NCBI GenBank assembly: GCA_017303935.1
Contig: JAFLBD010000002.1
Span: 620,001 to 684,000, forward strand
Origin: Armatimonadota bacterium
GTDB lineage: Bacteria; Armatimonadota; Fimbriimonadia; Fimbriimonadales; Fimbriimonadaceae
Length of the DNA stretch: 64,000 bases
Direction of reading: 5' to 3'
Notes under the pieces: model-generated
Seen by the model: only the letters and a program-made list of their open reading frames with translations
What the model was told of the DNA's origin: nothing
Databases searched by the model: none
Translations under genes and position numbers: made by a program
Shown: in pieces, positions 1 to 64,000 of the stretch
Layout: each line of letters starts with the position of its first letter
Numbering within the stretch: position 1 is the first letter of the stretch

Positions 1-1
1 A

Positions 2-733
2 AGCAAACTCCAACCAGATGTTTTCGTGATGGAGAACGTGAAGGGAATCCTAGAAACAGAAGGAGCCCACTTCTTACAAAGTGCAGTTGATGCCTTTAAA
101 AAACTCGACTATCAGGTTTCGGTTCACTTGTTGAACGCCGTGGATTTTGGAGTGCCCCAACGCAGATCACGGGTTTTTGTCGTCGGTTCAAGAAAGCGAA
201 TTAAGCTCCAAATACCTCCTCAAGAGCAAAGCTTGACTGTATGGGATGCAATCCACGATTTACCATGCCTTACCAATGGAGCGAATGTTGATGAACTTCC
301 ATATTCGTGTAATTGCGAAAGTCACTATGCATTAGTTATGCGAGGCAACTTGCAAACTGTATCTGGAAATCTTGTGACCAGGAATAGCGATACTGTCGTT
401 AACAGATATCGACACATTTTGCCAGGACAAAACTGGGAATCCATTCCAGTCCATTTGATGAACAATTATGGAGATCGCACCAAATGTCACACTGGTATTT
501 ACAAACGACTTGAAAAGTGCCAGCCATCAGTCGTGATTGGAAATTATCGAAAGAACATGTTAATCCATCCTGTGCAAGATCGTGGCCTATCGGTTCGCGA
601 GGCCGCTAGACTTCAATCTGTTCCTGATAGCTTTCTATTCAGTGGCACAATTGGATTCCAGCAACAACAGGTAGGAAATATGGTTCCACCCTTGCTAGCA
701 AAATCCGTCTTCGAAGAGGTCATCAAAGGATGA
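2..733 (+). CDS. DNA (cytosine-5-)-methyltransferase, 5'-truncated by the window edge
   Basis: This is the C-terminal two thirds of a C5-cytosine DNA methyltransferase, which transfers methyl from S-adenosylmethionine to a specific cytosine. The frame is open from the first bases, reading PDVFVMENVKG, so the GTG/ATG codons at 26-31 are internal. That segment is family motif IV (the ENV motif). Motif VIII follows as VPQRRSRVFVVG, then a variable target-recognition stretch, and motif X as GNMVPPLLAKS near the end. The Pro-Cys catalytic loop (motif III/IV) must lie upstream of the window. The TGA stop overlaps the ATG of the HD-domain gene as ATGA, so the two are probably translationally coupled. 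No restriction endonuclease is visible nearby. It may be the self-marking part of a defence cassette; the recognition sequence cannot be read from the protein. Confidence 0.93.
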   Translation, partial: SKLQPDVFVMENVKGILETEGAHFLQSAVDAFKKLDYQVSVHLLNAVDFGVPQRRSRVFVVGSRKRIKLQIPPQEQSLTVWDAIHDLPCLTNGANVDELPYSCNCESHYALVMRGNLQTVSGNLVTRNSDTVVNRYRHILPGQNWESIPVHLMNNYGDRTKCHTGIYKRLEKCQPSVVIGNYRKNMLIHPVQDRGLSVREAARLQSVPDSFLFSGTIGFQQQQVGNMVPPLLAKSVFEEVIKG

Positions 734-1899
734 ACAAAGCCACCACTGGACACTTGGTAAAAATTCTGGAAAATGCGTCTGCTGATCCCAAGCATGCGGA
801 CTTCGCAGAGGCAAAGAAATACCTGGATGCCTTTCGCCACATGGAAGGGAAATTCTTCGACGGAATCCATTCAGATACGGACACCGGTTTGGCTATGGCC
901 GAAACGGCTGCGAACGAAGGTGGCTCTCCAAACATCTTCACTCGACATAACGGTAATCATATTGTCGATCTAAGTAAGAACCTCGACAAACTCGCAGAAT
1001 CAATCGAAAGGCGCAAAAACGGAACTGCTCTTAGTGTTCTTGAGGCCTATATTCTACTTTGCTCTGCTCACGTTCACGATGCCGCCAACGTTAGCGGCCG
1101 CAAGGATCATCCGCAACGGGTTGGAGACTTCATGGCGTATCCGTTACGCAAACCCCTCTTTACGGGCACGGTGGAAATGGAACATATCCGCGACGTAGCC
1201 TCCGCACATGGGGGAGAGCATGAGGAGTTTGGAAAAGATACATTCCGAGCCATTGAAGCAAACAACTATACGCATCCGCGACTCCACTTGCTTGCCGCAC
1301 TACTTCGTATCGCAGATGAACTGGCAGAAAATCCAGGCCGTGTACCGGAGTACCTGCTTGAACATTACCAGGCTTCAGAGCATAGTCAGTTGGCCCATGC
1401 GTATGCCAGATCCTTTGCAAACTTTGAACTGAGAGATGAATGCCTGAAACTCGTTTACAGGTGCTACCCGGGAATTTGCGACGGTGAGAACGAATCCGTA
1501 TCTTCATTTATTCAGTTTCTTGAAAAGAAGCTGAACGCCATTGAAAGCGAGGCACGTTATTGCTCGCAGTATGGGAGACCCTATCTCAGCATTTCTGAAA
1601 TAGACGTTGCAATTCAGCCGTGGTCACAAGCACCGCCAGGAGGTCAAAAATTGCCTCTCCGACAGTTCAAGCTTAATCTCCTGAACGGATATCCAGAAAA
1701 CAAGAACAGTCTATGCGAGAGGTCCGTTGAACTCAAAGAAGCAGGGTTTAAATGTCTAGATGATGCTTTTGTAGGTCTGTACAATACTTCATCTTCTATC
1801 CGCAAGAGTGGCAAAGCGACAGGTACCGAGCAAAGCACGGAGCCATCACGCTTAGCAAAGTTTTTGAATAAATTATTTTTTTTGGGAGGAAATAGTTGA
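730..1899 (+). CDS. HD-domain protein, probable metal-dependent phosphohydrolase of a conflict system
   Basis: A 389-residue protein with an HD-superfamily metal site. Visible candidate ligands are H77 in TRHNGNHIVDL, the H116-D117 doublet in CSAHVHDAANVSG, H160 in DVASAHGG and D196 in LLRIADELAENPGR. HD proteins hydrolyse phosphoesters such as nucleotides or cyclic nucleotides; the substrate here is unknown. The arrangement resembles HD domains I recall being described beside ATPases in bacterial conflict systems (HD-CE type), but that assignment is from memory and needs a profile search. The C-terminal 190 residues carry no motif I recognise. Its ATG overlaps the methyltransferase stop, and its own stop overlaps the TTG start of the ATPase gene, so it sits in the middle of a coupled operon. 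The coding sequence is visibly AT-richer than the core genes further right. Confidence 0.8.
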   Translation: MNKATTGHLVKILENASADPKHADFAEAKKYLDAFRHMEGKFFDGIHSDTDTGLAMAETAANEGGSPNIFTRHNGNHIVDLSKNLDKLAESIERRKNGTALSVLEAYILLCSAHVHDAANVSGRKDHPQRVGDFMAYPLRKPLFTGTVEMEHIRDVASAHGGEHEEFGKDTFRAIEANNYTHPRLHLLAALLRIADELAENPGRVPEYLLEHYQASEHSQLAHAYARSFANFELRDECLKLVYRCYPGICDGENESVSSFIQFLEKKLNAIESEARYCSQYGRPYLSISEIDVAIQPWSQAPPGGQKLPLRQFKLNLLNGYPENKNSLCERSVELKEAGFKCLDDAFVGLYNTSSSIRKSGKATGTEQSTEPSRLAKFLNKLFFLGGNS

Positions 1900-3671
1900 G
1901 CCAGCACGCTGAGCACAACCCCTTCGAGCTTGTTACCGCTTCTAAACTGAGTGCGCAAGAAGCAGTCAGCCTATGGTGCGACGACAAACGTCTTGACAGA
2001 GTCAATGGCCGAGAGAACTGCTTTATCAATGGCTTGCGTGGAACGGGAAAGACGATGCTTTTCCGCATCCTTCAATACGACTGCCAGAAACTACTGAACG
2101 CGAACGTTTCATTCTTGTCGGTCTACATTCCGGTAAGAGACACGGAACTGCTTACAACAGAGTTCGATGTGTTTCAGGACGACGCTCTAAAGTTTATGCT
2201 TAGCGAGAGTCATCTCGTTTTGCTCCTTACGAAGCAACTTGCGAGTGTTCTGGCAAAGCACGTAGAAGTCGTTCCTGAGAATCTTAGGCACGCACTTCAA
2301 AAGCTTGTTCAAGACCGTGTATCGATGGCATTCCAATTCAGTGCGGTAGAGACTTACAACTTCAAAAGTTCCACTTACCAAGACTTCTTGGAAGAGTTTT
2401 CGTCTGTGCTCGAACTTGAGTTGCTACGGCTTTTCAACTCTTTCATCGCGCAACGCTTCTACGACAAAGCGTCCTATCAGGGGCCGGTCTTCACGTTTGA
2501 AACGCTGCTCGGTCCAATAGCGGATTGGATTCTAAACAACACCGGGAAAACGGTTTATTTCCTCGTGGATGATGCAGACGACTTGCCGGAATCTCACACT
2601 ATCACTCTTAACACATGGGTTGCGCGAAGACGAAGCAGCGTCGCTTTCAAGGTCAGCACCATGTATTTGTACAAGACCTATGAGACAAAAGGTCGTTCGG
2701 CAATTCAGCACCCTCACGACTTCTTTCTGTATGAGGTCGCCACACGCCATTTGAAGGACGAGCTTGAAAACTACGTCGAATTACTTCGTCAAATCTGCGA
2801 AAGTCGCTTAAAGCTCAAAGGCATAGATGCTTCAGCAAAATCGTTCTTCCCACGAGATTTAGCCCAGGAGACCAGAATGAAAGCTCTTGAAGCCAAGCTC
2901 ATTGAGGACTACTCCAAAGCTTATTCGGATCGGGCAATCAGGGACAATGTCTACAGGCACTTAACTTCCGAGTACAAGAAGAGCCTCTTGGCGAACAGGT
3001 CCAGTGGTACATTTGTTTACGCTGGATTTGAGACGCTGGCAGAGTTGAGTAGTGGACTTGTTCGCGATTTTATCATTTGCGCGCAAAGGATGTACGACAG
3101 CCAGAGGAGGCGGATTCAACCTGATAGCACGGAGCAAGTCACAGAAATAGAGTCAAGTATCCAAAGCGACGTCGTTAAAAAATACGCAACGGAGTTACTT
3201 CTTGATATCTCGAATGCGAGCCAGAGGCGCGACCGTTCGGCTACTCCCGAAGAGTGGAGGCAGGTGCACAAGTTTATTGAGGCACTGGGGAGTGTCTTCA
3301 AAGACAAGATGTATTCGAGCGATTCCGAGCGCAGAGTCTTTTCCTTTGCGTTTCAAGACGAACCTGATCCTGATGTCTCAAGGGTGATCGACCTAGCGAT
3401 TGCCGAAGGTTATCTAATGAAAGGGTTCATTAGCCGCAAGGAAGGAACGGGACGGCGAAACCTCTACATGCTGACTCGCCGGTTGGCTCCTGCATTTGAC
3501 CTAGACGTTTCTGCTTACAGTGGATATCTGTCAATGACCTCAGCGCGAGCCCGAAGTTACATGGACAAGGGTCCTGAGAGGTCTGAGAATAAGGGAGAGC
3601 CACAGATTCAACTCTCATTTTTTGATTCGGGTGACTGGCCCATGATCGCCATCGATGAGGCAGGTTACTAA
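1896..3671 (+). CDS. P-loop ATPase, ORC/CDC6- or STAND-like
   Basis: A 591-residue ATPase. Walker A is GLRGTGKT (residues 46-53) and Walker B is YFLVDDADDL (221-230), an order and spacing typical of AAA+/ORC-like or STAND ATPases. The long helical C-terminus ends with a region that could be a winged helix (FAFQDEPDPDVSRVIDLAIA...) followed by LYMLTRRLAPAF. I chose the TTG at 1896 because GGGAGGA lies at 1884-1890 with normal spacing; the TTG overlaps the previous stop as TTGA. The stop TAA shares a base with the next ATG (TAATG at 3669-3673). In such systems the ATPase usually senses a trigger or loads onto DNA and controls an effector; here the HD protein is the obvious candidate effector, which is inference. 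The exact family cannot be fixed by eye. Confidence 0.82.
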   Translation: MSQHAEHNPFELVTASKLSAQEAVSLWCDDKRLDRVNGRENCFINGLRGTGKTMLFRILQYDCQKLLNANVSFLSVYIPVRDTELLTTEFDVFQDDALKFMLSESHLVLLLTKQLASVLAKHVEVVPENLRHALQKLVQDRVSMAFQFSAVETYNFKSSTYQDFLEEFSSVLELELLRLFNSFIAQRFYDKASYQGPVFTFETLLGPIADWILNNTGKTVYFLVDDADDLPESHTITLNTWVARRRSSVAFKVSTMYLYKTYETKGRSAIQHPHDFFLYEVATRHLKDELENYVELLRQICESRLKLKGIDASAKSFFPRDLAQETRMKALEAKLIEDYSKAYSDRAIRDNVYRHLTSEYKKSLLANRSSGTFVYAGFETLAELSSGLVRDFIICAQRMYDSQRRRIQPDSTEQVTEIESSIQSDVVKKYATELLLDISNASQRRDRSATPEEWRQVHKFIEALGSVFKDKMYSSDSERRVFSFAFQDEPDPDVSRVIDLAIAEGYLMKGFISRKEGTGRRNLYMLTRRLAPAFDLDVSAYSGYLSMTSARARSYMDKGPERSENKGEPQIQLSFFDSGDWPMIAIDEAGY

Positions 3672-4645
3672 TGAGTTTCGCTTCGGACACCTTATTCCTC
3701 GGGCTTCCTTCCTTTGAGGCAAGGTCTTCGTCTGGGTTGAGGCGATTCCTAAGTGAAGGTGGTCTTCAAGAGAACGTGAGATGTGCGTTGATAAAGGACG
3801 AATCCTTACAGTATAGAGATCAGACAGAAGTATGGAGAGAATTGTTCCCTGCTGAGATGCCTGTGATAGATCGCTTCGACGTGAAAGATATGTGGGCTTG
3901 GGTGTGGTCAAGCATCGATACAGATAATGAATCGTTCGTAATCGACGTGACTTGTATGCCGAGAGAATTGATCGGCTTGGTGTTGTTTGCGTTATCCGTC
4001 AGAAGGGATTCAATAACGTCGGTTAACATTCTTTATACACGACCCGCAGACGATCCAGATGGATACGCGACTACGCGTCCGGGATTATCTGATGGAGACA
4101 GGTGGTTGTCAAAGGGTGTATTTGCCACTCGGAGCATTTTGGGTTATCCTGGGATGTTCCTGCCCGAGAGAGAAAAGGTTCTAATCGCTCTCGCTGGTCA
4201 CGAGCCTGAGCGACTGTTTCAACTGATCGAAGTTGTTGAACCTTCCATTTTGGCGATAAGTAGCGAAGCAAAGGGGACATCTACAATACTGGGGGCAGGT
4301 ACGGTTAGTGAGGGTGTGGTGGACTACCTGCGACAACGCATACAGGTTCCACTAGTGGAGGAGGTTACTTTCAGCGCGGACTCAATCGACGATACTTATC
4401 AGTCACTTGAAGTCAAGTGTCCCGCCTACGCCGACAAGAACCTTACCATTGCGGCTATGAACACGAAGCTGGCATTTGTTGGAAGCGCGCTTTACGCCTT
4501 GCGTGAGCGCAGAATTCGATTGACGTATTTGGTCCCGCTGAAGTACAACCCTCTCTATTCTACTGGCAGCCAAGCCACAATGCTATACGACGTCACTGCG
4601 TACATAAAGAGTGCAGAAACTACTCGGGTTCAGCTGAGCCAATAG
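3671..4645 (+). CDS. unrecognised protein of the HD/ATPase operon
   Basis: I do not recognise this 324-residue protein. It has alternating strands and helices suggesting a Rossmann-like N-terminal half: SDTLFLGLPSFE at the start, then FVIDVTCMPRELIGLVLFAL (residues 89-108), where IDVTCMPRE looks like a conserved strand-loop. It has no signal peptide or transmembrane segment. The gene starts one base inside the ATPase stop, so it is almost certainly co-translated and belongs to the same system. The strand-turn with D-x-T and the following helix are reminiscent of nucleotide-sensor folds such as CARF, but the resemblance is weak and I make no functional call. Its last 26 bases overlap the end of the convergent ThyX-like gene. 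Confidence 0.75.
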   Translation: MSFASDTLFLGLPSFEARSSSGLRRFLSEGGLQENVRCALIKDESLQYRDQTEVWRELFPAEMPVIDRFDVKDMWAWVWSSIDTDNESFVIDVTCMPRELIGLVLFALSVRRDSITSVNILYTRPADDPDGYATTRPGLSDGDRWLSKGVFATRSILGYPGMFLPEREKVLIALAGHEPERLFQLIEVVEPSILAISSEAKGTSTILGAGTVSEGVVDYLRQRIQVPLVEEVTFSADSIDDTYQSLEVKCPAYADKNLTIAAMNTKLAFVGSALYALRERRIRLTYLVPLKYNPLYSTGSQATMLYDVTAYIKSAETTRVQLSQ

Positions 4646-6011
4646 CGATCATTTTGCCCGTCTTTGGGAACTTCAGACTGAGTTGGTCAACAGATGCAAT
4701 GAGGTGCTTGGCATATCTGTAATGAGCACCCGTTCCGGTTCTCAATTCAACCTCGTAAACGTATTTATCGAAGGTTGTAGAGTGCCAGAACTCAAATTCA
4801 TGGCCAAGAAGTAGTAGTGAAGAATAGCTGGTTTCGCGGTCAGCGAGTTTTCGCCGTGTTTCAAAGAGACGTTCTTGGCCGAAGTCGTAGAAAGAACTCG
4901 GCAATTCTAGGCCCAAGCGTTGTGCTTCATCTTGGGCCAAGTAGAAGCCAATCGGCACAGCTGGGCAGTATTTCGTGCCTGTGCGATGACGGTTCAGGTC
5001 CCTAATTTCAGCAATGGAGACTGCTTCCCAGCCAAATCGAATAAGTGTTGATCGAAGCGGTTCCGCAATATACGCGTATCGATGGCTATGATGTCTAAAG
5101 GAATTGCTTAGCAGATCATCAGTGGCTCCCGGAGGAGGCAATAACTGGACCTCAGCACGAGAAGTTGCCTGAGGATCAAACCGTCTTGCCTCGCGAGCGG
5201 TGCACAGCATTGAGTAGCTATCGAATTCCTCCTTGAGTCCAGCAACCGTCTCAGGTTGTTCTTTGGCGTGCTTGATCAAACGCGGTGCTTCAAGACGTAG
5301 CTGTTCGGTAACAAGCCGTCCGAGGATACGGGCTTCCGGATGATAGTGGGAGTGTAAATATTGGCAAAGTTGCACCCAACCCCTAGCAGACATGACTAGC
5401 ATCATGTTTGTAAGGGCACAGACTGGGAGAAAATAACGTGACCTATCAAAAGCGAAGTTTCGTCGCATTCGCGCAACTTGCTTCTGAGCCTTTTCCGTAG
5501 GATCGTCTAGCAAGCTTTGAGGTATTCGCATCACTTCGGGTCTTTCCTCTGCAACTCTCTCCCAAAATTGAAGTGCTTCTGTGTAGAAGTGGAATGCTCC
5601 TTCAAGAAATTCTTTCCATTTGGAGACCTCGGCATCAGGAACTCCAAATAGGTCTGGAGAAACTACCCCATCAGATGATAATTTGACATATCGAGTAGAA
5701 GATTCTTGCCCACCCGCTGTCGGACATTGAGACCAGATAAGATAAGCAAGCCAAATGGAAATTTCGTCAATGAAGATTGAGACTGGCACCATGTCTGCAA
5801 TGGACTGATGCCCATAGTCGATCATCTTGAAAATAGAATCAACTGACTTATCCGGATTTTCAGGATCGACCTTGGAGAGAATAGCTTCAAGTCCTTCGTT
5901 GTTCCGTGAATACCGAGCACCACTTGCCGCAAGAAGCTCCGGCGTGAGTTGAGGCGCACCTGCAAGGCGTGCAGACTCAGACTGCCGTAATGATACAAGA
6001 GTTGCTTTCAT
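4620..6011 (-). CDS. ThyX-like flavoprotein with two ThyX-type halves
   Basis: A 463-residue relative of flavin-dependent thymidylate synthase, about twice the usual ThyX length. The first half has DYGHQSIADMVPVSIFI (residues 65-81) and ends its motif as GGQESSTRYVKLS (100-112), matching the E-x-S-x-R-Y end of the ThyX signature but lacking the leading R-H-R. A typical ThyX C-terminal region follows (YFLPVCALTNMMLV, then WVQLCQYLHSHYHPEARILGRL). The second half has EIRDLNRHRTGTKYCPAVP (335-353), which keeps R-H-R but loses the S-x-N-E-x-S part. ThyX uses FAD and methylenetetrahydrofolate to methylate dUMP. Whether this protein makes dTMP or acts on another pyrimidine is unknown. Transcription faces the conflict operon, and a perfect palindrome lies 20 bases upstream of the start. 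Confidence 0.82.
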   Translation of the reverse strand: MKATLVSLRQSESARLAGAPQLTPELLAASGARYSRNNEGLEAILSKVDPENPDKSVDSIFKMIDYGHQSIADMVPVSIFIDEISIWLAYLIWSQCPTAGGQESSTRYVKLSSDGVVSPDLFGVPDAEVSKWKEFLEGAFHFYTEALQFWERVAEERPEVMRIPQSLLDDPTEKAQKQVARMRRNFAFDRSRYFLPVCALTNMMLVMSARGWVQLCQYLHSHYHPEARILGRLVTEQLRLEAPRLIKHAKEQPETVAGLKEEFDSYSMLCTAREARRFDPQATSRAEVQLLPPPGATDDLLSNSFRHHSHRYAYIAEPLRSTLIRFGWEAVSIAEIRDLNRHRTGTKYCPAVPIGFYLAQDEAQRLGLELPSSFYDFGQERLFETRRKLADRETSYSSLLLLGHEFEFWHSTTFDKYVYEVELRTGTGAHYRYAKHLIASVDQLSLKFPKTGKMIAIGSAEPE

Positions 6012-6031
6012 ATCTGAACCTCATGGAGCAT

Positions 6032-6061
6032 ACCTTAAGTAGAAGCATGTCTACTTAAGGT
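6032..6061. promoter_or_regulatory. perfect 12-6-12 inverted repeat, operator or recombination core
   Basis: Arms ACCTTAAGTAGA (6032-6043) and TCTACTTAAGGT (6050-6061) are exact reverse complements around the spacer AGCATG. The site lies 20 bases upstream of the ThyX-like start codon and about 100 bases from the recombinase gene end. It could be a repressor operator, a 5'-UTR hairpin, or a tyrosine-recombinase core, since two 11-13 base arms around a 6-8 base spacer is that family's usual design. There is no T-run, so it is not a simple terminator. Confidence 0.55.
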
Positions 6062-6163
6062 GATGTCGGGTGATCCATGCGGGAAAGGACAGTGCTCTCT
6101 AGTACCTGATTTAAGCAAAGATTCTACAATCGGAGCCTTCTGATCAACCTGTTACTACATGTT

Positions 6164-7138
6164 CTACCGTCTCTTCAGAGCCTGGACGGGGCTGAACTGT
6201 CGGTGTTGGTTCTGGATGTCGGCTTGGGCTAGGGTCACATAGCGGTTCGTCATGGCTAGGTCGGTGTGACCCAACATTTCCTTCAGCGTGAACACGCTTG
6301 CCCCGGCCCGAAGGAACATCACGGCGAAGGTGTGACGCATGGTATGCGGGGAGCACCGGACGGCCTCAATCTTGGAGGTTTCGCCCAACCGTTCCAAAAT
6401 TTGGCGTACTCCATACCGAGTCAATCGTTCGCCCCGTTTCGACTCGAAAAGAGGTGATTCTGGTTCCAATTCGCGTTCTCGAAGGTATCGCCAAAGAACC
6501 CTTCCGGTTTCCCGGCTGAAGTAGATCGCACGATGCTTGTTCCCTTTGCCCCGAACGATGGCCTTTCGATTGACTATATCCACGTCCTGGAAATCAAGTT
6601 CGCAAAGCTCGCTCACTCGAACCCCAGAATCTATCATGAAGAGTAGTAGAGCTTCATCCCTTTTCGGTTGCTGACTTGCCTTTGAAGCTTTGAGCAAGGC
6701 TTGAACCTGTTCTTCGGTGAACGGCTGAATTTGGTCGGGCCGATGAATTGGGGGCCGTAGTCCTTCCATCGGTGAACCAGGAATATAGCCCTCTGCCACG
6801 AGAAAACGAAAGAAGGTTCTTAGTGCCCCGTGAACGTCCTTCACGGTTCGACTCTTGACGGCGGTCTTGAGGGCAGGATTTCCCCAACGGCCCGCTTCGG
6901 ATAGGTGCCCATTGGAAACGTAGCCGATGAAGGCCCGAATCTCGAAAGTTCCGCAACTCTCGAAGCCCTCGTTTTCGAGCCACCAAACCAGTTTGTTGAG
7001 GAAGTGGCGGCGAAGCTCTAACGTTCTGGGGCTGAGTTGACGGTATTCCCCGTCTAAAATCCATCCTTTGATGAAGCGGCGAAGATCGTTGATCCCAATA
7101 TTGGAATCGGAATTGAGTGAACGAAGTGCTGTTTGCAA
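6164..7138 (-). CDS. tyrosine recombinase / integrase (XerC/D-like)
   Basis: A 324-residue site-specific recombinase. The N-terminal SAM-like DNA-binding domain covers roughly residues 15-120 and the catalytic domain 135-305. Catalytic residues are visible: R174 in SGVRVSEL, K199 in VRGKGNKHR, H265 and R268 in SPHTMRHTFA, H291 in MLGHTDLAMTNRY and the nucleophile Y300. Length and motifs fit the XerC/XerD/phage-integrase group. It lies directly beside the 3' end of tRNA-Val (7231-7305), the classic place for the integrase of an element inserted in a tRNA gene, so it probably mobilised the accessory genes to its left. Chromosomal XerC or XerD is less likely given the flanking cargo. ATG at 7136-7138 is the only good start. 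Confidence 0.92.
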   Translation of the reverse strand: MQTALRSLNSDSNIGINDLRRFIKGWILDGEYRQLSPRTLELRRHFLNKLVWWLENEGFESCGTFEIRAFIGYVSNGHLSEAGRWGNPALKTAVKSRTVKDVHGALRTFFRFLVAEGYIPGSPMEGLRPPIHRPDQIQPFTEEQVQALLKASKASQQPKRDEALLLFMIDSGVRVSELCELDFQDVDIVNRKAIVRGKGNKHRAIYFSRETGRVLWRYLRERELEPESPLFESKRGERLTRYGVRQILERLGETSKIEAVRCSPHTMRHTFAVMFLRAGASVFTLKEMLGHTDLAMTNRYVTLAQADIQNQHRQFSPVQALKRR

Positions 7139-7230
7139 GTTTCTAGGTCTCGTTTTGGTGGTCGGTGGAATGCCGAAACCTTGAACGAAGTGCTGAACTT
7201 GAATCGAGAACGATTCAGCCTAGAAGAACA

Positions 7231-7305
7231 TGGTGGTCGGTATAGGATTTGAACCTACGACCCCTTCGGTGTGAACGAAGTGCTCTACCGCTGAGCTAAC
7301 CGACC
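7231..7305 (-). tRNA. tRNA-Val (CAC), intact copy
   Basis: The minus strand folds into a full cloverleaf: acceptor GGTCGGT/ACCGACC, D-arm GCTC-AGCGGTA-GAGC, anticodon stem CTTCG/CGAAG around loop TTCACAC (anticodon CAC), T-arm GTAGG-TTCAAAT-CCTAT, discriminator A and an encoded CCA. Its 3' end points at the integrase gene, so it is the likely attachment site of the island at 1-7138. Confidence 0.95.
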
Positions 7306-7382
7306 AGACTCCGTCATTATGACACGAGTCGGGAAAAGGGGATTGAGCCAGGTGTGGGGCAACGAGGGGGTTATCTCCGCCC

Positions 7383-7823
7383 ATGCAACCCACACACTGA
7401 CTCTCGTTGGATTGCTGGCGATTGCCGGAGCGATGGCCCAAACGGCCAAAACGGAGCAGAATTTTGACCCTTCGCGCGATGCCGCCGCCAATTTCGCGGC
7501 CGGGATCATGAAAGCAAAGTCCGAAAAAAAAACGGGTACTCGTGGATTTTGGCGGGAACTGGTGCGACTGGTGCCACAAACTCGACAAGCTCTTCAAGGA
7601 AGGTGCCGAAATCGCGAAGATGCTCCAGCGTGACTCTGTGATCGTGAAGGTGAACTATGGCCCTGAGAACAAGAACGAAAAGGTTCTTGCGAAGTTCCCC
7701 GAGCGCAAAGGGTTCCCGCACCTCTTTGTGCTGGACGGGAAAGGGAAGCTCCTGCATAATCAGGATATGGGCTGGCTGGAAACCGGCGACCACCAAGTCG
7801 CGGCTAAGGTCAAAGAGTATTGA
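7383..7823 (+). pseudogene. secreted thioredoxin-like protein, frame disrupted
   Basis: Two pieces of one thioredoxin-fold gene lie in different frames. A signal-peptide segment (LTLVGLLAIAGAMAQTAK) and a linker to KAKSEKK read in one frame. After a run of nine A (7524-7532) the thioredoxin domain continues one base over as KRVLVDFGGNWCDWCHKLDKLF, with the W-C-x-x-C-H active site, to the stop at 7823. The best start, ATG at 7383 after GAGGGGG, is in the same frame as the thioredoxin domain, so two compensating shifts would be needed: one near 7394 and one at the A-run. Candidates are a decayed gene, assembly errors, or transcriptional slippage on A9. If repaired it would be a periplasmic DUF255/thioredoxin-like protein of about 146 residues. 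Confidence 0.6.
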
Positions 7824-7914
7824 CGAGGTGGGCTGTGAAAAAGTAAGGCTTCGGACCGCCCCTTTCTGTGCTTTTGCCTGGTACAGTTGTTACCAGAGTG
7901 CCATAAAAACCAAG

Positions 7915-8514
7915 TTGTTTCCTTTGCTTTTGGTCGTCTTGGCGGGCTGCGCTCCGTCGGCTCCCGAGCCTAAGTTTGTCCGTATGGGAGACTCTGCTCC
8001 AACGATGGGAGCGACCCCCATTGATCAGTTCTTGGTGGGGTCTTGGACGACGCGTGACTACATTGACCCTAGTTTCGCGCAACAACTCGGTGTTTCGTCC
8101 ATCGCGAATCAACAAGAAGAAGAGTCGACTTCTGGCCCGATCACCGAGGTCTATGAGTTTAAGGCCGGCGGGACTTTTGAGTTCCACTTTCTGGCCCAAC
8201 GCACGGATGTCGGAGGGACTTGGACGGTCAGCCAGAACACTGTAACGCTGAACTACACGACCTTGAACGGCAAGCCGATTGAAGAAGAAAAGGCCAGACT
8301 GCTCAAGGAGGCCGAAACCGGCCGCCAAGGGGCTGTTCGGAACGAACTGATCACGGACTTCTTGGTGTCGGCGCAGACGAAACTGGTGACCCTTGCTCCA
8401 GCGTCTGATCCCAAGCTCCTTATGTTTACAAGCAGCATGCCGAATCCGGCGGATGCGGGCGCCGGAGGCACTGTGTTGGCTGGCACCGCTCTCATGCGGC
8501 TCAAGAAAGAATAG
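7915..8514 (+). CDS. putative lipoprotein with no normal start codon
   Basis: The frame encodes a signal sequence with a lipobox, LFPLLLVVLAGC, then a Pro/Ala-rich linker and about 180 residues that I do not recognise. The mature part has a beta-rich stretch around ITEVYEFKAGGTFEFHF and GGTWTVSQNTVTLNYTTL, which looks like a lipocalin-like or DUF-type ligand-binding barrel, and an Ala/Gly-rich end. There is no ATG or GTG at the right place. Reading back from the lipobox gives ATA AAA ACC AAG TTG, so either TTG at 7915 starts a short signal peptide, or the original start was at 7903 and has become ATA. No clear ribosome site precedes either. It lies in a strip with other broken genes, so it may be dead. 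Confidence 0.5.
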   Translation: MFPLLLVVLAGCAPSAPEPKFVRMGDSAPTMGATPIDQFLVGSWTTRDYIDPSFAQQLGVSSIANQQEEESTSGPITEVYEFKAGGTFEFHFLAQRTDVGGTWTVSQNTVTLNYTTLNGKPIEEEKARLLKEAETGRQGAVRNELITDFLVSAQTKLVTLAPASDPKLLMFTSSMPNPADAGAGGTVLAGTALMRLKKE

Positions 8515-8756
8515 TTCGGTTGAAAACTCTATCATGAAAGCATGACTATCGTGGTGTTGGCGTCTCATCTGGGCTCTCGGTGGCACTGGGTGGCGACAGC
8601 GCGTTACCGTTGGGTTGCCTCATTCGGACGTTGCGCGAGGTGTGCTGGGCGTGGCTGGTTTTGGTGGGGATTTGGGGACGGGCGCGGACTCGTGCTCGAG
8701 GGCGCGGCGAGAAAAGTCCCCAGACTTTCCCCGAACGACTTTGTTAAGATAATGTT
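8515..8756. other. intergenic stretch with no supported gene
   Basis: GC-rich sequence between the putative lipoprotein and the next fragment. One frame on each strand is open, but the translations are dominated by Trp, Arg, Gly and Ala with no start context and look like noise. Confidence 0.5.
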
Positions 8757-8860
8757 ATAAAACTCTGCCTCGGACTTGGACTTCTGGTCATCGTTGCCGG
8801 CGCCCCTAACCCGAGTTCGGACGTCTTCATGCACCTCACGATGAGCGCGAAGTTCTGTGA
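8757..8860 (+). pseudogene. truncated secreted-protein start running into a tRNA copy
   Basis: The frame starting with ATA AAA CTC reads KLCLGLGLLVIVAGAPNPSS and then DVFMHLTMSAKF, a convincing signal peptide followed by a mature start. It is cut by the second tRNA-Val copy at 8861. As in the lipoprotein gene upstream, an ATA stands where ATG would be expected. The frame then passes nonsensically through the tRNA to a stop at 8922-8924. Most likely the 5' remnant of a gene destroyed by a rearrangement at the tRNA. Confidence 0.3.
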
Positions 8861-8935
8861 TGGTGGTCGATATAGGATTAGAACCTGCGACCCCTTCAGT
8901 GTGAACGAAGTGCTCTACCGCTGAGCTAACCGACC
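8861..8935 (-). tRNA. second tRNA-Val (CAC) copy, degenerate
   Basis: A direct repeat of the tRNA at 7231-7305 with four differences in 75 bases. It keeps the anticodon loop TTCACAC and an encoded CCA. The changes give a G-U pair in the acceptor stem, a G-U pair at the base of the anticodon stem, a C-A mismatch in the T stem (GCAGG against CCTAT) and loss of the conserved purine after TTC in the T loop. It is probably a decayed duplicate or a remnant attachment copy. Confidence 0.6.
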
Positions 8936-8985
8936 ACGGAGAATGAGAGGCTACCTCAGGCCGATTATGTGCGTAGAATAGGGGC

Positions 8986-9762
8986 ATGGGACATTGGTTG
9001 ATGGTGGCAAGTGCCGCACTTCTGTCGGGGCTCGCGCAGGCGGCAATTGTGGCAAAAGATGTGGACTACAAGGTCGCAGGAGAGACTTATCAAGGTTATG
9101 TGGCGTACGACTCGAGATTTACGGGCAAGCTGCCGGGAGTTTTGATCGTGCACCAATGGGGTGGATTGACCGATTACGAAAAGATGCGTGCACGGCAGCT
9201 TGCTGATCTCGGCTATGTCGCCTTTTGCGTGGATATCTACGGCAAAGGCATACGGCCCACCGATCCTGCCGAGCGCGGAGAATACGCCGGATTTTATAAG
9301 AACGATCGCGCGCTGTTTCGCCGGAATTTGATGGCTGGTCTCGACCAACTCAAGGCCCAGCCGAAGGTAGATCAAGGCAAATTGGGCGCGATTGGATATT
9401 GCTTCGGTGGAACTGGCGTGCTAGAACTCGCTCGTGCGGGGGCCAATGTGAAGGGAGTTGTGAGCTTCCATGGCGGGCTGGATAACCCGAATCCTCAAGA
9501 TGCGGCTCATATTCGAGCGGAAGTGATGGTGCTTCATGGCGCCGACGATCCGTTCGTGCCGAAGAAAGACGTCGAAGCCTTCAAGGCGGAAATGAAGGCC
9601 GCGAAGAAGAAGTTCACGTTCATCGAATATGCGGGCGCGGTGCACTCCTTCACCCAGAAGGAAGCCGGGAACGACAATTCAAAGGGCGCAGCCTATAACG
9701 AAGCGGCTGACAAAGCCAGCTTTATTCAGATGCGCGCATTCTTCGCTCGTCTGTTCAAATAA
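8986..9762 (+). CDS. secreted dienelactone hydrolase family protein
   Basis: A 258-residue alpha/beta hydrolase with an N-terminal signal peptide (WLMVASAALLSGLAQA, cleavage near residue 19). The family catalytic triad is present: nucleophile C139 in GAIGYCFGGTG, D187/D188 in HGADDPFVPKKD and H220 in AGAVHSFTQKEAGN. A conserved HQWGG motif (56-60) probably helps form the oxyanion hole. Dienelactone hydrolases open lactone rings, but many secreted relatives act on unknown esters, so only the fold and chemistry class are safe. The gene begins about 50 bases after the degenerate tRNA copy and its end overlaps the convergent cyclodeaminase-like gene by 8 bases. Confidence 0.88.
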   Translation: MGHWLMVASAALLSGLAQAAIVAKDVDYKVAGETYQGYVAYDSRFTGKLPGVLIVHQWGGLTDYEKMRARQLADLGYVAFCVDIYGKGIRPTDPAERGEYAGFYKNDRALFRRNLMAGLDQLKAQPKVDQGKLGAIGYCFGGTGVLELARAGANVKGVVSFHGGLDNPNPQDAAHIRAEVMVLHGADDPFVPKKDVEAFKAEMKAAKKKFTFIEYAGAVHSFTQKEAGNDNSKGAAYNEAADKASFIQMRAFFARLFK

Positions 9763-10810
9763 TCGTAGCCGGAACGGGTTCGATCATGCCGAAGAGGTCC
9801 TTCACATCGGACATTTTCGGCATGATTTCGAGTGTTTGACCCAGGTCAGGTTGTTGCCGGGCTAATCTCTCGATCATTCGGAGCGCGGAAAAGTCTTCAA
9901 GAGCGAATCCGACACTATCGAACAGCGTGATTTCGTCGGCGGAATTTCGTCCGGGAACTTCTCCATCCAAAATCCGCCAAAGCTCGGTCACCTCAAAATC
10001 GGCGGGCATCTGTTGTAGCTCGCCTTCGATCCGGCTCTGAGGTTCGAACTCGACAACGACCGTGGCGCGGTTCAAAATCGCTGCTTCTAGCTCGGTTTTC
10101 CCCGGGCAATCTCCACCAATTCCGTTGATGTGGACGCCAGGCTGAATCATGGAATCCGTCAAGATCGTGGCGTTGGTTTTGTCGGCGGTACAAGTCGTGA
10201 TGATGTCTGCGCCAGCCGCCGCTTCGGCGGCAGAATTGCAAACGGTCAGCTTCAGTTCGGGGTGGTGACCCATGTTGCGCATCAGCTTTGCAGTGGCTTC
10301 AGGGTCGACGTCGTAGAGCCGAAATTCGGAGACGCCGAGCATCTCGTGGAACGCGATCAATTGGAATTCGGATTGGGCGCCATTGCCGATCATTGCCATC
10401 ACGCGGGAATCTGGGCGGGCCAAAACGCTGGCCGCAAGTACTGAAGTCGCCGCGGTTCGGATAGCGGTCAGGATGGTCATCTCCGAGATCAACATCGGAT
10501 ATCCGGTGCTCATCTTGGCGAGCGCGCCGAACGCCATCACAGTGCTTAATCCCTGTTGCGGGTTCTTCGGATGGCCATTCACATACTTAAAGGAGAACAG
10601 CTCCGAGTTTGAAATCGGCATCAATTCGAGAACTCCCAAAGCGCAGTGGTTGGCAGTGCGGGGGGATTTTTCGAAGTCGTTCCAGTTCAAAAAGTCGGTG
10701 CGAAGATCTTCGACCAGCTGCCGAATCATGGAGCGCAAACCGACCCGCTGGACCAAAGCACTCATGGCTTGAACATCGATGTAGCGGGTGATTTGGGTTG
10801 AATTCGGCAT
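9755..10810 (-). CDS. ornithine cyclodeaminase / mu-crystallin family protein
   Basis: A 351-residue NAD(P)-binding protein of the ornithine cyclodeaminase superfamily. Signatures are KYVNGHPKNPQQGLSTVMAF, TAIRTAATSVLAA and the Rossmann glycine region MAMIGNGAQSEFQLIAF, followed by PGVHINGIGGDCPGKTELE. Members convert ornithine to proline with ammonia release, or act as alanine dehydrogenases or imine reductases; the substrate cannot be decided here. I start at ATG 10810, which gives the normal family N-terminus, rather than 20 codons upstream. The Rossmann motif is GNGAQ rather than the commoner GTGxQ. Confidence 0.87.
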   Translation of the reverse strand: MPNSTQITRYIDVQAMSALVQRVGLRSMIRQLVEDLRTDFLNWNDFEKSPRTANHCALGVLELMPISNSELFSFKYVNGHPKNPQQGLSTVMAFGALAKMSTGYPMLISEMTILTAIRTAATSVLAASVLARPDSRVMAMIGNGAQSEFQLIAFHEMLGVSEFRLYDVDPEATAKLMRNMGHHPELKLTVCNSAAEAAAGADIITTCTADKTNATILTDSMIQPGVHINGIGGDCPGKTELEAAILNRATVVVEFEPQSRIEGELQQMPADFEVTELWRILDGEVPGRNSADEITLFDSVGFALEDFSALRMIERLARQQPDLGQTLEIMPKMSDVKDLFGMIEPVPATII

Positions 10811-10909
10811 AGCTCTATTATGGAATTTGGAAACCCATTTACGGAACCCCTCGGTGCTAAATCCCAGCATTCTTCTACAGGGTCAGATACACTGAGGGAG
10901 TTCTAAACC

Positions 10910-11311
10910 ATGACTATTGAAGCCCTCATTCGAGCCTATTTTGATGCCTTTAATCGCCACGACTTGGACGCCACACTCGCCCTGATGACGGAGGATGTTG
11001 TCCACGAAATCAATCAAGGTGGCGCGGAAGTTGGCAAGGATGCGTTTCAGAAATTCAAGCAGACGATGGACGTGCACTATCTAGAACAGATCACCGATCT
11101 AGAAGTGATGGTGAGCCAGAATCGCGGATGCGCCGAATTCACCTGCAGCGGTGAATATCTCAAGAAAGATGGCAACTTTCCAGAGGCGCACGGACAAAAG
11201 TACTCCATCCGCGCGGCCGCAATTTTTGAGGCGAAAGACGGCAAAATCTGCCGGGTGACATCGTATTACAACGTCCCGGAATGGGTGCGCCAGGTTACGC
11301 TGCCAGCTTAA
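10910..11311 (+). CDS. SnoaL-like / nuclear transport factor 2 fold protein
   Basis: A 133-residue small protein with the SnoaL/NTF2-like pattern: MTIEALIRAYFDAFNRHD (helix), LALMTEDVVHEI, a GKDAFQKF helix, then strands CAEFTCSGEYL and YSIRAAAIFEAKDGKICRVTSYYN. This cone-shaped fold serves polyketide cyclases, ketosteroid isomerases and many uncharacterised proteins; the ligand is unknown. It stands alone, and its stop overlaps the convergent asparagine synthetase gene by 17 bases. Confidence 0.8.
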   Translation: MTIEALIRAYFDAFNRHDLDATLALMTEDVVHEINQGGAEVGKDAFQKFKQTMDVHYLEQITDLEVMVSQNRGCAEFTCSGEYLKKDGNFPEAHGQKYSIRAAAIFEAKDGKICRVTSYYNVPEWVRQVTLPA

Positions 11312-13247
11312 TGGATTCTGCGGCGACGCTGGATTGTTGTTGCAGCCATGCCTGTAGCATGATGATCGGCCACACCTGAAGCTGAGCATTTCGCCTGCCA
11401 GCATGATGATCTTCCCACACCTTTCGGACTGGTTTTGGATCGAAGATGCCAGTTGATTCGAGGTTATGAACGCAGAGCAACTCTTCGACCCATGGCCGTA
11501 GCGGGCCACGAAGCCAGTCATCCAGAGGCGGACTGAATCCCCATTTGGGCTGGTTCATCAGCTCGTCCGGTACGTATTGGGAAACGAGTTTGCGCAACAC
11601 TCGCTTGCCGGTCATTCCCTGAATCTTGTGTTCAAAAGGCATTTGCCAGGCGAACTGAAGCACCCGATAGTCGAGGAGCGGGTCGCGGACTTCGAGACCG
11701 TTTCGCATGCTGGCTCGATCGACTTTAGTGAGCATCTGATCCGGCAGTTGGAGCTTTGTCGTCAGATACATTAGCCGTTCCGTTGGGTCCATGCCGCTGT
11801 TCATCAGTGCTGGATCGTCGAATTCGGAATGTGATTGCGTTTCGGAACAGAGAATTGATTCGGGATGAAGCCAACGGCTCACGAGCGACGCATGAGATTC
11901 AAGTTCGCCGCGCTTTCGCATCATCGCGCCAAGCTTGTGGAGCTTATTCCCCAAGTCGCGAGGTAATCCGGGCACTGCTTGGCCGAACTTGTTCATCGCT
12001 TGTGGGTTGAGCGCACCAAAGGCTGAACCTGCGAGCGACCGAACTGGATATGGCAGGTTACGCGCCAGATTCCAGAATTTTCGGCTGGCGTAATAGATCG
12101 GATATCCGCCAAACAGTTCATCACCACCGTCGCCAGACAACGCGACCGTGATTTTCTGCTTTGCAAACTTTGAAACGAGGTATGTCGGGATTTGGGAAGG
12201 ATCAGCAAACGGTTCGTCGTAGACTGTCGCCATCGTCGGAATCAGGTCGAGTGCTTGGTTTGCGGTAACAATGTGCTCGTGATGGTCGGTTCCTAGGTGC
12301 TCTGCAATGCGGCGAGCGGCGGCAGCCTCGCTGAACCCCTCGACGTCGAAGCCCATCGTAAACGTACTCACCGGAGTGGTCGACACCTGCGACATGATCG
12401 CGGTCACTGCAGTCGAGTCGATCCCCGCGCTAAGAAAACTGCCAATTGGCACATCGGAAATCATCCGCCGCGAAACCGAATCGCGCAGGAGCTGATCAAG
12501 TTCACTCACGGACTGATGAAAGGTCATGGGGACTTGTCTCTGCGAGATGACATCGTCCAAAGACCAGTACGGCACAGGTTGCTGATCCGATATTCCAGGA
12601 CCGAATCGCACTGTCGTGCCGGCAGGAAGTTTGTAGACTCCCTTGCAAATTGTGTGTGGAGCTGGAACGTGCAAGAATCGGAGATAGTTGGCAACAGAGT
12701 TGAGGTCTAGTTCTGGCTCGATTAGACCGGATGCGGTGATGGCACTGAGCTCGCTCGCAAAGACCACCCCACCATTTGGAAGCGGTGCGTAGATGAGGGG
12801 TTTGACGCCCACCCGGTCGCGGACCAAGGTCAGGGATTGATCTTCATGATCCCAAACGGCGAAGGCAAACATTCCGTTCAGCTTTTGGACGGCGGCATCA
12901 ACACCGATTTCGGCGATCAGCTCCAGGAGCACTTCAGTATCCGAAGACGACCTAAGTTGCTCTAGCCTAGGGCCGAGATAGACCTTTAGGTCTTGAAAAT
13001 TGTAAATCTCACCGTTGAACGTGATCGAAAAGCGTCCGCAGGAAGAGGTCATTGGCTGGCTTGCGACATCTCTGAGGTCGATGATTGAGAGCCTCTGGTG
13101 GCAGAAACCCAGGTTGTGGTGCTCCCATTGCTGAATGCCAGATCCATCGGGCCCGCGGTGCTCGGTGGCCTTGTTCATTCGGGCAAGCGCATTGCCTAGC
13201 TCTCGCCGATCCAACCTGAAATCTAGAATTCCGCCAATTCCGCACAT
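11295..13247 (-). CDS. asnB: asparagine synthetase (glutamine-hydrolysing)
   Basis: A 650-residue two-domain amidotransferase. Starting at ATG 13247 gives MCGIGGILDF, with Cys2 as the glutaminase nucleophile of the N-terminal Ntn domain (about 1-210), which also shows HQRLSIIDL and FNGEIYNF. The C-terminal ATP-pyrophosphatase domain has SFLSAGIDST (the SGGxDS-type P-loop with Ala at the second position) and VALSGDGGDELFGGYP. It makes asparagine from aspartate, glutamine and ATP, or amidates a related acid in a biosynthetic cluster. No cluster partner is adjacent, so the housekeeping role is favoured. An upstream in-frame ATG at 13271 would add eight residues before the catalytic Cys and is excluded, because the Cys must become N-terminal. 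Confidence 0.94.
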   Translation of the reverse strand: MCGIGGILDFRLDRRELGNALARMNKATEHRGPDGSGIQQWEHHNLGFCHQRLSIIDLRDVASQPMTSSCGRFSITFNGEIYNFQDLKVYLGPRLEQLRSSSDTEVLLELIAEIGVDAAVQKLNGMFAFAVWDHEDQSLTLVRDRVGVKPLIYAPLPNGGVVFASELSAITASGLIEPELDLNSVANYLRFLHVPAPHTICKGVYKLPAGTTVRFGPGISDQQPVPYWSLDDVISQRQVPMTFHQSVSELDQLLRDSVSRRMISDVPIGSFLSAGIDSTAVTAIMSQVSTTPVSTFTMGFDVEGFSEAAAARRIAEHLGTDHHEHIVTANQALDLIPTMATVYDEPFADPSQIPTYLVSKFAKQKITVALSGDGGDELFGGYPIYYASRKFWNLARNLPYPVRSLAGSAFGALNPQAMNKFGQAVPGLPRDLGNKLHKLGAMMRKRGELESHASLVSRWLHPESILCSETQSHSEFDDPALMNSGMDPTERLMYLTTKLQLPDQMLTKVDRASMRNGLEVRDPLLDYRVLQFAWQMPFEHKIQGMTGKRVLRKLVSQYVPDELMNQPKWGFSPPLDDWLRGPLRPWVEELLCVHNLESTGIFDPKPVRKVWEDHHAGRRNAQLQVWPIIMLQAWLQQQSSVAAESIKLAA

Positions 13248-13370
13248 ATCTCTTTCGCCAACAGGTCGCAATAGGTGACCGCTATGTCAAATCTCGGGAA
13301 TTTGTTAGGTTTTCATTAGAGGAAACCTTACAGACACTCTGAGGTTTTTGGCAGTGATAAACTCAAGGTG

Positions 13371-13841
13371 ATGAAAGTTCAAGAATTTCTTGCACAAGGG
13401 ACCGAGAAGTCGGCGAGTGAGCTGATCCGACAAGCAGGACGATTGCCAGCAGACAAGTTGACTTGGCAACCCGCCGACACGGCACGCAACGCGTTGGATC
13501 AGGTTGCAGAGTGCGCGGTGATCGGCAGGTTCATTCCAAACATTTTGGAAACACGCGAAACTCCGAAGTTCGACGAGGAAAGCATGGCGCGGTTCAAGGC
13601 TGCGAAGGAAGAGCTGGACACCTTGGAGAAGGCGAGCGAAGCTCTGCAAGCCTCAACTGCGTTGACAGCGGCGGCCATTCGAGCGATGCCCGATGAAGCT
13701 CTCGAAGAAACCATGCAATTTTTTGGTCCTGAGCCGTGGACTATCTTGCAGATCATGGGGATGCACAAGTGGAATATGGATTACCACTGCGGCCAGATTT
13801 GCTATATCCAAACGCTGCTCGGCGACAAAGATATGTTCTGA
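13371..13841 (+). CDS. DinB family protein
   Basis: A 156-residue four-helix-bundle protein of the DinB/YfiT-like group: KVQEFLAQGTEKSASELIRQ in helix 1, LTWQPADTARNALDQVAECA in helix 2 and MHKWNMDYHCGQICYIQTLLG near the end. Family members bind a metal through three histidines and often act as thiol-dependent transferases; here H of GMHKW and H of DYHCGQ are candidates, and the first histidine of the usual triad is not obvious. The function is unknown. ATG at 13371 is preferred to the GTG one codon earlier. A strong bidirectional terminator follows immediately. Confidence 0.82.
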   Translation: MKVQEFLAQGTEKSASELIRQAGRLPADKLTWQPADTARNALDQVAECAVIGRFIPNILETRETPKFDEESMARFKAAKEELDTLEKASEALQASTALTAAAIRAMPDEALEETMQFFGPEPWTILQIMGMHKWNMDYHCGQICYIQTLLGDKDMF

Positions 13842-13848
13842 TAAACGC

Positions 13849-13881
13849 AAAACGGCCAGGCGGATGCCTGGCCGTTTTTTT
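13849..13881. terminator. bidirectional intrinsic terminator
   Basis: A GC-rich stem AACGGCCAGGC / GCCTGGCCGTT with a four-base loop (13851-13876) is followed by T7 on the plus strand and preceded by AAAA, which gives a T-run on the minus strand. It sits between the convergent DinB-like and aldehyde dehydrogenase genes and serves both. Confidence 0.9.
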
Positions 13882-13892
13882 GTGTCTGACGA

Positions 13893-15419
13893 TTAGTCCA
13901 AGTCGAACTTGATTCCTTGGGCGAGGGCTGGCTTTTCTCGACCAAAAAAGGTCGTGCTGGTTTGCCGTCGCATGTAAGCGCGCCAGCTATCTGAACCGGA
14001 TTCTCGTCCACCTCCGGTTTCCTTCTCGCCACCGAATGCGCCGCCAATCTCTGCGCCGCTGGTGCCAATGTTCACGTTCGCGATTCCGCAATCGCTGTGG
14101 CGCTTGAAATACTCTGCGTCCCGGACGTCAGTTGTCATGATCGTGGAACTGAGGCCTTGCGGAACCTCATTGTGAACCTGCATCGCTTCTTCCAGCGTGT
14201 CGTAAGGGAACAGATATGTGATCGGCGCGAACGTCTCTTCAAAGATTGTTTCCGATTGTTTTGGTAGCAAAACCAGCGCTGGATGCACGTAGTATCCGCC
14301 AGGATATTCGCTGTCCAATACTCGGTGACCGCCCACGATCTCGGTGGCTTCTGCTTTTACTCGGCCGAGCGCAGATTGCATCATGTCGAATGCCGCGCCG
14401 TCAATGAGCGGGCCGACCAACGTGCCGGCATTCAACGGATTACCGATTTTAGTCTCTCCAATCTGCAAGTAAGCTTTCTTGAGCGTGGCAAAAACTTTGT
14501 CCACGAGCGAGCGGTGGCAAATCACGCGCCGGGTGGTCGTGCAGCGTTGTCCCGCTGTGCCGACCGAACCGAACAGGATGCTTGGAATCGCAACGTCCAA
14601 ATCGGCTGAAGGCGTGATGATCATGGCGTTGTTGCCGCCGAGTTCGAGAAGTGATCGACCAAATCTGGCCGCAACTTTTGGTCCGACCGTTCTGCCCATA
14701 CGAGTAGAACCGGTCGCGCTGATCAAAGGAACCTTGGTGCTCTCGACGAGCGCGTTGCCTTGTTCGACCGCGCCAAGAATCACCTGACTCAATCCCTTCG
14801 GAGCGTCGGCAAAATCAGCCAGAACTTCATCGAGAATCGCTTGCGATGCGAGTGCTGTCAGCGGGGTCTTCTCGCTCGGCTTCCAGAGGCACGAATCGCC
14901 GCAAACGAGTGCCAAGCATGCGTTCCAAGCCCAAACAGCGACAGGGAAATTGAATGCAGAAATGATGCCGACCGGACCGAGAGGCAGCCAGTTTTCTTGC
15001 ATCACGTGGTCCTTTCGTTCACTGGCGATTGTGAGGCCGTAGAGTTGGCGACTGAGCCCAACGGCGTAGTCGCAAATGTCGATCATCTCCTGGACTTCGC
15101 CGCGGCCTTCTTCGAGGATCTTGCCGCACTCCAATGTGACGAGCATGGCGAGGTCTTCCTTCTTCTCGCGGAGCTTTTCGCCGAAGAGCCGCACCAGTTC
15201 ACCGCGCCGTGGTCCTGGAATCACGCGCCATTCGTTAAACGCCTTGACGGAGAGATCAATCTTCGCATTGACCTGATCGACAGTATCAAATTTTAGGTTG
15301 GCGATGGTTGAGCCATCCACGGGTGTGGTCACCACGAGATCGGTTCCTTCAAAGCTGGCGAGGTTTGGAATCAGCCGTGAAATGATCTCTGCGTGGGTGG
15401 AAAGGAGTTGTGGACTCAT
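13893..15419 (-). CDS. ALDH7-type aldehyde dehydrogenase (aminoadipate-semialdehyde type)
   Basis: A 508-residue NAD(P)-dependent aldehyde dehydrogenase. The catalytic Cys is C293 in GTAGQRCTTTRR and the general base is E259 in SLLELGGNNAMI; the cofactor region has WKPSEKTPLTA. The segment GLTIASERKDHVMQENWLPL, then AFNFPVAVWAWN, is characteristic of the ALDH7 group, which oxidises L-2-aminoadipate 6-semialdehyde (piperideine-6-carboxylate) in lysine breakdown and can also act on betaine aldehyde. No other lysine catabolic gene is adjacent, so the pathway is inferred from the family only. Length is normal and the gene ends just before the shared terminator. Confidence 0.9.
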   Translation of the reverse strand: MSPQLLSTHAEIISRLIPNLASFEGTDLVVTTPVDGSTIANLKFDTVDQVNAKIDLSVKAFNEWRVIPGPRRGELVRLFGEKLREKKEDLAMLVTLECGKILEEGRGEVQEMIDICDYAVGLSRQLYGLTIASERKDHVMQENWLPLGPVGIISAFNFPVAVWAWNACLALVCGDSCLWKPSEKTPLTALASQAILDEVLADFADAPKGLSQVILGAVEQGNALVESTKVPLISATGSTRMGRTVGPKVAARFGRSLLELGGNNAMIITPSADLDVAIPSILFGSVGTAGQRCTTTRRVICHRSLVDKVFATLKKAYLQIGETKIGNPLNAGTLVGPLIDGAAFDMMQSALGRVKAEATEIVGGHRVLDSEYPGGYYVHPALVLLPKQSETIFEETFAPITYLFPYDTLEEAMQVHNEVPQGLSSTIMTTDVRDAEYFKRHSDCGIANVNIGTSGAEIGGAFGGEKETGGGRESGSDSWRAYMRRQTSTTFFGREKPALAQGIKFDLD

Positions 15420-15444
15420 GCTTGATTTGTACCTGGTTTTGAAC

Positions 15445-17538
15445 TCAAAAGTCGCTGTTTTTGAACCTGCGGAGCCGCAAGGAGTTCAATACAACGGTCA
15501 CGCTGGATAGCGCCATCGCTGCCGCCGCCGCCATCGGATTGAGTTTGCCGACCATCGCCAGCGGGATCATCAGCACGTTGTAACAAAACGCCCAGACGAG
15601 GTTGGACTTGATGGTTTTGACGGTTGATCGTGCAAGCAGGATGGTGGTGGGAACGAGCCGCAAGTCGTTTCGCATCAGCGTGACTCCTGCGGTTTCGAGA
15701 GCGACGCCAGAACCGCCCGATAGCGCAAAACCGATGTCGGCTTGAGCCAATGCTGGTGCGTCATTGATTCCATCGCCGACAAAGCCTGAGGCGCCTTGAC
15801 TCTCTCGCACAATGCTCAGCTTCTCGGAAGGCGACTTGCTCGCAAACGCATGCTTGATCTTGATTTCGGCAGCAACTCGGTCCGCGATTTTCTGGTTGTC
15901 GCCAGTGATCATGGTGGTGGCGATACCGATCGCATTGAGCTTAGAAACAGCTTGATGCGCTTCTGAGCGGATTGAGTCTTCAAACGTCATCGATGCCAGC
16001 TCGTTGCCGACTTCGTCCAAGAGAGCGCTGGTCGTGACTTCATGCTCCGTGTCGCGTTTCGAGACAACGGAGAATTTGGTTCCATCGACGGTTCCGGACA
16101 CGCCTTTGCCAGGAATAGACTCGAACATTTCGACGGGTTTGGGTTCAATGCCGCGCTCCTGGGCGTAGGTGACGATCGCGCGCGCCAATGGATGTTCGCT
16201 CATCGCTTCGAGGCTGACAATCGTTTGGAGATGCGTTTCGTCGGACAGCGATGTGAGCCGTGGTTGGCCTTCCGTGAGCGTGCCTGTTTTGTCGAAGAAG
16301 ATGGTTTTGGTCGATGCGGCACGCTCCAGGACTTCGCCATCCTTGATCAGGATTCCAAGTTCGGCTGCACGTCCGGTGCTGACGATCAATGCTGTTGGTG
16401 TGGCCAAACCCAGAGCGCAAGGGCATGCGATGACGAGCACGGCCACAGCGCGGATCAGCGCGCCCTCGATTGGAACTCCAGTCGCTATGCTCACCAACGC
16501 GGTCAGGATCGAGAGAGCGATGATCGATGGGACAAAGACGCTCGAGACTTTATCTGCGAGATTCTGAATGGGTGCCTTGCTCGACTGCGCTCTGCGCACC
16601 GCGCGGATGATGCCTGCCAAAAGGGTCTGCTTGCCAACCAGATTGGCACGCATCACGAAGCTACCATTGGTGTTGAGTGTTCCAGCAAAAACCGTGTCGC
16701 CCACTCGCTTTTCAATGAGGTTTGATTCGCCCGTGAGCATGGCTTCATTCACAAATGAGGCACCGCTGACAAGCTCGCCATCCACAGGAATGGAAGCACC
16801 AGGCAGAATTTTGAGGGCATCTCCGACTTTGACCTGGTCTAGTGGGACTTCATTTTCCGTTCCATCTTCCTGAACCCGGATCACCATCGGTGGAGCGAGT
16901 TGAATCAACTTTTTGATCGCACCAGACATGCGTGTCTTTGCGGAGGATTCGAGGTATCTCCCGAGCAATACCAAGGTGATGATCACGGCACCGGTTTCGA
17001 AATAGATATGCTCGTTTTGATGATGGGAATTGCCTGCGTAGGCGATTAGCCCATAAATGCTCATGGCGAAGGCCGCCGCTGAACCTAATGCGACCAGTGT
17101 GGCCATACTGCTCGCCCGCTGCTTTGCAAGCTGGTATGCCTCTGAAAAGAATTCACGACCGGACCATGCATAAACAGGAATAGACAACGCCAGGAGCAGC
17201 CAATTGATGGGCTCTGGGCGATGGTGCCAGAACATCGAAAGTAGAAAAATCGGCAGGGTGAATGCCCCTGCTATCAACAAATTTGATGTGCTTGGGCTGA
17301 GGTCTGGAGTCGCAGAAGTGTCGCTCAGAACCTCGGCGGGGTAGCCAGATTTTGTGACTGTTTCAGCGACTTGTTCTGGAGTGAGATCGGGCGAATGCAC
17401 GACCAAAGCCGTGTTGTCGGTTAGGTTGACCTGTGCGGATTCGACAGTGGGGAGCTTCTTAAGTGCGCGTTCGACCCGACCAACACAGGCGGCGCAGTGC
17501 ATGCCTTCGATCTTGATTTCTGTTTCCAAATGAGACAT
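15445..17538 (-). CDS. copA: Cu(+)-exporting P1B-type ATPase
   Basis: A 697-residue heavy-metal P-type ATPase of the inner membrane. In order: one N-terminal metal-binding domain with GMHCAACVG (C15, C18), transmembrane helices, actuator motif TGES (269-272), the intramembrane copper site CPC (372-374) in ACPCALGLATPTAL, phosphorylation site D416 in DKTGTLTEG, the HP-type nucleotide motif SEHPLARA and GDGINDAPALAQAD near the end. CPC together with GMxCxxC points to copper(I) or silver export rather than zinc. The gene lies 16 bases after csoR on the same strand, so copper sensing and export form one operon. Confidence 0.95.
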   Translation of the reverse strand: MSHLETEIKIEGMHCAACVGRVERALKKLPTVESAQVNLTDNTALVVHSPDLTPEQVAETVTKSGYPAEVLSDTSATPDLSPSTSNLLIAGAFTLPIFLLSMFWHHRPEPINWLLLALSIPVYAWSGREFFSEAYQLAKQRASSMATLVALGSAAAFAMSIYGLIAYAGNSHHQNEHIYFETGAVIITLVLLGRYLESSAKTRMSGAIKKLIQLAPPMVIRVQEDGTENEVPLDQVKVGDALKILPGASIPVDGELVSGASFVNEAMLTGESNLIEKRVGDTVFAGTLNTNGSFVMRANLVGKQTLLAGIIRAVRRAQSSKAPIQNLADKVSSVFVPSIIALSILTALVSIATGVPIEGALIRAVAVLVIACPCALGLATPTALIVSTGRAAELGILIKDGEVLERAASTKTIFFDKTGTLTEGQPRLTSLSDETHLQTIVSLEAMSEHPLARAIVTYAQERGIEPKPVEMFESIPGKGVSGTVDGTKFSVVSKRDTEHEVTTSALLDEVGNELASMTFEDSIRSEAHQAVSKLNAIGIATTMITGDNQKIADRVAAEIKIKHAFASKSPSEKLSIVRESQGASGFVGDGINDAPALAQADIGFALSGGSGVALETAGVTLMRNDLRLVPTTILLARSTVKTIKSNLVWAFCYNVLMIPLAMVGKLNPMAAAAAMALSSVTVVLNSLRLRRFKNSDF

Positions 17539-17554
17539 ATACTAGGCGGGGGTA

Positions 17555-17848
17555 TTAGGAACGAATGAAGCGAGTTAAAGTGGTTCTCAGTTCGTCCACA
17601 AGGTCTTCGTGGGACATCGCTTGGGCGCAATCGTGGGCGGAGTCTGTGGTGTGCCCGATAATGCAAGAGTCGATGTGACTGATCACGAGTTCTGCGCCGA
17701 TTTGATCTAGCGCAGCTTTGGCAGCGGAGAGCTGAGTGAGCACGTCTACACAGTATCGTCCGTCCTTGATCATCGACCTAATGCCAGCGATCTGCCCTTC
17801 GGCTCGGGCAAGACGGCGGTCTAGAGCCTTTGCTGTGACTTCGTTCAT
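17555..17848 (-). CDS. csoR: CsoR-type copper-sensing repressor
   Basis: A 97-residue all-helical DUF156 repressor. The copper ligands of the CsoR group are all present: C33 (GRYCVDVL), H58 and C62 (ISHIDSCIIGH). Copper(I) binding releases the protein from DNA and induces copA. The start has a good operator just upstream (17857-17875), consistent with self-regulation. An RcnR or FrmR relative would have a different ligand set, so the copper assignment is fairly secure. Confidence 0.92.
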   Translation of the reverse strand: MNEVTAKALDRRLARAEGQIAGIRSMIKDGRYCVDVLTQLSAAKAALDQIGAELVISHIDSCIIGHTTDSAHDCAQAMSHEDLVDELRTTLTRFIRS

Positions 17849-17856
17849 AATGACAA

Positions 17857-17875
17857 TATACCTCTATAGGGTATA
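17857..17875. promoter_or_regulatory. probable CsoR operator
   Basis: An inverted repeat TATACC (17857-17862) / GGTATA (17870-17875) around TCTATAG lies 9 bases upstream of the csoR start. The CC-GG pseudo-palindrome with flanking TA resembles CsoR sites in other bacteria, so it probably controls csoR-copA. It overlaps the region just downstream of the SRAP gene stop. Confidence 0.65.
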
Positions 17876-17877
17876 CG

Positions 17878-18459
17878 TCAAAACAGGTTGGCTTGTTGCG
17901 GGCCAGATGGTTCGGGGTCAAACTCGAATGGGTGAACGATCGGATGTAGGAGCGATTCTGGTGACGGCCCTATCAACCAATCTTCAAATCGCTCCTGAGG
18001 GAGGATCAGTGGCATTCGGTCGTGGATTTCTGCCATGCGGCCTTGTGCCTCGGTTGTGATTATGGTGAAACTGTTGATGCCGTTCCACTGGTCGTACAGC
18101 CCGGCAAAGGCGATCAGGGGTTGCCCTTGAACCGTGATCTTGATCTTCTGTTTATCGCTCCACTCAAAGAAGTGGCTTGCAGGGACAAGGCACCTCGACC
18201 GCTTGAAAGGCTCGCGGAAGGTGGGCTTTTCGGTGACCGTTTCGCTTCTGGCGTTGAAAGCTCGCACGCCGACTTTGGGATCGTCTGCCCAATACGGAAT
18301 GAGCCCCCATCGCATCGGCACCGCCGATCCCAGAGTGGTGATGATCTCGGCTTGGTCCGTCGGGCGCAGGTCGTCGCGAGCCAAGTCTGATTGCAGTTCA
18401 GTCCCAAAAAGGAACTGGAATTGATGAGGGCTGACGATCAATCCGAATCTGGCGCACAC
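17878..18459 (-). CDS. SOS-response-associated peptidase family protein (SRAP/YedK)
   Basis: A 193-residue SRAP domain protein. After removal of Met, Cys2 (MCARFG) is the catalytic residue that crosslinks to abasic sites in single-stranded DNA. The other active-site residues are visible: N69 (RAFNARSET), E99 (SHFFEWSD) and H146 (EIHDRMPLIL). It shields abasic sites during replication. The start is GTG at 18457-18459, fixed by the need for Cys2. It is transcribed divergently from imuB-dnaE2 across an 81-base gap that holds palindromes, which suggests shared damage control. Confidence 0.93.
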   Translation of the reverse strand: MCARFGLIVSPHQFQFLFGTELQSDLARDDLRPTDQAEIITTLGSAVPMRWGLIPYWADDPKVGVRAFNARSETVTEKPTFREPFKRSRCLVPASHFFEWSDKQKIKITVQGQPLIAFAGLYDQWNGINSFTIITTEAQGRMAEIHDRMPLILPQERFEDWLIGPSPESLLHPIVHPFEFDPEPSGPQQANLF

Positions 18460-18485
18460 GCCTCATTCTGAACTTTTCTCAAAAA

Positions 18486-18505
18486 ATGTGTGGAAGACCA
18501 TACAC
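18486..18505. promoter_or_regulatory. imperfect palindrome in the SRAP/imuB divergent promoter
   Basis: ATGTGTGG (18486-18493) and CCATACAC (18498-18505) are inverted with 6 of 8 positions matching around AAGA. It lies between two genes that are damage-inducible in other bacteria, so a LexA-like site is possible. It does not match the well-known LexA boxes. Confidence 0.35.
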
Positions 18506-18530
18506 TTTTGGGTCTGATATGATAATAATA

Positions 18531-18558
18531 GTAGACATATATGCAGTATATTGTCTAC
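18531..18558. promoter_or_regulatory. GTAGACA-N14-TGTCTAC palindrome over the imuB start
   Basis: Exact 7-base arms GTAGACA (18531-18537) and TGTCTAC (18552-18558) surround the ATG at 18541. A repressor here would block transcription or initiation of imuB-dnaE2. Possible SOS operator; the inner 14 bases are AT-rich and not symmetrical. Confidence 0.4.
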
Positions 18559-19713
18559 GTATCGATATACCAGTTTTATGTCCGAGAGTTGCAGCGATTG
18601 CAACCGACGGATTGCGCGCGAGTGGTGATGCGAGAGGGGCGCGTGCTGGATGCCAACGATTTGGCATTGGCGAGCGGAATCCTGGTTGGGATGTCTGAAG
18701 GTGAGACCAAGACCGTTCTGGATGGCGGTGGAGAAATCATCGAGTTTCGTCAGGATGAATTTGAGCGCTCAAGAGAAACATGGCTGAATGTCTGCGCCAA
18801 ATTCACTGATGTCATTGAGCCAAGGTTGCCTCATGAAGCATTCTTGGATTTGAGCAGTCATCCCAGACCCAGCGAGGTTTTATCTCTTTTGCGCCGGGCT
18901 CTTGAAAAGATGCTGGAACTTAGCGTTGTCGTGGGTGTTTCGCAGTGTCGCTGGGTGGCAGAACTTGCCGCAAAGCGCAATGATGCAGATAAGCTGGCGT
19001 ACTTCTCTCCTCAGATGTTTGTGGCTCACGAACCGACTGCGATGCTATCTGAAATTCCGCCTGAGATTCGGTCACAACTCACCTTTTTAGGTTATCGCAA
19101 GGTTGGTGAAGTGGCAGAAATCGACCGGAATGTGTTGCTTCAGCAGTTTGGTGAAATCGGGCATTCAGTTTTTGATGCAGCGCGAGGAATGGGGGACGCT
19201 GTGGTCCATCCGCGCTATCCCAAGAATGCGATTGCTGTCTCCAAGCAGTTCGATGGAGCACCAGAAAACTGGGAGGAATTTTGGAATCTTGTTTGCCTTT
19301 TGGGGGATCAACTGGGAGGCCAGCTAGAGGCAAAGGGGCTTTGTGGTCGGCAACTCACTTTGGTGTATGAGTTTGCCAATGGCGGGCGAAGAAGAATCAG
19401 TCGGTCGTTTATCAAATCGTTCTTCCATCCACTGACTGTTCGTTGCGCGATCAAGCTGATGACTCAAAAATTCCCAGAGCATCCTGTAGAGCGAATTCGG
19501 CTGATCGCCACAGAAGTTGAACCTAGTGATGGGATTCAAATGGGTCTTGAAGGCATGAAATCGCGTCGGGAGCGGGTTCGAAGCGTGCATTCGGCTGTTC
19601 AAAGTTTGCAGCAAGTATTTGGAGACAAGGTGATTGAACGCGCCAGTGAGATGCCTCAAGAGCGCAGAAGCAAAGTGTTGTCTGCTTGGAGAGAGGTGTA
19701 TGGCTGGCACTGA
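18541..19713 (+). CDS. imuB: ImuB-like inactive Y-family polymerase
   Basis: A 390-residue protein resembling ImuB, the catalytically dead Y-family subunit that links the beta clamp to the error-prone DnaE2 polymerase. Visible features are an N-terminal strand IVYVSIYQFYVRELQRLQP where active enzymes carry the first catalytic Asp (none here), a helix-hairpin-helix-like part (PPEIRSQLTFLGYRKVGEVAEI) and a little-finger-like C-terminal region from about residue 230. No clamp-binding peptide is obvious by eye. Its end overlaps the start of the DnaE2-like gene by 14 bases, the usual mutasome arrangement. No imuA is present next to it. The assignment rests partly on the neighbour. Confidence 0.75.
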   Translation: MQYIVYVSIYQFYVRELQRLQPTDCARVVMREGRVLDANDLALASGILVGMSEGETKTVLDGGGEIIEFRQDEFERSRETWLNVCAKFTDVIEPRLPHEAFLDLSSHPRPSEVLSLLRRALEKMLELSVVVGVSQCRWVAELAAKRNDADKLAYFSPQMFVAHEPTAMLSEIPPEIRSQLTFLGYRKVGEVAEIDRNVLLQQFGEIGHSVFDAARGMGDAVVHPRYPKNAIAVSKQFDGAPENWEEFWNLVCLLGDQLGGQLEAKGLCGRQLTLVYEFANGGRRRISRSFIKSFFHPLTVRCAIKLMTQKFPEHPVERIRLIATEVEPSDGIQMGLEGMKSRRERVRSVHSAVQSLQQVFGDKVIERASEMPQERRSKVLSAWREVYGWH

Positions 19714-22700
19714 TCCTGTGATCGCCAAATGGAGAGAGGCCGGAAAGTGGTGGGAGTTTGAACCTTACAAAGAATTTACGCGAATTTCTGGCGAAAAGCG
19801 AGAGATCGTCAAGACCTCTAAGAGCTTGGGACTGAGTTTCTCAAAAAATCAAAATAAATCACCAGAAAATCACAAGGAGGAATGGAATCTCCGTGAGCGG
19901 AAAATTCGAGACGAGAAAGTAGCGGCGGCATGTGGCCAACTTCCTCCGCAGTACTACGAGCTTCAAGCCGCCCAAAAAGAAACAGCCTGGTCTGTCATCA
20001 CAGGAGCAGGGAGCAGCACGCCACTGCGGAACCAGGGCTATGTCGCTCTGCATTGCCTTTCAGGCTACACGTTTGGTCGCTCGGTGATGCTTGCTGAGGA
20101 GATTGCGACTCTGTGCGCCTTGGGAGGCTGCTCGGCTGCCGCCATAGTCGATCAGTTCAGTCTGGCCGGGGCGATTGAATTTTCAAAGGCTTGTAAGCGC
20201 AATGGGATTCAGCCCTTGATCGGCATGAGTGTCGAGCTTGAAGAAGGTGGGTGGATTGTGTTGATCGCGAAAAGCAAGCGCGGATATCGGTGCCTCAGCC
20301 TTCTTGCTACGGAATGTCATCTGAGTGAAGAGCGGCTTTTTCCCTTAGCGAATTGGAATCGTTTGGCGAAACACAGCCTCGATTTGATCTGCCTGACTGG
20401 GGGTGATCTTGGGCCGATCGATCGCAGGCTTGCTCGCAAAGACTACGCTGATGCCGCAGAGATACTCGACCGGCTGATTGGAATCTATGGCTCATCGAAC
20501 GTGTTCGTTGAGATCGAGCGAAGCCATCTTCCTTGGCAGAGAAAGGTTGAAAAGTTGCTGCTTGAATTGGCCACTGAAAAAGGGGTTCTCGCAGTTGCCG
20601 GAGGAGTCGTAACCCATGCTCGCCGGGATCAGTTCATTGCGCAGGATGTGCTCGTTTGTGCAGACACTTTGTGCTTGATCGACGAAGTGATCGGAAGGAA
20701 GCCAACTCGCTCCGACCAGCAACCGCAGATTCCACCCGTTCCTATTCGTGCTATCAATGCGGAACGGTTCCTAAAAACTGAGCACGAAATGTCAACGTTG
20801 TTTCACGATAGAATCGATCTGATAGAAAATGCGCGAAAAATATCCGAAAATTGCGATCTAGATGTTCTGCCTGGTCGTACAAGCCTGCCGCCATTGTTCC
20901 CAGACGACGCATTAGCCCTGCGAGAGATCATTGACATCAACAAATTTTCGGCGTACAAAAAAATTACTCGAAAAATAGATTCAAGGCTCGGTTATGAGCT
21001 AGAGCGAGTTATTTCGCTGGGATTTTCGACACATTTTCTGGTTGCCTTTGATATGGTTCGCTGGTCAAAAGAGCAAGGGATCCAGTTGAGCGGTCGGGGC
21101 TCGGTGGTGGATAGTGCGCTAGCCTATGTCCTCGGTTTCTCCCGGATCGATGCCATTCAACACAACTTGCATTTCGATCGGTTTCTACCCTCTGATGGAA
21201 ACAAGCGACCAGATATTGACATCGATTTTGAAGCTAGGCGTCGTGACGATGTTCGTGGTTATCTGACCCAGAAATATGGTGTTGAGAGGGTCGCGACGGT
21301 TTGCGCTTTTGGTGCCTATTGCTCGCGAGGAATTGTGCGCGAAGTTGGAAAGGTGTTTGGAATTCCTGATCACCTCATAGGATTTCTTGCAAAGAAAATT
21401 CATGGTGGAGTTGCCCCGGATAAGATCGAACAAGCGCTACAAAATCGCCCAGAATTGCGCGAACATCATATTCCTATTGAACGATTTCGATGGGTCATTC
21501 GCCTCGCTGAGAGGCTGATGGACGTTCCGAGAAACATCCGCAGCCATTCTTCTGGGGTGGTGATCAGTTCACAGCCCATCGCAGAGACCGTGCCTGTACA
21601 ATGGGGCGGAGCAGGGTCTTCAAAAATAGCGGAAAATAGCGATAAATTCCTGAGGATTATCCAATGGGACAAGCGCTCATCAAAAGTCGCCTTCGATAAA
21701 TTCGATATCCTTTGTCTTCGTGGCCAGGACGTTCTAAGCGATATTCACGACAAAGTGACTGTCAAAGACCAAGACTTTGATGTCAGCAAGGTCACTTTGG
21801 AAGATGAAGAGGCATATCGTGCCTTTCGGAGCGGAGAGCTGATCGGTATTCCACAGTCCGCCTCGCCGGCAATGAGGCAAGCACATGTCCGCCTTAAAAC
21901 CCAAAATCTTGAGGACGCTTCTTTGGTCCAAGCTGGAATCCGGCCAGGGGTTGGTGGCGCTGTGAAGATGAATGAACTGATCGCTCGTCGCTCAGGTTCA
22001 AAGCCGTATAGCTTTTTACACCCAAAATTAGAAGAAATTCTAGGCCACACCTACGGCATCATCGTGTTCCAAGAGCAGGTCGATCAGCTATTGCAAGAGT
22101 TCTGTGGGTGCAGTTCTGGCGAGGCCGAAGACATCCGCGATTCGATTCACAAGCGGCGAAGAGAAGACTTTGGCCAGATGATCAAGGAAAAAATCATCGA
22201 ACGCGTGCTGTCAAACGGACACTCGGTCGCCATCGCTGAGCAAGTTTTTGACTACGTCGCTGGGTTCAAAGGATACGGATTTGCTCAAGGGCACGCGCTG
22301 GCATTTGCAGAAATTTCCGTGCGCTGTGTCCACCTCATGCAGAATCATCCCGCTGAGTATTTCGCTGCGTTATTGAATGCTCAGCCAGCAGGATATTACG
22401 GGCCGTGCACGATCGCTAACGAGGCGAGATCGCGTGGGGTGAGTTTTGCCCGTCCATGCGTGAACAGTAGTAGTCTTGGGTTCATTGTTGATGAAACTCG
22501 CTGTGAAGAATCTGGGCTCATTGTCCCTGGAGGTAGCATTCGGATCGGATTTCACCAGATTCAAGGTCTTTCAAAGGGCACGAAAAGAAAAATCGAAGAA
22601 ATTCATGAAAAATTAGTGGATTCTGGTGAGGATCAAGACCAGCAGCCTTTTCACAGTGCTCCGCTTAGGTTCAACACTCGCGTGAAAACAGCGACGCAGC

Positions 22701-23425
22701 CATTGCCGAAGTCGCAGAAAAGGGCGGCATTCAGTAGCTTCTTTGATTTTGTACATCAAGTTCAGCCGAACCGCGATGAGCTAGAACAATTGATTCTTGC
22801 GGGAGCATTTGATTGCTTTTGTACTCATCGTAGGGCACTACTCTGGGCGGTGCCAAGCGCATATCAATATTCAAAATCTCTTCAAGGTGGCGGCGAGAAT
22901 CCAATGTTGCCGATGCTCATTCCGGAGCCAGAACTGCACACCCACCTGGCAGATATGGATGAACAGGAGAGGGCAGCCTATGAGCGGATGGTCTTGTGTA
23001 TGGATGTTGATGCACACCTGATGGCTTTCGAGCGGCCACGGATTGCAGGAAAGGCAGTCACCACGCAGGAGGCGCGTAGACTCACTCCTGGGGTGCCAGC
23101 GATTGTGGTGGGCAATCCAATCCGGCTTAGGTTTCCACCGACACCAAGTGGAAAGCGAGTGGTGTTCTTCGACCTCGAGGACGAAACCGGCCTACTGAAT
23201 GTGACCTGCTTTGATCGCGTTTATCAGGAATGCGGCAAGGCAATCGTCACCGCGCCGTATGTCACTCTATTCGGAGAATCTCAAAACAGAGATGGACACA
23301 CGGCGTTTTTGGCGTCACGGGTGATCCCATATCGCCCAATGTTGTTGCGTGACAGAATCCACCAACTCCCCGTGAGGAACGGTGACTTCTTGATGGGAGG
23401 GAATACTACGCCAAAATTAGCTTAG
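19700..23425 (+). CDS. dnaE2: error-prone DNA polymerase III alpha subunit (DnaE2-like)
   Basis: A 1241-residue C-family polymerase. The first ~100 residues (KWWEFEPYKEF...) form an extension absent from plain DnaE2 and similar to small proteins found beside imuB elsewhere. The PHP domain follows at YVALHCLSGYTF, where the usual H-x-H is broken to H-C-L, so it is probably inactive. Polymerase motifs are kept: RGSVVDSALAYVLG, the Asp pair in RPDIDIDFEARR (about residue 505) and KFDILCLRGQDVLSDI. The tail has helix-hairpin-helix and OB-fold regions. DnaE2 carries out mutagenic bypass after DNA damage. ATG 19700 is chosen because GAGAGG precedes it; the stop overlaps that of sufD by four bases. 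Confidence 0.9.
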   Translation: MAGTDPVIAKWREAGKWWEFEPYKEFTRISGEKREIVKTSKSLGLSFSKNQNKSPENHKEEWNLRERKIRDEKVAAACGQLPPQYYELQAAQKETAWSVITGAGSSTPLRNQGYVALHCLSGYTFGRSVMLAEEIATLCALGGCSAAAIVDQFSLAGAIEFSKACKRNGIQPLIGMSVELEEGGWIVLIAKSKRGYRCLSLLATECHLSEERLFPLANWNRLAKHSLDLICLTGGDLGPIDRRLARKDYADAAEILDRLIGIYGSSNVFVEIERSHLPWQRKVEKLLLELATEKGVLAVAGGVVTHARRDQFIAQDVLVCADTLCLIDEVIGRKPTRSDQQPQIPPVPIRAINAERFLKTEHEMSTLFHDRIDLIENARKISENCDLDVLPGRTSLPPLFPDDALALREIIDINKFSAYKKITRKIDSRLGYELERVISLGFSTHFLVAFDMVRWSKEQGIQLSGRGSVVDSALAYVLGFSRIDAIQHNLHFDRFLPSDGNKRPDIDIDFEARRRDDVRGYLTQKYGVERVATVCAFGAYCSRGIVREVGKVFGIPDHLIGFLAKKIHGGVAPDKIEQALQNRPELREHHIPIERFRWVIRLAERLMDVPRNIRSHSSGVVISSQPIAETVPVQWGGAGSSKIAENSDKFLRIIQWDKRSSKVAFDKFDILCLRGQDVLSDIHDKVTVKDQDFDVSKVTLEDEEAYRAFRSGELIGIPQSASPAMRQAHVRLKTQNLEDASLVQAGIRPGVGGAVKMNELIARRSGSKPYSFLHPKLEEILGHTYGIIVFQEQVDQLLQEFCGCSSGEAEDIRDSIHKRRREDFGQMIKEKIIERVLSNGHSVAIAEQVFDYVAGFKGYGFAQGHALAFAEISVRCVHLMQNHPAEYFAALLNAQPAGYYGPCTIANEARSRGVSFARPCVNSSSLGFIVDETRCEESGLIVPGGSIRIGFHQIQGLSKGTKRKIEEIHEKLVDSGEDQDQQPFHSAPLRFNTRVKTATQPLPKSQKRAAFSSFFDFVHQVQPNRDELEQLILAGAFDCFCTHRRALLWAVPSAYQYSKSLQGGGENPMLPMLIPEPELHTHLADMDEQERAAYERMVLCMDVDAHLMAFERPRIAGKAVTTQEARRLTPGVPAIVVGNPIRLRFPPTPSGKRVVFFDLEDETGLLNVTCFDRVYQECGKAIVTAPYVTLFGESQNRDGHTAFLASRVIPYRPMLLRDRIHQLPVRNGDFLMGGNTTPKLA

Positions 23426-24735
23426 CGGCCCGGATTCAGCTTGCTGAAAAGCATCGATTCCAGAGCTTGCTTTGCGCCTTCGCACTCGATCAATTCCAGA
23501 ACTTCTGCTGCAAACGCATAAACCAAAATCGCCCTTGCTTCTGCATCCCCGATGCCACGACTCTTCAGATAGAACAGTGCATCTTCTCGCAGATGCCCAA
23601 TGGTTGCCCCGTGGGTGCATTTGACGTCGTCCGCAAAGATCTCCAGCTGTGGCTTGGTATCAATTTCGGCGTTCGGCGAGAGCAACAAAGTCTTGTTTGT
23701 TTGCTTTGCGTCCGTCTTTTGCGCGTCCTGATGGACAAAAATCTTGCCGTTGAAAACGGCACGAGAATGATCGCTGAGAAGGTGTTTGTAAACCTCAAAG
23801 CTCTCGCAATGGGGCTTGACGTGATCCAACCGAGTTCGATTGTCCACATGTTGATCGCCCGAAAGAGCGACGACACCATCAAACCTAGTGTGCGCGTTCG
23901 ATCCGTCAATGAAGATGTTAATCACGTTTCGAGCAATCGCCGAACCAAAAACCACATTGTACGATCGGTAAGTCGAGTCAGACTCTTGCTTGACTTCAAC
24001 CAGACCCAGCGTTGTCGTTTTCAGGGATTCTGCACAAACGCGCACATGTTCGATCACCGCGTTTGGTGCCACAAAAATCTCGGTGACTGGGATCGTGAGG
24101 TGGCTGTCGTCATCGGCAGAGAGATAGGTCTCAATCAACTCTGCTTCTGAACCAGATTCGGCATTGATCACGAGCCTTGGAAAGCTCGCCGAATTCGCTC
24201 CAGAAGAGATGAAGACGACGTGAACCGGCTTATCTAGCTTCTCATTGCTAGCGAGCCCAAGAAATAGACCTTCCGAGAATGAAGCGGTGTTTGATGATGC
24301 AAAAACGTCTGCACCAGGCTTGCTCAGTCGCCCTAAATGCGCCGCTACCGTGAACTTTGCCTCGTCAATTCGAGCGAGTGTGCCCACCAGAGCTTGGCCC
24401 TTCGTCGATTGCGAAAGAAGTTCGACCGAAAGCCCGGCATGATCCGAGAGTTCCGCAGAATACTGCCCGTTAACGAACACGACTCGGTATTGATCAAATC
24501 CAAACAACGGGTGCGAAGCGAAGTCAAACTGGTCAATTCCTCCGCCCTGATTCCACTTTGTTTCCGAAACTGATCGAAGCGAGGTGTACTTGTATTCTTC
24601 GTCGTTGGTCGTTGGAAAACCGAGCGTATTCGCGCGTTCCAACGCCGCTTCACGGAGCTGTCGGATGCCTGGGATGGCGTCCATCGAGGCGTAAATTCCT
24701 TCCAAAATCATAGGAGTGATTGTTCCTGAGCTCAT
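23422..24735 (-). CDS. sufD: Fe-S cluster assembly protein SufD
   Basis: A 437-residue SufBD-superfamily protein that pairs with SufB and SufC to build Fe-S clusters. The family end is recognisable: DAQKTDAKQTNKTLLLSPNA, IDTKPQLEIFADDVKCTHGA and DALFYLKSRGIGDAEARAIL. The KCTHGAT motif contains the conserved Cys-x-His. The N-terminal region carries the expected KYTSLRSVS segment. It lies 6 bases after sufC on the same strand. SufB is the scaffold and is much more similar to SufB elsewhere than this protein is, so SufD is favoured; no sufB is in this window. Confidence 0.92.
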   Translation of the reverse strand: MSSGTITPMILEGIYASMDAIPGIRQLREAALERANTLGFPTTNDEEYKYTSLRSVSETKWNQGGGIDQFDFASHPLFGFDQYRVVFVNGQYSAELSDHAGLSVELLSQSTKGQALVGTLARIDEAKFTVAAHLGRLSKPGADVFASSNTASFSEGLFLGLASNEKLDKPVHVVFISSGANSASFPRLVINAESGSEAELIETYLSADDDSHLTIPVTEIFVAPNAVIEHVRVCAESLKTTTLGLVEVKQESDSTYRSYNVVFGSAIARNVINIFIDGSNAHTRFDGVVALSGDQHVDNRTRLDHVKPHCESFEVYKHLLSDHSRAVFNGKIFVHQDAQKTDAKQTNKTLLLSPNAEIDTKPQLEIFADDVKCTHGATIGHLREDALFYLKSRGIGDAEARAILVYAFAAEVLELIECEGAKQALESMLFSKLNPGR

Positions 24736-24741
24736 GGTAGG

Positions 24742-25500
24742 TTACGCCTTTGCAGCCAGTTCTTCTTCGATCCAGCCGTATCCCTTGGCTTCAAGTTCGT
24801 GAGCGAGTTCCTTACCGCCCGATTTCACGATTCTGCCATTCACCAGAACGTGGACAAAGTCAGGCACGATGTAGTTCAGGAGCCGCTGATAGTGGGTCAC
24901 CACCAAGAATGAGCGCTCTGGTCCTCGGAGGGCGTTTACGCCATCGGCAACCACCTTGAGTGCGTCAATGTCCAGTCCAGAATCGGTTTCGTCCAAAACG
25001 GAGAACTTCGGTTCGAGAACAGCCATTTGAAACACCTCATTGCGCTTTTTTTCGCCACCGGAGAATCCTTCGTTGACGCTTCGAGAGAGCATAGCGGAAT
25101 CCAGTCCAAGCTGCTTCGCCTTGTCCTTCACAAAGTTCATGAACTTCAGGGCATCGATTTCTTCTTCACCGCGTTGCTTTCGCACGGCGTTCAGAGCGGC
25201 GCGGAGGAAGTAGGCGTTCGAGACGCCTGGAATTTCGACCGGATACTGGAACGCGAGGAAAAGACCTCGAACAGCTCGCTCATCAACAGCCAGTTCCAAA
25301 ATGTCTTCGCCTTCAAACAAGACCTGACCTTCGGTGACTTCGTAGTCGTCACGACCAGCGATGATGTTGGCGAGGGTCGATTTACCAGAGCCGTTTGGCC
25401 CCATGATGGCGTGAACTTCGCCCGGATTGATCTTGAGGTCGATACCCTTGAGGATCTGTTTGTCCTCGACATTTGCGTGAAGATTTTTGATTTCGATCAT
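24742..25500 (-). CDS. sufC: Fe-S cluster assembly ATPase SufC
   Basis: A 252-residue soluble ABC ATPase that drives the SufBCD complex. Walker A is GPNGSGKSTLANII, the signature is FSGGEKKRNEVFQMA (the EKKR form is diagnostic of SufC) and Walker B is KFSVLDETDSGLDIDAL. Length is standard. A plausible sigma-70 promoter lies at 25554-25583. A GGCGAG-C-CTCGCC hairpin sits in the leader (25516-25528). Confidence 0.95.
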   Translation of the reverse strand: MIEIKNLHANVEDKQILKGIDLKINPGEVHAIMGPNGSGKSTLANIIAGRDDYEVTEGQVLFEGEDILELAVDERAVRGLFLAFQYPVEIPGVSNAYFLRAALNAVRKQRGEEEIDALKFMNFVKDKAKQLGLDSAMLSRSVNEGFSGGEKKRNEVFQMAVLEPKFSVLDETDSGLDIDALKVVADGVNALRGPERSFLVVTHYQRLLNYIVPDFVHVLVNGRIVKSGGKELAHELEAKGYGWIEEELAAKA

Positions 25501-25553
25501 GTCAGTCAGCTTTGTTGGCGAGCCTCGCCGGAAACTCTATTACTTTGTATAGA

Positions 25554-25583
25554 ATGATACCTTTTGCTACGTCTCGGACTCAA
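25554..25583 (-). promoter_or_regulatory. candidate sigma-70 promoter for sufCD
   Basis: On the minus strand TTGAGT (25578-25583) and TATCAT (25554-25559) are separated by 18 bases and lie about 55 bases upstream of the sufC start. Matches are moderate. Confidence 0.45.
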
Positions 25584-25596
25584 GATTTGTTGTTGA

Positions 25597-26076
25597 CTAC
25601 CGTGCTTCGCCAACAAGAATCAATCCCGCCCAGTGCTCGTCCATGATCACAAGTCCGGCGTCAAAGGTCAAATCCGTAAGCGAATTCCAGCCTGTTAGGC
25701 CGTTCTCGTCGATGCTCAAAACGTTTGTGAAAACTTGGCGCGGCATCTGAAAAGTGTCGAGCAAGTGCTCCGCCGTGGCGCGCGCTTCGATCGGTTCCAT
25801 GAACCAATAGTTGGTCGTGAGCGACTTTCCCAGAAGTCGAACGAGCAGGTTTTCCGCGGTGTACGAATCCACTTCCGCCCAGCGATCGCTCAATGGCTTT
25901 GCTCCGATTTCTTCGGCAAACGAATCACATTCAGCGACGGGATTTTCAAAAGACTCTCTTCGCCGCAATTGAACCCAGCATTTTTGTCCTCTGTCCGAAT
26001 CGCGAAGACCTTCGCCGACCTTTTCCCACTGTCGGAATTTGAGTGCGAATCGCTTGTCGCTTCCTGGTTCGTGCAT
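25597..26076 (-). CDS. hypothetical protein between fruK and sufC
   Basis: A 159-residue soluble protein I do not recognise. It is acidic and rich in Trp and Leu, with no signal peptide, membrane segment or clear motif. The ATG lies 6 bases after the fruK stop, so it is probably read with pfkA and fruK. It starts with MHEPGSDKRFALKFRQWEKV and has a helical middle (YTAENLLVRLLGKSLTTNYW). Its codon use looks like that of its neighbours, so it seems a genuine gene. Confidence 0.65.
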   Translation of the reverse strand: MHEPGSDKRFALKFRQWEKVGEGLRDSDRGQKCWVQLRRRESFENPVAECDSFAEEIGAKPLSDRWAEVDSYTAENLLVRLLGKSLTTNYWFMEPIEARATAEHLLDTFQMPRQVFTNVLSIDENGLTGWNSLTDLTFDAGLVIMDEHWAGLILVGEAR

Positions 26077-26081
26077 GGCTG

Positions 26082-27020
26082 TTAATTAACCTGTTCCACC
26101 CTAGCGTCGTCGAACAACAGTTCGATGGTACTCGCAGAGCCGATTCGAGAGCCGTCGGTGGTCGCAGTCGCTGCGCCAGCAGCAAGCCCCCATTGAAGAG
26201 AATCTGGCACTGATAGCCCCCTCGTTAGCGCGGCTAAGAAACCCCCAAGCATCGAGTCTCCTGCACCAATAGAACTCACCGGTTCGATATCAGGCGAATA
26301 ACCGCGATAGATTTTGCCTTCGAAACAGCAGATCGCTCCATCATCACCTAAGCTGATGAGCGCGATTCCTCCAGGAGCTAGCTTCGACTCCAGTTCCAAA
26401 ATTGCTGCGCTAAGATCTGATTCTGAATTGAGCTCTCTGCCCAAAAGCCGTTCAGCTTCGTGCCGATTGGGCTTGATCATGTCGGGCACAGCCGTCATTC
26501 CTTTCGTCAATACTTCTCCATCAGCGTCGATGAGAAGTTTTGCGCCTGCCGAACGAGCAATCTTGCCGAGTTCTGCATAGGCGCCTTTGTCGATACCAGG
26601 CGGGACCGAGCCGCAAAGACAAACCCATTTCGCCTTTGCCGCTAAAGCAGTTAGGCTCGATTTAAGCGCCGACCACTCTTCTTCCGAGATCATGGGGCCA
26701 GAGGAGTTGAAGGTTGTCGGCGGCGTACCGTCATTCGTTTCGATCGAATAGTTCGTGCGCGTTTCTCCGCTGATAGTCGTCATCTTCAGCGTGATGCAGG
26801 CGTCGGTGAGCAGCGATTGGTATCGTGAAGCAATGCTCCCACCCAGAAAGCCGATGGCTGTTGTCTGGGCACCTAGTGCACCCGCCACCCGGCTGAGATT
26901 CACGCCTTTGCCGCCGGCATCGGCTTGGGTGCTCACCACGCGATTGGTGTCGCCGACAAGCAGTTTTTCTACAAACAACTGCTGATCCAGGCACGGATTG
27001 AGTGTGACAGTAAGAATCAT
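26082..27020 (-). CDS. fruK: 1-phosphofructokinase family hexose kinase
   Basis: A 312-residue PfkB-type kinase. The start TVTLNPCLDQQLFVEKLLVG and the AGGKGVNLSRVAGALG motif mark the fructose-1-phosphate / tagatose-6-phosphate kinase branch. The C-terminal signature SIGAGDSMLGGFLAAL holds the catalytic Asp (GAGDS). It phosphorylates a sugar phosphate, most likely fructose 1-phosphate, with ATP. No fructose PTS gene is nearby, so tagatose-6-phosphate or fructose-6-phosphate remain possible. Its ATG overlaps the pfkA stop, so translation is coupled with 6-phosphofructokinase. Confidence 0.88.
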   Translation of the reverse strand: MILTVTLNPCLDQQLFVEKLLVGDTNRVVSTQADAGGKGVNLSRVAGALGAQTTAIGFLGGSIASRYQSLLTDACITLKMTTISGETRTNYSIETNDGTPPTTFNSSGPMISEEEWSALKSSLTALAAKAKWVCLCGSVPPGIDKGAYAELGKIARSAGAKLLIDADGEVLTKGMTAVPDMIKPNRHEAERLLGRELNSESDLSAAILELESKLAPGGIALISLGDDGAICCFEGKIYRGYSPDIEPVSSIGAGDSMLGGFLAALTRGLSVPDSLQWGLAAGAATATTDGSRIGSASTIELLFDDARVEQVN

Positions 27021-27979
27021 CGGGCCATGACTTCGACGAGGAGCAGCTTTTCAGGATCGATGGTGCGCTCGGTGCTGAGGACATAGTTCAGCGGGTGACT
27101 CACAAGCTGGTTACCATCCACACCGACCATCTCCCCAGAGAATCCACTCATCAGCCGGTTGGCCGCGTGGGTGCCTAGTCGGAGAGCGAGCACTCGGTCA
27201 AAAGCTGTCGGGCTACCGCCACGTTGCATGTGCCCGAGCACAAGATAGCGCGCTTCGAAACCGGTGTTCTTTTCGATGAAGTCACGCACTTCATTTGCTC
27301 GCAATGCACCTTCAGCGACGATGATCAAGCTCGATCGTTTGCCCTTTTCGTGCATTTCTTTCAGGCTTTCGCAAATCTCAAAGAGCGAGTATGGGATTTC
27401 TGGAATGATCACTGCCTCGGCGCCACCAGCCAAGCCGGATTCCAAAGCGATAAATCCGTTGTGTCGCCCCATCACCTCGATCACGAATACGCGTTCGTGG
27501 GAATAGGCGGTATCTCGCACGCGGTCAATCGCTCCCAGCGCACCATTGACGGCTGTGTCGAACCCGATGGAGAAATCGGTGCCACTGATGTCGTTGTCAA
27601 TCGAGCCTGGCACGCCCATGACCGGAAATCCAAACTCTTCGTAAAGCGCCTTTGCACCAGTCAGCGAACCGTCCCCGCCAATCACAACCAAGCCTTCGAT
27701 TCCGAGAGAAGTGAGGTTATCGAACGCCTTCTTCCGGCCTTCCATCGTGCGGAATTCTTTGCTCCGGGCAGTGCGCAAGATCGTGCCGCCTTGCGAAATG
27801 ATGCCGCCGACGCTCTTGGATTCGAGTTCGATGTACTCCATTCCAATCACGCCTTCATAGCCGTGATAGAAGCCAACCACGCTGGCACCTCGACCGATGG
27901 CTGCGCGAACCGTTCCTCGAATGGCGGCGTTCATTCCTGGTGAGTCACCACCACTAGTGATTACGGCTATGCGCTTCAT
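27017..27979 (-). CDS. pfkA: ATP-dependent 6-phosphofructokinase
   Basis: A 320-residue glycolytic enzyme phosphorylating fructose 6-phosphate. Motifs are TSGGDSPGMNAAIRG (usual form GGDAPG), the ATP-site GGDGSLTGA, the active site PGSIDNDISGTDFSIGFDTA with the catalytic Asp, and the effector/substrate segment VIEVMGRHNGFIALESGLA. The Gly in the GGDGS motif indicates ATP rather than pyrophosphate use. Length equals the standard bacterial form. The terminator of the upstream histidine kinase gene lies just before it, so the promoter must be in the short gap 27980-28015. Confidence 0.96.
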   Translation of the reverse strand: MKRIAVITSGGDSPGMNAAIRGTVRAAIGRGASVVGFYHGYEGVIGMEYIELESKSVGGIISQGGTILRTARSKEFRTMEGRKKAFDNLTSLGIEGLVVIGGDGSLTGAKALYEEFGFPVMGVPGSIDNDISGTDFSIGFDTAVNGALGAIDRVRDTAYSHERVFVIEVMGRHNGFIALESGLAGGAEAVIIPEIPYSLFEICESLKEMHEKGKRSSLIIVAEGALRANEVRDFIEKNTGFEARYLVLGHMQRGGSPTAFDRVLALRLGTHAANRLMSGFSGEMVGVDGNQLVSHPLNYVLSTERTIDPEKLLLVEVMAR

Positions 27980-28019
27980 GCTTCATACATTATGATCTTA
28001 GCAGGCCCAAAAAGCAGAT

Positions 28020-28045
28020 CGCCCTCGACAATACAGCCGAGGGCG
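28020..28045 (-). terminator. probable terminator of the histidine kinase gene
   Basis: CGCCCTCG (28020-28027) and CGAGGGCG (28038-28045) pair around a ten-base loop, followed on the minus strand by ATCTGCTTTTTGGG. The T-run is set back by six bases, so efficiency is uncertain. Confidence 0.6.
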
Positions 28046-28067
28046 AACTTTTGGGTTGAACCAGAAT

Positions 28068-29807
28068 CTACGAATTGAGTTTCTTGGCTTCTTCGATGTC
28101 GATTCGGACCGGAACGGTGAACCAGAATGTCGAACCTACGCCGACTTCAGACTCGCACCAGATTCGGCCCATGTGAACCTTCTCGACGAGATTGCGAACC
28201 AAGAACAGACCCAAACCGGTTCCATAAATCTTTCGGTTGTCGTCGTTGTCCACACGGTGGAACATTTCGAAAACCTTCGCAAGGTGATCCTTTGGAATAC
28301 CGAGGCCCTGGTCTTGTACGCCGATCTTGACGAATCCATCCTCGACGAGTGCGTGCAACGTGATGTCGCCACCGTTTGGCGCGTACTTGATCGCGTTGTT
28401 CATCAGGTTCGTGAGAATCTGGTCGAACTTGTCTCGGTCGCCGATAATCGTCGCTGGCAATTCGCCGGTGAAGTTCGCCTTCAAGGTGTGCTTGTTGGTT
28501 GCCTGTTGCTGAACCTTCAACACCTTATCGAGCTGTTCGACAAGCGGGAATTCGCTATAGTCCGGCTTGAGGGACTCACCAGCTTCGATTCGGCTGGTGT
28601 TCAACAAGTCGTCAATCAATCGTCGAAGTCGGTCGCATTCGCCAACCACGATAGTCAAGAACTCCTTCTGTTCGTCCTTGCCAAACATGTCATCGTCGAT
28701 GCCATCGAGCAGGGTGCTGGAGAAGCCCTTGATTGCGGTGAGCGGCGTTCGAAGTTCGTGCGACGCCATCGCCACGAAGCTCGACTTCATCTTTTCGATG
28801 TTCTTAAGGTCGGTGATATCGTTCAAGATGAGCACAACACCAAGATCGCGTCCATCTTCGTACTTCACTTGCGCACCGTTGAGCTGATAAATCCGTTCGG
28901 AATTCGCAAGCGAGACGGTGACTTCCGAGGTGCCACCCTCGCCGCCAGCGTTTGCACGTGTGAACAACTCGGCGATTTCTGCTTGCGGCATGATCTCGGC
29001 GTATGGCTTGCCAATTGGGGAAGTCTCCGCTCCAAAAATGGCGCGAGCCGAATTGTTCATTTGGCTGATGCGTCCGTCGCTGGTAACGAGCACCAAGCCG
29101 GCGCTAAGCGATTCGAGAGTCTGGAGGAGTTCTTCTCGCTCTTCGACCACTTCTCGGTACAGCTGGAGGTTGGCGATAATCGAACCAACGTTTCGTGCCA
29201 TTCGCTCCAGGAGCCGAACGTCTTCGTCGTTAAAATCTTCGTTGTGTCGCTTGTTAAACGCGTGCAGAACGCCGATGGTTGTTCTGTCTGTGACGCGGTT
29301 TTCTTCGTCCCGCTTCTCGATGACCAGAGGTACGGTCACACCATTGGTGACGTGCAATAAAGTGACGTGATCTTGGATCGTGCGATCATCGGCGACCGCA
29401 TCGTGGAAGATCATTGGTTCCGAATCTCGGAAAACTTGGCCGGAAATACCTTGGGTTGCTTTTACGCGGAAGAAGGGAAGTCGTTCTTCTTCAACGCCGA
29501 ACGCTGGAGGGATTGCCTTGAGTTCACCTGCTTCGCGATCGTGGAACATGATCACGATCTTTTCGGCTTGAAGGATCATCGCAATTCGTTGAACGAGCCT
29601 TCGAAGAGTTGCTTCGCCCTCTTGAATTGGCGTGATGTCGACAGGAGTGTCGCTGCCAACTTTCGCTTCTGCTGCCTGCGCTCGGTTTCGGGAATCTGCG
29701 TTTTCGAGCTTGCCGCGAAGTTCTTCGACTTGTTGCTTTAAGGCTTCGTTCTCGGCTTTCAGTTTAGAAAGTTCTTCTTCGTTCATCAGTTGGCTATCCG
29801 CGCTCAA
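28068..29807 (-). CDS. GAF-PAS sensor histidine kinase
   Basis: A 579-residue soluble hybrid-free histidine kinase. In order: a coiled coil (about 8-45, LSKLKAENEALKQQVEELRG), a GAF domain (about 65-215), a PAS domain (about 225-330, LSAGLVLVTSDGRISQMN), HisKA with the phosphorylated His in ASHELRTPLTAIKGF, and a HATPase with NAIKYAPNGGDITLHA, DQGLGIP and GTGLGLFLVRNLVEK. No membrane segment, so the signal is cytoplasmic. No response regulator is adjacent, making it an orphan kinase. The start is TTG at 29807, supported by GGAGGA seven bases upstream. Confidence 0.93.
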   Translation of the reverse strand: MSADSQLMNEEELSKLKAENEALKQQVEELRGKLENADSRNRAQAAEAKVGSDTPVDITPIQEGEATLRRLVQRIAMILQAEKIVIMFHDREAGELKAIPPAFGVEEERLPFFRVKATQGISGQVFRDSEPMIFHDAVADDRTIQDHVTLLHVTNGVTVPLVIEKRDEENRVTDRTTIGVLHAFNKRHNEDFNDEDVRLLERMARNVGSIIANLQLYREVVEEREELLQTLESLSAGLVLVTSDGRISQMNNSARAIFGAETSPIGKPYAEIMPQAEIAELFTRANAGGEGGTSEVTVSLANSERIYQLNGAQVKYEDGRDLGVVLILNDITDLKNIEKMKSSFVAMASHELRTPLTAIKGFSSTLLDGIDDDMFGKDEQKEFLTIVVGECDRLRRLIDDLLNTSRIEAGESLKPDYSEFPLVEQLDKVLKVQQQATNKHTLKANFTGELPATIIGDRDKFDQILTNLMNNAIKYAPNGGDITLHALVEDGFVKIGVQDQGLGIPKDHLAKVFEMFHRVDNDDNRKIYGTGLGLFLVRNLVEKVHMGRIWCESEVGVGSTFWFTVPVRIDIEEAKKLNS

Positions 29808-29985
29808 AAAATCCTCCGGGAGCGAGGCGCTAGATTACCCCGCCAGACCATGCGTTGTACGTTGATGGTCGAAAGTCCAGTTCCCTTGACGGGATAAAAC
29901 TGGCAAGAGTTCGGCCACTAGGACCAACTTCTAACACTCTTGCGATCCGTGCAATTTTTTGTGACATCCGTATAATGACGGTGAA

Positions 29986-30654
29986 GTGTCTGATCACCTC
30001 GAAGAAATTCCGCTTTTCCCATTACATGCGGTGTTGCTGCCCTACGAGCGGTTGCAGCTACACATCTTCGAGCCTCGCTATCGCGAAATGATCAACAATT
30101 GTCTCGAGTACGACTTGCCATTTGGCGTCTCGCTGATCCGGCAAGGGCAAGAAGTGGGTGGAATCGCCGAGCCGTATTTGGTCGGCACCGCAGCTAGGAT
30201 TGACCAAGTCCACCGCTATCCGGATGGTCGCATGCACGTGAGCGTGTATGGTGAACGGCGATTTCGCATTCGACGACTGATTGAGGACAAGCCTTATTTG
30301 GTTGGGATGTGTGAGCCGCTCATCGAACAAAAGCAGTTTGGCTCGCCTCGTTTGCTTTCACTCTGCGCCCAGATGATCGAGGAGTTTCGTTTGCTGATTA
30401 ACGGCATGCTCGCAAGGCCCGACTTCAATATCGATATTCAATTACCGGAAGATCCGACGGCACTCAGCTTTGTCGTGGCGAAGTTTTTGAACTTAGATAA
30501 CACGATCAAACAGCGACTACTCGAACTCACGAGTACCGAAGAACGACTTGACGAGCTTATTCCTCTGATCGAAAAGCAGATTATCGAAAGCAAAGTTCAG
30601 GATGTTAAACGGTTGACTGTCGAACATCTCAGCGAGTGGATCACGCCAAACTGA
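29986..30654 (+). CDS. Lon protease substrate-binding (LON) domain protein
   Basis: A 222-residue stand-alone LON-substrate-binding-domain protein. The domain start is typical: IPLFPLHAVLLPYERLQLHIFEPRYREMI, then FGVSLIRQG and the strand-rich RMHVSVYGERRFRIRRL. The C-terminal part is helical (TIKQRLLELTSTEERLDELI). Such proteins lack the AAA and protease parts of Lon and their role is unclear. GTG at 29986 gives MSDHLEEI. The stop overlaps the end of convergent polA by 14 bases. Confidence 0.88.
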   Translation: MSDHLEEIPLFPLHAVLLPYERLQLHIFEPRYREMINNCLEYDLPFGVSLIRQGQEVGGIAEPYLVGTAARIDQVHRYPDGRMHVSVYGERRFRIRRLIEDKPYLVGMCEPLIEQKQFGSPRLLSLCAQMIEEFRLLINGMLARPDFNIDIQLPEDPTALSFVVAKFLNLDNTIKQRLLELTSTEERLDELIPLIEKQIIESKVQDVKRLTVEHLSEWITPN

Positions 30655-33250
30655 TCGGCTTCATTTCGCTCCAATTTTCGCCCACTTTGGCATCGACTTC
30701 AATCGGCACCGAAATCGGCATTGCTTCTTCCATCAAGTGCTTGACTGGGCTGAGCAAACTGTCCTCTCCATCTTTTAGCTCGAAAACGAGTTCGTCGTGA
30801 ACCTGTAGCAGCATTCGAGTTTGCGCTGATCCCAGTTTCTTTCGGACATCAATCATGGCCATTTTGACCAAATCGCTCGCCGCGCCCTGAATAGGAGCAT
30901 TCATCGCTTGTCGCTCGGCATATTGGCGAACGGCGCGATTCGAGTTATGGATGTCAGGGAAGTATCGTCGCCGCCCCATCAGTGTGGTCGTAAAGCTCTT
31001 GCTCCGGGCGGTTTCGACGACACTTTCAGTGAATTTCTTGACGGTGGGGAATCGCTCGAAATACTGCTCGATCAGGGCCTTTGCGGCTTTGGTATCGAAC
31101 CCTGCTCCCAATTGTTGCGCCAATCCGAAATCGGTCACACCATAGAGCACTGCGTAATTGAGCATTTTGGCGAGCCTTCGTTGTTCCTTCGAAACCTCGG
31201 ATTGCTCCAGGTTGAACATCAGCGCAGCCGTCACCGTGTGAACATCGACACGGTCGTTGAACGCCTTGACTAGATTTTCATCTTCGCAAAGATGTGCCAG
31301 GAGGCGTAATTCGATCTGGCTGTAGTCCAGTGACGCGAGGCTGTAGCCTTCGCCCGCAATAAACGCCTTACGGATTTGACGCCCCAGTTCCGTTCGAATC
31401 GGAATGTTTTGTAGATTCGGTTCGTTTGAGCTAAGTCGGCCTGTTGCGGCAACCGTTTGGTTGAAACTCGTGTGGATGCGTCCATCCTCCGCCACCATCC
31501 TCGGAAGCGAATCGGAATAGGTGCTTTTGAGCTTGCTCAATTCCCGGAAGTGCTGGACTTCAGCCGCAATCGGGTGCTCGATCTCTTGCAAAATTTCTGC
31601 GCCGGTCGCCCATCCGGTTTTGGTCTTCTTGCCGCCCGGAATCTCCATCTTCTCAAACAGCACTTCGCCGAGCTGCTTCGGACTGGCGATCAAAAACTCT
31701 TGCCCTGCCAGCTCGAAAATTTTTGCCTTGGAAAGGCCGATTTGCTCTTCCAGCGAATGCGACATGTCGACAAGGAACTCGGTGCTGAGCCGGATTCCAT
31801 GCCCTTCCATTTCGGCAAGAATGGGGATCAGTGGAAGCTCAATATCATTGAGAATTCGGGTTTGGTCTTCGGCCTTCACTCGATCGGTCATCACCGGGTA
31901 GACCATCGAAAGTCCGACGGCGATTTGTTCGGCGGTACCTGGGTGTGCGGTGTCGAGGTAACCCTGGATGATATCGCCCACTGTGTAGTTCGATCGGCCA
32001 GACTGGAGCACATAGGCCGCGATCATCGTGTCCATTCCGGGCGCGGTTAGGTTCAATTCAGCCTTCTTGTAAAGCGATTTGACATCGTGACCGATCGCTG
32101 AAGCTGGGTTGTCCAAGAAGATCTCTTTGCCTAGAGCCGCCGGTGCTTGCCAAACTTCTTTGCCAATGGCGAGGTAAGCCCTGCCAGAGGTTTCGTCGGT
32201 ATCGAACATGGACGACTGCGCCGTCGAGGCGGCAAAGAAAATGCCGTACTTGCGACCAAAGGAGATCTTTTGCCATTCGGCGACAGATCGTATTTCGCCC
32301 TTCAAATCCGGCTCAATCGCTTCGGCGACGATCTCCGTTGGAGCGTTGCCGATTCCTCCCGCACCGCCCTCTTGGTAGCGCGCGAATAACACGGGGAACC
32401 TCTTTGCGTGAGATTTGAATTCAAGCTGAACCAGCAGTTTTTCGGCTCGTTCCAGGTGGGTTTCGTCGATTCGAAATGGATTGAAATTGAACTCCAGCGG
32501 TACTTGCCGAACGATGGTTGCTAGCCACTTCGATTTCGGAATCTGTTCAAGCGCAGGCTCCAGCTTCTTTCGGAACTTCTCCTCCACTTCGCCGATCTTG
32601 GCCATGATGTTTTCGACCGTTCCATATTCTTGAATGAGCTTCGAAGCGGACTTGTCGCCGATGCCAGGAACTCCGGGAATGTTGTCGCTTGTGTCGCCAA
32701 CCAAAGCCTTGTAGTCCGGAATGTATTCCGGATCGAATCCGTACCTCGCCTTCACTGCATCGGGGTCGTAGGTCGAAACTTCGGAAACGCCTTGCTTTGG
32801 GGTTACCACAGTCACACAGTGGTCGACCAATTGGAGGGCGTCTAAGTCACCGGTGATGATCACGGTGTGATAGCCATTTTCTTCTGCCTGCTTAGACAAT
32901 GTTCCGACGACATCGTCGGCTTCGAACCCGGGCATCTCGATCATCGGGATTCCCAGCGCTTCAATCAGTTCCCGCGAACCTAAGAGTTGTTCGACCAGTT
33001 CAGGTGGAGTTTCCTTGCGAGTGCCCTTGTACGCTTCAAACTCTTCATGTCGAAAGGTTTTGGCGTGGGCATCTAGCGCCACCACGATGCAATCTGGCTG
33101 GAATTGCCCGATCAGGCTGAATACCATCGACGTAAATCCATAGAGCGCATTGGTGGGGCGCCCATCGCTCGTGCTCATATACCGAGTGGCATAAAAGGAG
33201 CGAAACAGAAGGGAGTATCCGTCGATCAGCAAAAGCCGTTTTGGGGGCAT
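30641..33250 (-). CDS. polA: DNA polymerase I
   Basis: An 869-residue A-family polymerase for Okazaki fragment maturation and repair. The 5'-nuclease domain (about 1-290) starts LLLIDGYSLLFRSFYATRYM and has FEADDVVGTLSKQAEE and IPGVPGIGDKSASKLIQEYG. The middle 3'-5' exonuclease fold (about 310-480) lacks the catalytic D-x-E; only GHDVKSLYKKAEL and DTMIAAYVLQSG remain, so proofreading is probably lost, as in many bacterial Pol I enzymes. Polymerase motifs A (LASLDYSQIELRLLAHL), B (RRLAKMLNYAVLYGVTDFG) and C (MLLQVHDELVFEL) are intact. Confidence 0.97.
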   Translation of the reverse strand: MPPKRLLLIDGYSLLFRSFYATRYMSTSDGRPTNALYGFTSMVFSLIGQFQPDCIVVALDAHAKTFRHEEFEAYKGTRKETPPELVEQLLGSRELIEALGIPMIEMPGFEADDVVGTLSKQAEENGYHTVIITGDLDALQLVDHCVTVVTPKQGVSEVSTYDPDAVKARYGFDPEYIPDYKALVGDTSDNIPGVPGIGDKSASKLIQEYGTVENIMAKIGEVEEKFRKKLEPALEQIPKSKWLATIVRQVPLEFNFNPFRIDETHLERAEKLLVQLEFKSHAKRFPVLFARYQEGGAGGIGNAPTEIVAEAIEPDLKGEIRSVAEWQKISFGRKYGIFFAASTAQSSMFDTDETSGRAYLAIGKEVWQAPAALGKEIFLDNPASAIGHDVKSLYKKAELNLTAPGMDTMIAAYVLQSGRSNYTVGDIIQGYLDTAHPGTAEQIAVGLSMVYPVMTDRVKAEDQTRILNDIELPLIPILAEMEGHGIRLSTEFLVDMSHSLEEQIGLSKAKIFELAGQEFLIASPKQLGEVLFEKMEIPGGKKTKTGWATGAEILQEIEHPIAAEVQHFRELSKLKSTYSDSLPRMVAEDGRIHTSFNQTVAATGRLSSNEPNLQNIPIRTELGRQIRKAFIAGEGYSLASLDYSQIELRLLAHLCEDENLVKAFNDRVDVHTVTAALMFNLEQSEVSKEQRRLAKMLNYAVLYGVTDFGLAQQLGAGFDTKAAKALIEQYFERFPTVKKFTESVVETARSKSFTTTLMGRRRYFPDIHNSNRAVRQYAERQAMNAPIQGAASDLVKMAMIDVRKKLGSAQTRMLLQVHDELVFELKDGEDSLLSPVKHLMEEAMPISVPIEVDAKVGENWSEMKPISLA

Positions 33251-33386
33251 AGTCCAACCGAGCGTACCCCTACAAACCAGAATTTTCTAGCAGTTTTAGA
33301 AGGTTGCAGGTACAATGAGAATCTATTCTCGAAACCTCGTTCAACGAGGACGTGATAAGTTCTATCCTTATTGCCGGTACAACCTG

Positions 33387-33719
33387 ATGGTTTACAGACC
33401 CCTACGCTACGAGCAAGTGATGAAAGCCGCCGAGGCCTATGATGTTCGAGCACGGCGAATGTTCAACGGGATGGGAGTCTACACGGGCGAGAAGATGTTC
33501 GCCTTTCTGTACAACGAGGACGTTGGGCTCAAACTCTGCCCCGATGATCTTCAGAAAGCTCTCGAGATTCCTGGTGCCGAATTGATGCGCACCGATCCCA
33601 GCGCGGAGCCAATGAAGGAATATGTGCGGATGCCCAAAGCCGTGCTGGACAACCACGAGCAGTTTTGCTTCTGGATTGAGCTGAGCGCAAACTACGCTCA
33701 GGCCAAACAAGTGAATTGA
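33387..33719 (+). CDS. TfoX N-terminal domain family protein
   Basis: A roughly 110-residue protein with the TfoX/Sxy N-terminal domain pattern: ARRMFNGMGVYTGEKMFAFLYNEDVGLKL, then a helix ending in the EYVRMPKAVLDNHEQFCFWIELS segment. In gamma-proteobacteria TfoX promotes competence with CRP; single-domain members elsewhere have unknown roles. I prefer ATG 33387 (MVYRPLRYEQV) because it matches the family start; an in-frame ATG at 33315 would add 24 unlike residues, and a TACAAT-type -10 element at 33311 overlaps it. Confidence 0.75.
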   Translation: MVYRPLRYEQVMKAAEAYDVRARRMFNGMGVYTGEKMFAFLYNEDVGLKLCPDDLQKALEIPGAELMRTDPSAEPMKEYVRMPKAVLDNHEQFCFWIELSANYAQAKQVN

Positions 33720-33738
33720 CCTGAGCGCAGCGGTTCGT

Positions 33739-34947
33739 TCAGCTTTTGACGATCTCGATTACCTGAATATCAAACACGTTCGCGTTGTTGCGGATTGAGT
33801 GGATGATGCTTGGCGACGGTGATTTAGTAACCGCGATTTGTGCGATCGCCGCGTGGCTAGGACCGAGCACGATGTTCTCCATTTCCTGCACATTGACTCC
33901 GTCGGATTTCAGCGCGACCAAAATATCGGCGAGCACTCCGACTCGGTCCGCATGCCGGATCACCAGGAGATGAGTTGCCGCATCGCCGGACGGAATATTG
34001 ACCACATTTGGCGGATGTCCAGTCGTTCGGTAATCGCGAACAATTCGAACCACTTCGAGCGCGACTGCGTTTTGAGCCTCATCTGTACTGGCGCCGATGT
34101 GATGGGTGCAGTACGCGCCTTGGAGATCGCGCATTGAACCTTCATAGGTTCCCTCTCCACCGGATGGTTCGCCTTCAAAAACGTCTAGACCAGCGCGCAC
34201 TTTGCCGGACTTTACGGCCTCTTCCAGTGCGGCTTGATCCACGACTTCGGCGCGGCTTGTGTTGATGAAAATCGTGCCAGGCTTCAATCGGTCAAAAAAG
34301 GCCTTGTTGAGCATGCCCTTGGTCTGTGGAGTGAGCGCAACGTGTACGGAGATCACGTCCGCAACTTCGGCGACTTCGTTGAGTGATTCACTTCGACCGA
34401 TGCCGAGTGCGGCGGCCACATCTGCGGTCATCCATCGGCTAAACGAGACGACATTCATGCCGAATGCCTTTGCAACAGGAACCATGGCCTGGCCGATCAT
34501 CCCCATACCGACCAAGCCGAGAGTTCGGCCATACAGACCTCGACTCTTGCTAAATTTCTTTTTGTTCCAAACGCCGTTTCGGAGTTCAATCACGTTGTCG
34601 GCGATCTGTCGGTCACAGTTTAGGATGAGTCCAAATGCGAGTTCGGCGACTGCGTGGCTGTTTTTGCCCGGACAGTTGGCGACGTAAACGCCATTGTTGC
34701 TTGCGGCTTGGACGTCGATCGTGTTGTATCCGGCACCCGCGCGGATGATGAGCCCGAGGCTGGAATCGTTGATCGCTTCGGCTGGGACCTTGGTGGAGCG
34801 GACCACAAGTACGGATGGCGCGTGCTCTTTGATCGCCTCGACCAGAGACGCATCCTTGAGGTCTGGGTTGTATTCGACCTCGACTCCGAGGTCACGTAGC
34901 CCGGCTAGACCAATATCTTCGAACTTATCGGCAACTAAAACCTTCAT
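33739..34947 (-). CDS. serA: D-3-phosphoglycerate dehydrogenase
   Basis: A 402-residue D-isomer 2-hydroxyacid dehydrogenase with a C-terminal ACT domain, the form that starts serine synthesis by oxidising 3-phosphoglycerate. NAD site GLVGMGMIGQAMVPVAKAFG, catalytic Arg in INTSRAEVVDQAALEEA, Glu in DVFEGEPSGG and His in YCTHHIGASTDEAQN are visible. The ACT domain (about 330-402) probably senses serine. Start at ATG 34947 (MKVLVADKFEDIGL); an upstream in-frame ATG at 35004 would add 19 unlike residues. A glyoxylate or other hydroxyacid reductase is less likely given the ACT domain. Confidence 0.88.
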   Translation of the reverse strand: MKVLVADKFEDIGLAGLRDLGVEVEYNPDLKDASLVEAIKEHAPSVLVVRSTKVPAEAINDSSLGLIIRAGAGYNTIDVQAASNNGVYVANCPGKNSHAVAELAFGLILNCDRQIADNVIELRNGVWNKKKFSKSRGLYGRTLGLVGMGMIGQAMVPVAKAFGMNVVSFSRWMTADVAAALGIGRSESLNEVAEVADVISVHVALTPQTKGMLNKAFFDRLKPGTIFINTSRAEVVDQAALEEAVKSGKVRAGLDVFEGEPSGGEGTYEGSMRDLQGAYCTHHIGASTDEAQNAVALEVVRIVRDYRTTGHPPNVVNIPSGDAATHLLVIRHADRVGVLADILVALKSDGVNVQEMENIVLGPSHAAIAQIAVTKSPSPSIIHSIRNNANVFDIQVIEIVKS

Positions 34948-35101
34948 TAGGATTGAGTTTACTCCGGTAAATCGTGCAGGGTTTTTGCAAGATTTACCGA
35001 CCATTACAGTAGATTCGCGTAGTCCCCGTAATTCGTATAGTATTATGAGGATGAATCTGGGGTCGCTGAGCGGCTCCTGTTAGGCATTATCTGAGGAGAA
35101 T

Positions 35102-37699
35102 ATGAAGCGGAGTAGTCAACTCTTTCACGTGCTTGGGCGTGCGCTGGCTCTGGGTGCAATCGCACTCGGCGTAGCGACTGCGAACGCGCAAACACCGGCG
35201 CAAGTTTCTGCATACGCTGCCAACCTGAAGGCAGTCGCGGAAGCACAGCGTCAACAAGCATTATTTTGGGCGGCGGCCAATAACTGGCCAGTCGATGTGA
35301 CCCTACCAAACGGCGTTCACGGTTCGATTCGAAGAGTCGAGGGTGGACGCCCAATTTATATGTACACCATGGACCGAGACCAAGCCAAAACGATCAGTGC
35401 GGCTTCGGTTTGGCCAGGTGGCGGCCTGGGCTTATCGCTCACCGGTGCCGGCATTACGCTCGGTGTTTGGGACGGCGGCGTTGCTGACTCGATCCCTGAG
35501 TTTGGTTCACGATTGACCGTCAAAGACGGCGGGCCAGTTGGTGGTCACCCTACCAATACGGCTAGCATTGCAGCTTGCACAGGCTTGCTTGCTGATGCTC
35601 GTGGTATGGCTTACACCGCCAACATTTGGGCATACGATTGGAACAACGACTTGGCCGAAATGACCACTGGCGCCTCTCAAGGCGTCCGAGTTTCGAACCA
35701 CTCGTACGGAACCAACGTGGGCTGGATTTTCGGTGCACGCGGCGATGGCAAGTGGGTTTGGTTCGGCGATCCTGCGATCAGCACAACCACCGAATCGAGC
35801 CTCGGCTACTACAACAACGAAGCACGTGCCTGGGACGACATGTTGTACAACAGCCCCAACTTCATGGCTTGCGCTTCGGCAGGTAACTCCCGAAACGAAG
35901 GTCCTGATACTCAGCCAATCGATCACTGGGTGTTCGAGAACGGAGCATGGGCGAGCAGCCAAGTCGTTCGAGACCTCGACGGCGTTGGTCCTGGCTACGA
36001 TAGCTTGAACCTTGAAAAGTCGGCGAAGAACCTCGTCGTTGTGGGTGCTACTCGCAAAAATCCGGCAGGCTACACTGGCCCATCCAGCGTCGTGATGTCG
36101 AGCTTTAGCTGCTGGGGTCCAACCGACGACGGCCGAATTAAGCCAGACGTCGTTGCACCAGGTGTGAACATCGTTGTTGCAGAACCAGGCGGAGGATATT
36201 CGGCTGGCGACGGAACTTCGTTCTCGTCCCCTGCAGTCTGCGGTGCCACCGCGCAACTTCTTGGACACTTTGCCACCACGTTGAACCGCACACCTCGCGG
36301 CGCAACGATGCGCGGCCTGCTGATTCACACTGCTGATGAAGCTGGTGCAAATCCCGGTCCAGACTACGCATTTGGATGGGGACAGATCAATGTCGCCACT
36401 GCTGCTGACGTCATTTCGAAGGCTGCCTTCAATCCGAACGTGATTGCAGAGCGCCGATTGAACTCGGGCGGTACGATCAATATCCCAATTCAGATTGGTG
36501 CAGGATCGGCCCTCAAGGTGACGATCTGCTGGACTGATCCAGCCGGAAACGTTGTTGCAGAAACTCTGAACGACCGAACTCCTAAGCTGGTGAACGACCT
36601 TGATCTTCGCGTGATCAACACCGACACCAACACCACTTATCTCCCATGGAAGCTTGACCCGAACAACCCGGCGAACGCTGCTACCCGTGGCGATAACATC
36701 GTGGACAACGTTGAGCAAGTTCTGGTCAACAACCCAACTTCGGGCAACTATAACATTCGCGTTTCTCACAAGGGAACTGGTCTTCGACCTTCGGGTTCGC
36801 AAGATGTGACGGTCATTATCTCCGCGCCAATCGCTGGCGATCTGGAGCGAGTGACTGTTGATCCAGGTTCGGTGATCGGTGGCGTCGAACAAGCAATCGG
36901 AACCGTTTACATGTTCACCTCGCGATCCACTCCGACGACCGTTACGTTGTTCACCAACAACACGGCTGCTGTGAGCGTCCCGCGAACCGTCGTGATTCCT
37001 GCGAATCAGACTCAAGCCTCCTTCACAATCGGCACTCGATCGGTACAAAATGCCGTGACAGCCTCGATCGTGGCAGGCAACAACTCTGGTTCGGTCAGCT
37101 CTGAACTCACAGTGACTCCGGTCAATATGTCCGGCGCGCTGGTGCTCAGCACAAATGAAATCATCGGTGGGCTTGGGCTTACTGGAACCGTGAATCTCTC
37201 GTCTCCTGCACCTGCTGGCGGCGCGACGATCTACCTTTCCAGTTCGCGACCAACTATCGCAAAGCCAACTCGAAACTGGGTTCTGATCCCAGCTGGTCAG
37301 ACCTCTATCACGTTCAACATCACGACAAAATCGTTGGTTGAACCGGTAGACCTCGACATCACTGCACGACGCGGATCGGTTTCGACATCGGCCCCGCTTC
37401 GAGTGGTTCGCGCCAACCTGATGAGCGTGACTACCTCGGCCGCCGTGATCACTGGTGGAACCTCCTTGACCGGAACGGTCACTCTGGACGGACCTGCTCC
37501 ATCGGGTGGTGCGACTGTTCTGCTGTCGAGCAGCAACACCGCAGTGGCACGAGTGGCAGCTCGAGTGGTGATTCCTTCGGGACGAACCTCTGCCAACTTC
37601 ACGATTAGCACGACTCGACCAGGTGTTGCCACACCTGCGACGATCTCGGCGACTCGGTTTGGCGTAACCCAAACCCGAACGATCACGGTTAATCCGTAA
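35102..37699 (+). CDS. secreted subtilisin-like protease with three C-terminal repeat domains
   Basis: An 865-residue exported S8 serine protease. A signal peptide (residues 1-30, ends GVATANAQ) precedes a pro-region and the catalytic domain with D124 (TLGVWDGGVADS), H149 (GGHPTNTAS) and S373 (DGTSFSSPAVCG). A P-domain-like beta region (VTICWTDPAGN..., then VNDLDLRVI) covers about 460-580. The last 285 residues are three divergent copies of a ~92-residue beta-sandwich, each with an INITIAL pattern of I-x-G-G followed by GTV and a VxIPxxxTxxxF strand. The protein probably digests extracellular protein or cell-surface material. It ends at a strong terminator and stands alone. Confidence 0.92.
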   Translation: MKRSSQLFHVLGRALALGAIALGVATANAQTPAQVSAYAANLKAVAEAQRQQALFWAAANNWPVDVTLPNGVHGSIRRVEGGRPIYMYTMDRDQAKTISAASVWPGGGLGLSLTGAGITLGVWDGGVADSIPEFGSRLTVKDGGPVGGHPTNTASIAACTGLLADARGMAYTANIWAYDWNNDLAEMTTGASQGVRVSNHSYGTNVGWIFGARGDGKWVWFGDPAISTTTESSLGYYNNEARAWDDMLYNSPNFMACASAGNSRNEGPDTQPIDHWVFENGAWASSQVVRDLDGVGPGYDSLNLEKSAKNLVVVGATRKNPAGYTGPSSVVMSSFSCWGPTDDGRIKPDVVAPGVNIVVAEPGGGYSAGDGTSFSSPAVCGATAQLLGHFATTLNRTPRGATMRGLLIHTADEAGANPGPDYAFGWGQINVATAADVISKAAFNPNVIAERRLNSGGTINIPIQIGAGSALKVTICWTDPAGNVVAETLNDRTPKLVNDLDLRVINTDTNTTYLPWKLDPNNPANAATRGDNIVDNVEQVLVNNPTSGNYNIRVSHKGTGLRPSGSQDVTVIISAPIAGDLERVTVDPGSVIGGVEQAIGTVYMFTSRSTPTTVTLFTNNTAAVSVPRTVVIPANQTQASFTIGTRSVQNAVTASIVAGNNSGSVSSELTVTPVNMSGALVLSTNEIIGGLGLTGTVNLSSPAPAGGATIYLSSSRPTIAKPTRNWVLIPAGQTSITFNITTKSLVEPVDLDITARRGSVSTSAPLRVVRANLMSVTTSAAVITGGTSLTGTVTLDGPAPSGGATVLLSSSNTAVARVAARVVIPSGRTSANFTISTTRPGVATPATISATRFGVTQTRTITVNP

Positions 37700-37720
37700 C
37701 TCGTTTCAGGAGAAAATCGA

Positions 37721-37755
37721 GAACCCTTAGCCGCTTTGGCTAAGGGTTCTTTTTT
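37721..37755 (+). terminator. intrinsic terminator of the subtilase gene
   Basis: GAACCCTTAGCC (37721-37732) pairs perfectly with GGCTAAGGGTTC (37738-37749) around GCTTT, followed by TTTTTTC. Confidence 0.95.
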
Positions 37756-37785
37756 CTTGATTCTCTGCCGACAATTCAACATAAG

Positions 37786-38337
37786 ATGACGATTTATCGC
37801 AGGATGGGCGAATGGATGGTGGAGAACGGCTATCTCACCGATGACCAGCTGACGCAAGTATTGCAATATCAACGGTCGGTCGCGTGCCGATTTGGCGAGG
37901 CCGTGATCGCAAAAGGGTACGCCGACGAACTCGCAGTGCTTGACTGCTTGGCTCAGCAATTCATGCTGAACACAACCGACGTCGAGGGGATTCATCCTGA
38001 CCCTGCTGCCCTCAAGGTCATCCCATATTCTCTCGCAATCACCCGCCAGATTCTCCCGGTCGAAGTTGACGTCGATACGCTGACCTGTGTGATCTCAGAC
38101 CCGCTGGATGTCGTGACTACGGACGAAGTTCAGCTGATCGCGAATCGGAGATTGCGACTCGTTCTGGCTCAACCCACTGCTTTGCGGCATGCGATTCAGC
38201 GCAGCTATGGATTTTCAGTGGCAAAGCCAAAGGTGAGCGCACCCACGAAGCTCAAAGTTAAAAAGCTCGATGCGCAGCAGGATCGGAAAGCACTCATTCG
38301 GGCGATCAGCCAAGGAGGCACGGATCAATGCGCGTAA
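37786..38337 (+). CDS. stand-alone MshEN (GspE/PilB N-terminal) domain protein
   Basis: A 183-residue protein consisting of the N-terminal domain of type II secretion / type IV pilus ATPases: GEWMVENGYLTDDQLTQVLQ, RFGEAVIAKGYADELAVLDC, LKVIPYSLAITRQILPVEVD and LTCVISDPLDVVTTDEV. The MshEN form binds cyclic di-GMP in some proteins. The ATPase domain of GspE is entirely missing. A basic C-terminal tail (PTKLKVKKLDAQQDRKALIR) follows. It overlaps the MinD/FlhG-like gene by ten bases, so the two probably work together, perhaps as a c-di-GMP-responsive regulator or localiser. Confidence 0.85.
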   Translation: MTIYRRMGEWMVENGYLTDDQLTQVLQYQRSVACRFGEAVIAKGYADELAVLDCLAQQFMLNTTDVEGIHPDPAALKVIPYSLAITRQILPVEVDVDTLTCVISDPLDVVTTDEVQLIANRRLRLVLAQPTALRHAIQRSYGFSVAKPKVSAPTKLKVKKLDAQQDRKALIRAISQGGTDQCA

Positions 38338-39080
38338 TTGCAGTTTCTGGAGGAAAAGGCGGTGTTGGCAAGACACTCGTCGCGATCAACTTGGCAGTTG
38401 CTCTCTCCAAGCGAAAGCACAAAACGATCTTGTTCGATGCGGACCTTCAATTGGCAAACTTGGACATTGCGCTGAATCTGGAGCCTGAATTCAACCTTCA
38501 GCACGTAGTTTTTGGTGAGCGGTCCTTGGCCGAAATCTTGACTCCGGGGCCCGCGGGAATCCGTGTGGTTACGGGTGGGTCGGCTGTGAATGGCCTGATG
38601 AATGCGGGTCCAAAACGAATGGCGACTTTCATCGGCCAGTTCGAGGAGTTGGAAGCGGAATGCGACTACTTGATTTTCGATACGGGCGCCGGCCTGGATC
38701 AAAAGGTCATGACTTTCCTGAACCTTGCCCAAGAAACAATTTTGGTGACGACGCCGGATCCAACCAGCGTCACCGATGCTTACGCAACCGCCAAAGTATT
38801 GTGGAAGAAGAAACCGGACGCACATGTTTCGATCCTCGTGAATCAGGTGCAGAGCGCGGATGAAGCCCAAAAGGTTCACCGCACGCTTGGATTGATTTGC
38901 CAGCAGTATCTGCAGAAGAAACCAGGATTCCTTGGCGGAATTCGCGCAGATCTCAAAGCGATGGAATCGATCCGAAAGCGGACTCCGGTGGTCCTCGGCG
39001 ATCCAAATTGCGCGGCAAGTGAAGACTTCGACGCTCTTGCAGTACTGCTAGCCAGCACCGCGAGAACGGTCGCTGCGTAA
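38328..39080 (+). CDS. MinD/ParA family ATPase, FlhG-like
   Basis: A 250-residue deviant-Walker ATPase. The motif GGKGGVGKTLVAINLAVAL has the signature lysine, ILFDADLQLANLDIALNLEP carries the switch Asp and CDYLIFDTGAGLDQKVMTF is Walker B. The lengths and the LNLEPEFNLQHVVFGERSL segment fit the FlhG/YlxH group, which sets the number and place of flagella or pili, rather than chromosome-partition ParA. A C-terminal amphipathic MinD membrane helix is not evident. It is coupled to the MshEN protein upstream; no flagellar genes are near, so a pilus or secretion role is more likely. Confidence 0.88.
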   Translation: MRVIAVSGGKGGVGKTLVAINLAVALSKRKHKTILFDADLQLANLDIALNLEPEFNLQHVVFGERSLAEILTPGPAGIRVVTGGSAVNGLMNAGPKRMATFIGQFEELEAECDYLIFDTGAGLDQKVMTFLNLAQETILVTTPDPTSVTDAYATAKVLWKKKPDAHVSILVNQVQSADEAQKVHRTLGLICQQYLQKKPGFLGGIRADLKAMESIRKRTPVVLGDPNCAASEDFDALAVLLASTARTVAA

Positions 39081-39275
39081 TACGTCTAGTTCAGCAACCA
39101 ATTCCCATCTGGCTCGGTCTGATAGATCGAGCCACGATGCTATTTGCCGCCCGGTTCTTAGGCATCCAGAACAGCGGAAGGTTTCGTCTACTCCGCATCG
39201 CTTCACGCAAGGTGATGGACATGGCAAAACTTGTTGCACCAAGGTCTCATCGGGGCGGGGCAGTCGAATCCTCAA
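39048..39275 (-). CDS. DUF1289 family cysteine-rich small protein
   Basis: A protein of up to 75 residues with the DUF1289 pattern: PCPSPCVKRCGVDETFRCSGCLRTGRQIASW. The four to five cysteines probably bind a metal or an Fe-S cluster; the function is unknown. The start is unclear (TTG at 39275 or GTG within the next 15 codons), and the end overlaps the convergent FlhG-like gene by 33 bases. Confidence 0.7.
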   Translation of the reverse strand: MRIRLPRPDETLVQQVLPCPSPCVKRCGVDETFRCSGCLRTGRQIASWLDLSDRARWELVAELDVLRSDRSRGAG

Positions 39276-39277
39276 AG

Positions 39278-39805
39278 TTAGAAACTACAGCCGGATTGAA
39301 GGCTCGAAGGATATTTGGAGAGGTCCAAGTTGAGTTTGGGACCGCCCGAAGCCACAACATCCGCAAGAACCTGCGCTAGAACTTGCTTGCTATAGCCCTC
39401 GTAAGTCGCGACGATCTTCTTGCCATCAGAGGAGACAAGCCCCATGTCGAGACTGTGCTTTGCCCCTGCCAGCTTGATCAGAACTCGGTTTGGGTCGGAG
39501 ACAAGCGGCAAACTAGACTTGATTTCCTTAGCATAGGGTTTGGCTTCACTTTGAGTGATATTGGTCACCAGCACCAGATTCATTTTGCCGGCGACTTGCT
39601 TGCTGAGCCGAGTGAAGTCGGGCATGCTCTTGGGATTGTGGGGGCAGCCAGCCTTGAGAAAGACGAGAAGGGTCGGTTTGCCTTTGAGGTCAGCTTGAGT
39701 AAATGACTTTCCGCTTGTACTCGCCAACTTAAAGGTTGGTACGTTTTGGGCGAAAGCTGCACAAGCGAGAACGGCGATGACGGCGAAGGTGAATCTAGAT
39801 TTCAT
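39278..39805 (-). CDS. secreted redoxin-like protein with a single active-site cysteine
   Basis: A 175-residue exported thioredoxin-fold protein of the TlpA/AhpC-TSA kind. The signal peptide (FAVIAVLACAAFAQ) is followed by VPTFKLASTSGKSFTQADLKGKPTLLVFLKAGCPHNPKS. The active site is C54-P-H-N, so the second cysteine of CxxC is missing. The extreme C-terminus is SLQSGCSF with one more cysteine. The product starts inside the stop of the next redoxin gene (ATGA at 39802-39805), so the pair is co-translated. It might act as a one-cysteine peroxidase-like or thiol carrier, possibly with the C-terminal Cys as partner. Confidence 0.78.
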   Translation of the reverse strand: MKSRFTFAVIAVLACAAFAQNVPTFKLASTSGKSFTQADLKGKPTLLVFLKAGCPHNPKSMPDFTRLSKQVAGKMNLVLVTNITQSEAKPYAKEIKSSLPLVSDPNRVLIKLAGAKHSLDMGLVSSDGKKIVATYEGYSKQVLAQVLADVVASGGPKLNLDLSKYPSSLQSGCSF

Positions 39806-40518
39806 AGTTTGTCGGTAGTAGGGTCAGGAAAGACGCAGCCAGAAGTCATTTCATCCGGCGCGGCTTTAGATACAAATTTCTTTGGCTCGACTTTGAGCAG
39901 GTTCGCCACATCGTTGCTGAGCTCTTGGAGCATGCTCTTGCTATAGCCAGGATAAGCCTTGGCGATTGTGCCACCTTGAGCGATGAGCGTCGTGTATACA
40001 CCGCGTTCTGCGGAATAAGCCCGGATCGCCTTTTGCTCGAAGTCTTCCAAGACGATGAAACGTGGCTTCGTCACCCGTGCCCAGCGCTCTGCTTTAGCGC
40101 CCTTTGCATTGATGATTCCCACAGCATTGATTTGGCCCGGATACAGGTCGATCAACCGGTCGACAAAATACTTTGCGCCAAGGCAGCACGGGCATTCCCT
40201 TTCCACAAAGAAGATTAAGAGTGGTTTATCCTTTGTGAGTTCGGTGAGGCTGTACTCTTTTCCATCGGTACCCTTGAGATTAAATGCAGGAGCTTTCTTT
40301 TGCGAGAGATCGCTGGCCACTTTGCTCATCTCTGGTGTTACGGGATGGTCAACCTGGGGCCTCATCTGAAGCTGCTTCGCGCTATCAGAAGAGAATCCAG
40401 CGTAACTGGGGTCTAATTTCTTCTTGGCGTCGTGCGGGAGGGCCAGAAGGACAGCTGTTGCTGAAGCTGCGATCGCAAAGGCGATCCACAAACTGCGAAT
40501 TGGAAGCTGACTTTTCAT
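39802..40518 (-). CDS. membrane-anchored redoxin-like protein with CPCC motif
   Basis: A 238-residue thioredoxin-fold protein with an uncleaved N-terminal membrane segment (SLWIAFAIAASATAVLLAL). The redoxin part reads APAFNLKGTDGKEYSLTEL, then LLIFFVERECPCCLGAKYFV, with a C-P-C-C active site. It ends MTSGCVFPDP..., sharing the SGC-V/S-F motif with the protein encoded just downstream, so the two are paralogues. ATG at 40518 or a TTG four codons upstream could be the start. It probably works in the periplasm on thiol redox; the electron donor is not visible. Confidence 0.78.
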   Translation of the reverse strand: MKSQLPIRSLWIAFAIAASATAVLLALPHDAKKKLDPSYAGFSSDSAKQLQMRPQVDHPVTPEMSKVASDLSQKKAPAFNLKGTDGKEYSLTELTKDKPLLIFFVERECPCCLGAKYFVDRLIDLYPGQINAVGIINAKGAKAERWARVTKPRFIVLEDFEQKAIRAYSAERGVYTTLIAQGGTIAKAYPGYSKSMLQELSNDVANLLKVEPKKFVSKAAPDEMTSGCVFPDPTTDKL

Positions 40519-40604
40519 TCCTTCGGTCAATTGATCGGCACCGACAAAGTGAACTCGGCACCTAGATCAAGGTACCTGATAGAAAATTAAATGTTGTTCG
40601 ATAT

Positions 40605-40680
40605 TTGACTGGTCAAGTGTGGAATTGGTGTATTATCATTTGGCAACGCTAGGGTAGAGGGGACGGCAGCGCAATCTGCC
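40605..40680 (+). promoter_or_regulatory. candidate promoter and leader hairpin upstream of the glycosyltransferase
   Basis: TTGACT (40605-40610) is followed at rather long spacing by TGTATTAT (40629-40636). A GGCAG-CGCAAT-CTGCC hairpin occupies 40665-40680, just before the GTG start. Spacing is 18-20 bases, so the promoter call is weak; no known riboswitch is recognised. Confidence 0.35.
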
Positions 40681-40692
40681 AAATTTAGGTAA

Positions 40693-41607
40693 GTGATTTC
40701 AGGAATAGAATCCCAACAATCGACAGTCAAACCGGAGCATTCTCACGCTCGGCGAGTGTCTGTGATCATTCCTGCATTCAATGCCTCGCGTACCATCGCC
40801 CTTGCGTTGATGTCCATTGCCTCCCAAACGGTCGGCGCATACGAGATCATTGTTGTCGATGACGGCTCAACGGACAACACGGCGGAAATCTGTCGCCGAA
40901 AGAACGTAAAAGTAATCACGACCAAGAATCAAGGCCCAGGTGCGGCTCGAAATGTCGGTGTACGCGAAGCCACAGGGGACATCGTCATGTTCTTGGACGC
41001 TGACGATACATGGATGCCCACGAAGATCGAAAAGCACCTTGACGCGTGGAAGGGCAATCCATTCGTTCCGAGCTTTGTGTTTGATCAAGTTCAACGCGTG
41101 CGCAGTGATGGCAGAATCGCGGGCGTTGGCGGTGGCGATAAAGAAGGTCGTGTCGAATGGGAAGAGATGTTCGACCACAGAAATTGGACTTGCGGTTCCT
41201 CTTTATCCATGCGACGTGACGACTACCTCAAGATCGGCGGCACCAGCACGAATCTAGTCCTCGCAGAGGATGTCGAGATCATGATTCGGGCGGCTAAGGA
41301 GATCGGCCCTGCTTTCCGAATCGCGCAGGCGTTGACGGTTTACAATCAGAGCCCACATTCGCTCTCACGGAAGTACCATTCCCCGCATGAAGTTGTCCGG
41401 CAGTTCAAAGAACGATTGTCTTGGATGAATCCAGAGCAAGAAAAGAAGCTTTTGGCCACGTTTGCAATGACCAACGCACTTGCGAGCCCTCCCGGAAAGT
41501 ACTTTAGCTATGCTGTGCAAGCGGGATTTTTCATCGTAAAAGATCCGCGATTCCCAAAGTTTGCTTTGTTGAGGCTCGCGAATCTTCTCGGTATCCGCAA
41601 GCTCTAA
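40693..41607 (+). CDS. glycosyltransferase family 2
   Basis: A 304-residue GT-A fold glycosyltransferase. Signatures are [38 protein letters not shown] and GDIVMFLDADDTWMP with the metal-binding DAD. A second conserved acidic site is LAEDVEIMIR. It probably adds a sugar to a lipid-linked or surface glycan; donor and acceptor are unknown. GTG at 40693 after TTAGGT is the start. The last four bases overlap the convergent DUF899 gene stop. Confidence 0.88.
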   Translation: MISGIESQQSTVKPEHSHARRVSVIIPAFNASRTIALALMSIASQTVGAYEIIVVDDGSTDNTAEICRRKNVKVITTKNQGPGAARNVGVREATGDIVMFLDADDTWMPTKIEKHLDAWKGNPFVPSFVFDQVQRVRSDGRIAGVGGGDKEGRVEWEEMFDHRNWTCGSSLSMRRDDYLKIGGTSTNLVLAEDVEIMIRAAKEIGPAFRIAQALTVYNQSPHSLSRKYHSPHEVVRQFKERLSWMNPEQEKKLLATFAMTNALASPPGKYFSYAVQAGFFIVKDPRFPKFALLRLANLLGIRKL

Positions 41608-42176
41608 TAAGAGCGCTTTGGTTCCCAGTCGTTGACGCCCTTTGGCAAGTGGCGGAACATGTGCCACACCGCGCAGAAGTCATCTCCCGGCCCAAAGAAC
41701 GAGCTGGAATGCCTTGAAATCGTGCCGTCGGAATTCTTGCTCAGCGTCGTGAATCCTGGCCATGTGCCTTCACCCACAACAGGTTCGAACCCCAAGTCGT
41801 GCAAAACGGATGTTCCTAGCACGCTCACGCATTTGAACTTCCATCCTCTTGATTCAGCGTAAGCGGTCATCTCAGCGGCAGGCGTTGGCATTGTGACCAC
41901 GAAGGCGGCGCGATCTTCGAAATGGGGCGTGAAGCCATTCATTCCATCTGCCCAAAGCATGCAGTAGTGACACTTTGGCCCCATGTTGTGATAGAGAATC
42001 ATCTCGTCCTTATCTCCGAACAGATCGGAGAGCTTAACGGGATTCCCTGCGCCGTCGAGGAACTCATAATCAGTAACCGTCATCGGTGGTCGAGCCAAGG
42101 TGAGATCCAAAATTTCTTGACGTTTTGCTTCTATTTCCTGGACTAATTCCAGTATTCGTTCTTGGGAGTCGTTCAT
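41604..42176 (-). CDS. DUF899 thioredoxin-like protein
   Basis: A 190-residue protein of the DUF899 family, a thioredoxin-like fold. It has ILYHNMGPKCHYCMLWADGMNG with the C-x-x-C-like site CHYC, then AAFVVTMPTPAAEMTAYAESRGWKF and an aromatic end (DDFCAVWHMFRHLPKGVNDWEP). The function is unknown. The helical N-terminus is QERILELVQEIEAKRQEIL. It stands alone between divergent genes. Confidence 0.82.
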   Translation of the reverse strand: MNDSQERILELVQEIEAKRQEILDLTLARPPMTVTDYEFLDGAGNPVKLSDLFGDKDEMILYHNMGPKCHYCMLWADGMNGFTPHFEDRAAFVVTMPTPAAEMTAYAESRGWKFKCVSVLGTSVLHDLGFEPVVGEGTWPGFTTLSKNSDGTISRHSSSFFGPGDDFCAVWHMFRHLPKGVNDWEPKRSY

Positions 42177-42220
42177 GGCGGGAGGTTACCTGCTGTTCTC
42201 TGTCATGATCGAATTTAATC

Positions 42221-43204
42221 ATGGGAATTTTGGTTCTGGGTGGAACTCAATTTGTCGGGAAGGCTATCGTCGAGGATCTGCTTGCCAATGGCGAGAAGGT
42301 TTCGATTTTTCATCGTGGAAAAACTGGCCCTGGACTCTTCGAAGGGCAAGTTGAGCATTTGATCGGTGACCGAGAGAGCGATGTCTCCGCCCTCGAAGGC
42401 AGAACATTTGATGCAGTCGTCGATGTCTCGGCTTACCGGCCGCGAGTAATCCGAAACATGGCCAATGCCTTGAAAGGGAATGTCGGTCAAGTCTCCTTTG
42501 TGAGCACGATTTCGATATATGCGCCAAGCCCAACACCTTGGAAAGAGGATTCCGAAATTCTAGAAATGCCCGAGGGGCAGGATGAGAACGCGGACATCAC
42601 TGGCGAGACTTATGGCGCGCTAAAAGTGCTTTGTGAGCGAGAGCTTGAGCGCGAATTTGGCGACCGAGTGACCTACCACCGGATCGGATTGCAAGTTGGG
42701 CCATACGACCATACCGACAGGTTTGGAGATTGGATCGAGAGAATCGGGCATCGGCAACGGGTAATCGTGCCCCAAGATACGAATATCAACTGGCAACTTG
42801 CTGATGTGCGCGATACCGCTGCGTTCATCACGCACTGCGTACAGAAAGAGAAATTTGGAGTTTTTAACGTGAATGGTGCGGTCCATCCGATGAACGAAGT
42901 CCTTGAGATGATTCGTTCGGAAGTGAATCCGAATTGCGAATTCGTTCCGATGAGCGACGAGCAACTGGAAACAAACGAGGTCGCCTTTTGGAAGGAAATG
43001 ACACTTTGGCTTCCGATGGCGAATCGCGACACGAATTTCCTACAATGCTCGGTCGAAAAAGCGCTAGCAACAGGGCACTCGATCCGACCGATGTCGCAGA
43101 CGATCAAGGATTCTTGGAGTTACCTTCAGACTCTCGACTTCCACCGAGAAAGAAAGTCTGGAAGTGGTCTCCCGGCGAGCAAAGAAGATAAGATTTTGGG
43201 ATGA
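42221..43204 (+). CDS. NAD-dependent epimerase/dehydratase family protein
   Basis: A 327-residue extended SDR enzyme. The N-terminal glycine motif is GILVLGGTQFVGKAIVEDLL. FVSTISIYAPSP and a later YGALKVLCEREL supply the Tyr-x-x-x-Lys pair of the active site. GGTQFVG plus a long helix is typical of the group that includes plant CSP41 and isoflavone-reductase-like proteins. The substrate, probably a nucleotide sugar, is unknown. Its stop overlaps the next glycosyltransferase start as ATGA, which supports a role in glycan synthesis. Confidence 0.83.
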   Translation: MGILVLGGTQFVGKAIVEDLLANGEKVSIFHRGKTGPGLFEGQVEHLIGDRESDVSALEGRTFDAVVDVSAYRPRVIRNMANALKGNVGQVSFVSTISIYAPSPTPWKEDSEILEMPEGQDENADITGETYGALKVLCERELEREFGDRVTYHRIGLQVGPYDHTDRFGDWIERIGHRQRVIVPQDTNINWQLADVRDTAAFITHCVQKEKFGVFNVNGAVHPMNEVLEMIRSEVNPNCEFVPMSDEQLETNEVAFWKEMTLWLPMANRDTNFLQCSVEKALATGHSIRPMSQTIKDSWSYLQTLDFHRERKSGSGLPASKEDKILG

Positions 43205-44061
43205 AGAAAGTCTCCGTTGTGTTGCCGACGCACAACCGGGCCGATCTTCTGCCGCAAGCTCTGGCGAGCGTCTGTGAGCAGACTTATCGCGAATTGGAGA
43301 TCATTGTGGTGGACGATTCTTCGTCCGATGCCACGCCGGAGATCGTCGCGGAATGGTGTACGAAGGATTCTCGTTTTCGGTCGATTCGAAATGATCCGAA
43401 CCAGCGTTTACCACGCTCGCTAAACATCGGTTTTGCCGCAACATCAGGAGACTATTTAACTTGGACTTCTGACGACAATCTGTATCACCCTGGGGCGATT
43501 GGAAGGATGGCCGAGGTTCTGGAGGCAGCGAAAGATGCCGCCGGGGTATACGCCTCGATGAACATCGTTGATCACAACCTCAACCCTAAGACTGTGTTTA
43601 GAGCGAAGCCGGTCGAAGAGCAATCGATTCAACCGTGGTGCGGTGCGTGTTTTCTGTATCGGCGCGAGGCGTACGAACAGGTCGGCGATTACAATCCTGA
43701 GATGGTCCTTGCCGAGGACCTGGATTATTGGATCAGGCTGCGACAAGTCGGTCCGCTATTGCCGATAGACGAAGTTTTGTACGACTATCGAGAGCATGAA
43801 GGATCGCTCTCGTCCAACTTCCCGGCCCAGGTCGCCGATGCCGGTGCCAAGGTGGTGATCAGTCATTTGGGCAACATGCCGTGGTTACAAGGAAAACCAC
43901 TAGGCGAAACGTATCTCGCTCTGGCGAGTCATGCCTATCGCAAAGAGGATGTCGAGGGGCTTCGCAAATACTTGAAGCTAGCGATCAAGCTGTGCCCCAC
44001 GACTGTGATCTCACGGTTCAAACGCGGAGTGCTGTCCGCCGCCTTGGGGCGAATCATCTGA
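43201..44061 (+). CDS. glycosyltransferase family 2
   Basis: A 286-residue GT-A glycosyltransferase: [37 protein letters not shown] and [16 protein letters not shown], where SDD replaces the usual DxD. A distal acidic motif [11 protein letters not shown] matches the other family-2 enzyme at 40693. It is translationally coupled to the epimerase upstream, so both probably add or prepare one sugar for a surface glycan. The serS gene starts 20 bases later. Confidence 0.88.
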
Positions 44062-44080
44062 CTCCCGGTACAATCTGGGC

Positions 44081-45361
44081 ATGCTTGATCGGAAACTACT
44101 GCGCGAAAATATGGACTTTGTGGTGGCACAATGCCGCCGAAAAGGGGTCGAAGTACCTTCGCAGGAGTTTTTGCAAGTTGATGGCGAATTTCGGGCAATC
44201 AAACCGAAGATCGATGATCTGCGTTCTCAGATGAACGCCAAGAGCAAAGCCATTGGCGCGCTGATGGGCCAAGGAAAGAAGGAAGAGGCAGAAGCCGCCA
44301 AGAGCGAAACCGGCGAACTGAAAAGGGCTATCCAAGAAATGGAAGCCAAAGAAAAGGAACTCGAATTTCAGCTCAATAACTTGGAATTGCAGTTTCCGAA
44401 TCTTCCTCACGAAAGCGTTCCGGACGGCTCAACTCCCGAAGAAAATGTTGTCGTCCGCGAATGGATGGAGCAGCCCAAGTTTGGGTTCGAGCCGAAGGCT
44501 CATTGGGATATTGCCGATCAATGCCGCTTGCTCGATCTTCCTCGCGGGGCAAAGATAACGGGTAGCGGATTTCCGGTCTATACCGGAGTAGGTGCACGTC
44601 TTCAGCGGGCGTTGATCAGCTTCATGATCGACCACCAGACCACCAATCGAGGCTACACCGAAGTCTATCCGCCGTACCTTGTGAATGCCGACTCGCTCAT
44701 CGGTACGGGCAATCTTCCGAAGTTTGAAGAAGACCTGTACAAGTCCCGCGATGAGCTGTATTTGATCCCAACGGCGGAGGTTCCAGTGACTAATCTCCAC
44801 CGAGATGAGATCTTGGAAGTGTGGAATTTGCCGATCAATTACGCGGCTTATTCTGCGTGCTTCCGGCGCGAAGCTGGCGCGGCAGGAAAGGACACGCGTG
44901 GGCTCCTGCGCATCCACCAATTTGACAAGGTCGAGCTGGTCAAGTTCTGCTTGCCAGAGGATAGCTATGAACAGCTGGAGAATTTGGTCGAGGACGCCGA
45001 GAGTGTTCTGCAAGCATTGGGCTTGCATTACCGCGTCGTCCTGCTCTGTGCAGGCGATATGGGCGAGAAGGGTTGTAAATGCTACGACCTTGAAGTCTGG
45101 TCTCCAGGTGTTGGGAAGTATCTTGAGATTTCCAGTTGCACGAACTTCGAATCGTATCAAGCGCGCAGGGCAAAAATCCGGTTCAAGCGGGAGCAAGGTG
45201 CTGAAAACGAGTTCGTACACATCCTCAATGGGTCTGGATTAGCAACGCCACGGTTGTTTAGCGCTTTGCTGGAAACCTACCAGCAAGCCGATGGATCGGT
45301 GAAGATTCCACCGGCACTGCAGCCATATATGGGCACAGATCTGATCGAGCCGGTTGCTTAA
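44081..45361 (+). CDS. serS: seryl-tRNA synthetase
   Basis: A 426-residue class II aminoacyl-tRNA synthetase. The N-terminal long coiled-coil arm that contacts the tRNA-Ser variable loop spans about 25-110 ([20 protein letters not shown]...). Motif 2 is [21 protein letters not shown] and motif 3 is [36 protein letters not shown] is the family active-site strand. Length and motifs are standard. Its stop TAA overlaps the rodA stop on the opposite strand. Confidence 0.97.
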
Positions 45362-46518
45362 TCCTCTAGCCAGGCTTGAGGGGCATTTCGGCCAAACATC
45401 GATTCCTGGGTGTTGGCACTCAGGTTGAGCATGATTCCGAGGCAAGCCAGGCAGAGCCACATCGAGGTTCCGCCGTAGCTGATGAACGGAAGCCACAGCC
45501 CAACCACGGGGCCAATGCCTAGATTCATCGAGATGTTGACGATCCAGTGGAATCCCAAAATCGTGAGGAGTCCAAACATCACCGAGCGAGAGAATGTGTC
45601 TTCCATCCGCAAGGCGAGGAACCATCCCCTCAGGAAGAATCCGACATAGACAAGCATCAGGAATGCGCTGCCGACGAAGCCGAATTCTTGGCCAATGAGT
45701 GAGAAAATGAAGTCATTGTGCTGCTCTGGCACATATCGCTGACCTTTGAAATCGCCTTTGAGATACCCCTTGCCAGTTGGCCCACCCGAGCCGATCGAGA
45801 TCATAGATCGATCTTGTTGGAAGTGATCTCCCTTCTCGTCTTTCTCTTTTGCGAATAGCGCTTCCACTCGTCCACGCTGGTAGTCGTTGACAGCGATAGA
45901 CGTTCCTCCAGCGACTGCCACTAGCACAAGTGCGATCAGCATGTGCTTCCAGGAAATCTTGTTGATGACACAGATGATGAGCCAGGCCAGCAATACGGAT
46001 AAGGTCGCGCCAAGGTGAGGCTGGGCCGCGATGAGAAGAGCTGGCACGGCGACATGCACCATCGAAGTGATCAGTGTGGTGAACCCGTCCCGCTCCTCAT
46101 CCTTGTGCTTGGCAAAGAGTGTTGAGAGAGTAAGAACGATAAGGATCTTCGTGAGCTCTGAGGGTTGAAATTGGATCGGACCGATGTCTAGCCATCGCTC
46201 GGCTCCACCACGGACAGTCCCACCTTTCAGGACTAGCGCGAGTAGCACGACATTGACGCCATAGAGCCATTTGCTAGCCTTTTGCCAGATGTTTGCCGGA
46301 GTGAGCCAGAACACCATGAAAGGCACCACTCCCATGGCAAGTAGTAGTAGTTGCTTCTTAAATGCTCCAGGGTCTTTGGCCAGCGGGCCGATGCTGTTGA
46401 GTGCGGCAAGCCCGAAGCAGATGAGGATCACGGCGCAACCCAACAGGATGGGATCGAGCGCGTTCAACCTCAGGAATGCGGTTCTGTTTTCGGTATTGGA
46501 CTTTGACGTGCTGATCAA
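45358..46518 (-). CDS. rodA: rod-shape-determining FtsW/RodA/SpoVE family protein
   Basis: A 386-residue multi-pass SEDS glycosyltransferase that polymerises peptidoglycan. About ten hydrophobic helices are visible. The family signature near the end is [21 protein letters not shown], and the catalytic-loop region has [17 protein letters not shown] with the essential Glu/Lys neighbourhood. RodA is favoured over FtsW because of the short N-terminus and compact length, although the two are close. Its stop overlaps serS, and its ATG overlaps the upstream lipoprotein stop, so it heads or ends a membrane-linked operon. Confidence 0.9.
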
Positions 46519-47192
46519 GGCTCGACCCGATTGGATGGCCCTCGTGTGGATGCAAAAGCGAAGTCACGCTTCACCAGTCCACGATCTTTCATAAACCAGA
46601 ACGACAAGGTGCGCTGAGCGCGGACATTGCTGCCGGAGTCGATGGAAAGCAATACGTTCACACGCATGGCTGGCTTTGAGCCCCCCAATATGTTTAGAGT
46701 ATCTGATGCCAAGCTGATCTTTGCGGTCGCCTTGCGCACTGCTTCAGAGTTGCGAACTGGTTCACCGTCAACCGCCGGGAACATTTGGCCCGACCATTCC
46801 CAACTGGCACCAGCACTGACCGGATCTTTTAGGAGCGGAATCACAGGCTCATAAAGTTCGCCACCGGCACGCCAAAGCGAGAACTGTCCGACATCAAACC
46901 GGTAAGCCTCGTGCTCGAGCACCTCGCCATGTTTGGACCGCAGGAAAAAGACGACTTCACCTGGTTTGCGATCAGCTTCGAAAACGACTGGCATCGCCGT
47001 GCCGGCTATGACGAGATCCGCACTTTTGTATGGGAGAGAGTCTGCCTTGAAGCTTGCCAATGGCTCGGATTCACTGGCGGAGTGTTTGACAAAAGGCTGG
47101 GCCTTGAAGTTGCATCCAAACCCGCTGATGGCCAGAACCAGAAAAGCCCCGAATATCGGGAGAAACATGGTTCTGCAAGGGATGCTGGGCAT
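46515..47192 (-). CDS. putative lipoprotein, first of three paralogues
   Basis: A 225-residue protein with an N-terminal hydrophobic segment and lipobox FLVLAISGFGC. ATG at 47168 may be the true start. The mature part has beta-rich segments and ends with SFWFMKDRGLVKRDF. That ending, with a tryptophan-containing core, also occurs in the next two lipoproteins upstream. Function unknown; its coupling to rodA suggests an envelope role. Confidence 0.7.
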   Translation of the reverse strand: MPSIPCRTMFLPIFGAFLVLAISGFGCNFKAQPFVKHSASESEPLASFKADSLPYKSADLVIAGTAMPVVFEADRKPGEVVFFLRSKHGEVLEHEAYRFDVGQFSLWRAGGELYEPVIPLLKDPVSAGASWEWSGQMFPAVDGEPVRNSEAVRKATAKISLASDTLNILGGSKPAMRVNVLLSIDSGSNVRAQRTLSFWFMKDRGLVKRDFAFASTRGPSNRVEP

Positions 47193-47214
47193 AAGCGCTC
47201 TCAGTTAAATTGAA

Positions 47215-47976
47215 TTACTTGACTAGCTCAAGCGTGACGGTTTGTGTATCGCCCTGTTTTGGCTTTTGAGTTACCGAGAATTTTACGAGTCCGGACTCCT
47301 TGGACATCCAAAATTCGGATTTGGTTTCGAACTTTGTGTCTCCAACAGACCCCGTGCCTGTTCCTACAACTTTTAGAGCCTTCATGGTTCCTGCAGGAAC
47401 GGTGACGGTCTCTTCTCCAACAACTTTGAACGAGGAACTTTCGTTGATCGTGCCGTTCGGGGCTTCCATCTTAGAGTCCACCTTCCAGGTAGTTCCAGGA
47501 GCTAGTTTCGCTGGAACTTCGATGTACGGCTTGTCTAGGGTGCCCAAAGTCACTTGGATCATTTCGACGCCACCCTTAGTGATGGAAACGGTATCGCTAC
47601 CCAATACGGCGAGTCCGTCTGTTCGTTCGCGGCTGAACGTGTACTTACCGTCAACCTCGCCCAGATACTGCGTCACGACTTCGCCCTCGCTCTTATTCGT
47701 TGGGGTTGTCAGTCGATATTTCTGAGTCTTGGATTGCTGGTTGAAACCACCGTAGAGGAATCCATCGTGCTTCAATTCAGCAGGGAATTCGGCAAAATTT
47801 CCGAGGTTCTTGCTGCTATCTGGCGTTCCCGTCGGTTCTGCTGGTGGTGCTGGCTTGGAGGCTTCGGGCTCTTTCGTCGCTTGTGAATGATCGCGTTCGG
47901 TCCTACGGCTCGCGCAGCCCGATAATGCTCCAGAAGCAAAAACGCCTAATAGAATTCCAGCGGTGACTCGGTTCAT
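47215..47976 (-). CDS. putative lipoprotein, second of three paralogues
   Basis: A 253-residue lipoprotein with lipobox GALSGC and a low-complexity linker (EASKPAPPAEPTGTP). The folded part has repeated strands such as TTWKVDSKMEAPNG and EETVTVPAGTMKALKVVG, then ends with SEFWMSKESGLVKFSV. This matches the ending of its neighbours. It belongs to a cluster of related outer-envelope proteins of unknown function, possibly of the DUF3108-like type. Confidence 0.75.
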   Translation of the reverse strand: MNRVTAGILLGVFASGALSGCASRRTERDHSQATKEPEASKPAPPAEPTGTPDSSKNLGNFAEFPAELKHDGFLYGGFNQQSKTQKYRLTTPTNKSEGEVVTQYLGEVDGKYTFSRERTDGLAVLGSDTVSITKGGVEMIQVTLGTLDKPYIEVPAKLAPGTTWKVDSKMEAPNGTINESSSFKVVGEETVTVPAGTMKALKVVGTGTGSVGDTKFETKSEFWMSKESGLVKFSVTQKPKQGDTQTVTLELVK

Positions 47977-47980
47977 CGAA

Positions 47981-48739
47981 TTATTCTGATCCCTTGGCTG
48001 TCGATTTGAGGCTCATACTTTTCAATCGCATCACCGAAATCGCGATAATTCGGATCGGATTTCCTTTCTGGTCCTTTGCGACGGCGACAACCTCTTGGCG
48101 ATAACGAGCGATTCCAACGTCCTTGGCCCACCAAGTGGACTGTTTTGCAAGTCCGGATGCCCACTTGACTTCGGTTTCGAATGCATAACCTTCCATTCGT
48201 CCGAGGCCGGTATCGACTTGTTGAAGTCCGAGGATTTTGGTGGTCGCTGTGGAAGGAGCTTTGATTCCTTCTGGGACATACCCGACACCCTTCCAATCAA
48301 ATCGGTTGCCTGGTTCTAGCGGAAGGCGAACCGCGCAGATTGGTGGTTCAAATGGCTTTGCGGGATAGCCGACCGAAACTTGGAAATAACCTACGCCTTC
48401 TTCGAAGTACCACCGCTGGATTTCGATGACATCATCACCGATCACAGACTCAAGATCGTAGTAGGTGCGTTTGCCTTGCTTCAAAACGGACGTGCACCGA
48501 TAGGTCATTTCCTTTTGATCGGTTTCGCGTTTGCCGTCTGGCCGAATGATCGTTGTTTCGATATCGAAAACCCATTGGTTGCCTCGTTCGAGAGGGAACA
48601 GCCTTCTTTCTTCGCCAGCTTTGATTAACCCGCTCGAAACCAACTTGACCTCTTCGGGCTTATATCCAGGCGAAGCGTTGTTGCAACCTGCAGTTACAAC
48701 AAGCACCAACATTCCAAACAACGACTTTTTAATGTTCAC
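47981..48739 (-). CDS. putative lipoprotein, third of three paralogues
   Basis: A 252-residue lipoprotein with lipobox LVVTAGC. Core features are RLFPLERGNQWVFDIETTI, LEPGNRFDWKGVGYVPEG, GLGRMEGYAFETEVKWASG and QSTWWAKDVGIARYRQEV. The order of a W-containing strand, a GxxW-like centre and the last WWAKxxG motif mirrors the two downstream lipoproteins. Function unknown. It lies 4 bases before the second paralogue and one base after the membrane-anchored protein gene, so all are one operon. Confidence 0.75.
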   Translation of the reverse strand: MNIKKSLFGMLVLVVTAGCNNASPGYKPEEVKLVSSGLIKAGEERRLFPLERGNQWVFDIETTIIRPDGKRETDQKEMTYRCTSVLKQGKRTYYDLESVIGDDVIEIQRWYFEEGVGYFQVSVGYPAKPFEPPICAVRLPLEPGNRFDWKGVGYVPEGIKAPSTATTKILGLQQVDTGLGRMEGYAFETEVKWASGLAKQSTWWAKDVGIARYRQEVVAVAKDQKGNPIRIIAISVMRLKSMSLKSTAKGSE

Positions 48740-48740
48740 T

Positions 48741-49892
48741 CTAGCTATTTCCTTTTTCCTTCAGGCACTCCTGAATGGCATTTTGTGTATCTTTTGCCAA
48801 TCCCGCGTCTGGGAGTTGGCTAATTTTGACATCGTTTGAGATTATCTCTCCTCTAATTCTCGGTGCTCCGACCGGAATTCCATCTACAGTCAGTAACAAT
48901 TGGAACCCTGGTTCGGTTCGGCTGTATTTCCAAAGCCTCTTTTTGCCGAGGTCATTCACGCGAATCGTGAGGTCCACGAGGGTTGCGCCGTTTGATGTGG
49001 TGTATACCGAGAGCTGGCTCCCCTGCATCTGATCGGTGGTGAGCAGCACAAAAGTTGCAGCGAGAATTCTCGCGGGTGCCTTTGCCAATTCGGAACTTCG
49101 TTCCGCGCTGATTCTCTGAAGCAGAATCGACTTGACCTGCTCTTGCGGCCGTTTACCAGACAAGATTTCGCGCCCGATCGCTTGGTATTCGCCCTGGATG
49201 ATGGCATCCGTAATGGTTGAACGCGACTGAAGCCGATCTTCGATATCCAGGCTGAGCTGGGGTTTATAGCTTGACTGGACTCTGGCGGTCACGACCTTGT
49301 TCGGTTCTGAGCCGTTGACAGCGATCTTGACCGGAATGTCGATCGTGATCCCGTTCGTAACCGACTTCATGCTGACGTGATCAAGTGGAGTTCCATCCAA
49401 TCGGACGTTAAGATCATCTTCGAGTTTGGTGCGCAGCGGGCCGGGCGAGTCGATTGCTTTTTGGATATTTTCGGAGGTCCACACCGGTGCCTCTGGGCCG
49501 AAGTCGTTGCGATCAATATCATTGATGCGCATGATGAAATCCCCAAGTGCCTTTTGATCGCCCTGCAGCGAACCCAACAACTCTTTGACTGGTAGCCGCT
49601 TTCGCGAACTGGTGTCGCCAGAGACATCAGTGTTGATGTCGGTATCGCTTGCCTGCGAGCCGATCGAAGATGTTTCAATCAGCTGGGCCATCTGGTTGGC
49701 AACGATGATCTTGTATCCAGCGTCCGGTCGGATCGCGATTAAGCTCACCCGAGTCGGAGTCATCGGGTCGAGAACCACTCCGTTTAGCTGAAACGCGGCA
49801 TAACCATTCCAAGCAAGGTATCCAGTTACAAAAACTCCCACCGCGCCCGCGAAGAGCTTGTAAGAGGGTTTGATCTTTCGGTTGGAAGCCAT
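48741..49892 (-). CDS. membrane-anchored protein with SecD-like C-terminal strand pattern
   Basis: A 383-residue protein with one N-terminal membrane helix (LFAGAVGVFVTGYLAWNGYAA) and a long periplasmic part. Near the end, QLLLTVDGIPVGAPRIRGEI followed by ISNDVKISQL resembles the P1 region of SecD, where a GxxxxAPxi strand recurs, but no other SecD motif is visible. The full function is unknown. It opens the operon leading to the lipoproteins and rodA. Confidence 0.65.
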   Translation of the reverse strand: MASNRKIKPSYKLFAGAVGVFVTGYLAWNGYAAFQLNGVVLDPMTPTRVSLIAIRPDAGYKIIVANQMAQLIETSSIGSQASDTDINTDVSGDTSSRKRLPVKELLGSLQGDQKALGDFIMRINDIDRNDFGPEAPVWTSENIQKAIDSPGPLRTKLEDDLNVRLDGTPLDHVSMKSVTNGITIDIPVKIAVNGSEPNKVVTARVQSSYKPQLSLDIEDRLQSRSTITDAIIQGEYQAIGREILSGKRPQEQVKSILLQRISAERSSELAKAPARILAATFVLLTTDQMQGSQLSVYTTSNGATLVDLTIRVNDLGKKRLWKYSRTEPGFQLLLTVDGIPVGAPRIRGEIISNDVKISQLPDAGLAKDTQNAIQECLKEKGNS

Positions 49893-49973
49893 GTCGCTCA
49901 GTCTCGCAGTCAGGAACGCTTTAGTCCACGGTCAAAGTTCCGCGAATACCTGGACATATTACCAGTCTGAGGT

Positions 49974-51641
49974 TCAATCATTAAGCGAAAAGTCCGCAAA
50001 CATCTTGCCCGCCTGAGCCCATAGGATATAGGCGATGCCGACATACATCCCGCACGGAACAATCACAGCAAGAATTGGCGGCCACTTTGCACCGAAGCAT
50101 AGCGCGAGGTAAACGCTGGCGGACGGTACGCAGCAGATGCCGATGGCGAGCAACTGAACCACTCCCCTCAAACCGCGTTGGGTTGGATCGTCGACCTCTG
50201 GGAAGATCAAGGTGGTGAGAACGTACACCGAACTGATCACAATCGAACCGAAGATGCCAAGGATCATCGAAGGCCCGAGGATTGAAATCTGGGAAGGGAG
50301 CATCACAATCGCGGCTAAGAAGCTGACTATGGCCGTAACAACCGCGAGCAAAGATTTCGAAATCACTTCATACGCGATGGTCGTGCGCGCAGAAAACGGC
50401 AACGGCTTCAGCGAATCGAGACGTTGGAGCATCTCGATAAAACCGCTTTGCCCTGTGACGGTGCCACACGCGAAGATCATCATTCCGAGCACGAATGAAA
50501 GCAGCCAGCCGATGTTCTTGCTCGGAGTATCGTCCGTGAAAGCGAAAAGCCCTGACAAGAGGACTCCAAGCAAGGGAAAAACGAGTGCGATACTTGAAAC
50601 ACTCCGGCGCTGTACCAGGAGGTCCTTCCAAATGAGAGCGCTTGGCCCCACCCACTTTTGGCGTTGAATCCAGCCGACCTTCTGCGATCGGGCACCCTTT
50701 GTGCGAGCGTATTCTGCAGCGACTGAAACCATGTCACCCGAACGGCGGAACCGCGCTGTTTGTACCGTGGCCGAGGCGCGCTGGGCAGCAATTTCATAGA
50801 GCCAAGTGTGTTGAGAAAACGCCAAATACAACGCCATCGCGAGCATTGCGAGCAAGAATCCTATGCCAGCCAGTCCGCCCACGGTGTCGTGGGTTAATGG
50901 CATCAAGGCAAAATCGGCGGCGAATCCTGGCAAGAAGAAAACTCCCCGAAGCCAGCTCGAATTGAGGACTCCGAGGGCACCTTCTAAGGTCGGATTGGCT
51001 CGGATCGCGAGTGAAACACCGCCAACGATGACGGTGATCCAAAGGAGAATGCCCCAATTGGCAATTTTGCGCGCGCGGTCACTCTCGACGGTTTGTCGAT
51101 GGAAATAAAGTCCGCCCGCGAAGGCTAGAGTGGATAGCGTCGCCGCCATCAGGAAGTACGCAATGCCACCGAATCGGAGTGTTGCCGCGGCGGCAGATGG
51201 ATCTAGATCGCGGACAACTGATGCCCAGACCATGTTTGCCGGTTTGAACCCAAACAATAGGAACACCAGTGGCAACATTAGGTTCATCAACGCCTCTCGA
51301 AGCAGTCGCAGTCCCAGGATGAGTTTCGGCGAAATGGGAGTCGGAAACAGGACGTCGACGTCTGCTGGACGGTGAGTGCTACGGTATGTCGTGAGGCTCA
51401 TGCAATAGAGCAGAGCGGCCATCGAAAGTAGTCCGAACGCACAGGCATTGAGTACCGAAACAGGCGGCATATCGACCAGAGCGCGCTCAGGCATTGGCAT
51501 GCCTCTAGTCGCGAACGGCCTAAATACAGATAAGTAATAGCCGAAGAAGAACACCAACCCAAGCATGCGCCGTGGGGAAGTGAACGCCCGCTTTATGCCG
51601 TTTTTGATCTGGCACTTAAGAAGAAACAGGAGGGGTTGCAA
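49974..51641 (-). CDS. ABC exporter membrane protein
   Basis: A 555-residue integral membrane protein with about 12-14 hydrophobic segments, for example MLGLVFFFGYYLSVFRPF, ALLSMAALLYCMSL, IGFLLAMLAMALYLAF and ALVFPLLGVLLSGLFAF. It resembles the putative ABC exporter permeases that pair with one ATPase of the multidrug or antibiotic type. The substrate is unknown. It overlaps the ATPase gene by 26 bases, so the two surely form one transporter. Confidence 0.8.
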   Translation of the reverse strand: MQPLLFLLKCQIKNGIKRAFTSPRRMLGLVFFFGYYLSVFRPFATRGMPMPERALVDMPPVSVLNACAFGLLSMAALLYCMSLTTYRSTHRPADVDVLFPTPISPKLILGLRLLREALMNLMLPLVFLLFGFKPANMVWASVVRDLDPSAAAATLRFGGIAYFLMAATLSTLAFAGGLYFHRQTVESDRARKIANWGILLWITVIVGGVSLAIRANPTLEGALGVLNSSWLRGVFFLPGFAADFALMPLTHDTVGGLAGIGFLLAMLAMALYLAFSQHTWLYEIAAQRASATVQTARFRRSGDMVSVAAEYARTKGARSQKVGWIQRQKWVGPSALIWKDLLVQRRSVSSIALVFPLLGVLLSGLFAFTDDTPSKNIGWLLSFVLGMMIFACGTVTGQSGFIEMLQRLDSLKPLPFSARTTIAYEVISKSLLAVVTAIVSFLAAIVMLPSQISILGPSMILGIFGSIVISSVYVLTTLIFPEVDDPTQRGLRGVVQLLAIGICCVPSASVYLALCFGAKWPPILAVIVPCGMYVGIAYILWAQAGKMFADFSLND

Positions 51642-52365
51642 GTTCAGATTCTCCGGTCAATCTTAAGAAGAGGGATTCGAGTGACGCGTCTTGGTCGTGA
51701 CTATTGTTGCGCAGCGATGCCAGCGTTCCGTCGAAGAGGAGCTTTCCGCGGGCGATGATAAGAATTCGATCACAGAGCTTTTCGGCCGTGTCGAGTAGGT
51801 GAGTCGAGATCAACACCGATCCACCCCCGGCGGCCGCCTCATGAATTTCTTGCTTGATCTCGGCAACGCCTTTCGGGTCAATGCCGATCAAAGGTTCATC
51901 GAAGAGAAAAAGCTTGGCATCGTGGACCATCGCGCAGGCCACTGAGAGCTTCTGGCGCATGCCTTTACTGAGCGTGGCGACGAGTTCGTTCTTCTTTTCG
52001 AGCAAGTCGTACTTGTCCAGAAGTTCAGTACCTTTGGCTTCGTACAAGTCGAGCCTGTTGAAGCACATCGCGACGAATTTCAGGTGTTCGTCCACGGTCA
52101 AGAGTTCGTACAACGAAGGCACTTCCGGGACAAACGCGGTAAACGCCTTCGCCTTGGATTGTTGATGCACAATATCGTGCCCACCGATCAAGATTTGGCC
52201 GCTGGTAGGCCTGAGAATTCCCGCGATACACCGCAGAGCTGTCGTCTTACCGGCGCCATTCGGTCCAAGAATCCCGACGATTTCGCCTGGAGCGACCGAA
52301 AAATTTAGGTTGTCCACAGCGCGGAACTTCCGATATTCTTTGACCAATTGGTTAACTTGTAGCAC
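51616..52365 (-). CDS. ABC transporter ATP-binding protein
   Basis: A 249-residue ATPase of the DrrA/CcmA-like exporter family. Walker A is GILGPNGAGKTTALRCIAG, the signature is LSKGMRQKLSVA (a non-classical LSKGM form common in this branch), Walker B is KLFLFDEPLIGIDPKG and the switch His is in ISTHLLDTAEKL. It drives the adjacent permease. Substrate unknown. Confidence 0.92.
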   Translation of the reverse strand: MLQVNQLVKEYRKFRAVDNLNFSVAPGEIVGILGPNGAGKTTALRCIAGILRPTSGQILIGGHDIVHQQSKAKAFTAFVPEVPSLYELLTVDEHLKFVAMCFNRLDLYEAKGTELLDKYDLLEKKNELVATLSKGMRQKLSVACAMVHDAKLFLFDEPLIGIDPKGVAEIKQEIHEAAAGGGSVLISTHLLDTAEKLCDRILIIARGKLLFDGTLASLRNNSHDQDASLESLFLRLTGESELATPPVSS

Positions 52366-52394
52366 GATTGTTCTCTGGAGATTACGCGTGGATG

Positions 52395-53348
52395 CTAGTT
52401 CTGGGTTTCAGAACCCACTAGCCAACACCGGGCATCGTGGCCCTGCTCCACGTTTCGCGGACCGGGTGCGATTTTGCACTTCTCAAATGCCGAACCACAC
52501 CGAGGCGAGAAGGCACATTCTGTTCCAATCTGGGTGAAATCGGGTGGCTGCCCTAAGAGGACCTGGAGTTTTGACTTCGACTTGTTTGGCATTGCCGCCA
52601 TCAAATTCTGGGTGTATGGGTGTCCAGGAGTTTTCAGCACTTTCGGCGTCGGACCTGTCTCAACGAATTGCCCCGCATATACGACTGCGATCTCGTCACA
52701 AATGGACGCGATCACGCCGATGTTGTGAGAAATGAGAATCACCGCAGTATTGCACTCGGCTTGCAAATCCAAGATCAGTCGCAGGATTTGTGCTTCGAGA
52801 GTCACATCGAGCGCAGTCGTCGGCTCGTCTGCAATAAGCAGCTTTGGCTTGCAGCAGAACGCAATCGCGATGACAACCCTTTGGCGCTGACCACCGCTAA
52901 GCTCATGCGGAAACTTCTTTGCGGCGAGCTCCGGATCAGGAATCCCCACTTTCTGAAGCATCTCTAACGCAATCGTGCGAGCGGCAGCTTTTCCCACTTC
53001 CTGGTGCAAGATCACCGCCTCTTCGATCTGGTCGCTGATGCGCATCAGCGGGTTCAAGCTGGTGAACGGGTCCTGCATCACAAGGGCGATGTCACCCCCT
53101 CGCAGGGCGTTCATTTCGCGCTCTTTCAGCCCAACGAGCTCGCGATTTTCAAACAGGATGGAACCCGGTACAACCCGAGCATGGGGAGGCAACATCCCCA
53201 TCAAAGAAAGCCCCAGCATCGACTTGCCACAGCCCGATTCGCCGACCAATCCAAGGGTTTGGCCCGGCTCCAGATCAAAGCTGATCCCTCGCAAGATGTG
53301 CGCAGGACCAATGCTGACATTTAGGTCGCGCACCGATAGCAGAGCCAT
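52395..53348 (-). CDS. OppD/DppD-type peptide ABC transporter ATPase
   Basis: A 317-residue ATPase of the oligopeptide/dipeptide/nickel uptake group. Walker [19 protein letters not shown], signature [13 protein letters not shown], Walker [14 protein letters not shown] and the C-terminal oligopeptide motif [17 protein letters not shown] with [14 protein letters not shown] are all present; the last probably binds an Fe-S cluster. ATG at 53348 gives MALLSVRDL; an earlier in-frame ATG at 53390 is less likely. No cognate permease, binding protein or OppF is adjacent, so it serves proteins encoded elsewhere. Confidence 0.88.
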
Positions 53349-53462
53349 GTGCCTCATTATGACCTTACAAAAATTCTTTAGTCCCACCAAAGAAACTATT
53401 TGCAGGGTTCTGCCAGTATCCTTGCGGTGAGGCCAAATGCCTCACGACTAGAGGGAATCAAC

Positions 53463-56400
53463 TTGCTTAATCTTGCACTCACACTCTTAATCGGAGCTCA
53501 GCCAGCAGAAGTGCGGCTCCTCCGAAACCCCGATGTTTACGGGGATACCGTTGTCTTCAACTATGCGACCGACCTTTGGGTGATGAACACCAAAGACGGC
53601 ATCGCACGCCGACTCACCAGCCATCCAGGTACCGAATCCAGAGCGAGATTTAGCCCAGATGGAAAGCAAATCTCGTTCACCGGTACCTACGACGGAAACG
53701 CAGACATCTACGTGGTTGACACTGACGGAGGCGAACCAAAGCGGCTGACCTTCAACGGCGGCCCTGACGTGAACCAAGACTGGACGCCAGACGGAAAGAT
53801 CGCATTCTCCTCCGCGATGGGCACGTTCACCAACCGCAACATGCGATTGTCGGTGGTCTCGCCAAACGGCAGCATGCCAGAGCTCACCCCGATTCAGGAA
53901 ATTGCGGAACTCAGCTATAGCCCAGACGGCAAAACACTCGCCTACAACCGGGCGAATAGCCAGCCATTCAACTGGCGACGCTATCGCGGTGGAACTCAGG
54001 GGCGAATCAGCTTCTACAACTTCGCCGAGAACAAGTATTGGGAGCTACCTGCCGGACGAGAACAAAGCTATTCACCGATGTGGGTCGGCAACAAGGTGTT
54101 CTACATTTCCGACAAGGACTTTGGCACTCGAAACCTGTTCGCTGCGGATGTTGATTCTAAGAAAGCAACACGGTTGACCAGCTTTAAGGACGCCGACATC
54201 AAGTTCCCAGCAACCGACGGAAAAACGATCGTTTGGGAACGAGACGGATTCCTGGAATCGTACGACATCAAGTCTGAAAAGGTCACTCGCGTCAAGGCTT
54301 ATATTCCTACCGACAACGTTGCTTCCCGCCCGCGACTTCGCAATGTTGGTGACAGTATCGGCGGATTTGACCTCGGCCCGACTGGTCAGCGATTGATGAT
54401 CGATGGTCGCGGAGACATCTTCAGCGTTCCTGCGCGGTCTGGCGACACAAGAAATCTCACCGAAACCCAGGGCGTTCGCGAGCAAAATCCTGACTGGTCA
54501 CCAGACGGCAAGTTGGTTGCGTACATCAGCGATGCCAGTGGTGAAAAGCAGCTTTACACCCGTCCACAGATGGGCGGCGAAGCCAAAAAGATCACCGTCG
54601 ACAAGCTGATCAACGGTTTCCAATGGACACCGGATGGCAAGGGATTCTTGTACACCACCAGCGACGGAAGGCTGATCCACAAGGATGGAGCAACTGGTGC
54701 CGAGACAATGATCTTCAAGAACGACTGGCAAGCCAATCCGGTGTACGACATGAGTCAAGACGGCTCGACGATCGCGTATTGCAAGCCAGGCAACAACCTG
54801 CAAAGCTCGATCTATCTGTACGACGTCGCCACCAAGAAGGCCACGAAGATCACCGAAGGTTACTACGACGACTCCAATCTGTCGTTCGACATGAACGGTA
54901 AGTTCTTGTACGTGGTCTCAACCCGAACATTCGCCCCAACTGGCGGTGCGTTCGAGTTCATGATGAACATGGAAGCCGGGCAGCGCGTTTACGCGATCTC
55001 TCTGGATAAGAGCACGCCAAACCCGATGATGCGGCCTGGTGACGAAGAACCAACCGGCGAAGAAGGCGCACCGGCACAGCCAGCAGGCGAGCCATCAAAG
55101 AAGATGAAGATCGACTACGATGGCATCGAAGATCGCTTCATTCCTCTGCCATTCGCGCCAGCAAACTACCGCGTGATGGGCGTTAGCAACGGAGTGCTTG
55201 TGTTCTCGCAGTCCGGTATCACGCTCTGGAGCTTTGCAGCTAGAGCTCCACTTCCGATCTATGAAGGCCCGCTCTTCAATGTCTCGCTCAACGACAAGCG
55301 AAACAAGATGGCGATCCAAACCCCGCTCGGCATCTCGATCATGGGCGTCGCCCCTGGCCAAGATCCAAACGCAGGAAAGGTGAGCACCGCTGGCATGGAC
55401 ATGATGTGGGATCCGCGCGCCGAATGGAAGCAGATCTTCAACGAAGTCTGGCGATGGGAGCGCGACGTTTACTACGATCCAAACATGCTTGGCCTAGACT
55501 GGAACGCGATCGGAAAGCAGTACGAAGCCTATCTGCCTTACGTCAATCACCACGCTGACCTGAACTATGTTCTCGGCGGATTGATCGGCGAACTCGGCAC
55601 AGGCCACGCTTATGTGAGCGGCGGCGAAATGGGCGACATGGGACGACCAGTTCCTGTGGGTCATCTCGGAGCGGACTATGCCGTTTCCGGTGGATTCGTC
55701 AAGTTCGCCAAGGTCTACAAGGGCCTAAACTTTGAAGAAGGCCGCCGCGGACCGCTTGGCGATATTGGAGTCGATGTCAAGGACGGCGATTATCTGCTCG
55801 AAATCGATGGCGCGAAGGTCACTGCGAACCAAGATTTGCACGCCCTGATGCAAAACAAGGTTGGCAAAACCGTGACGATCACCGTGAATGGTTCGCCAAC
55901 CATGACCGGTGCTCGCAAGTACAAGGTCCGTCCGATCGCCAACGAAACCGAGTTGCGATACATCAGCTGGGTGGAAAAGAACCGAAAGTACGTCGCGGCA
56001 AAAACCGGCGGCAAGATCGGTTATCTGCACATCCCGGACACTTCGATCCCAGGCGTGATCGAGTTCATGAAGGGATTCTATAGCCAAACCGACAAGGAAG
56101 GCTGGATTTTTGACGAGCGCAACAACGGCGGCGGCATGATCCCAACCTTCTTCGTGGAGTTCTTGCAGCGCGAAGTCGTGGCCAAGATGAAGGCTAGAAA
56201 TTGGAACGACATCGGATTCCCAGTCGGCACTCTGGAAGGCGCAAAGGTCATGATGATCAACGAAAATGCGGGATCGGGCGGCGACATGTTGCCGTGGCTG
56301 TTCCGCGAAGCAAAGCTCGGGCCGCTCGTCGGCACCCGAACTTGGGGCGGCTTGGTCGGTATCCAAGGCGGCGCGCCGCTGGTCGATGGAACCTCGGTGA

Positions 56401-56621
56401 CTGCGCCAGGATTCGGTATCTACGATCACAAGGCGGGCAAGTGGATCGCTGAAAACGAAGGCATCTCGCCAGACGTTCAAGTCGACCTGCGCCCTGACCT
56501 GCTGGCTCGCGGAATCGACGCACAACTGGATAAGGCCATCGAAGTGGTGGTCGATCTCGCCAAGAAGCAACGCCGCGAATCCAAAACCCCTGCATTCCCG
56601 AGACCAAAGCCTGGTCAATAA
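53463..56621 (+). CDS. tricorn-type protease (S41 family) with beta-propeller and PDZ domain
   Basis: A 1052-residue secreted peptidase. I start at TTG 53463, because GAGGG lies at 53451-53455 with proper spacing and the protein then begins with a signal peptide (LNLALTLLIGAQPAE). An N-terminal beta-propeller follows, with repeated SPDGK-type blades (ARFSPDGKQISFTGTYDGNA, YSPDGKTLAYN, WSPDGKLVAYIS, WTPDGKGFLYTT). The C-terminal half has a PDZ domain (DVKDGDYLLEIDGAKV, about 770-820) and an S41 protease with the catalytic Ser in NENAGSGGDMLPWLF. It probably degrades peptides in the periplasm. Length fits tricorn core proteins. Confidence 0.93.
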   Translation: MLNLALTLLIGAQPAEVRLLRNPDVYGDTVVFNYATDLWVMNTKDGIARRLTSHPGTESRARFSPDGKQISFTGTYDGNADIYVVDTDGGEPKRLTFNGGPDVNQDWTPDGKIAFSSAMGTFTNRNMRLSVVSPNGSMPELTPIQEIAELSYSPDGKTLAYNRANSQPFNWRRYRGGTQGRISFYNFAENKYWELPAGREQSYSPMWVGNKVFYISDKDFGTRNLFAADVDSKKATRLTSFKDADIKFPATDGKTIVWERDGFLESYDIKSEKVTRVKAYIPTDNVASRPRLRNVGDSIGGFDLGPTGQRLMIDGRGDIFSVPARSGDTRNLTETQGVREQNPDWSPDGKLVAYISDASGEKQLYTRPQMGGEAKKITVDKLINGFQWTPDGKGFLYTTSDGRLIHKDGATGAETMIFKNDWQANPVYDMSQDGSTIAYCKPGNNLQSSIYLYDVATKKATKITEGYYDDSNLSFDMNGKFLYVVSTRTFAPTGGAFEFMMNMEAGQRVYAISLDKSTPNPMMRPGDEEPTGEEGAPAQPAGEPSKKMKIDYDGIEDRFIPLPFAPANYRVMGVSNGVLVFSQSGITLWSFAARAPLPIYEGPLFNVSLNDKRNKMAIQTPLGISIMGVAPGQDPNAGKVSTAGMDMMWDPRAEWKQIFNEVWRWERDVYYDPNMLGLDWNAIGKQYEAYLPYVNHHADLNYVLGGLIGELGTGHAYVSGGEMGDMGRPVPVGHLGADYAVSGGFVKFAKVYKGLNFEEGRRGPLGDIGVDVKDGDYLLEIDGAKVTANQDLHALMQNKVGKTVTITVNGSPTMTGARKYKVRPIANETELRYISWVEKNRKYVAAKTGGKIGYLHIPDTSIPGVIEFMKGFYSQTDKEGWIFDERNNGGGMIPTFFVEFLQREVVAKMKARNWNDIGFPVGTLEGAKVMMINENAGSGGDMLPWLFREAKLGPLVGTRTWGGLVGIQGGAPLVDGTSVTAPGFGIYDHKAGKWIAENEGISPDVQVDLRPDLLARGIDAQLDKAIEVVVDLAKKQRRESKTPAFPRPKPGQ

Positions 56622-56649
56622 GTTGTAGGAGAATTCGTTCTCGGCGAAC

Positions 56650-56689
56650 ACACATCGCATCCCCAATCGGGGATGCGATGTGTTGTTTA
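56650..56689 (+). terminator. strong hairpin after the tricorn gene, probable terminator
   Basis: ACACATCGCATCCCC (56650-56664) pairs perfectly with GGGGATGCGATGTGT (56669-56683) around AATC. The T-run afterwards (TGTTT) is short, so it may instead be an intergenic palindrome. Confidence 0.6.
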
Positions 56690-56718
56690 GACCCTAAAGC
56701 TGATCAGTTCATTCGATT

Positions 56719-56874
56719 CCCCCTCATTGGCGCAGCCCATGAGGGGGGTTAGGGGGGAGAAAGCACCCTGATTTTGGCGAAGCCGTTGAATCGGGCAGTA
56801 ATGCGGTCCCTGTCCGCCGGGATGTTTTGCCCACCCACCCCGCTCGCCTTCGTCTCGCTCCCACATCCCGGCGG
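56719..56874. repeat. cluster of palindromic intergenic repeats
   Basis: Within this gene-poor gap (56622-56940) CCCCCTCAT (56719-56727) pairs with ATGAGGGGG (56739-56747), followed by GGTTAGGGGGGA. Further on, CCGCCGGGATGT (56814-56825) pairs perfectly with ACATCCCGGCGG (56863-56874) across 37 bases. They look like a REP- or MITE-like palindromic element; a genome search for copies would decide. Confidence 0.55.
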
Positions 56875-56940
56875 AACGAGTACGGTCCAAAGGGTGCTAT
56901 AGCTGGCTTTTCAATTCTATAATGGTTCGGGACTACGAAG

Positions 56941-57534
56941 ATGATTGCTCTCTTTGCCGCAGTATGGCTTTCGATCTCACTCTCGGGGGTAGAGGACAAA
57001 TCTGAACTAGATGAAGTTATTCTCGGCCAGAGCAAAAGCGTCACAACGTACTGCCGTAAGAACAAGTTGGCGCCCTATTATTCTCAATATGCATCTTTCA
57101 TAACGGACCAACAAAAGCGAGTGCAATTGCAATTGTCCGACGAATATGAGCCATCCGGTTTTGGAGATGTCGTTACAGATCACGGAGCCTATTCATGCGT
57201 TAGGACTCTTGTAGCAGGTCTGACTTGGGATTCACTCAAAGTATTTAAGCGTGCTGAGGGCGCAAAGGTTTCGGAGTTCTTAACGCCTCCAAACTCGCGC
57301 CAATATAGCTTGAGAGGCGGCATTGTCTTTGAAAACTTATCGACAGAAGAGGTTGCGACGAAGTCCCACGAGCAGAAGACTTGGACTACGTACATCCAGG
57401 GCAATGGTAGCGTGGTCGAATACCGTGTTCCTAAAGGATATTGCTATTTCTACACAGACGAAGAATCTGTGAATGTTGTGATCAACGATGAATGCACGAA
57501 AAGGACAATCGAGATATTTAGACGCCCGAAGTAA
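56941..57534 (+). CDS. hypothetical secreted protein
   Basis: A 197-residue protein with a weak N-terminal signal (MIALFAAVWLSISLSG). I recognise no domain. The sequence is mixed alpha/beta with many Tyr, Thr and Glu (VVTDHGAYSCVRTLVAGLTWDS) and is AT-richer than the core genes. It lies next to orphan Rhs fragments, so a polymorphic-toxin immunity protein is conceivable, but this is only context. Confidence 0.55.
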   Translation: MIALFAAVWLSISLSGVEDKSELDEVILGQSKSVTTYCRKNKLAPYYSQYASFITDQQKRVQLQLSDEYEPSGFGDVVTDHGAYSCVRTLVAGLTWDSLKVFKRAEGAKVSEFLTPPNSRQYSLRGGIVFENLSTEEVATKSHEQKTWTTYIQGNGSVVEYRVPKGYCYFYTDEESVNVVINDECTKRTIEIFRRPK

Positions 57535-58021
57535 GTCATCCGCAGGTTATACGAGGGAATCTGTACTAAAGGATCTGCTTCATGGCTACAAGTTGGTGGG
57601 GCCAATGAACTGCCTAGTCATTCCGGTCGCTCATGAATGCGAACGGGAATATTGGCATGAAATAGAATCATCAGTTCTGAAAAATTCCAATGAATTCAAT
57701 GTTTTAGAGATACACTTCTCGTCGCTATTTATCCTGACGCGAAAGGCGTTTGCTCACTTCTTACCGCTTGCCTTGTATCCCTTGTTATTGTGTACAACAT
57801 GTGGTCTTGAGGATCGCCTTTACGATATTCTGGACAAGACGAATGGCAGGATTCCATCGGAGATTCCTGAGCCGCTTGTTCGGCCTTCCATCAATCTGCT
57901 CCAGCTAGTGTTAGCTTCCGAGCATCTCTTTGAACTCACCGTTGATAGTTCAGCTCGCCAAGGCCAAGTTAGGAAAGCGATGCTTATCCGGATGCAGAAA
58001 GCGCTCGAAGCCCGTGCATAG
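57488..58021 (+). CDS. hypothetical protein upstream of an orphan Rhs fragment
   Basis: A protein of up to 177 residues that I do not recognise. ATG at 57605 (MNCLVIPVAHECER) is an alternative start and would avoid the 47-base overlap with the preceding gene. Notable segments are FNVLEIHFSSLFILTRKAFA, LPLALYPLLLCTTCGLEDRL and INLLQLVLASEHLFEL. It is a plausible immunity or accessory protein, by neighbourhood only. Confidence 0.45.
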   Translation: MNARKGQSRYLDARSKSSAGYTRESVLKDLLHGYKLVGPMNCLVIPVAHECEREYWHEIESSVLKNSNEFNVLEIHFSSLFILTRKAFAHFLPLALYPLLLCTTCGLEDRLYDILDKTNGRIPSEIPEPLVRPSINLLQLVLASEHLFELTVDSSARQGQVRKAMLIRMQKALEARA

Positions 58022-58114
58022 CCTTTCGCCCTCTGTTTGAATGTCTTCCGGCGGAGTCCTTGAGGTTCGGCCACGGACTGGTCGCAGAACATTCCTGGTC
58101 TTAGGGGTATCGAG

Positions 58115-58921
58115 ATGCAGCGGACTCGGGTCTATAATGCTTCATGGCAGGAGCAGTATCCGCTCTATGATGGGCACGGCAACATGATTTCCGCGCTGAA
58201 GATCACGAGGCCAGCGCTGAGTGGTGGCTACTACTCCGGCACGACCACGTATGCAACTTCCACAGACAGAAAGTACGACGTTTGGGGAGCCGTGCGCGGG
58301 AACAATAAGACGGGATACTCCTACAACCGCTACTGCGCCAACCTCGGGCATGTTGCGGATGACGACACCGGCCTTATCTACATGAGGGCGAGGTACTACG
58401 AGCCTGGAACGGGGAGGTTCATTAGCGAGGATCCTGCGATGGATGGATCAAACTGGTACACGTATTGCGACAATGAGCCTGTAAGCGGTGTCGACTATTC
58501 TGGTAAATCCAGAACGGACGCCATAGCCGGGATAGCGTATGCTGGGATGGCAGTACTTAGCGCGTACTTAACAATAAGCACTGCAACAAATGGCACAGCT
58601 TCGGGAATAGGCTCGATGTTAGGTGGTGGAATTACGTTGGGTTTCAGCGCAATGGCTACGTACTACTACTTGCTTGCGCTTAGTGGGTCCAGTGCTGAAG
58701 GCAAGCTGAAGCTAGGCGTAGCTGGAGTAGTCACCGCATTGCTGATGTCTGGTTTTGACAGGCTACTCATTGCTACTTCTAAGGCAATCGATGAGATGGG
58801 CAAACTAGCAAAAGTTGCAGGCGGAGTAGCTCTTAAAGCGGGAAGCCTTATGGCTGGCTATGCCTTAGCATTACTTGCAGCATTGATGCTGATCTCTGAG
58901 GAAGAATGGAACGGTGCATAA
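58115..58921 (+). CDS. orphan Rhs C-terminal fragment with a hydrophobic tip
   Basis: A 268-residue remnant of an Rhs/YD-repeat protein. It starts in the Rhs core (PLYDGHGNMISALKI, KYDVWGAVRGNNKTGYSYNR) and carries the complete Rhs-associated border GLIYMRARYYEPGTGRFISEDPAMDGSNWYTYCDNEPV. After the border comes a variable ~125-residue tip with several membrane-like helices (IAYAGMAVLSAYLTI, MLGGGITLGFSAMATYYYLLA, GYALALLAALMLI). It lacks the long N-terminal shell and signal, so it is either silent or an orphan C-terminal cassette awaiting recombination into a full Rhs gene. A short membrane protein gene overlaps its end, the usual place for immunity. Confidence 0.75.
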   Translation: MQRTRVYNASWQEQYPLYDGHGNMISALKITRPALSGGYYSGTTTYATSTDRKYDVWGAVRGNNKTGYSYNRYCANLGHVADDDTGLIYMRARYYEPGTGRFISEDPAMDGSNWYTYCDNEPVSGVDYSGKSRTDAIAGIAYAGMAVLSAYLTISTATNGTASGIGSMLGGGITLGFSAMATYYYLLALSGSSAEGKLKLGVAGVVTALLMSGFDRLLIATSKAIDEMGKLAKVAGGVALKAGSLMAGYALALLAALMLISEEEWNGA

Positions 58922-59144
58922 TGCTTTCAAAAGCGCGATCGTAAGAGGTCTCTGCATACTAGCCGAGCCCTATTTTACAATCCCATTTGCTCTAATACTC
59001 TATCCTTTTGCTGGCATTCGAAATACAGCTATTCTAGGCTCGAGTCTATTTGTATTTGGCATTATTGCGGTCGGGTATAAGAGAAGTATTACTAAGCCTG
59101 AAAAAGCGCATCCAGCGCAAGATTTCATGGAGAATGGGGAGTAG
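58914..59144 (+). CDS. small membrane protein, possible immunity protein
   Basis: A 76-residue protein with two hydrophobic segments (YFTIPFALILYPFAG and TAILGSSLFVFGIIAVGY). Its start overlaps the Rhs fragment by eight bases. Immunity proteins of membrane-active Rhs tips are often such small membrane proteins, so the role is plausible but inferred from position alone. Confidence 0.5.
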   Translation: MHNAFKSAIVRGLCILAEPYFTIPFALILYPFAGIRNTAILGSSLFVFGIIAVGYKRSITKPEKAHPAQDFMENGE

Positions 59145-59192
59145 ATCAGCTTGGGAGAGTGCGATTCATTGTTCTAGGATGCGAACGATGTT

Positions 59193-59579
59193 GTGAAGGA
59201 TACGACCACGCTTTACCGTTACGATGGCCAAATGGGGATCGGTGAAACCTACTACTATGCAACGGCGAATAATCCATACGCGGTGGACATAGCCCAGAAC
59301 ATCGTCGGTCCACGCGGGATTGAAGCCCAGATCACTCGGGTCAACGGCGGAACCCCAAACACCAAGTATCCGGTGTATGATGGGCATGGAAACATGATCT
59401 CGCAAGTTTCGATCAACCAGAGCTACAACGCGGTTTCGGGCACATGGTCGAACTCGGGCATGAGCCTGGGCAACAACCGCAAGTACGACGCCTGGCGCAA
59501 ACTCGGGCGGGTATCCCAACAACCGCTACTGCGCCAACCTCAATTCAGCTCTTGCGCTACCGTGTTGATATTTCATTGA
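59193..59579 (+). pseudogene. second orphan Rhs fragment, frameshifted
   Basis: An Rhs core piece with YRYDGQMGIGETYYYATAN and KYPVYDGHGNMISQVSINQ, matching the fragment at 58115. After KYDAWRKLG the frame breaks. A GGGTATCCC stretch at about 59512 continues in another frame as CAACCGCTACTGCGCCAACC, identical to the DNA of the first fragment, so the coding sequence has lost alignment and the border and tip are missing. This is a dead remnant. Confidence 0.75.
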
Positions 59580-59829
59580 AACTCTGTAGAAATGCGATCC
59601 TGAAAGGCAAGCTATGCCAAAGAGCAGATCAAAAAAAACTGCACTCGAGGATAGCCGTACAGGTCCGAGTCGCCGGCCATGTGTGCGTGCAGTGTGCGTG
59701 CAGTGTCCATGCATCTCGCCGCTTGGACAGACTGAGGATTCTGGGCGCAAATGCCATCAACCCTGCCGAGAAACCACCTTTCAAAACAGAAAAATCCCGC
59801 GCGGAGGCGAGATTGTGAATCTAAAATAG
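59580..59829. other. stretch without a supported gene; short tandem repeat
   Basis: No gene is convincing here. An 11-base unit GTGTGCGTGCA is repeated in tandem at 59681-59702. The rest is probably debris between the Rhs remnants and the tRNA. Confidence 0.5.
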
Positions 59830-59904
59830 TGGCTGCCGCAGTAGGATTCGAACCTACGACCCGCTGATTAACAGTCAGCTGCTCTACCACTGAGCTATGC
59901 GGCA
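59830..59904 (-). tRNA. tRNA-Asn (GTT)
   Basis: A full cloverleaf on the minus strand: acceptor TGCCGCA/TGCGGCA, D-arm GCTC-GAGC, anticodon loop CTGTTAA (GTT), T-arm GTAGG-TTCGAAT-CCTAC, discriminator G and encoded CCA. Its 3' end faces the Rhs debris. Confidence 0.96.
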
Positions 59905-60078
59905 ATATGTCCCAAAGAATGTACCCTACAATTGTGGCCCGCGCAACCGCCATCTGCAGGGACGGGATGAAAAAAGCTCGCACAAACCCCGGCGCGCGAA
60001 CCTAACAAAACTTGGTTACCCAAGATAGACTATCATCATAGGCAATCGGCCTTGATCTCAAACAAGGGAGTTTGAACC

Positions 60079-61029
60079 ATGGATTATAACCTTCACCTCG
60101 ATTTTCTCCGCGTGACCGAAGCGGCCGCCCTTTCTTGTGCCAAATGGGTGGGCAAGGGCGAACGCGCCAATGCTGACCAGGCTGCTTGCGAAGGCATGCG
60201 AAACACCCTGGGCCAGATGGACATTGACGGCACCATCGTGATTGGTGAAGGGGAGCGCGACGAGGCTCCGATGCTGTACATCGGCGAAAAGGTCGGCAAC
60301 GGCAATGGCCCGGCGGTGATGATCGCGGTGGACCCTCTTGAAGGCACGAACCTTTGCGCCAACGGTACTCCAAACGCGATTGCGGTTTTGGCGGCGGCGG
60401 TCGAGGGTCGTGGATTCTTGATGCATGCGCCGGACTGCTATATGGAGAAGCTGGTCGTCGGCCAAGAGTGCAAGGGCGTGGTGGACATCACTTTGCCGCC
60501 CCGCGTGAACGTGCGATTGATGGCCAAAGCTCTGGGCAAGGATATTGACGAGATCACGGTGGGTGTTTTGGAGCGACCTCGGCACGACCAGTTGATCGCG
60601 GATATTCGTGAAGTGGGCGCGCGCGTTCACCTCATTCCGGATGGTGACCTTTCGATTGCGATTGCGTCGCTCGACCCAGATTCGGGCGTGGACGCTTTGA
60701 TGGGAATCGGTGGCGCGCCAGAAGGCGTGATCAGCGCAGCGGCTGTGATGTGTGTTGGCGGCGAAATGCAAGCGAGGCTGCGGTTCCAGTCTGATGAACA
60801 GCGCGAGCGTGCTATCAAGATGGTGAAGGGCGATGTGGACCGAGTTTTCCGCGCGGAAGATCTGGCCAACGGCGACGTGATGTTCGCGGCGACGGGTGTG
60901 ACTAGCGGGGACTTGCTCCGAGGCGTTCGCTATCGACGCGGAACGGCGATCACCGAATCTATCGTGATGACCAGCGATACCGGAGCGATCCGCCGAATCG
61001 AAACCCATCACCGCACCAACCCGAATTAG
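60079..61029 (+). CDS. glpX: class II fructose-1,6-bisphosphatase
   Basis: A 316-residue GlpX-type FBPase that removes the 1-phosphate in gluconeogenesis. Metal and substrate motifs are MDIDGTIVIGEGERDEAPML, GPAVMIAVDPLEGTNLCANG and GGAPEGVISAAAVMCVGGEM. Length matches the class. AAGGGAG lies 8-15 bases before the ATG. It stands alone behind the tRNA-Asn and, with PfkA elsewhere in the window, gives both directions of the fructose-phosphate step. Confidence 0.95.
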   Translation: MDYNLHLDFLRVTEAAALSCAKWVGKGERANADQAACEGMRNTLGQMDIDGTIVIGEGERDEAPMLYIGEKVGNGNGPAVMIAVDPLEGTNLCANGTPNAIAVLAAAVEGRGFLMHAPDCYMEKLVVGQECKGVVDITLPPRVNVRLMAKALGKDIDEITVGVLERPRHDQLIADIREVGARVHLIPDGDLSIAIASLDPDSGVDALMGIGGAPEGVISAAAVMCVGGEMQARLRFQSDEQRERAIKMVKGDVDRVFRAEDLANGDVMFAATGVTSGDLLRGVRYRRGTAITESIVMTSDTGAIRRIETHHRTNPN

Positions 61030-61080
61030 GCATTTTCGAGAGAATTGCTGTAAAGTAAGACTACTTTTGGTGCTTTAGCT

Positions 61081-61995
61081 ATGGATTTGCGCAAGAAACT
61101 TCGTGCCTTTACGCTTATTGAGTTGCTGGTCGTCATTGCGATTATCGCGATTCTGGCGGCGATTTTGTTCCCGGTTTTCGCTGAAGCGAGGAGGTCGGCC
61201 AAGGCTACCGTCACGCTCAGCAACATCAAGCAGCAGACCACCGGAATTCTGCTTTACACCGGCGACTTCGACGACACGATGGTCCCGACGGCGGTGCTGG
61301 GAGACCCTGATTCGCCGTTCAACCTGCTGAATACTGGGCCCTATAAGCCGTGGAGTTGGTTGCTGTATTCCTATGTCAAAAGCGACATGGTCTTTATGGA
61401 CGCTCTGACTCAGCGCGAAGGGTATACCACTTGCTCCTCCGGCCTTCGCCCGCAAGATGATGAAGAGGCGCGGGTCTACTGTCCACAGTTCGGCTATGCG
61501 TTCTCGGTCATGGCTCCGGTGCGGTTCGAAACCGGAAGATATCGCCATTTTCCCGTTCAGGTTTCTGGCATCAACTCGCCGTCTCAAACAGTGATGCTCA
61601 CGATCAAGGCGCATCGCCGTGGTGGAAAGCGGTTGGACTGGTTGACCCCAAACAGCGGAGTCTGGATGAGCAATCTGGCACAACCACCGATCTGCACGGC
61701 ATCCGGGACTTGGCCAGATAATCCAGCGAACAATAGCCACTGCATTACCTTGCAGCGATGGGGCGTTGGCGGATTTGAAGACACTCAGACTCGGCCACTG
61801 AACGCCGAAGAAGGTCGGTATTCGGCTGGAAACGCGTTCCGAAATCGGATGCGAGCGATCACCGCTTTTTCGGATGGCAGCGCGAAGAGTATTCAGCCAA
61901 CGGCACTTTCTGCGGGCACCAACTGGAACTTCAACGTCAATGCGGCTTCGGTGCGAATCACTGACCGATCGGCTTACATGTGGGATGTCGAATGA
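61081..61995 (+). CDS. type IV pilin-like / DUF1559-type prepilin protein
   Basis: A 304-residue protein with a class III signal: MDLRKKLRA, then FTLIELLVVIAIIAILAAIL after the cleavage site, with Glu at position +5. The residue before Phe is Ala rather than the usual Gly. The mature part has FPVFAEARRSAKATVTLSNI and ILLYTGDFDDTM, a pattern very common in Armatimonadota and related phyla, where many such genes occur. It probably becomes a minor pilin or a pseudopilin of a secretion system. The small lipoprotein overlaps its stop. Confidence 0.85.
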   Translation: MDLRKKLRAFTLIELLVVIAIIAILAAILFPVFAEARRSAKATVTLSNIKQQTTGILLYTGDFDDTMVPTAVLGDPDSPFNLLNTGPYKPWSWLLYSYVKSDMVFMDALTQREGYTTCSSGLRPQDDEEARVYCPQFGYAFSVMAPVRFETGRYRHFPVQVSGINSPSQTVMLTIKAHRRGGKRLDWLTPNSGVWMSNLAQPPICTASGTWPDNPANNSHCITLQRWGVGGFEDTQTRPLNAEEGRYSAGNAFRNRMRAITAFSDGSAKSIQPTALSAGTNWNFNVNAASVRITDRSAYMWDVE

Positions 61996-62177
61996 AAACT
62001 CTGATTATCGTCTTTATCTTAGGGCTTGCAGTGCTGGGTTGCCAGCCTGAACCGGAAGCCGCCGCGCCCTCAGCTCCTGCTGCTGGCGCATCGGAAAAGG
62101 ACCAAAAGAACAGCAAAGCGGGCACATTGGCCCCGAATCCAGACTACAAAGATCAAAAGCCAGGCGGAAAACTGTAG
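61992..62177 (+). CDS. small lipoprotein
   Basis: A 61-residue protein: signal MKTLIIVFILGLAVLGC with a lipobox, then an acidic Ala/Pro-rich low-complexity tail (PEPEAAAPSAPAAG). Its ATG overlaps the prepilin stop (ATGA), so it is co-translated. Function unknown; the tail may be a spacer. Confidence 0.7.
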   Translation: MKTLIIVFILGLAVLGCQPEPEAAAPSAPAAGASEKDQKNSKAGTLAPNPDYKDQKPGGKL

Positions 62178-62288
62178 GATTTTTGTTTCGATATCCGATT
62201 GTGCCCGTATAATATGGGCAGTACAGTGTCGGGCGTTATGGATGATGCCCCGTTCGCGTACGCCAAATTCTAGAGCAGAACAAGCAGG

Positions 62289-64000
62289 ATGCCAACACCT
62301 ACGCGCAAGGCGGTCAGCAACAAGGCCGTCGTCATGGAACAATCGCACCGAGCCATCGATATCGGCGGTGTGATTCTTGTGGCCACCGCCATCGTCATCA
62401 CGATCGGACTGGCGATTGGCAATACCGGCGTGGTAGGCGAGGCTCTTAGTGGTACTTTCAAATCCCTTTTTGGTCGCGGCGCCTGGGCCGCACCAGTTCT
62501 GGCTGGGGGCGTTGGGCTTTCGATGCTCTTAGGGCGCAAGCAGCTCGATCTTCCTCGATTGACTTGGGGCCTATCTCTGATCTTTTTGACGCTTGTTGGG
62601 TTCATGGCGGCCAAGCCACGCGGCGACTACTTTGATCCTGAAGCGGCAAAGCTCTCTGGTGGCTATATCGGCGCAAGCGTAGCCTGGGGATTCGAGACCC
62701 TGCTGGGTTCGGCGATGGCCGTCGGGCTGGGCGCGCTTGGAATGGTTGGATTGATTTTGTGTGTCAATGCACCGCTACACGTGCTCCTCTCGAATCTCGC
62801 CGAACGGCGAAAACGCCCACCGCAGAAGGTGATTTTGGGAGGAAGCAACCGCGGTGACCGCGCGGCGGCCCTCGAAGAGCGCCCCGCCAGGTCGTTGCAA
62901 AAGGAAGCAGTTGTCAACGGTACTCAGTTCGAAGAGGAGCCGCCTACTCGGGGACGCACTAGAACCGCGCCCGTGATTCGAACGGTGCAACCTGCGCCTG
63001 CAACGGAGATGGCTGCCAGCGCGCCCACCCCAAAGGAAGGCTATGTGCTTCCGCCGCTTTCTTTGCTCCAACAAGCTCCTGCCAAACCAAAGCGCACCGC
63101 CAGCGAGATGGAGCACAACATCGAAACGCTGGAACGCACTCTTGAAGAATTTGGGATCGACGCCAACGTTGTCGAAGTGGCTACCGGCCCGACGATCACT
63201 CGGTACGAAATTCAACTTGGACCCGGAATCAACGTCCGGCGCATTACTTCGCTAGGAGATAACCTGGCGATGAGTCTGGCTGCTCGCGACGTCCGCGTTG
63301 AGGCACCGATTCCAGGCAAGTCGGCGGTCGGCGTCGAAGTGCCGAACAACAGTCCGAGCATGGTGACCTTGCGCGATGTGTGCGAGACTAGCGAGTTCCG
63401 CGACCATTCGAGCAGACTCTGTGTGGCGCTGGGGCAGGACGTGAGTGGCATCAACCGCTATGCCGATTTGACAAAAATGCCGCACTTGCTGATCGGCGGT
63501 GCGACAAACAGCGGTAAGTCCATCGGGCTTGCCACCATTATCACTTCGCTGCTGATGCGCAACACGCCGAAGGATGTGCGCATGGTGATGATCGACCCAA
63601 AGCGGGTGGAACTCAGCCTGTTTGATGGCATCCCGCATCTGATGTGCCCGGTGGTGAAGGACGTTAAAGAAGCTCCTGGAGTGCTGCGGGCGGTCTGGCG
63701 AGAGATGGACTTGCGGTACGACAAACTGAGTGAGGCTGGCGTGCGCAACATTCAGGGCTGGAACGACAAGGCATCGTTCCAAGACAAGATGCCATACATC
63801 GTCGTGATCATCGACGAGTTGGCGGACCTCATGATTCAGGCAAGCGCTGAGGTCGAAACCAGCATTGTCCGTCTGGCACAACTCGCCCGAGCGGTCGGAA
63901 TTCACCTAGTCATCGCGACACAACGTCCATCGGTTGACGTTATCACCGGCACAATCAAAGCCAACATTCCTTCACGGTTGGCGTTCGCGGTGTCATCGCA
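62289..64000 (+). CDS. ftsK: FtsK/SpoIIIE-type DNA translocase, 3' part beyond the window
   Basis: The first 570 residues of a DNA translocase. About four membrane helices (DIGGVILVATAIVITIGLAI, WAAPVLAGGVGLSMLL, LTWGLSLIFLTLVGF, LGALGMVGLILCVNAPL) are followed by a charged Pro-rich linker and the motor: alpha domain IDANVVEVATGPTITRYEIQ, Walker A LIGGATNSGKSIGLA (about residue 405) and Walker B PYIVVIIDELADLM. The last bases encode ANIPSRLAFAVSS. The gamma domain that reads KOPS-like sequences lies outside. The family resolves chromosome dimers and segregates DNA at division. ATG 62289 is chosen as the first start before the membrane region. Confidence 0.93.
   Translation, partial: MPTPTRKAVSNKAVVMEQSHRAIDIGGVILVATAIVITIGLAIGNTGVVGEALSGTFKSLFGRGAWAAPVLAGGVGLSMLLGRKQLDLPRLTWGLSLIFLTLVGFMAAKPRGDYFDPEAAKLSGGYIGASVAWGFETLLGSAMAVGLGALGMVGLILCVNAPLHVLLSNLAERRKRPPQKVILGGSNRGDRAAALEERPARSLQKEAVVNGTQFEEEPPTRGRTRTAPVIRTVQPAPATEMAASAPTPKEGYVLPPLSLLQQAPAKPKRTASEMEHNIETLERTLEEFGIDANVVEVATGPTITRYEIQLGPGINVRRITSLGDNLAMSLAARDVRVEAPIPGKSAVGVEVPNNSPSMVTLRDVCETSEFRDHSSRLCVALGQDVSGINRYADLTKMPHLLIGGATNSGKSIGLATIITSLLMRNTPKDVRMVMIDPKRVELSLFDGIPHLMCPVVKDVKEAPGVLRAVWREMDLRYDKLSEAGVRNIQGWNDKASFQDKMPYIVVIIDELADLMIQASAEVETSIVRLAQLARAVGIHLVIATQRPSVDVITGTIKANIPSRLAFAVSS

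Follow-up and report, generated by a model that had tools for sequence, protein, structure and literature searches.

Pieces of Rhs core that lie apart from any matching full-length gene raise the question of what they are and whether they still serve the genome that carries them. Such a case is presented by the 64,000 nucleotides of an Armatimonadota genome analysed here (this whole stretch is called the window; host genome G000, 2.56 Mb in 4 contigs, 99.2% complete). An earlier sequence-only reading had seen at this locus two fragments with a common Rhs core and had taken them for C-terminal Rhs cassettes that had been displaced, accompanied by a candidate immunity gene, an interpretation that the core, border, tip and overlapping ORF described below bear out. 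Neither orphan nor membrane-type Rhs tips are new in themselves; an action on membranes is known for few Rhs tips. With a probability of about two in three (0.68), we consider the locus to be the relic of a small displaced array of Rhs toxin-tip/immunity cassettes which has lost its full-length parent and which putatively acted on membranes in the manner of Tse5/Tsi5.

Fragment 1 is a single open frame (58064-58921), its first 149 codons covering the terminal part of an Rhs core together with the border. The model TIGR03696 (Rhs_assc_core) matches residues 54-130 of the ORF starting at 58115 with 64.7 bits (cut-off 32.5), and the core is 50-61% identical to the cores of relatives. The N-terminal and export part is missing, the frame opening inside the core at 58064, and a full-length gene of a sister species (G003) used as query matches the window over residues 1197-1382 of its 1495 residues only. 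Behind the border, as had been anticipated, a membrane-like tip is retained (GRAVY 0.77) with three hydrophobic windows of 19 residues and a C-terminal AY-type pattern, AGYALALLAALMLISEEEW; a single-sequence AlphaFold2 model is all-helical at low confidence (pLDDT 59). A variable tip thus follows a conserved core, since the window protein finds its core in 81 of 101 related genomes (E <= 0.001, among the matches listed), and the tip is matched in 2 of 291 genomes of the phylum, one of them its own and the other with a weak match (7.7e-4). The tip family, which had not been recognised from the letters, was equally not assigned by Pfam, PADLOC or NCBIfam: NCBIfam returned for fragment 1 Rhs core models and two sub-threshold hits, and none of the five ORFs tested could be given a usable family with Pfam or PADLOC. 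Membership in the largest tip family that could be built was rejected, as the profile, grown from relatives with the window tip kept out of the growing set and its E-value monitored, reached 17 members and a best E-value of 1.5 for the window tip.

The small ORF behind the tip overlaps the tip stop by 8 nt and has a GAGG about 10 nt upstream of its start. It had been described as an overlapping two-helix protein; the overlap stands, whereas the hydropathy count gives one clear transmembrane window and the single-sequence AlphaFold2 model one long helix (residues 2-59, mean pLDDT 77.5), a model that is, like that of the tip, too poor for fold searching. Its codon use (z = 1.0) does not by itself mark it as coding, and an ORF as long appeared at the same position in 50 of 5000 shuffles. 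A search of 291 phylum genomes gave no match beyond its own genome, and Pfam, PADLOC and NCBIfam gave no family. Equally, no promoter stands out at the locus, with 5 sites found against 3.9 expected.

The second fragment begins further upstream in the core than the first and is indeed frameshifted: one TAG lies inside the match, the frame is lost just ahead of the CAACCGCTACTGCGCCAACC stretch common to both copies, the homology to the core ends with that stretch, and border and tip are missing. The common core of the two fragments was confirmed by YDGHGNMIS, present in both, by the shared DNA blocks of Table 1 and by an alignment with 66% identity over 255 bases, the score of 177 exceeding a shuffle maximum of 102.5 (n=200). 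Copies in the arrays of relatives are mostly 0.7-0.9 alike, compared with the 66% of the window copies. Given that the loop after YDGHGNMIS is longer in both window fragments than in most relatives, the sequences suggest that both derive from one local ancestor. A hit of ArgoN on fragment 2 (E 0.017) was dismissed as chance, since the stretch is Rhs core.

Table 1. Features at and around the Rhs fragment locus (positions in the window)
Feature	Position	Strand	Remark
197-aa ORF	56941..57534	+	low-GC stretch before fragment 1; possible further cassette leftover
177-aa ORF	57488..58021	+	low-GC stretch before fragment 1; overlaps 197-aa ORF
Rhs core fragment with border (fragment 1)	58064..58510	+	frame open from 58064; first ATG 58115
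Variable hydrophobic tip, ~137 aa	58511..58921	+	AYAL-type C-terminal pattern
76-aa small hydrophobic ORF, GTG start	58914..59144	+	candidate immunity gene
Second Rhs core fragment, frameshifted (fragment 2)	59178..59541	+	homology stops at 59541, without border or tip
Shared core DNA	58155..58191 / 59365..59401	+	37 nt, 86%
Shared core DNA	58266-58285 / 59476-59495		20 nt, 80%
Shared core DNA	58313..58345 / 59509..59541	+	33 nt, 88%; contains CAACCGCTACTGCGCCAACC
tRNA-Asn	59830..59904	-	adjoins Rhs fragment locus

The locus is flanked on the left by a gene of 1073 aa (53400-56621) and on the right by a gene (60079-61029) which we take to encode fructose-1,6-bisphosphatase. As these two genes are not adjacent in sister species, the locus is a rearrangement point; beside neither of them was a tRNA-Asn found there. 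A tRNA-linked mobile element was considered in view of the adjoining tRNA-Asn and set aside, no integrase or repeat evidence having been seen. The 197-aa and 177-aa ORFs in front of fragment 1 could be leftovers of other cassettes; the former has no family in Pfam, PADLOC or NCBIfam, and the latter a single weak match (3.6e-4) beyond the own genome among 291 phylum genomes. As separate observations, a perfect 15-nt inverted repeat with a 4-nt loop (56650-56683) stands directly after the 1073-aa gene, and two tRNA-Val genes, both with CAC anticodon, lie 1.6 kb apart on the same strand (7231-7305 and 8861-8935).

The sequence-only reading had proposed to look for a full-length Rhs gene with which the cores could be compared, and had named the lack of one among the findings that would speak against it. 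This point is half borne out: such genes do exist in the own genome, of 1587 aa on contig C1 and of 1786 aa on C3, but none has a matching core. The window protein matched the C3 gene alone, with 31% over 104 residues, and left the C1 gene unmatched. The 1495-aa full-length gene of G003, which belongs to the core class of the window, retrieved from the own genome the two window fragments, a 35% border match on C3 and nothing else, and the N-terminal part of the gene of another relative (L056) had no match in the own genome. No full-length parent with this core was thus found in the own genome, and one could lie in an assembly gap. Recombination of the cassette back into a full gene, as had been proposed, finds no matching-core gene and is therefore a route not available here, barring a parent hidden in a gap or transferred from elsewhere. 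At G000:C1:878000-893500 (L047) the 1587-aa gene precedes three shorter frames (403, 417 and 323 aa) whose tips are cysteine-rich or soluble, with further ORFs in between; this array still has its parent and belongs to a different core class. At G000:C3:257000-262400 (L048) the 1786-aa gene has a 163-aa ORF at its stop and a tip which, by its motif, presumably resembles a GIY-YIG nuclease.

The window core class is almost confined to Armatimonadota in a scan of GTDB contigs, the contigs being titled, for example, Fimbriimonadaceae, Chthonomonadaceae or Armatimonadetes bacterium. The loci L149 (JADZEW010000007.1), L194, L195 and L197 (SYMT01) are titled Methanoregulaceae archaeon or Actinomycetota and yet have this core class; JADZEW010000007.1 is probably mistitled or comes from a mixed bin. 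From 60 loci around core matches, chosen by hand among the matches listed, 136 ORFs hit the core profile, and the 115 with a tip of 85-200 residues were used for tip hydropathy, divided by profile score into window-like cores (78 copies at >= 110, 11 at 95-110) and an other core class (26). Median tip GRAVY is 0.61 and 0.66 in the two window-like groups and -0.28 in the other class, and tips above 0.3 make up 59/78 and 9/11 of the window-like copies (68/89) versus 4/26, with the cuts (scores 95 and 110, GRAVY 0.3) chosen post hoc and then reapplied to 42 new copies. These further window-like copies, for which 64 tips of the first set, 9 tips of unsuitable length and ORFs not reaching the end of the core profile were left out, have a median of 0.76, with 37/42 above 0.3. 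Six copies from other phyla range from -0.66 to 0.54. Most tips cannot be aligned with one another, 27 pairs reaching E <= 1e-3 among the tips compared all-against-all. An AY[SAG][L]-type pattern recurs in the last 40 residues of 34/89 tips (shuffle mean 11.8, max 20), and small-residue zipper motifs are enriched (207 versus a shuffled mean of 126.9, max 162).

Small ORFs behind the tip are equally a property of the class. In 78 of the 89 window-like cassettes, an ORF with a length of 45 aa or more begins at most 40 nt from the tip stop, in 44 of these 78 at or before the stop; the partner table leaves out 8/89 copies with a partner beyond 40 nt and 3/89 without a partner. Membrane-type tips go together with membrane-type partners: a hydrophobic partner accompanies 49 of 61 hydrophobic tips versus 3 of 17 other tips, 14 of the latter having soluble partners (Fisher 3.6e-6), and tip and partner hydropathy correlate (Spearman 0.46, a value as high in 0 of 10000 permutations), p-values that are optimistic because the cassette copies are related to one another. 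In the other core class no such link was found among 21 pairs. The replicate two-by-two table points in the same direction (20/11/0/4, p 0.026), and the replicate rank correlation is not significant (Spearman 0.15, p 0.38), which counts against the main reading. As for the missing front part, full-length relatives have a hydrophobic start that by eye is signal-peptide-like, DUF6531 follows in 3/3 genes scanned for it, and export is on this ground likely.

Movement and persistence of cassettes can be followed in relatives. In the G031 pair (L081:3679-4362 and L098:4148-4837) identity is 94% between the tips and 82% between the partners but 56% between the cores, and cassettes accordingly move as units. 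By NG86, dN/dS is 0.027/0.163 (about 0.17) for this tip and 0.103/0.298 for its partner, and this tip at least has thus evolved under constraint. In six other pairs dS is saturated or high, the partner being more diverged than the tip in 5/6 and less so in L049/L053. Arrays without a detected parent, here called parentless, recur as well. A core match at E <= 1e-20 occurs in 37 of 101 genomes among the matches listed, and 12 of these 37 have an N-terminal part of the class at E <= 1e-20; many of the remaining genomes are fragmented assemblies, arrays being places where contigs break. Six genomes with at most 4 contigs have the core (G000, G011, G022, G035, G036 and G046, among the matches listed), and in five of them the N-terminal half of the class was not found, G035 having it about 2 Mb away from the array. 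Eight array copies were counted in G011, five in G022 and two each in G046 and G036, with tip and partner frames open. A parent frameshifted by assembly error was rejected for these four single-contig relatives, in which L056 (992 residues) as query left no piece below residue 700, an absence that holds at the sensitivity of this query; such pieces are present in G028, G016, G029, G035 and G003, and G057 had none either. No long frame with the window core was found in G011, G022, G036 or G046 among the matches listed, and these genomes may hold a parent with a very different N-terminus.

Known systems resemble the locus in part. Orphan rhs-CT/rhsI modules occur in Salmonella LT2 and other Enterobacteriaceae, and in Salmonella a main rhs gene and an orphan are 95% identical over 522 bp, the orphan being reused by recombination (PMC3967940). 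The window cassette is like these modules in having a core piece, a border, a variable tip and a linked small gene and in being without an N-terminal and export part. In Salmonella, however, the orphan lies downstream of the main rhs gene, whereas the window has no matching-core gene and its second copy is broken; the near-identical main core is a feature of Salmonella that is not needed for orphan status and that the window does not share. Cassette arrays without a matching delivery gene have reportedly been described in Bacteroidales as orphan immunity arrays and acquired interbacterial defence systems; cassettes are kept in the same way here, but with the tips retained beside their partners and the tip ORFs open in fragment 1 and in the arrays of relatives that were read. 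With respect to mode of action, the Tse5 tip of Pseudomonas aeruginosa inserts in membranes, forms pores and depolarises cells, and it is neutralised by Tsi5, a protein of the membrane for which two transmembrane regions are predicted (PMC9637101). The window protein matches Tse5 chain 8cp6 with E 1.5e-4 over query residues 56-130, the match ending at the border, so that the tips are not related in sequence. Common to both are a hydrophobic multi-helix tip (from a low-confidence model here) behind an Rhs border and a small hydrophobic candidate partner, and the resemblance of the window cassette to Tse5 is thus one of build. For Tse5 the route of delivery is a type VI system; the full-length relatives of the window have a signal-peptide-like start and DUF6531.

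In the favoured interpretation of a parentless relic, the surviving cassette encodes the last part of an Rhs shell, then a hypervariable tip built from membrane-seeking helices and, in overlap with it, a small membrane protein. The full-length protein was probably exported, to judge from the start of its relatives; on arrival at a neighbouring cell the tip would lodge in the inner membrane there and dissipate ion gradients, the small partner in the membrane of the producer would block the cognate tip, and the orphan tip would be silent in its own genome. Counting against this interpretation are the lack of usable homologues for the window tip and the 76-aa ORF, the position of the tip outside the largest family and the weak codon use of the 76-aa ORF. 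The lack of homologues and the weak codon use of the 76-aa ORF, together with the plainly broken fragment 2 and the shuffles in which an equally long ORF arose, would fit dead debris, in which fragment 1 would be a pseudogene and the 76-aa ORF would have arisen by chance; that 78 of 89 related cassettes carry a hydropathy-matched ORF in the same place makes this unlikely. A live reserve, a silent cassette that recombines into a full-length Rhs gene as in Salmonella, would agree with the intact cassette layout of fragment 1 and with that precedent, but the genome offers no matching-core gene, the best other core reaching about 31-35% at protein level around the border, and a newly acquired parent would be needed, so that we regard such a role as highly improbable.

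On the other hand, the partner, perhaps together with the two upstream ORFs, might be expressed as protection against tip-deploying neighbours, the tip piece being a passenger. In G011, G022, G046 and G036 the parentless arrays have the frames of both tip and partner open, which suggests that they serve for more than the supply of a parent, and orphan immunity arrays have, as mentioned, reportedly been described in other bacteria (PMC12247911, PMC10470768). A pure immunity bank would, however, let its tips decay, and tip frames are open in most copies read; the absence of a standout promoter and the weak codon use of the 76-aa ORF also speak against it, and we give this alternative a small share of the probability. 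Membrane tips could also serve Rhs proteins as variable anchors in the membrane or as surface modules, with the partner as a membrane chaperone; the membrane-like character of tips throughout the class would fit this, and no activity is known for any tip. Neither hypervariability nor a hydropathy-matched, faster-evolving partner is required of anchors, though, and the same core class also bears soluble tips with soluble partners, which leaves little room for this explanation. The parentless relic with a membrane-acting tip remains the interpretation we prefer.

The window locus alone is an ordinary relic, and its interest rests in its core class. Neither the class-wide bias to membrane tips and partners nor the parentless arrays were found described in the PMC papers listed on Rhs or polymorphic toxins of Armatimonadota or Fimbriimonas. 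As a tentative and rather doubtful extension, Armatimonadota might possess an Rhs class of their own, probably Sec-exported, the tips of which nearly all act on membranes, and parentless cassette arrays might persist as a store of immunity to membrane toxins and perhaps of future weapons for a horizontally acquired shell, inherited apart from the delivery gene. The phylum-wide core class seems to bear mostly membrane-type tips, in dozens of unrelated-looking pairs of tip and partner. If these tips are toxins, they would constitute a large new pool of membrane-acting toxins with cognate blockers, and the parentless arrays make it testable why orphan toxin cassettes persist without a gene to recombine with.
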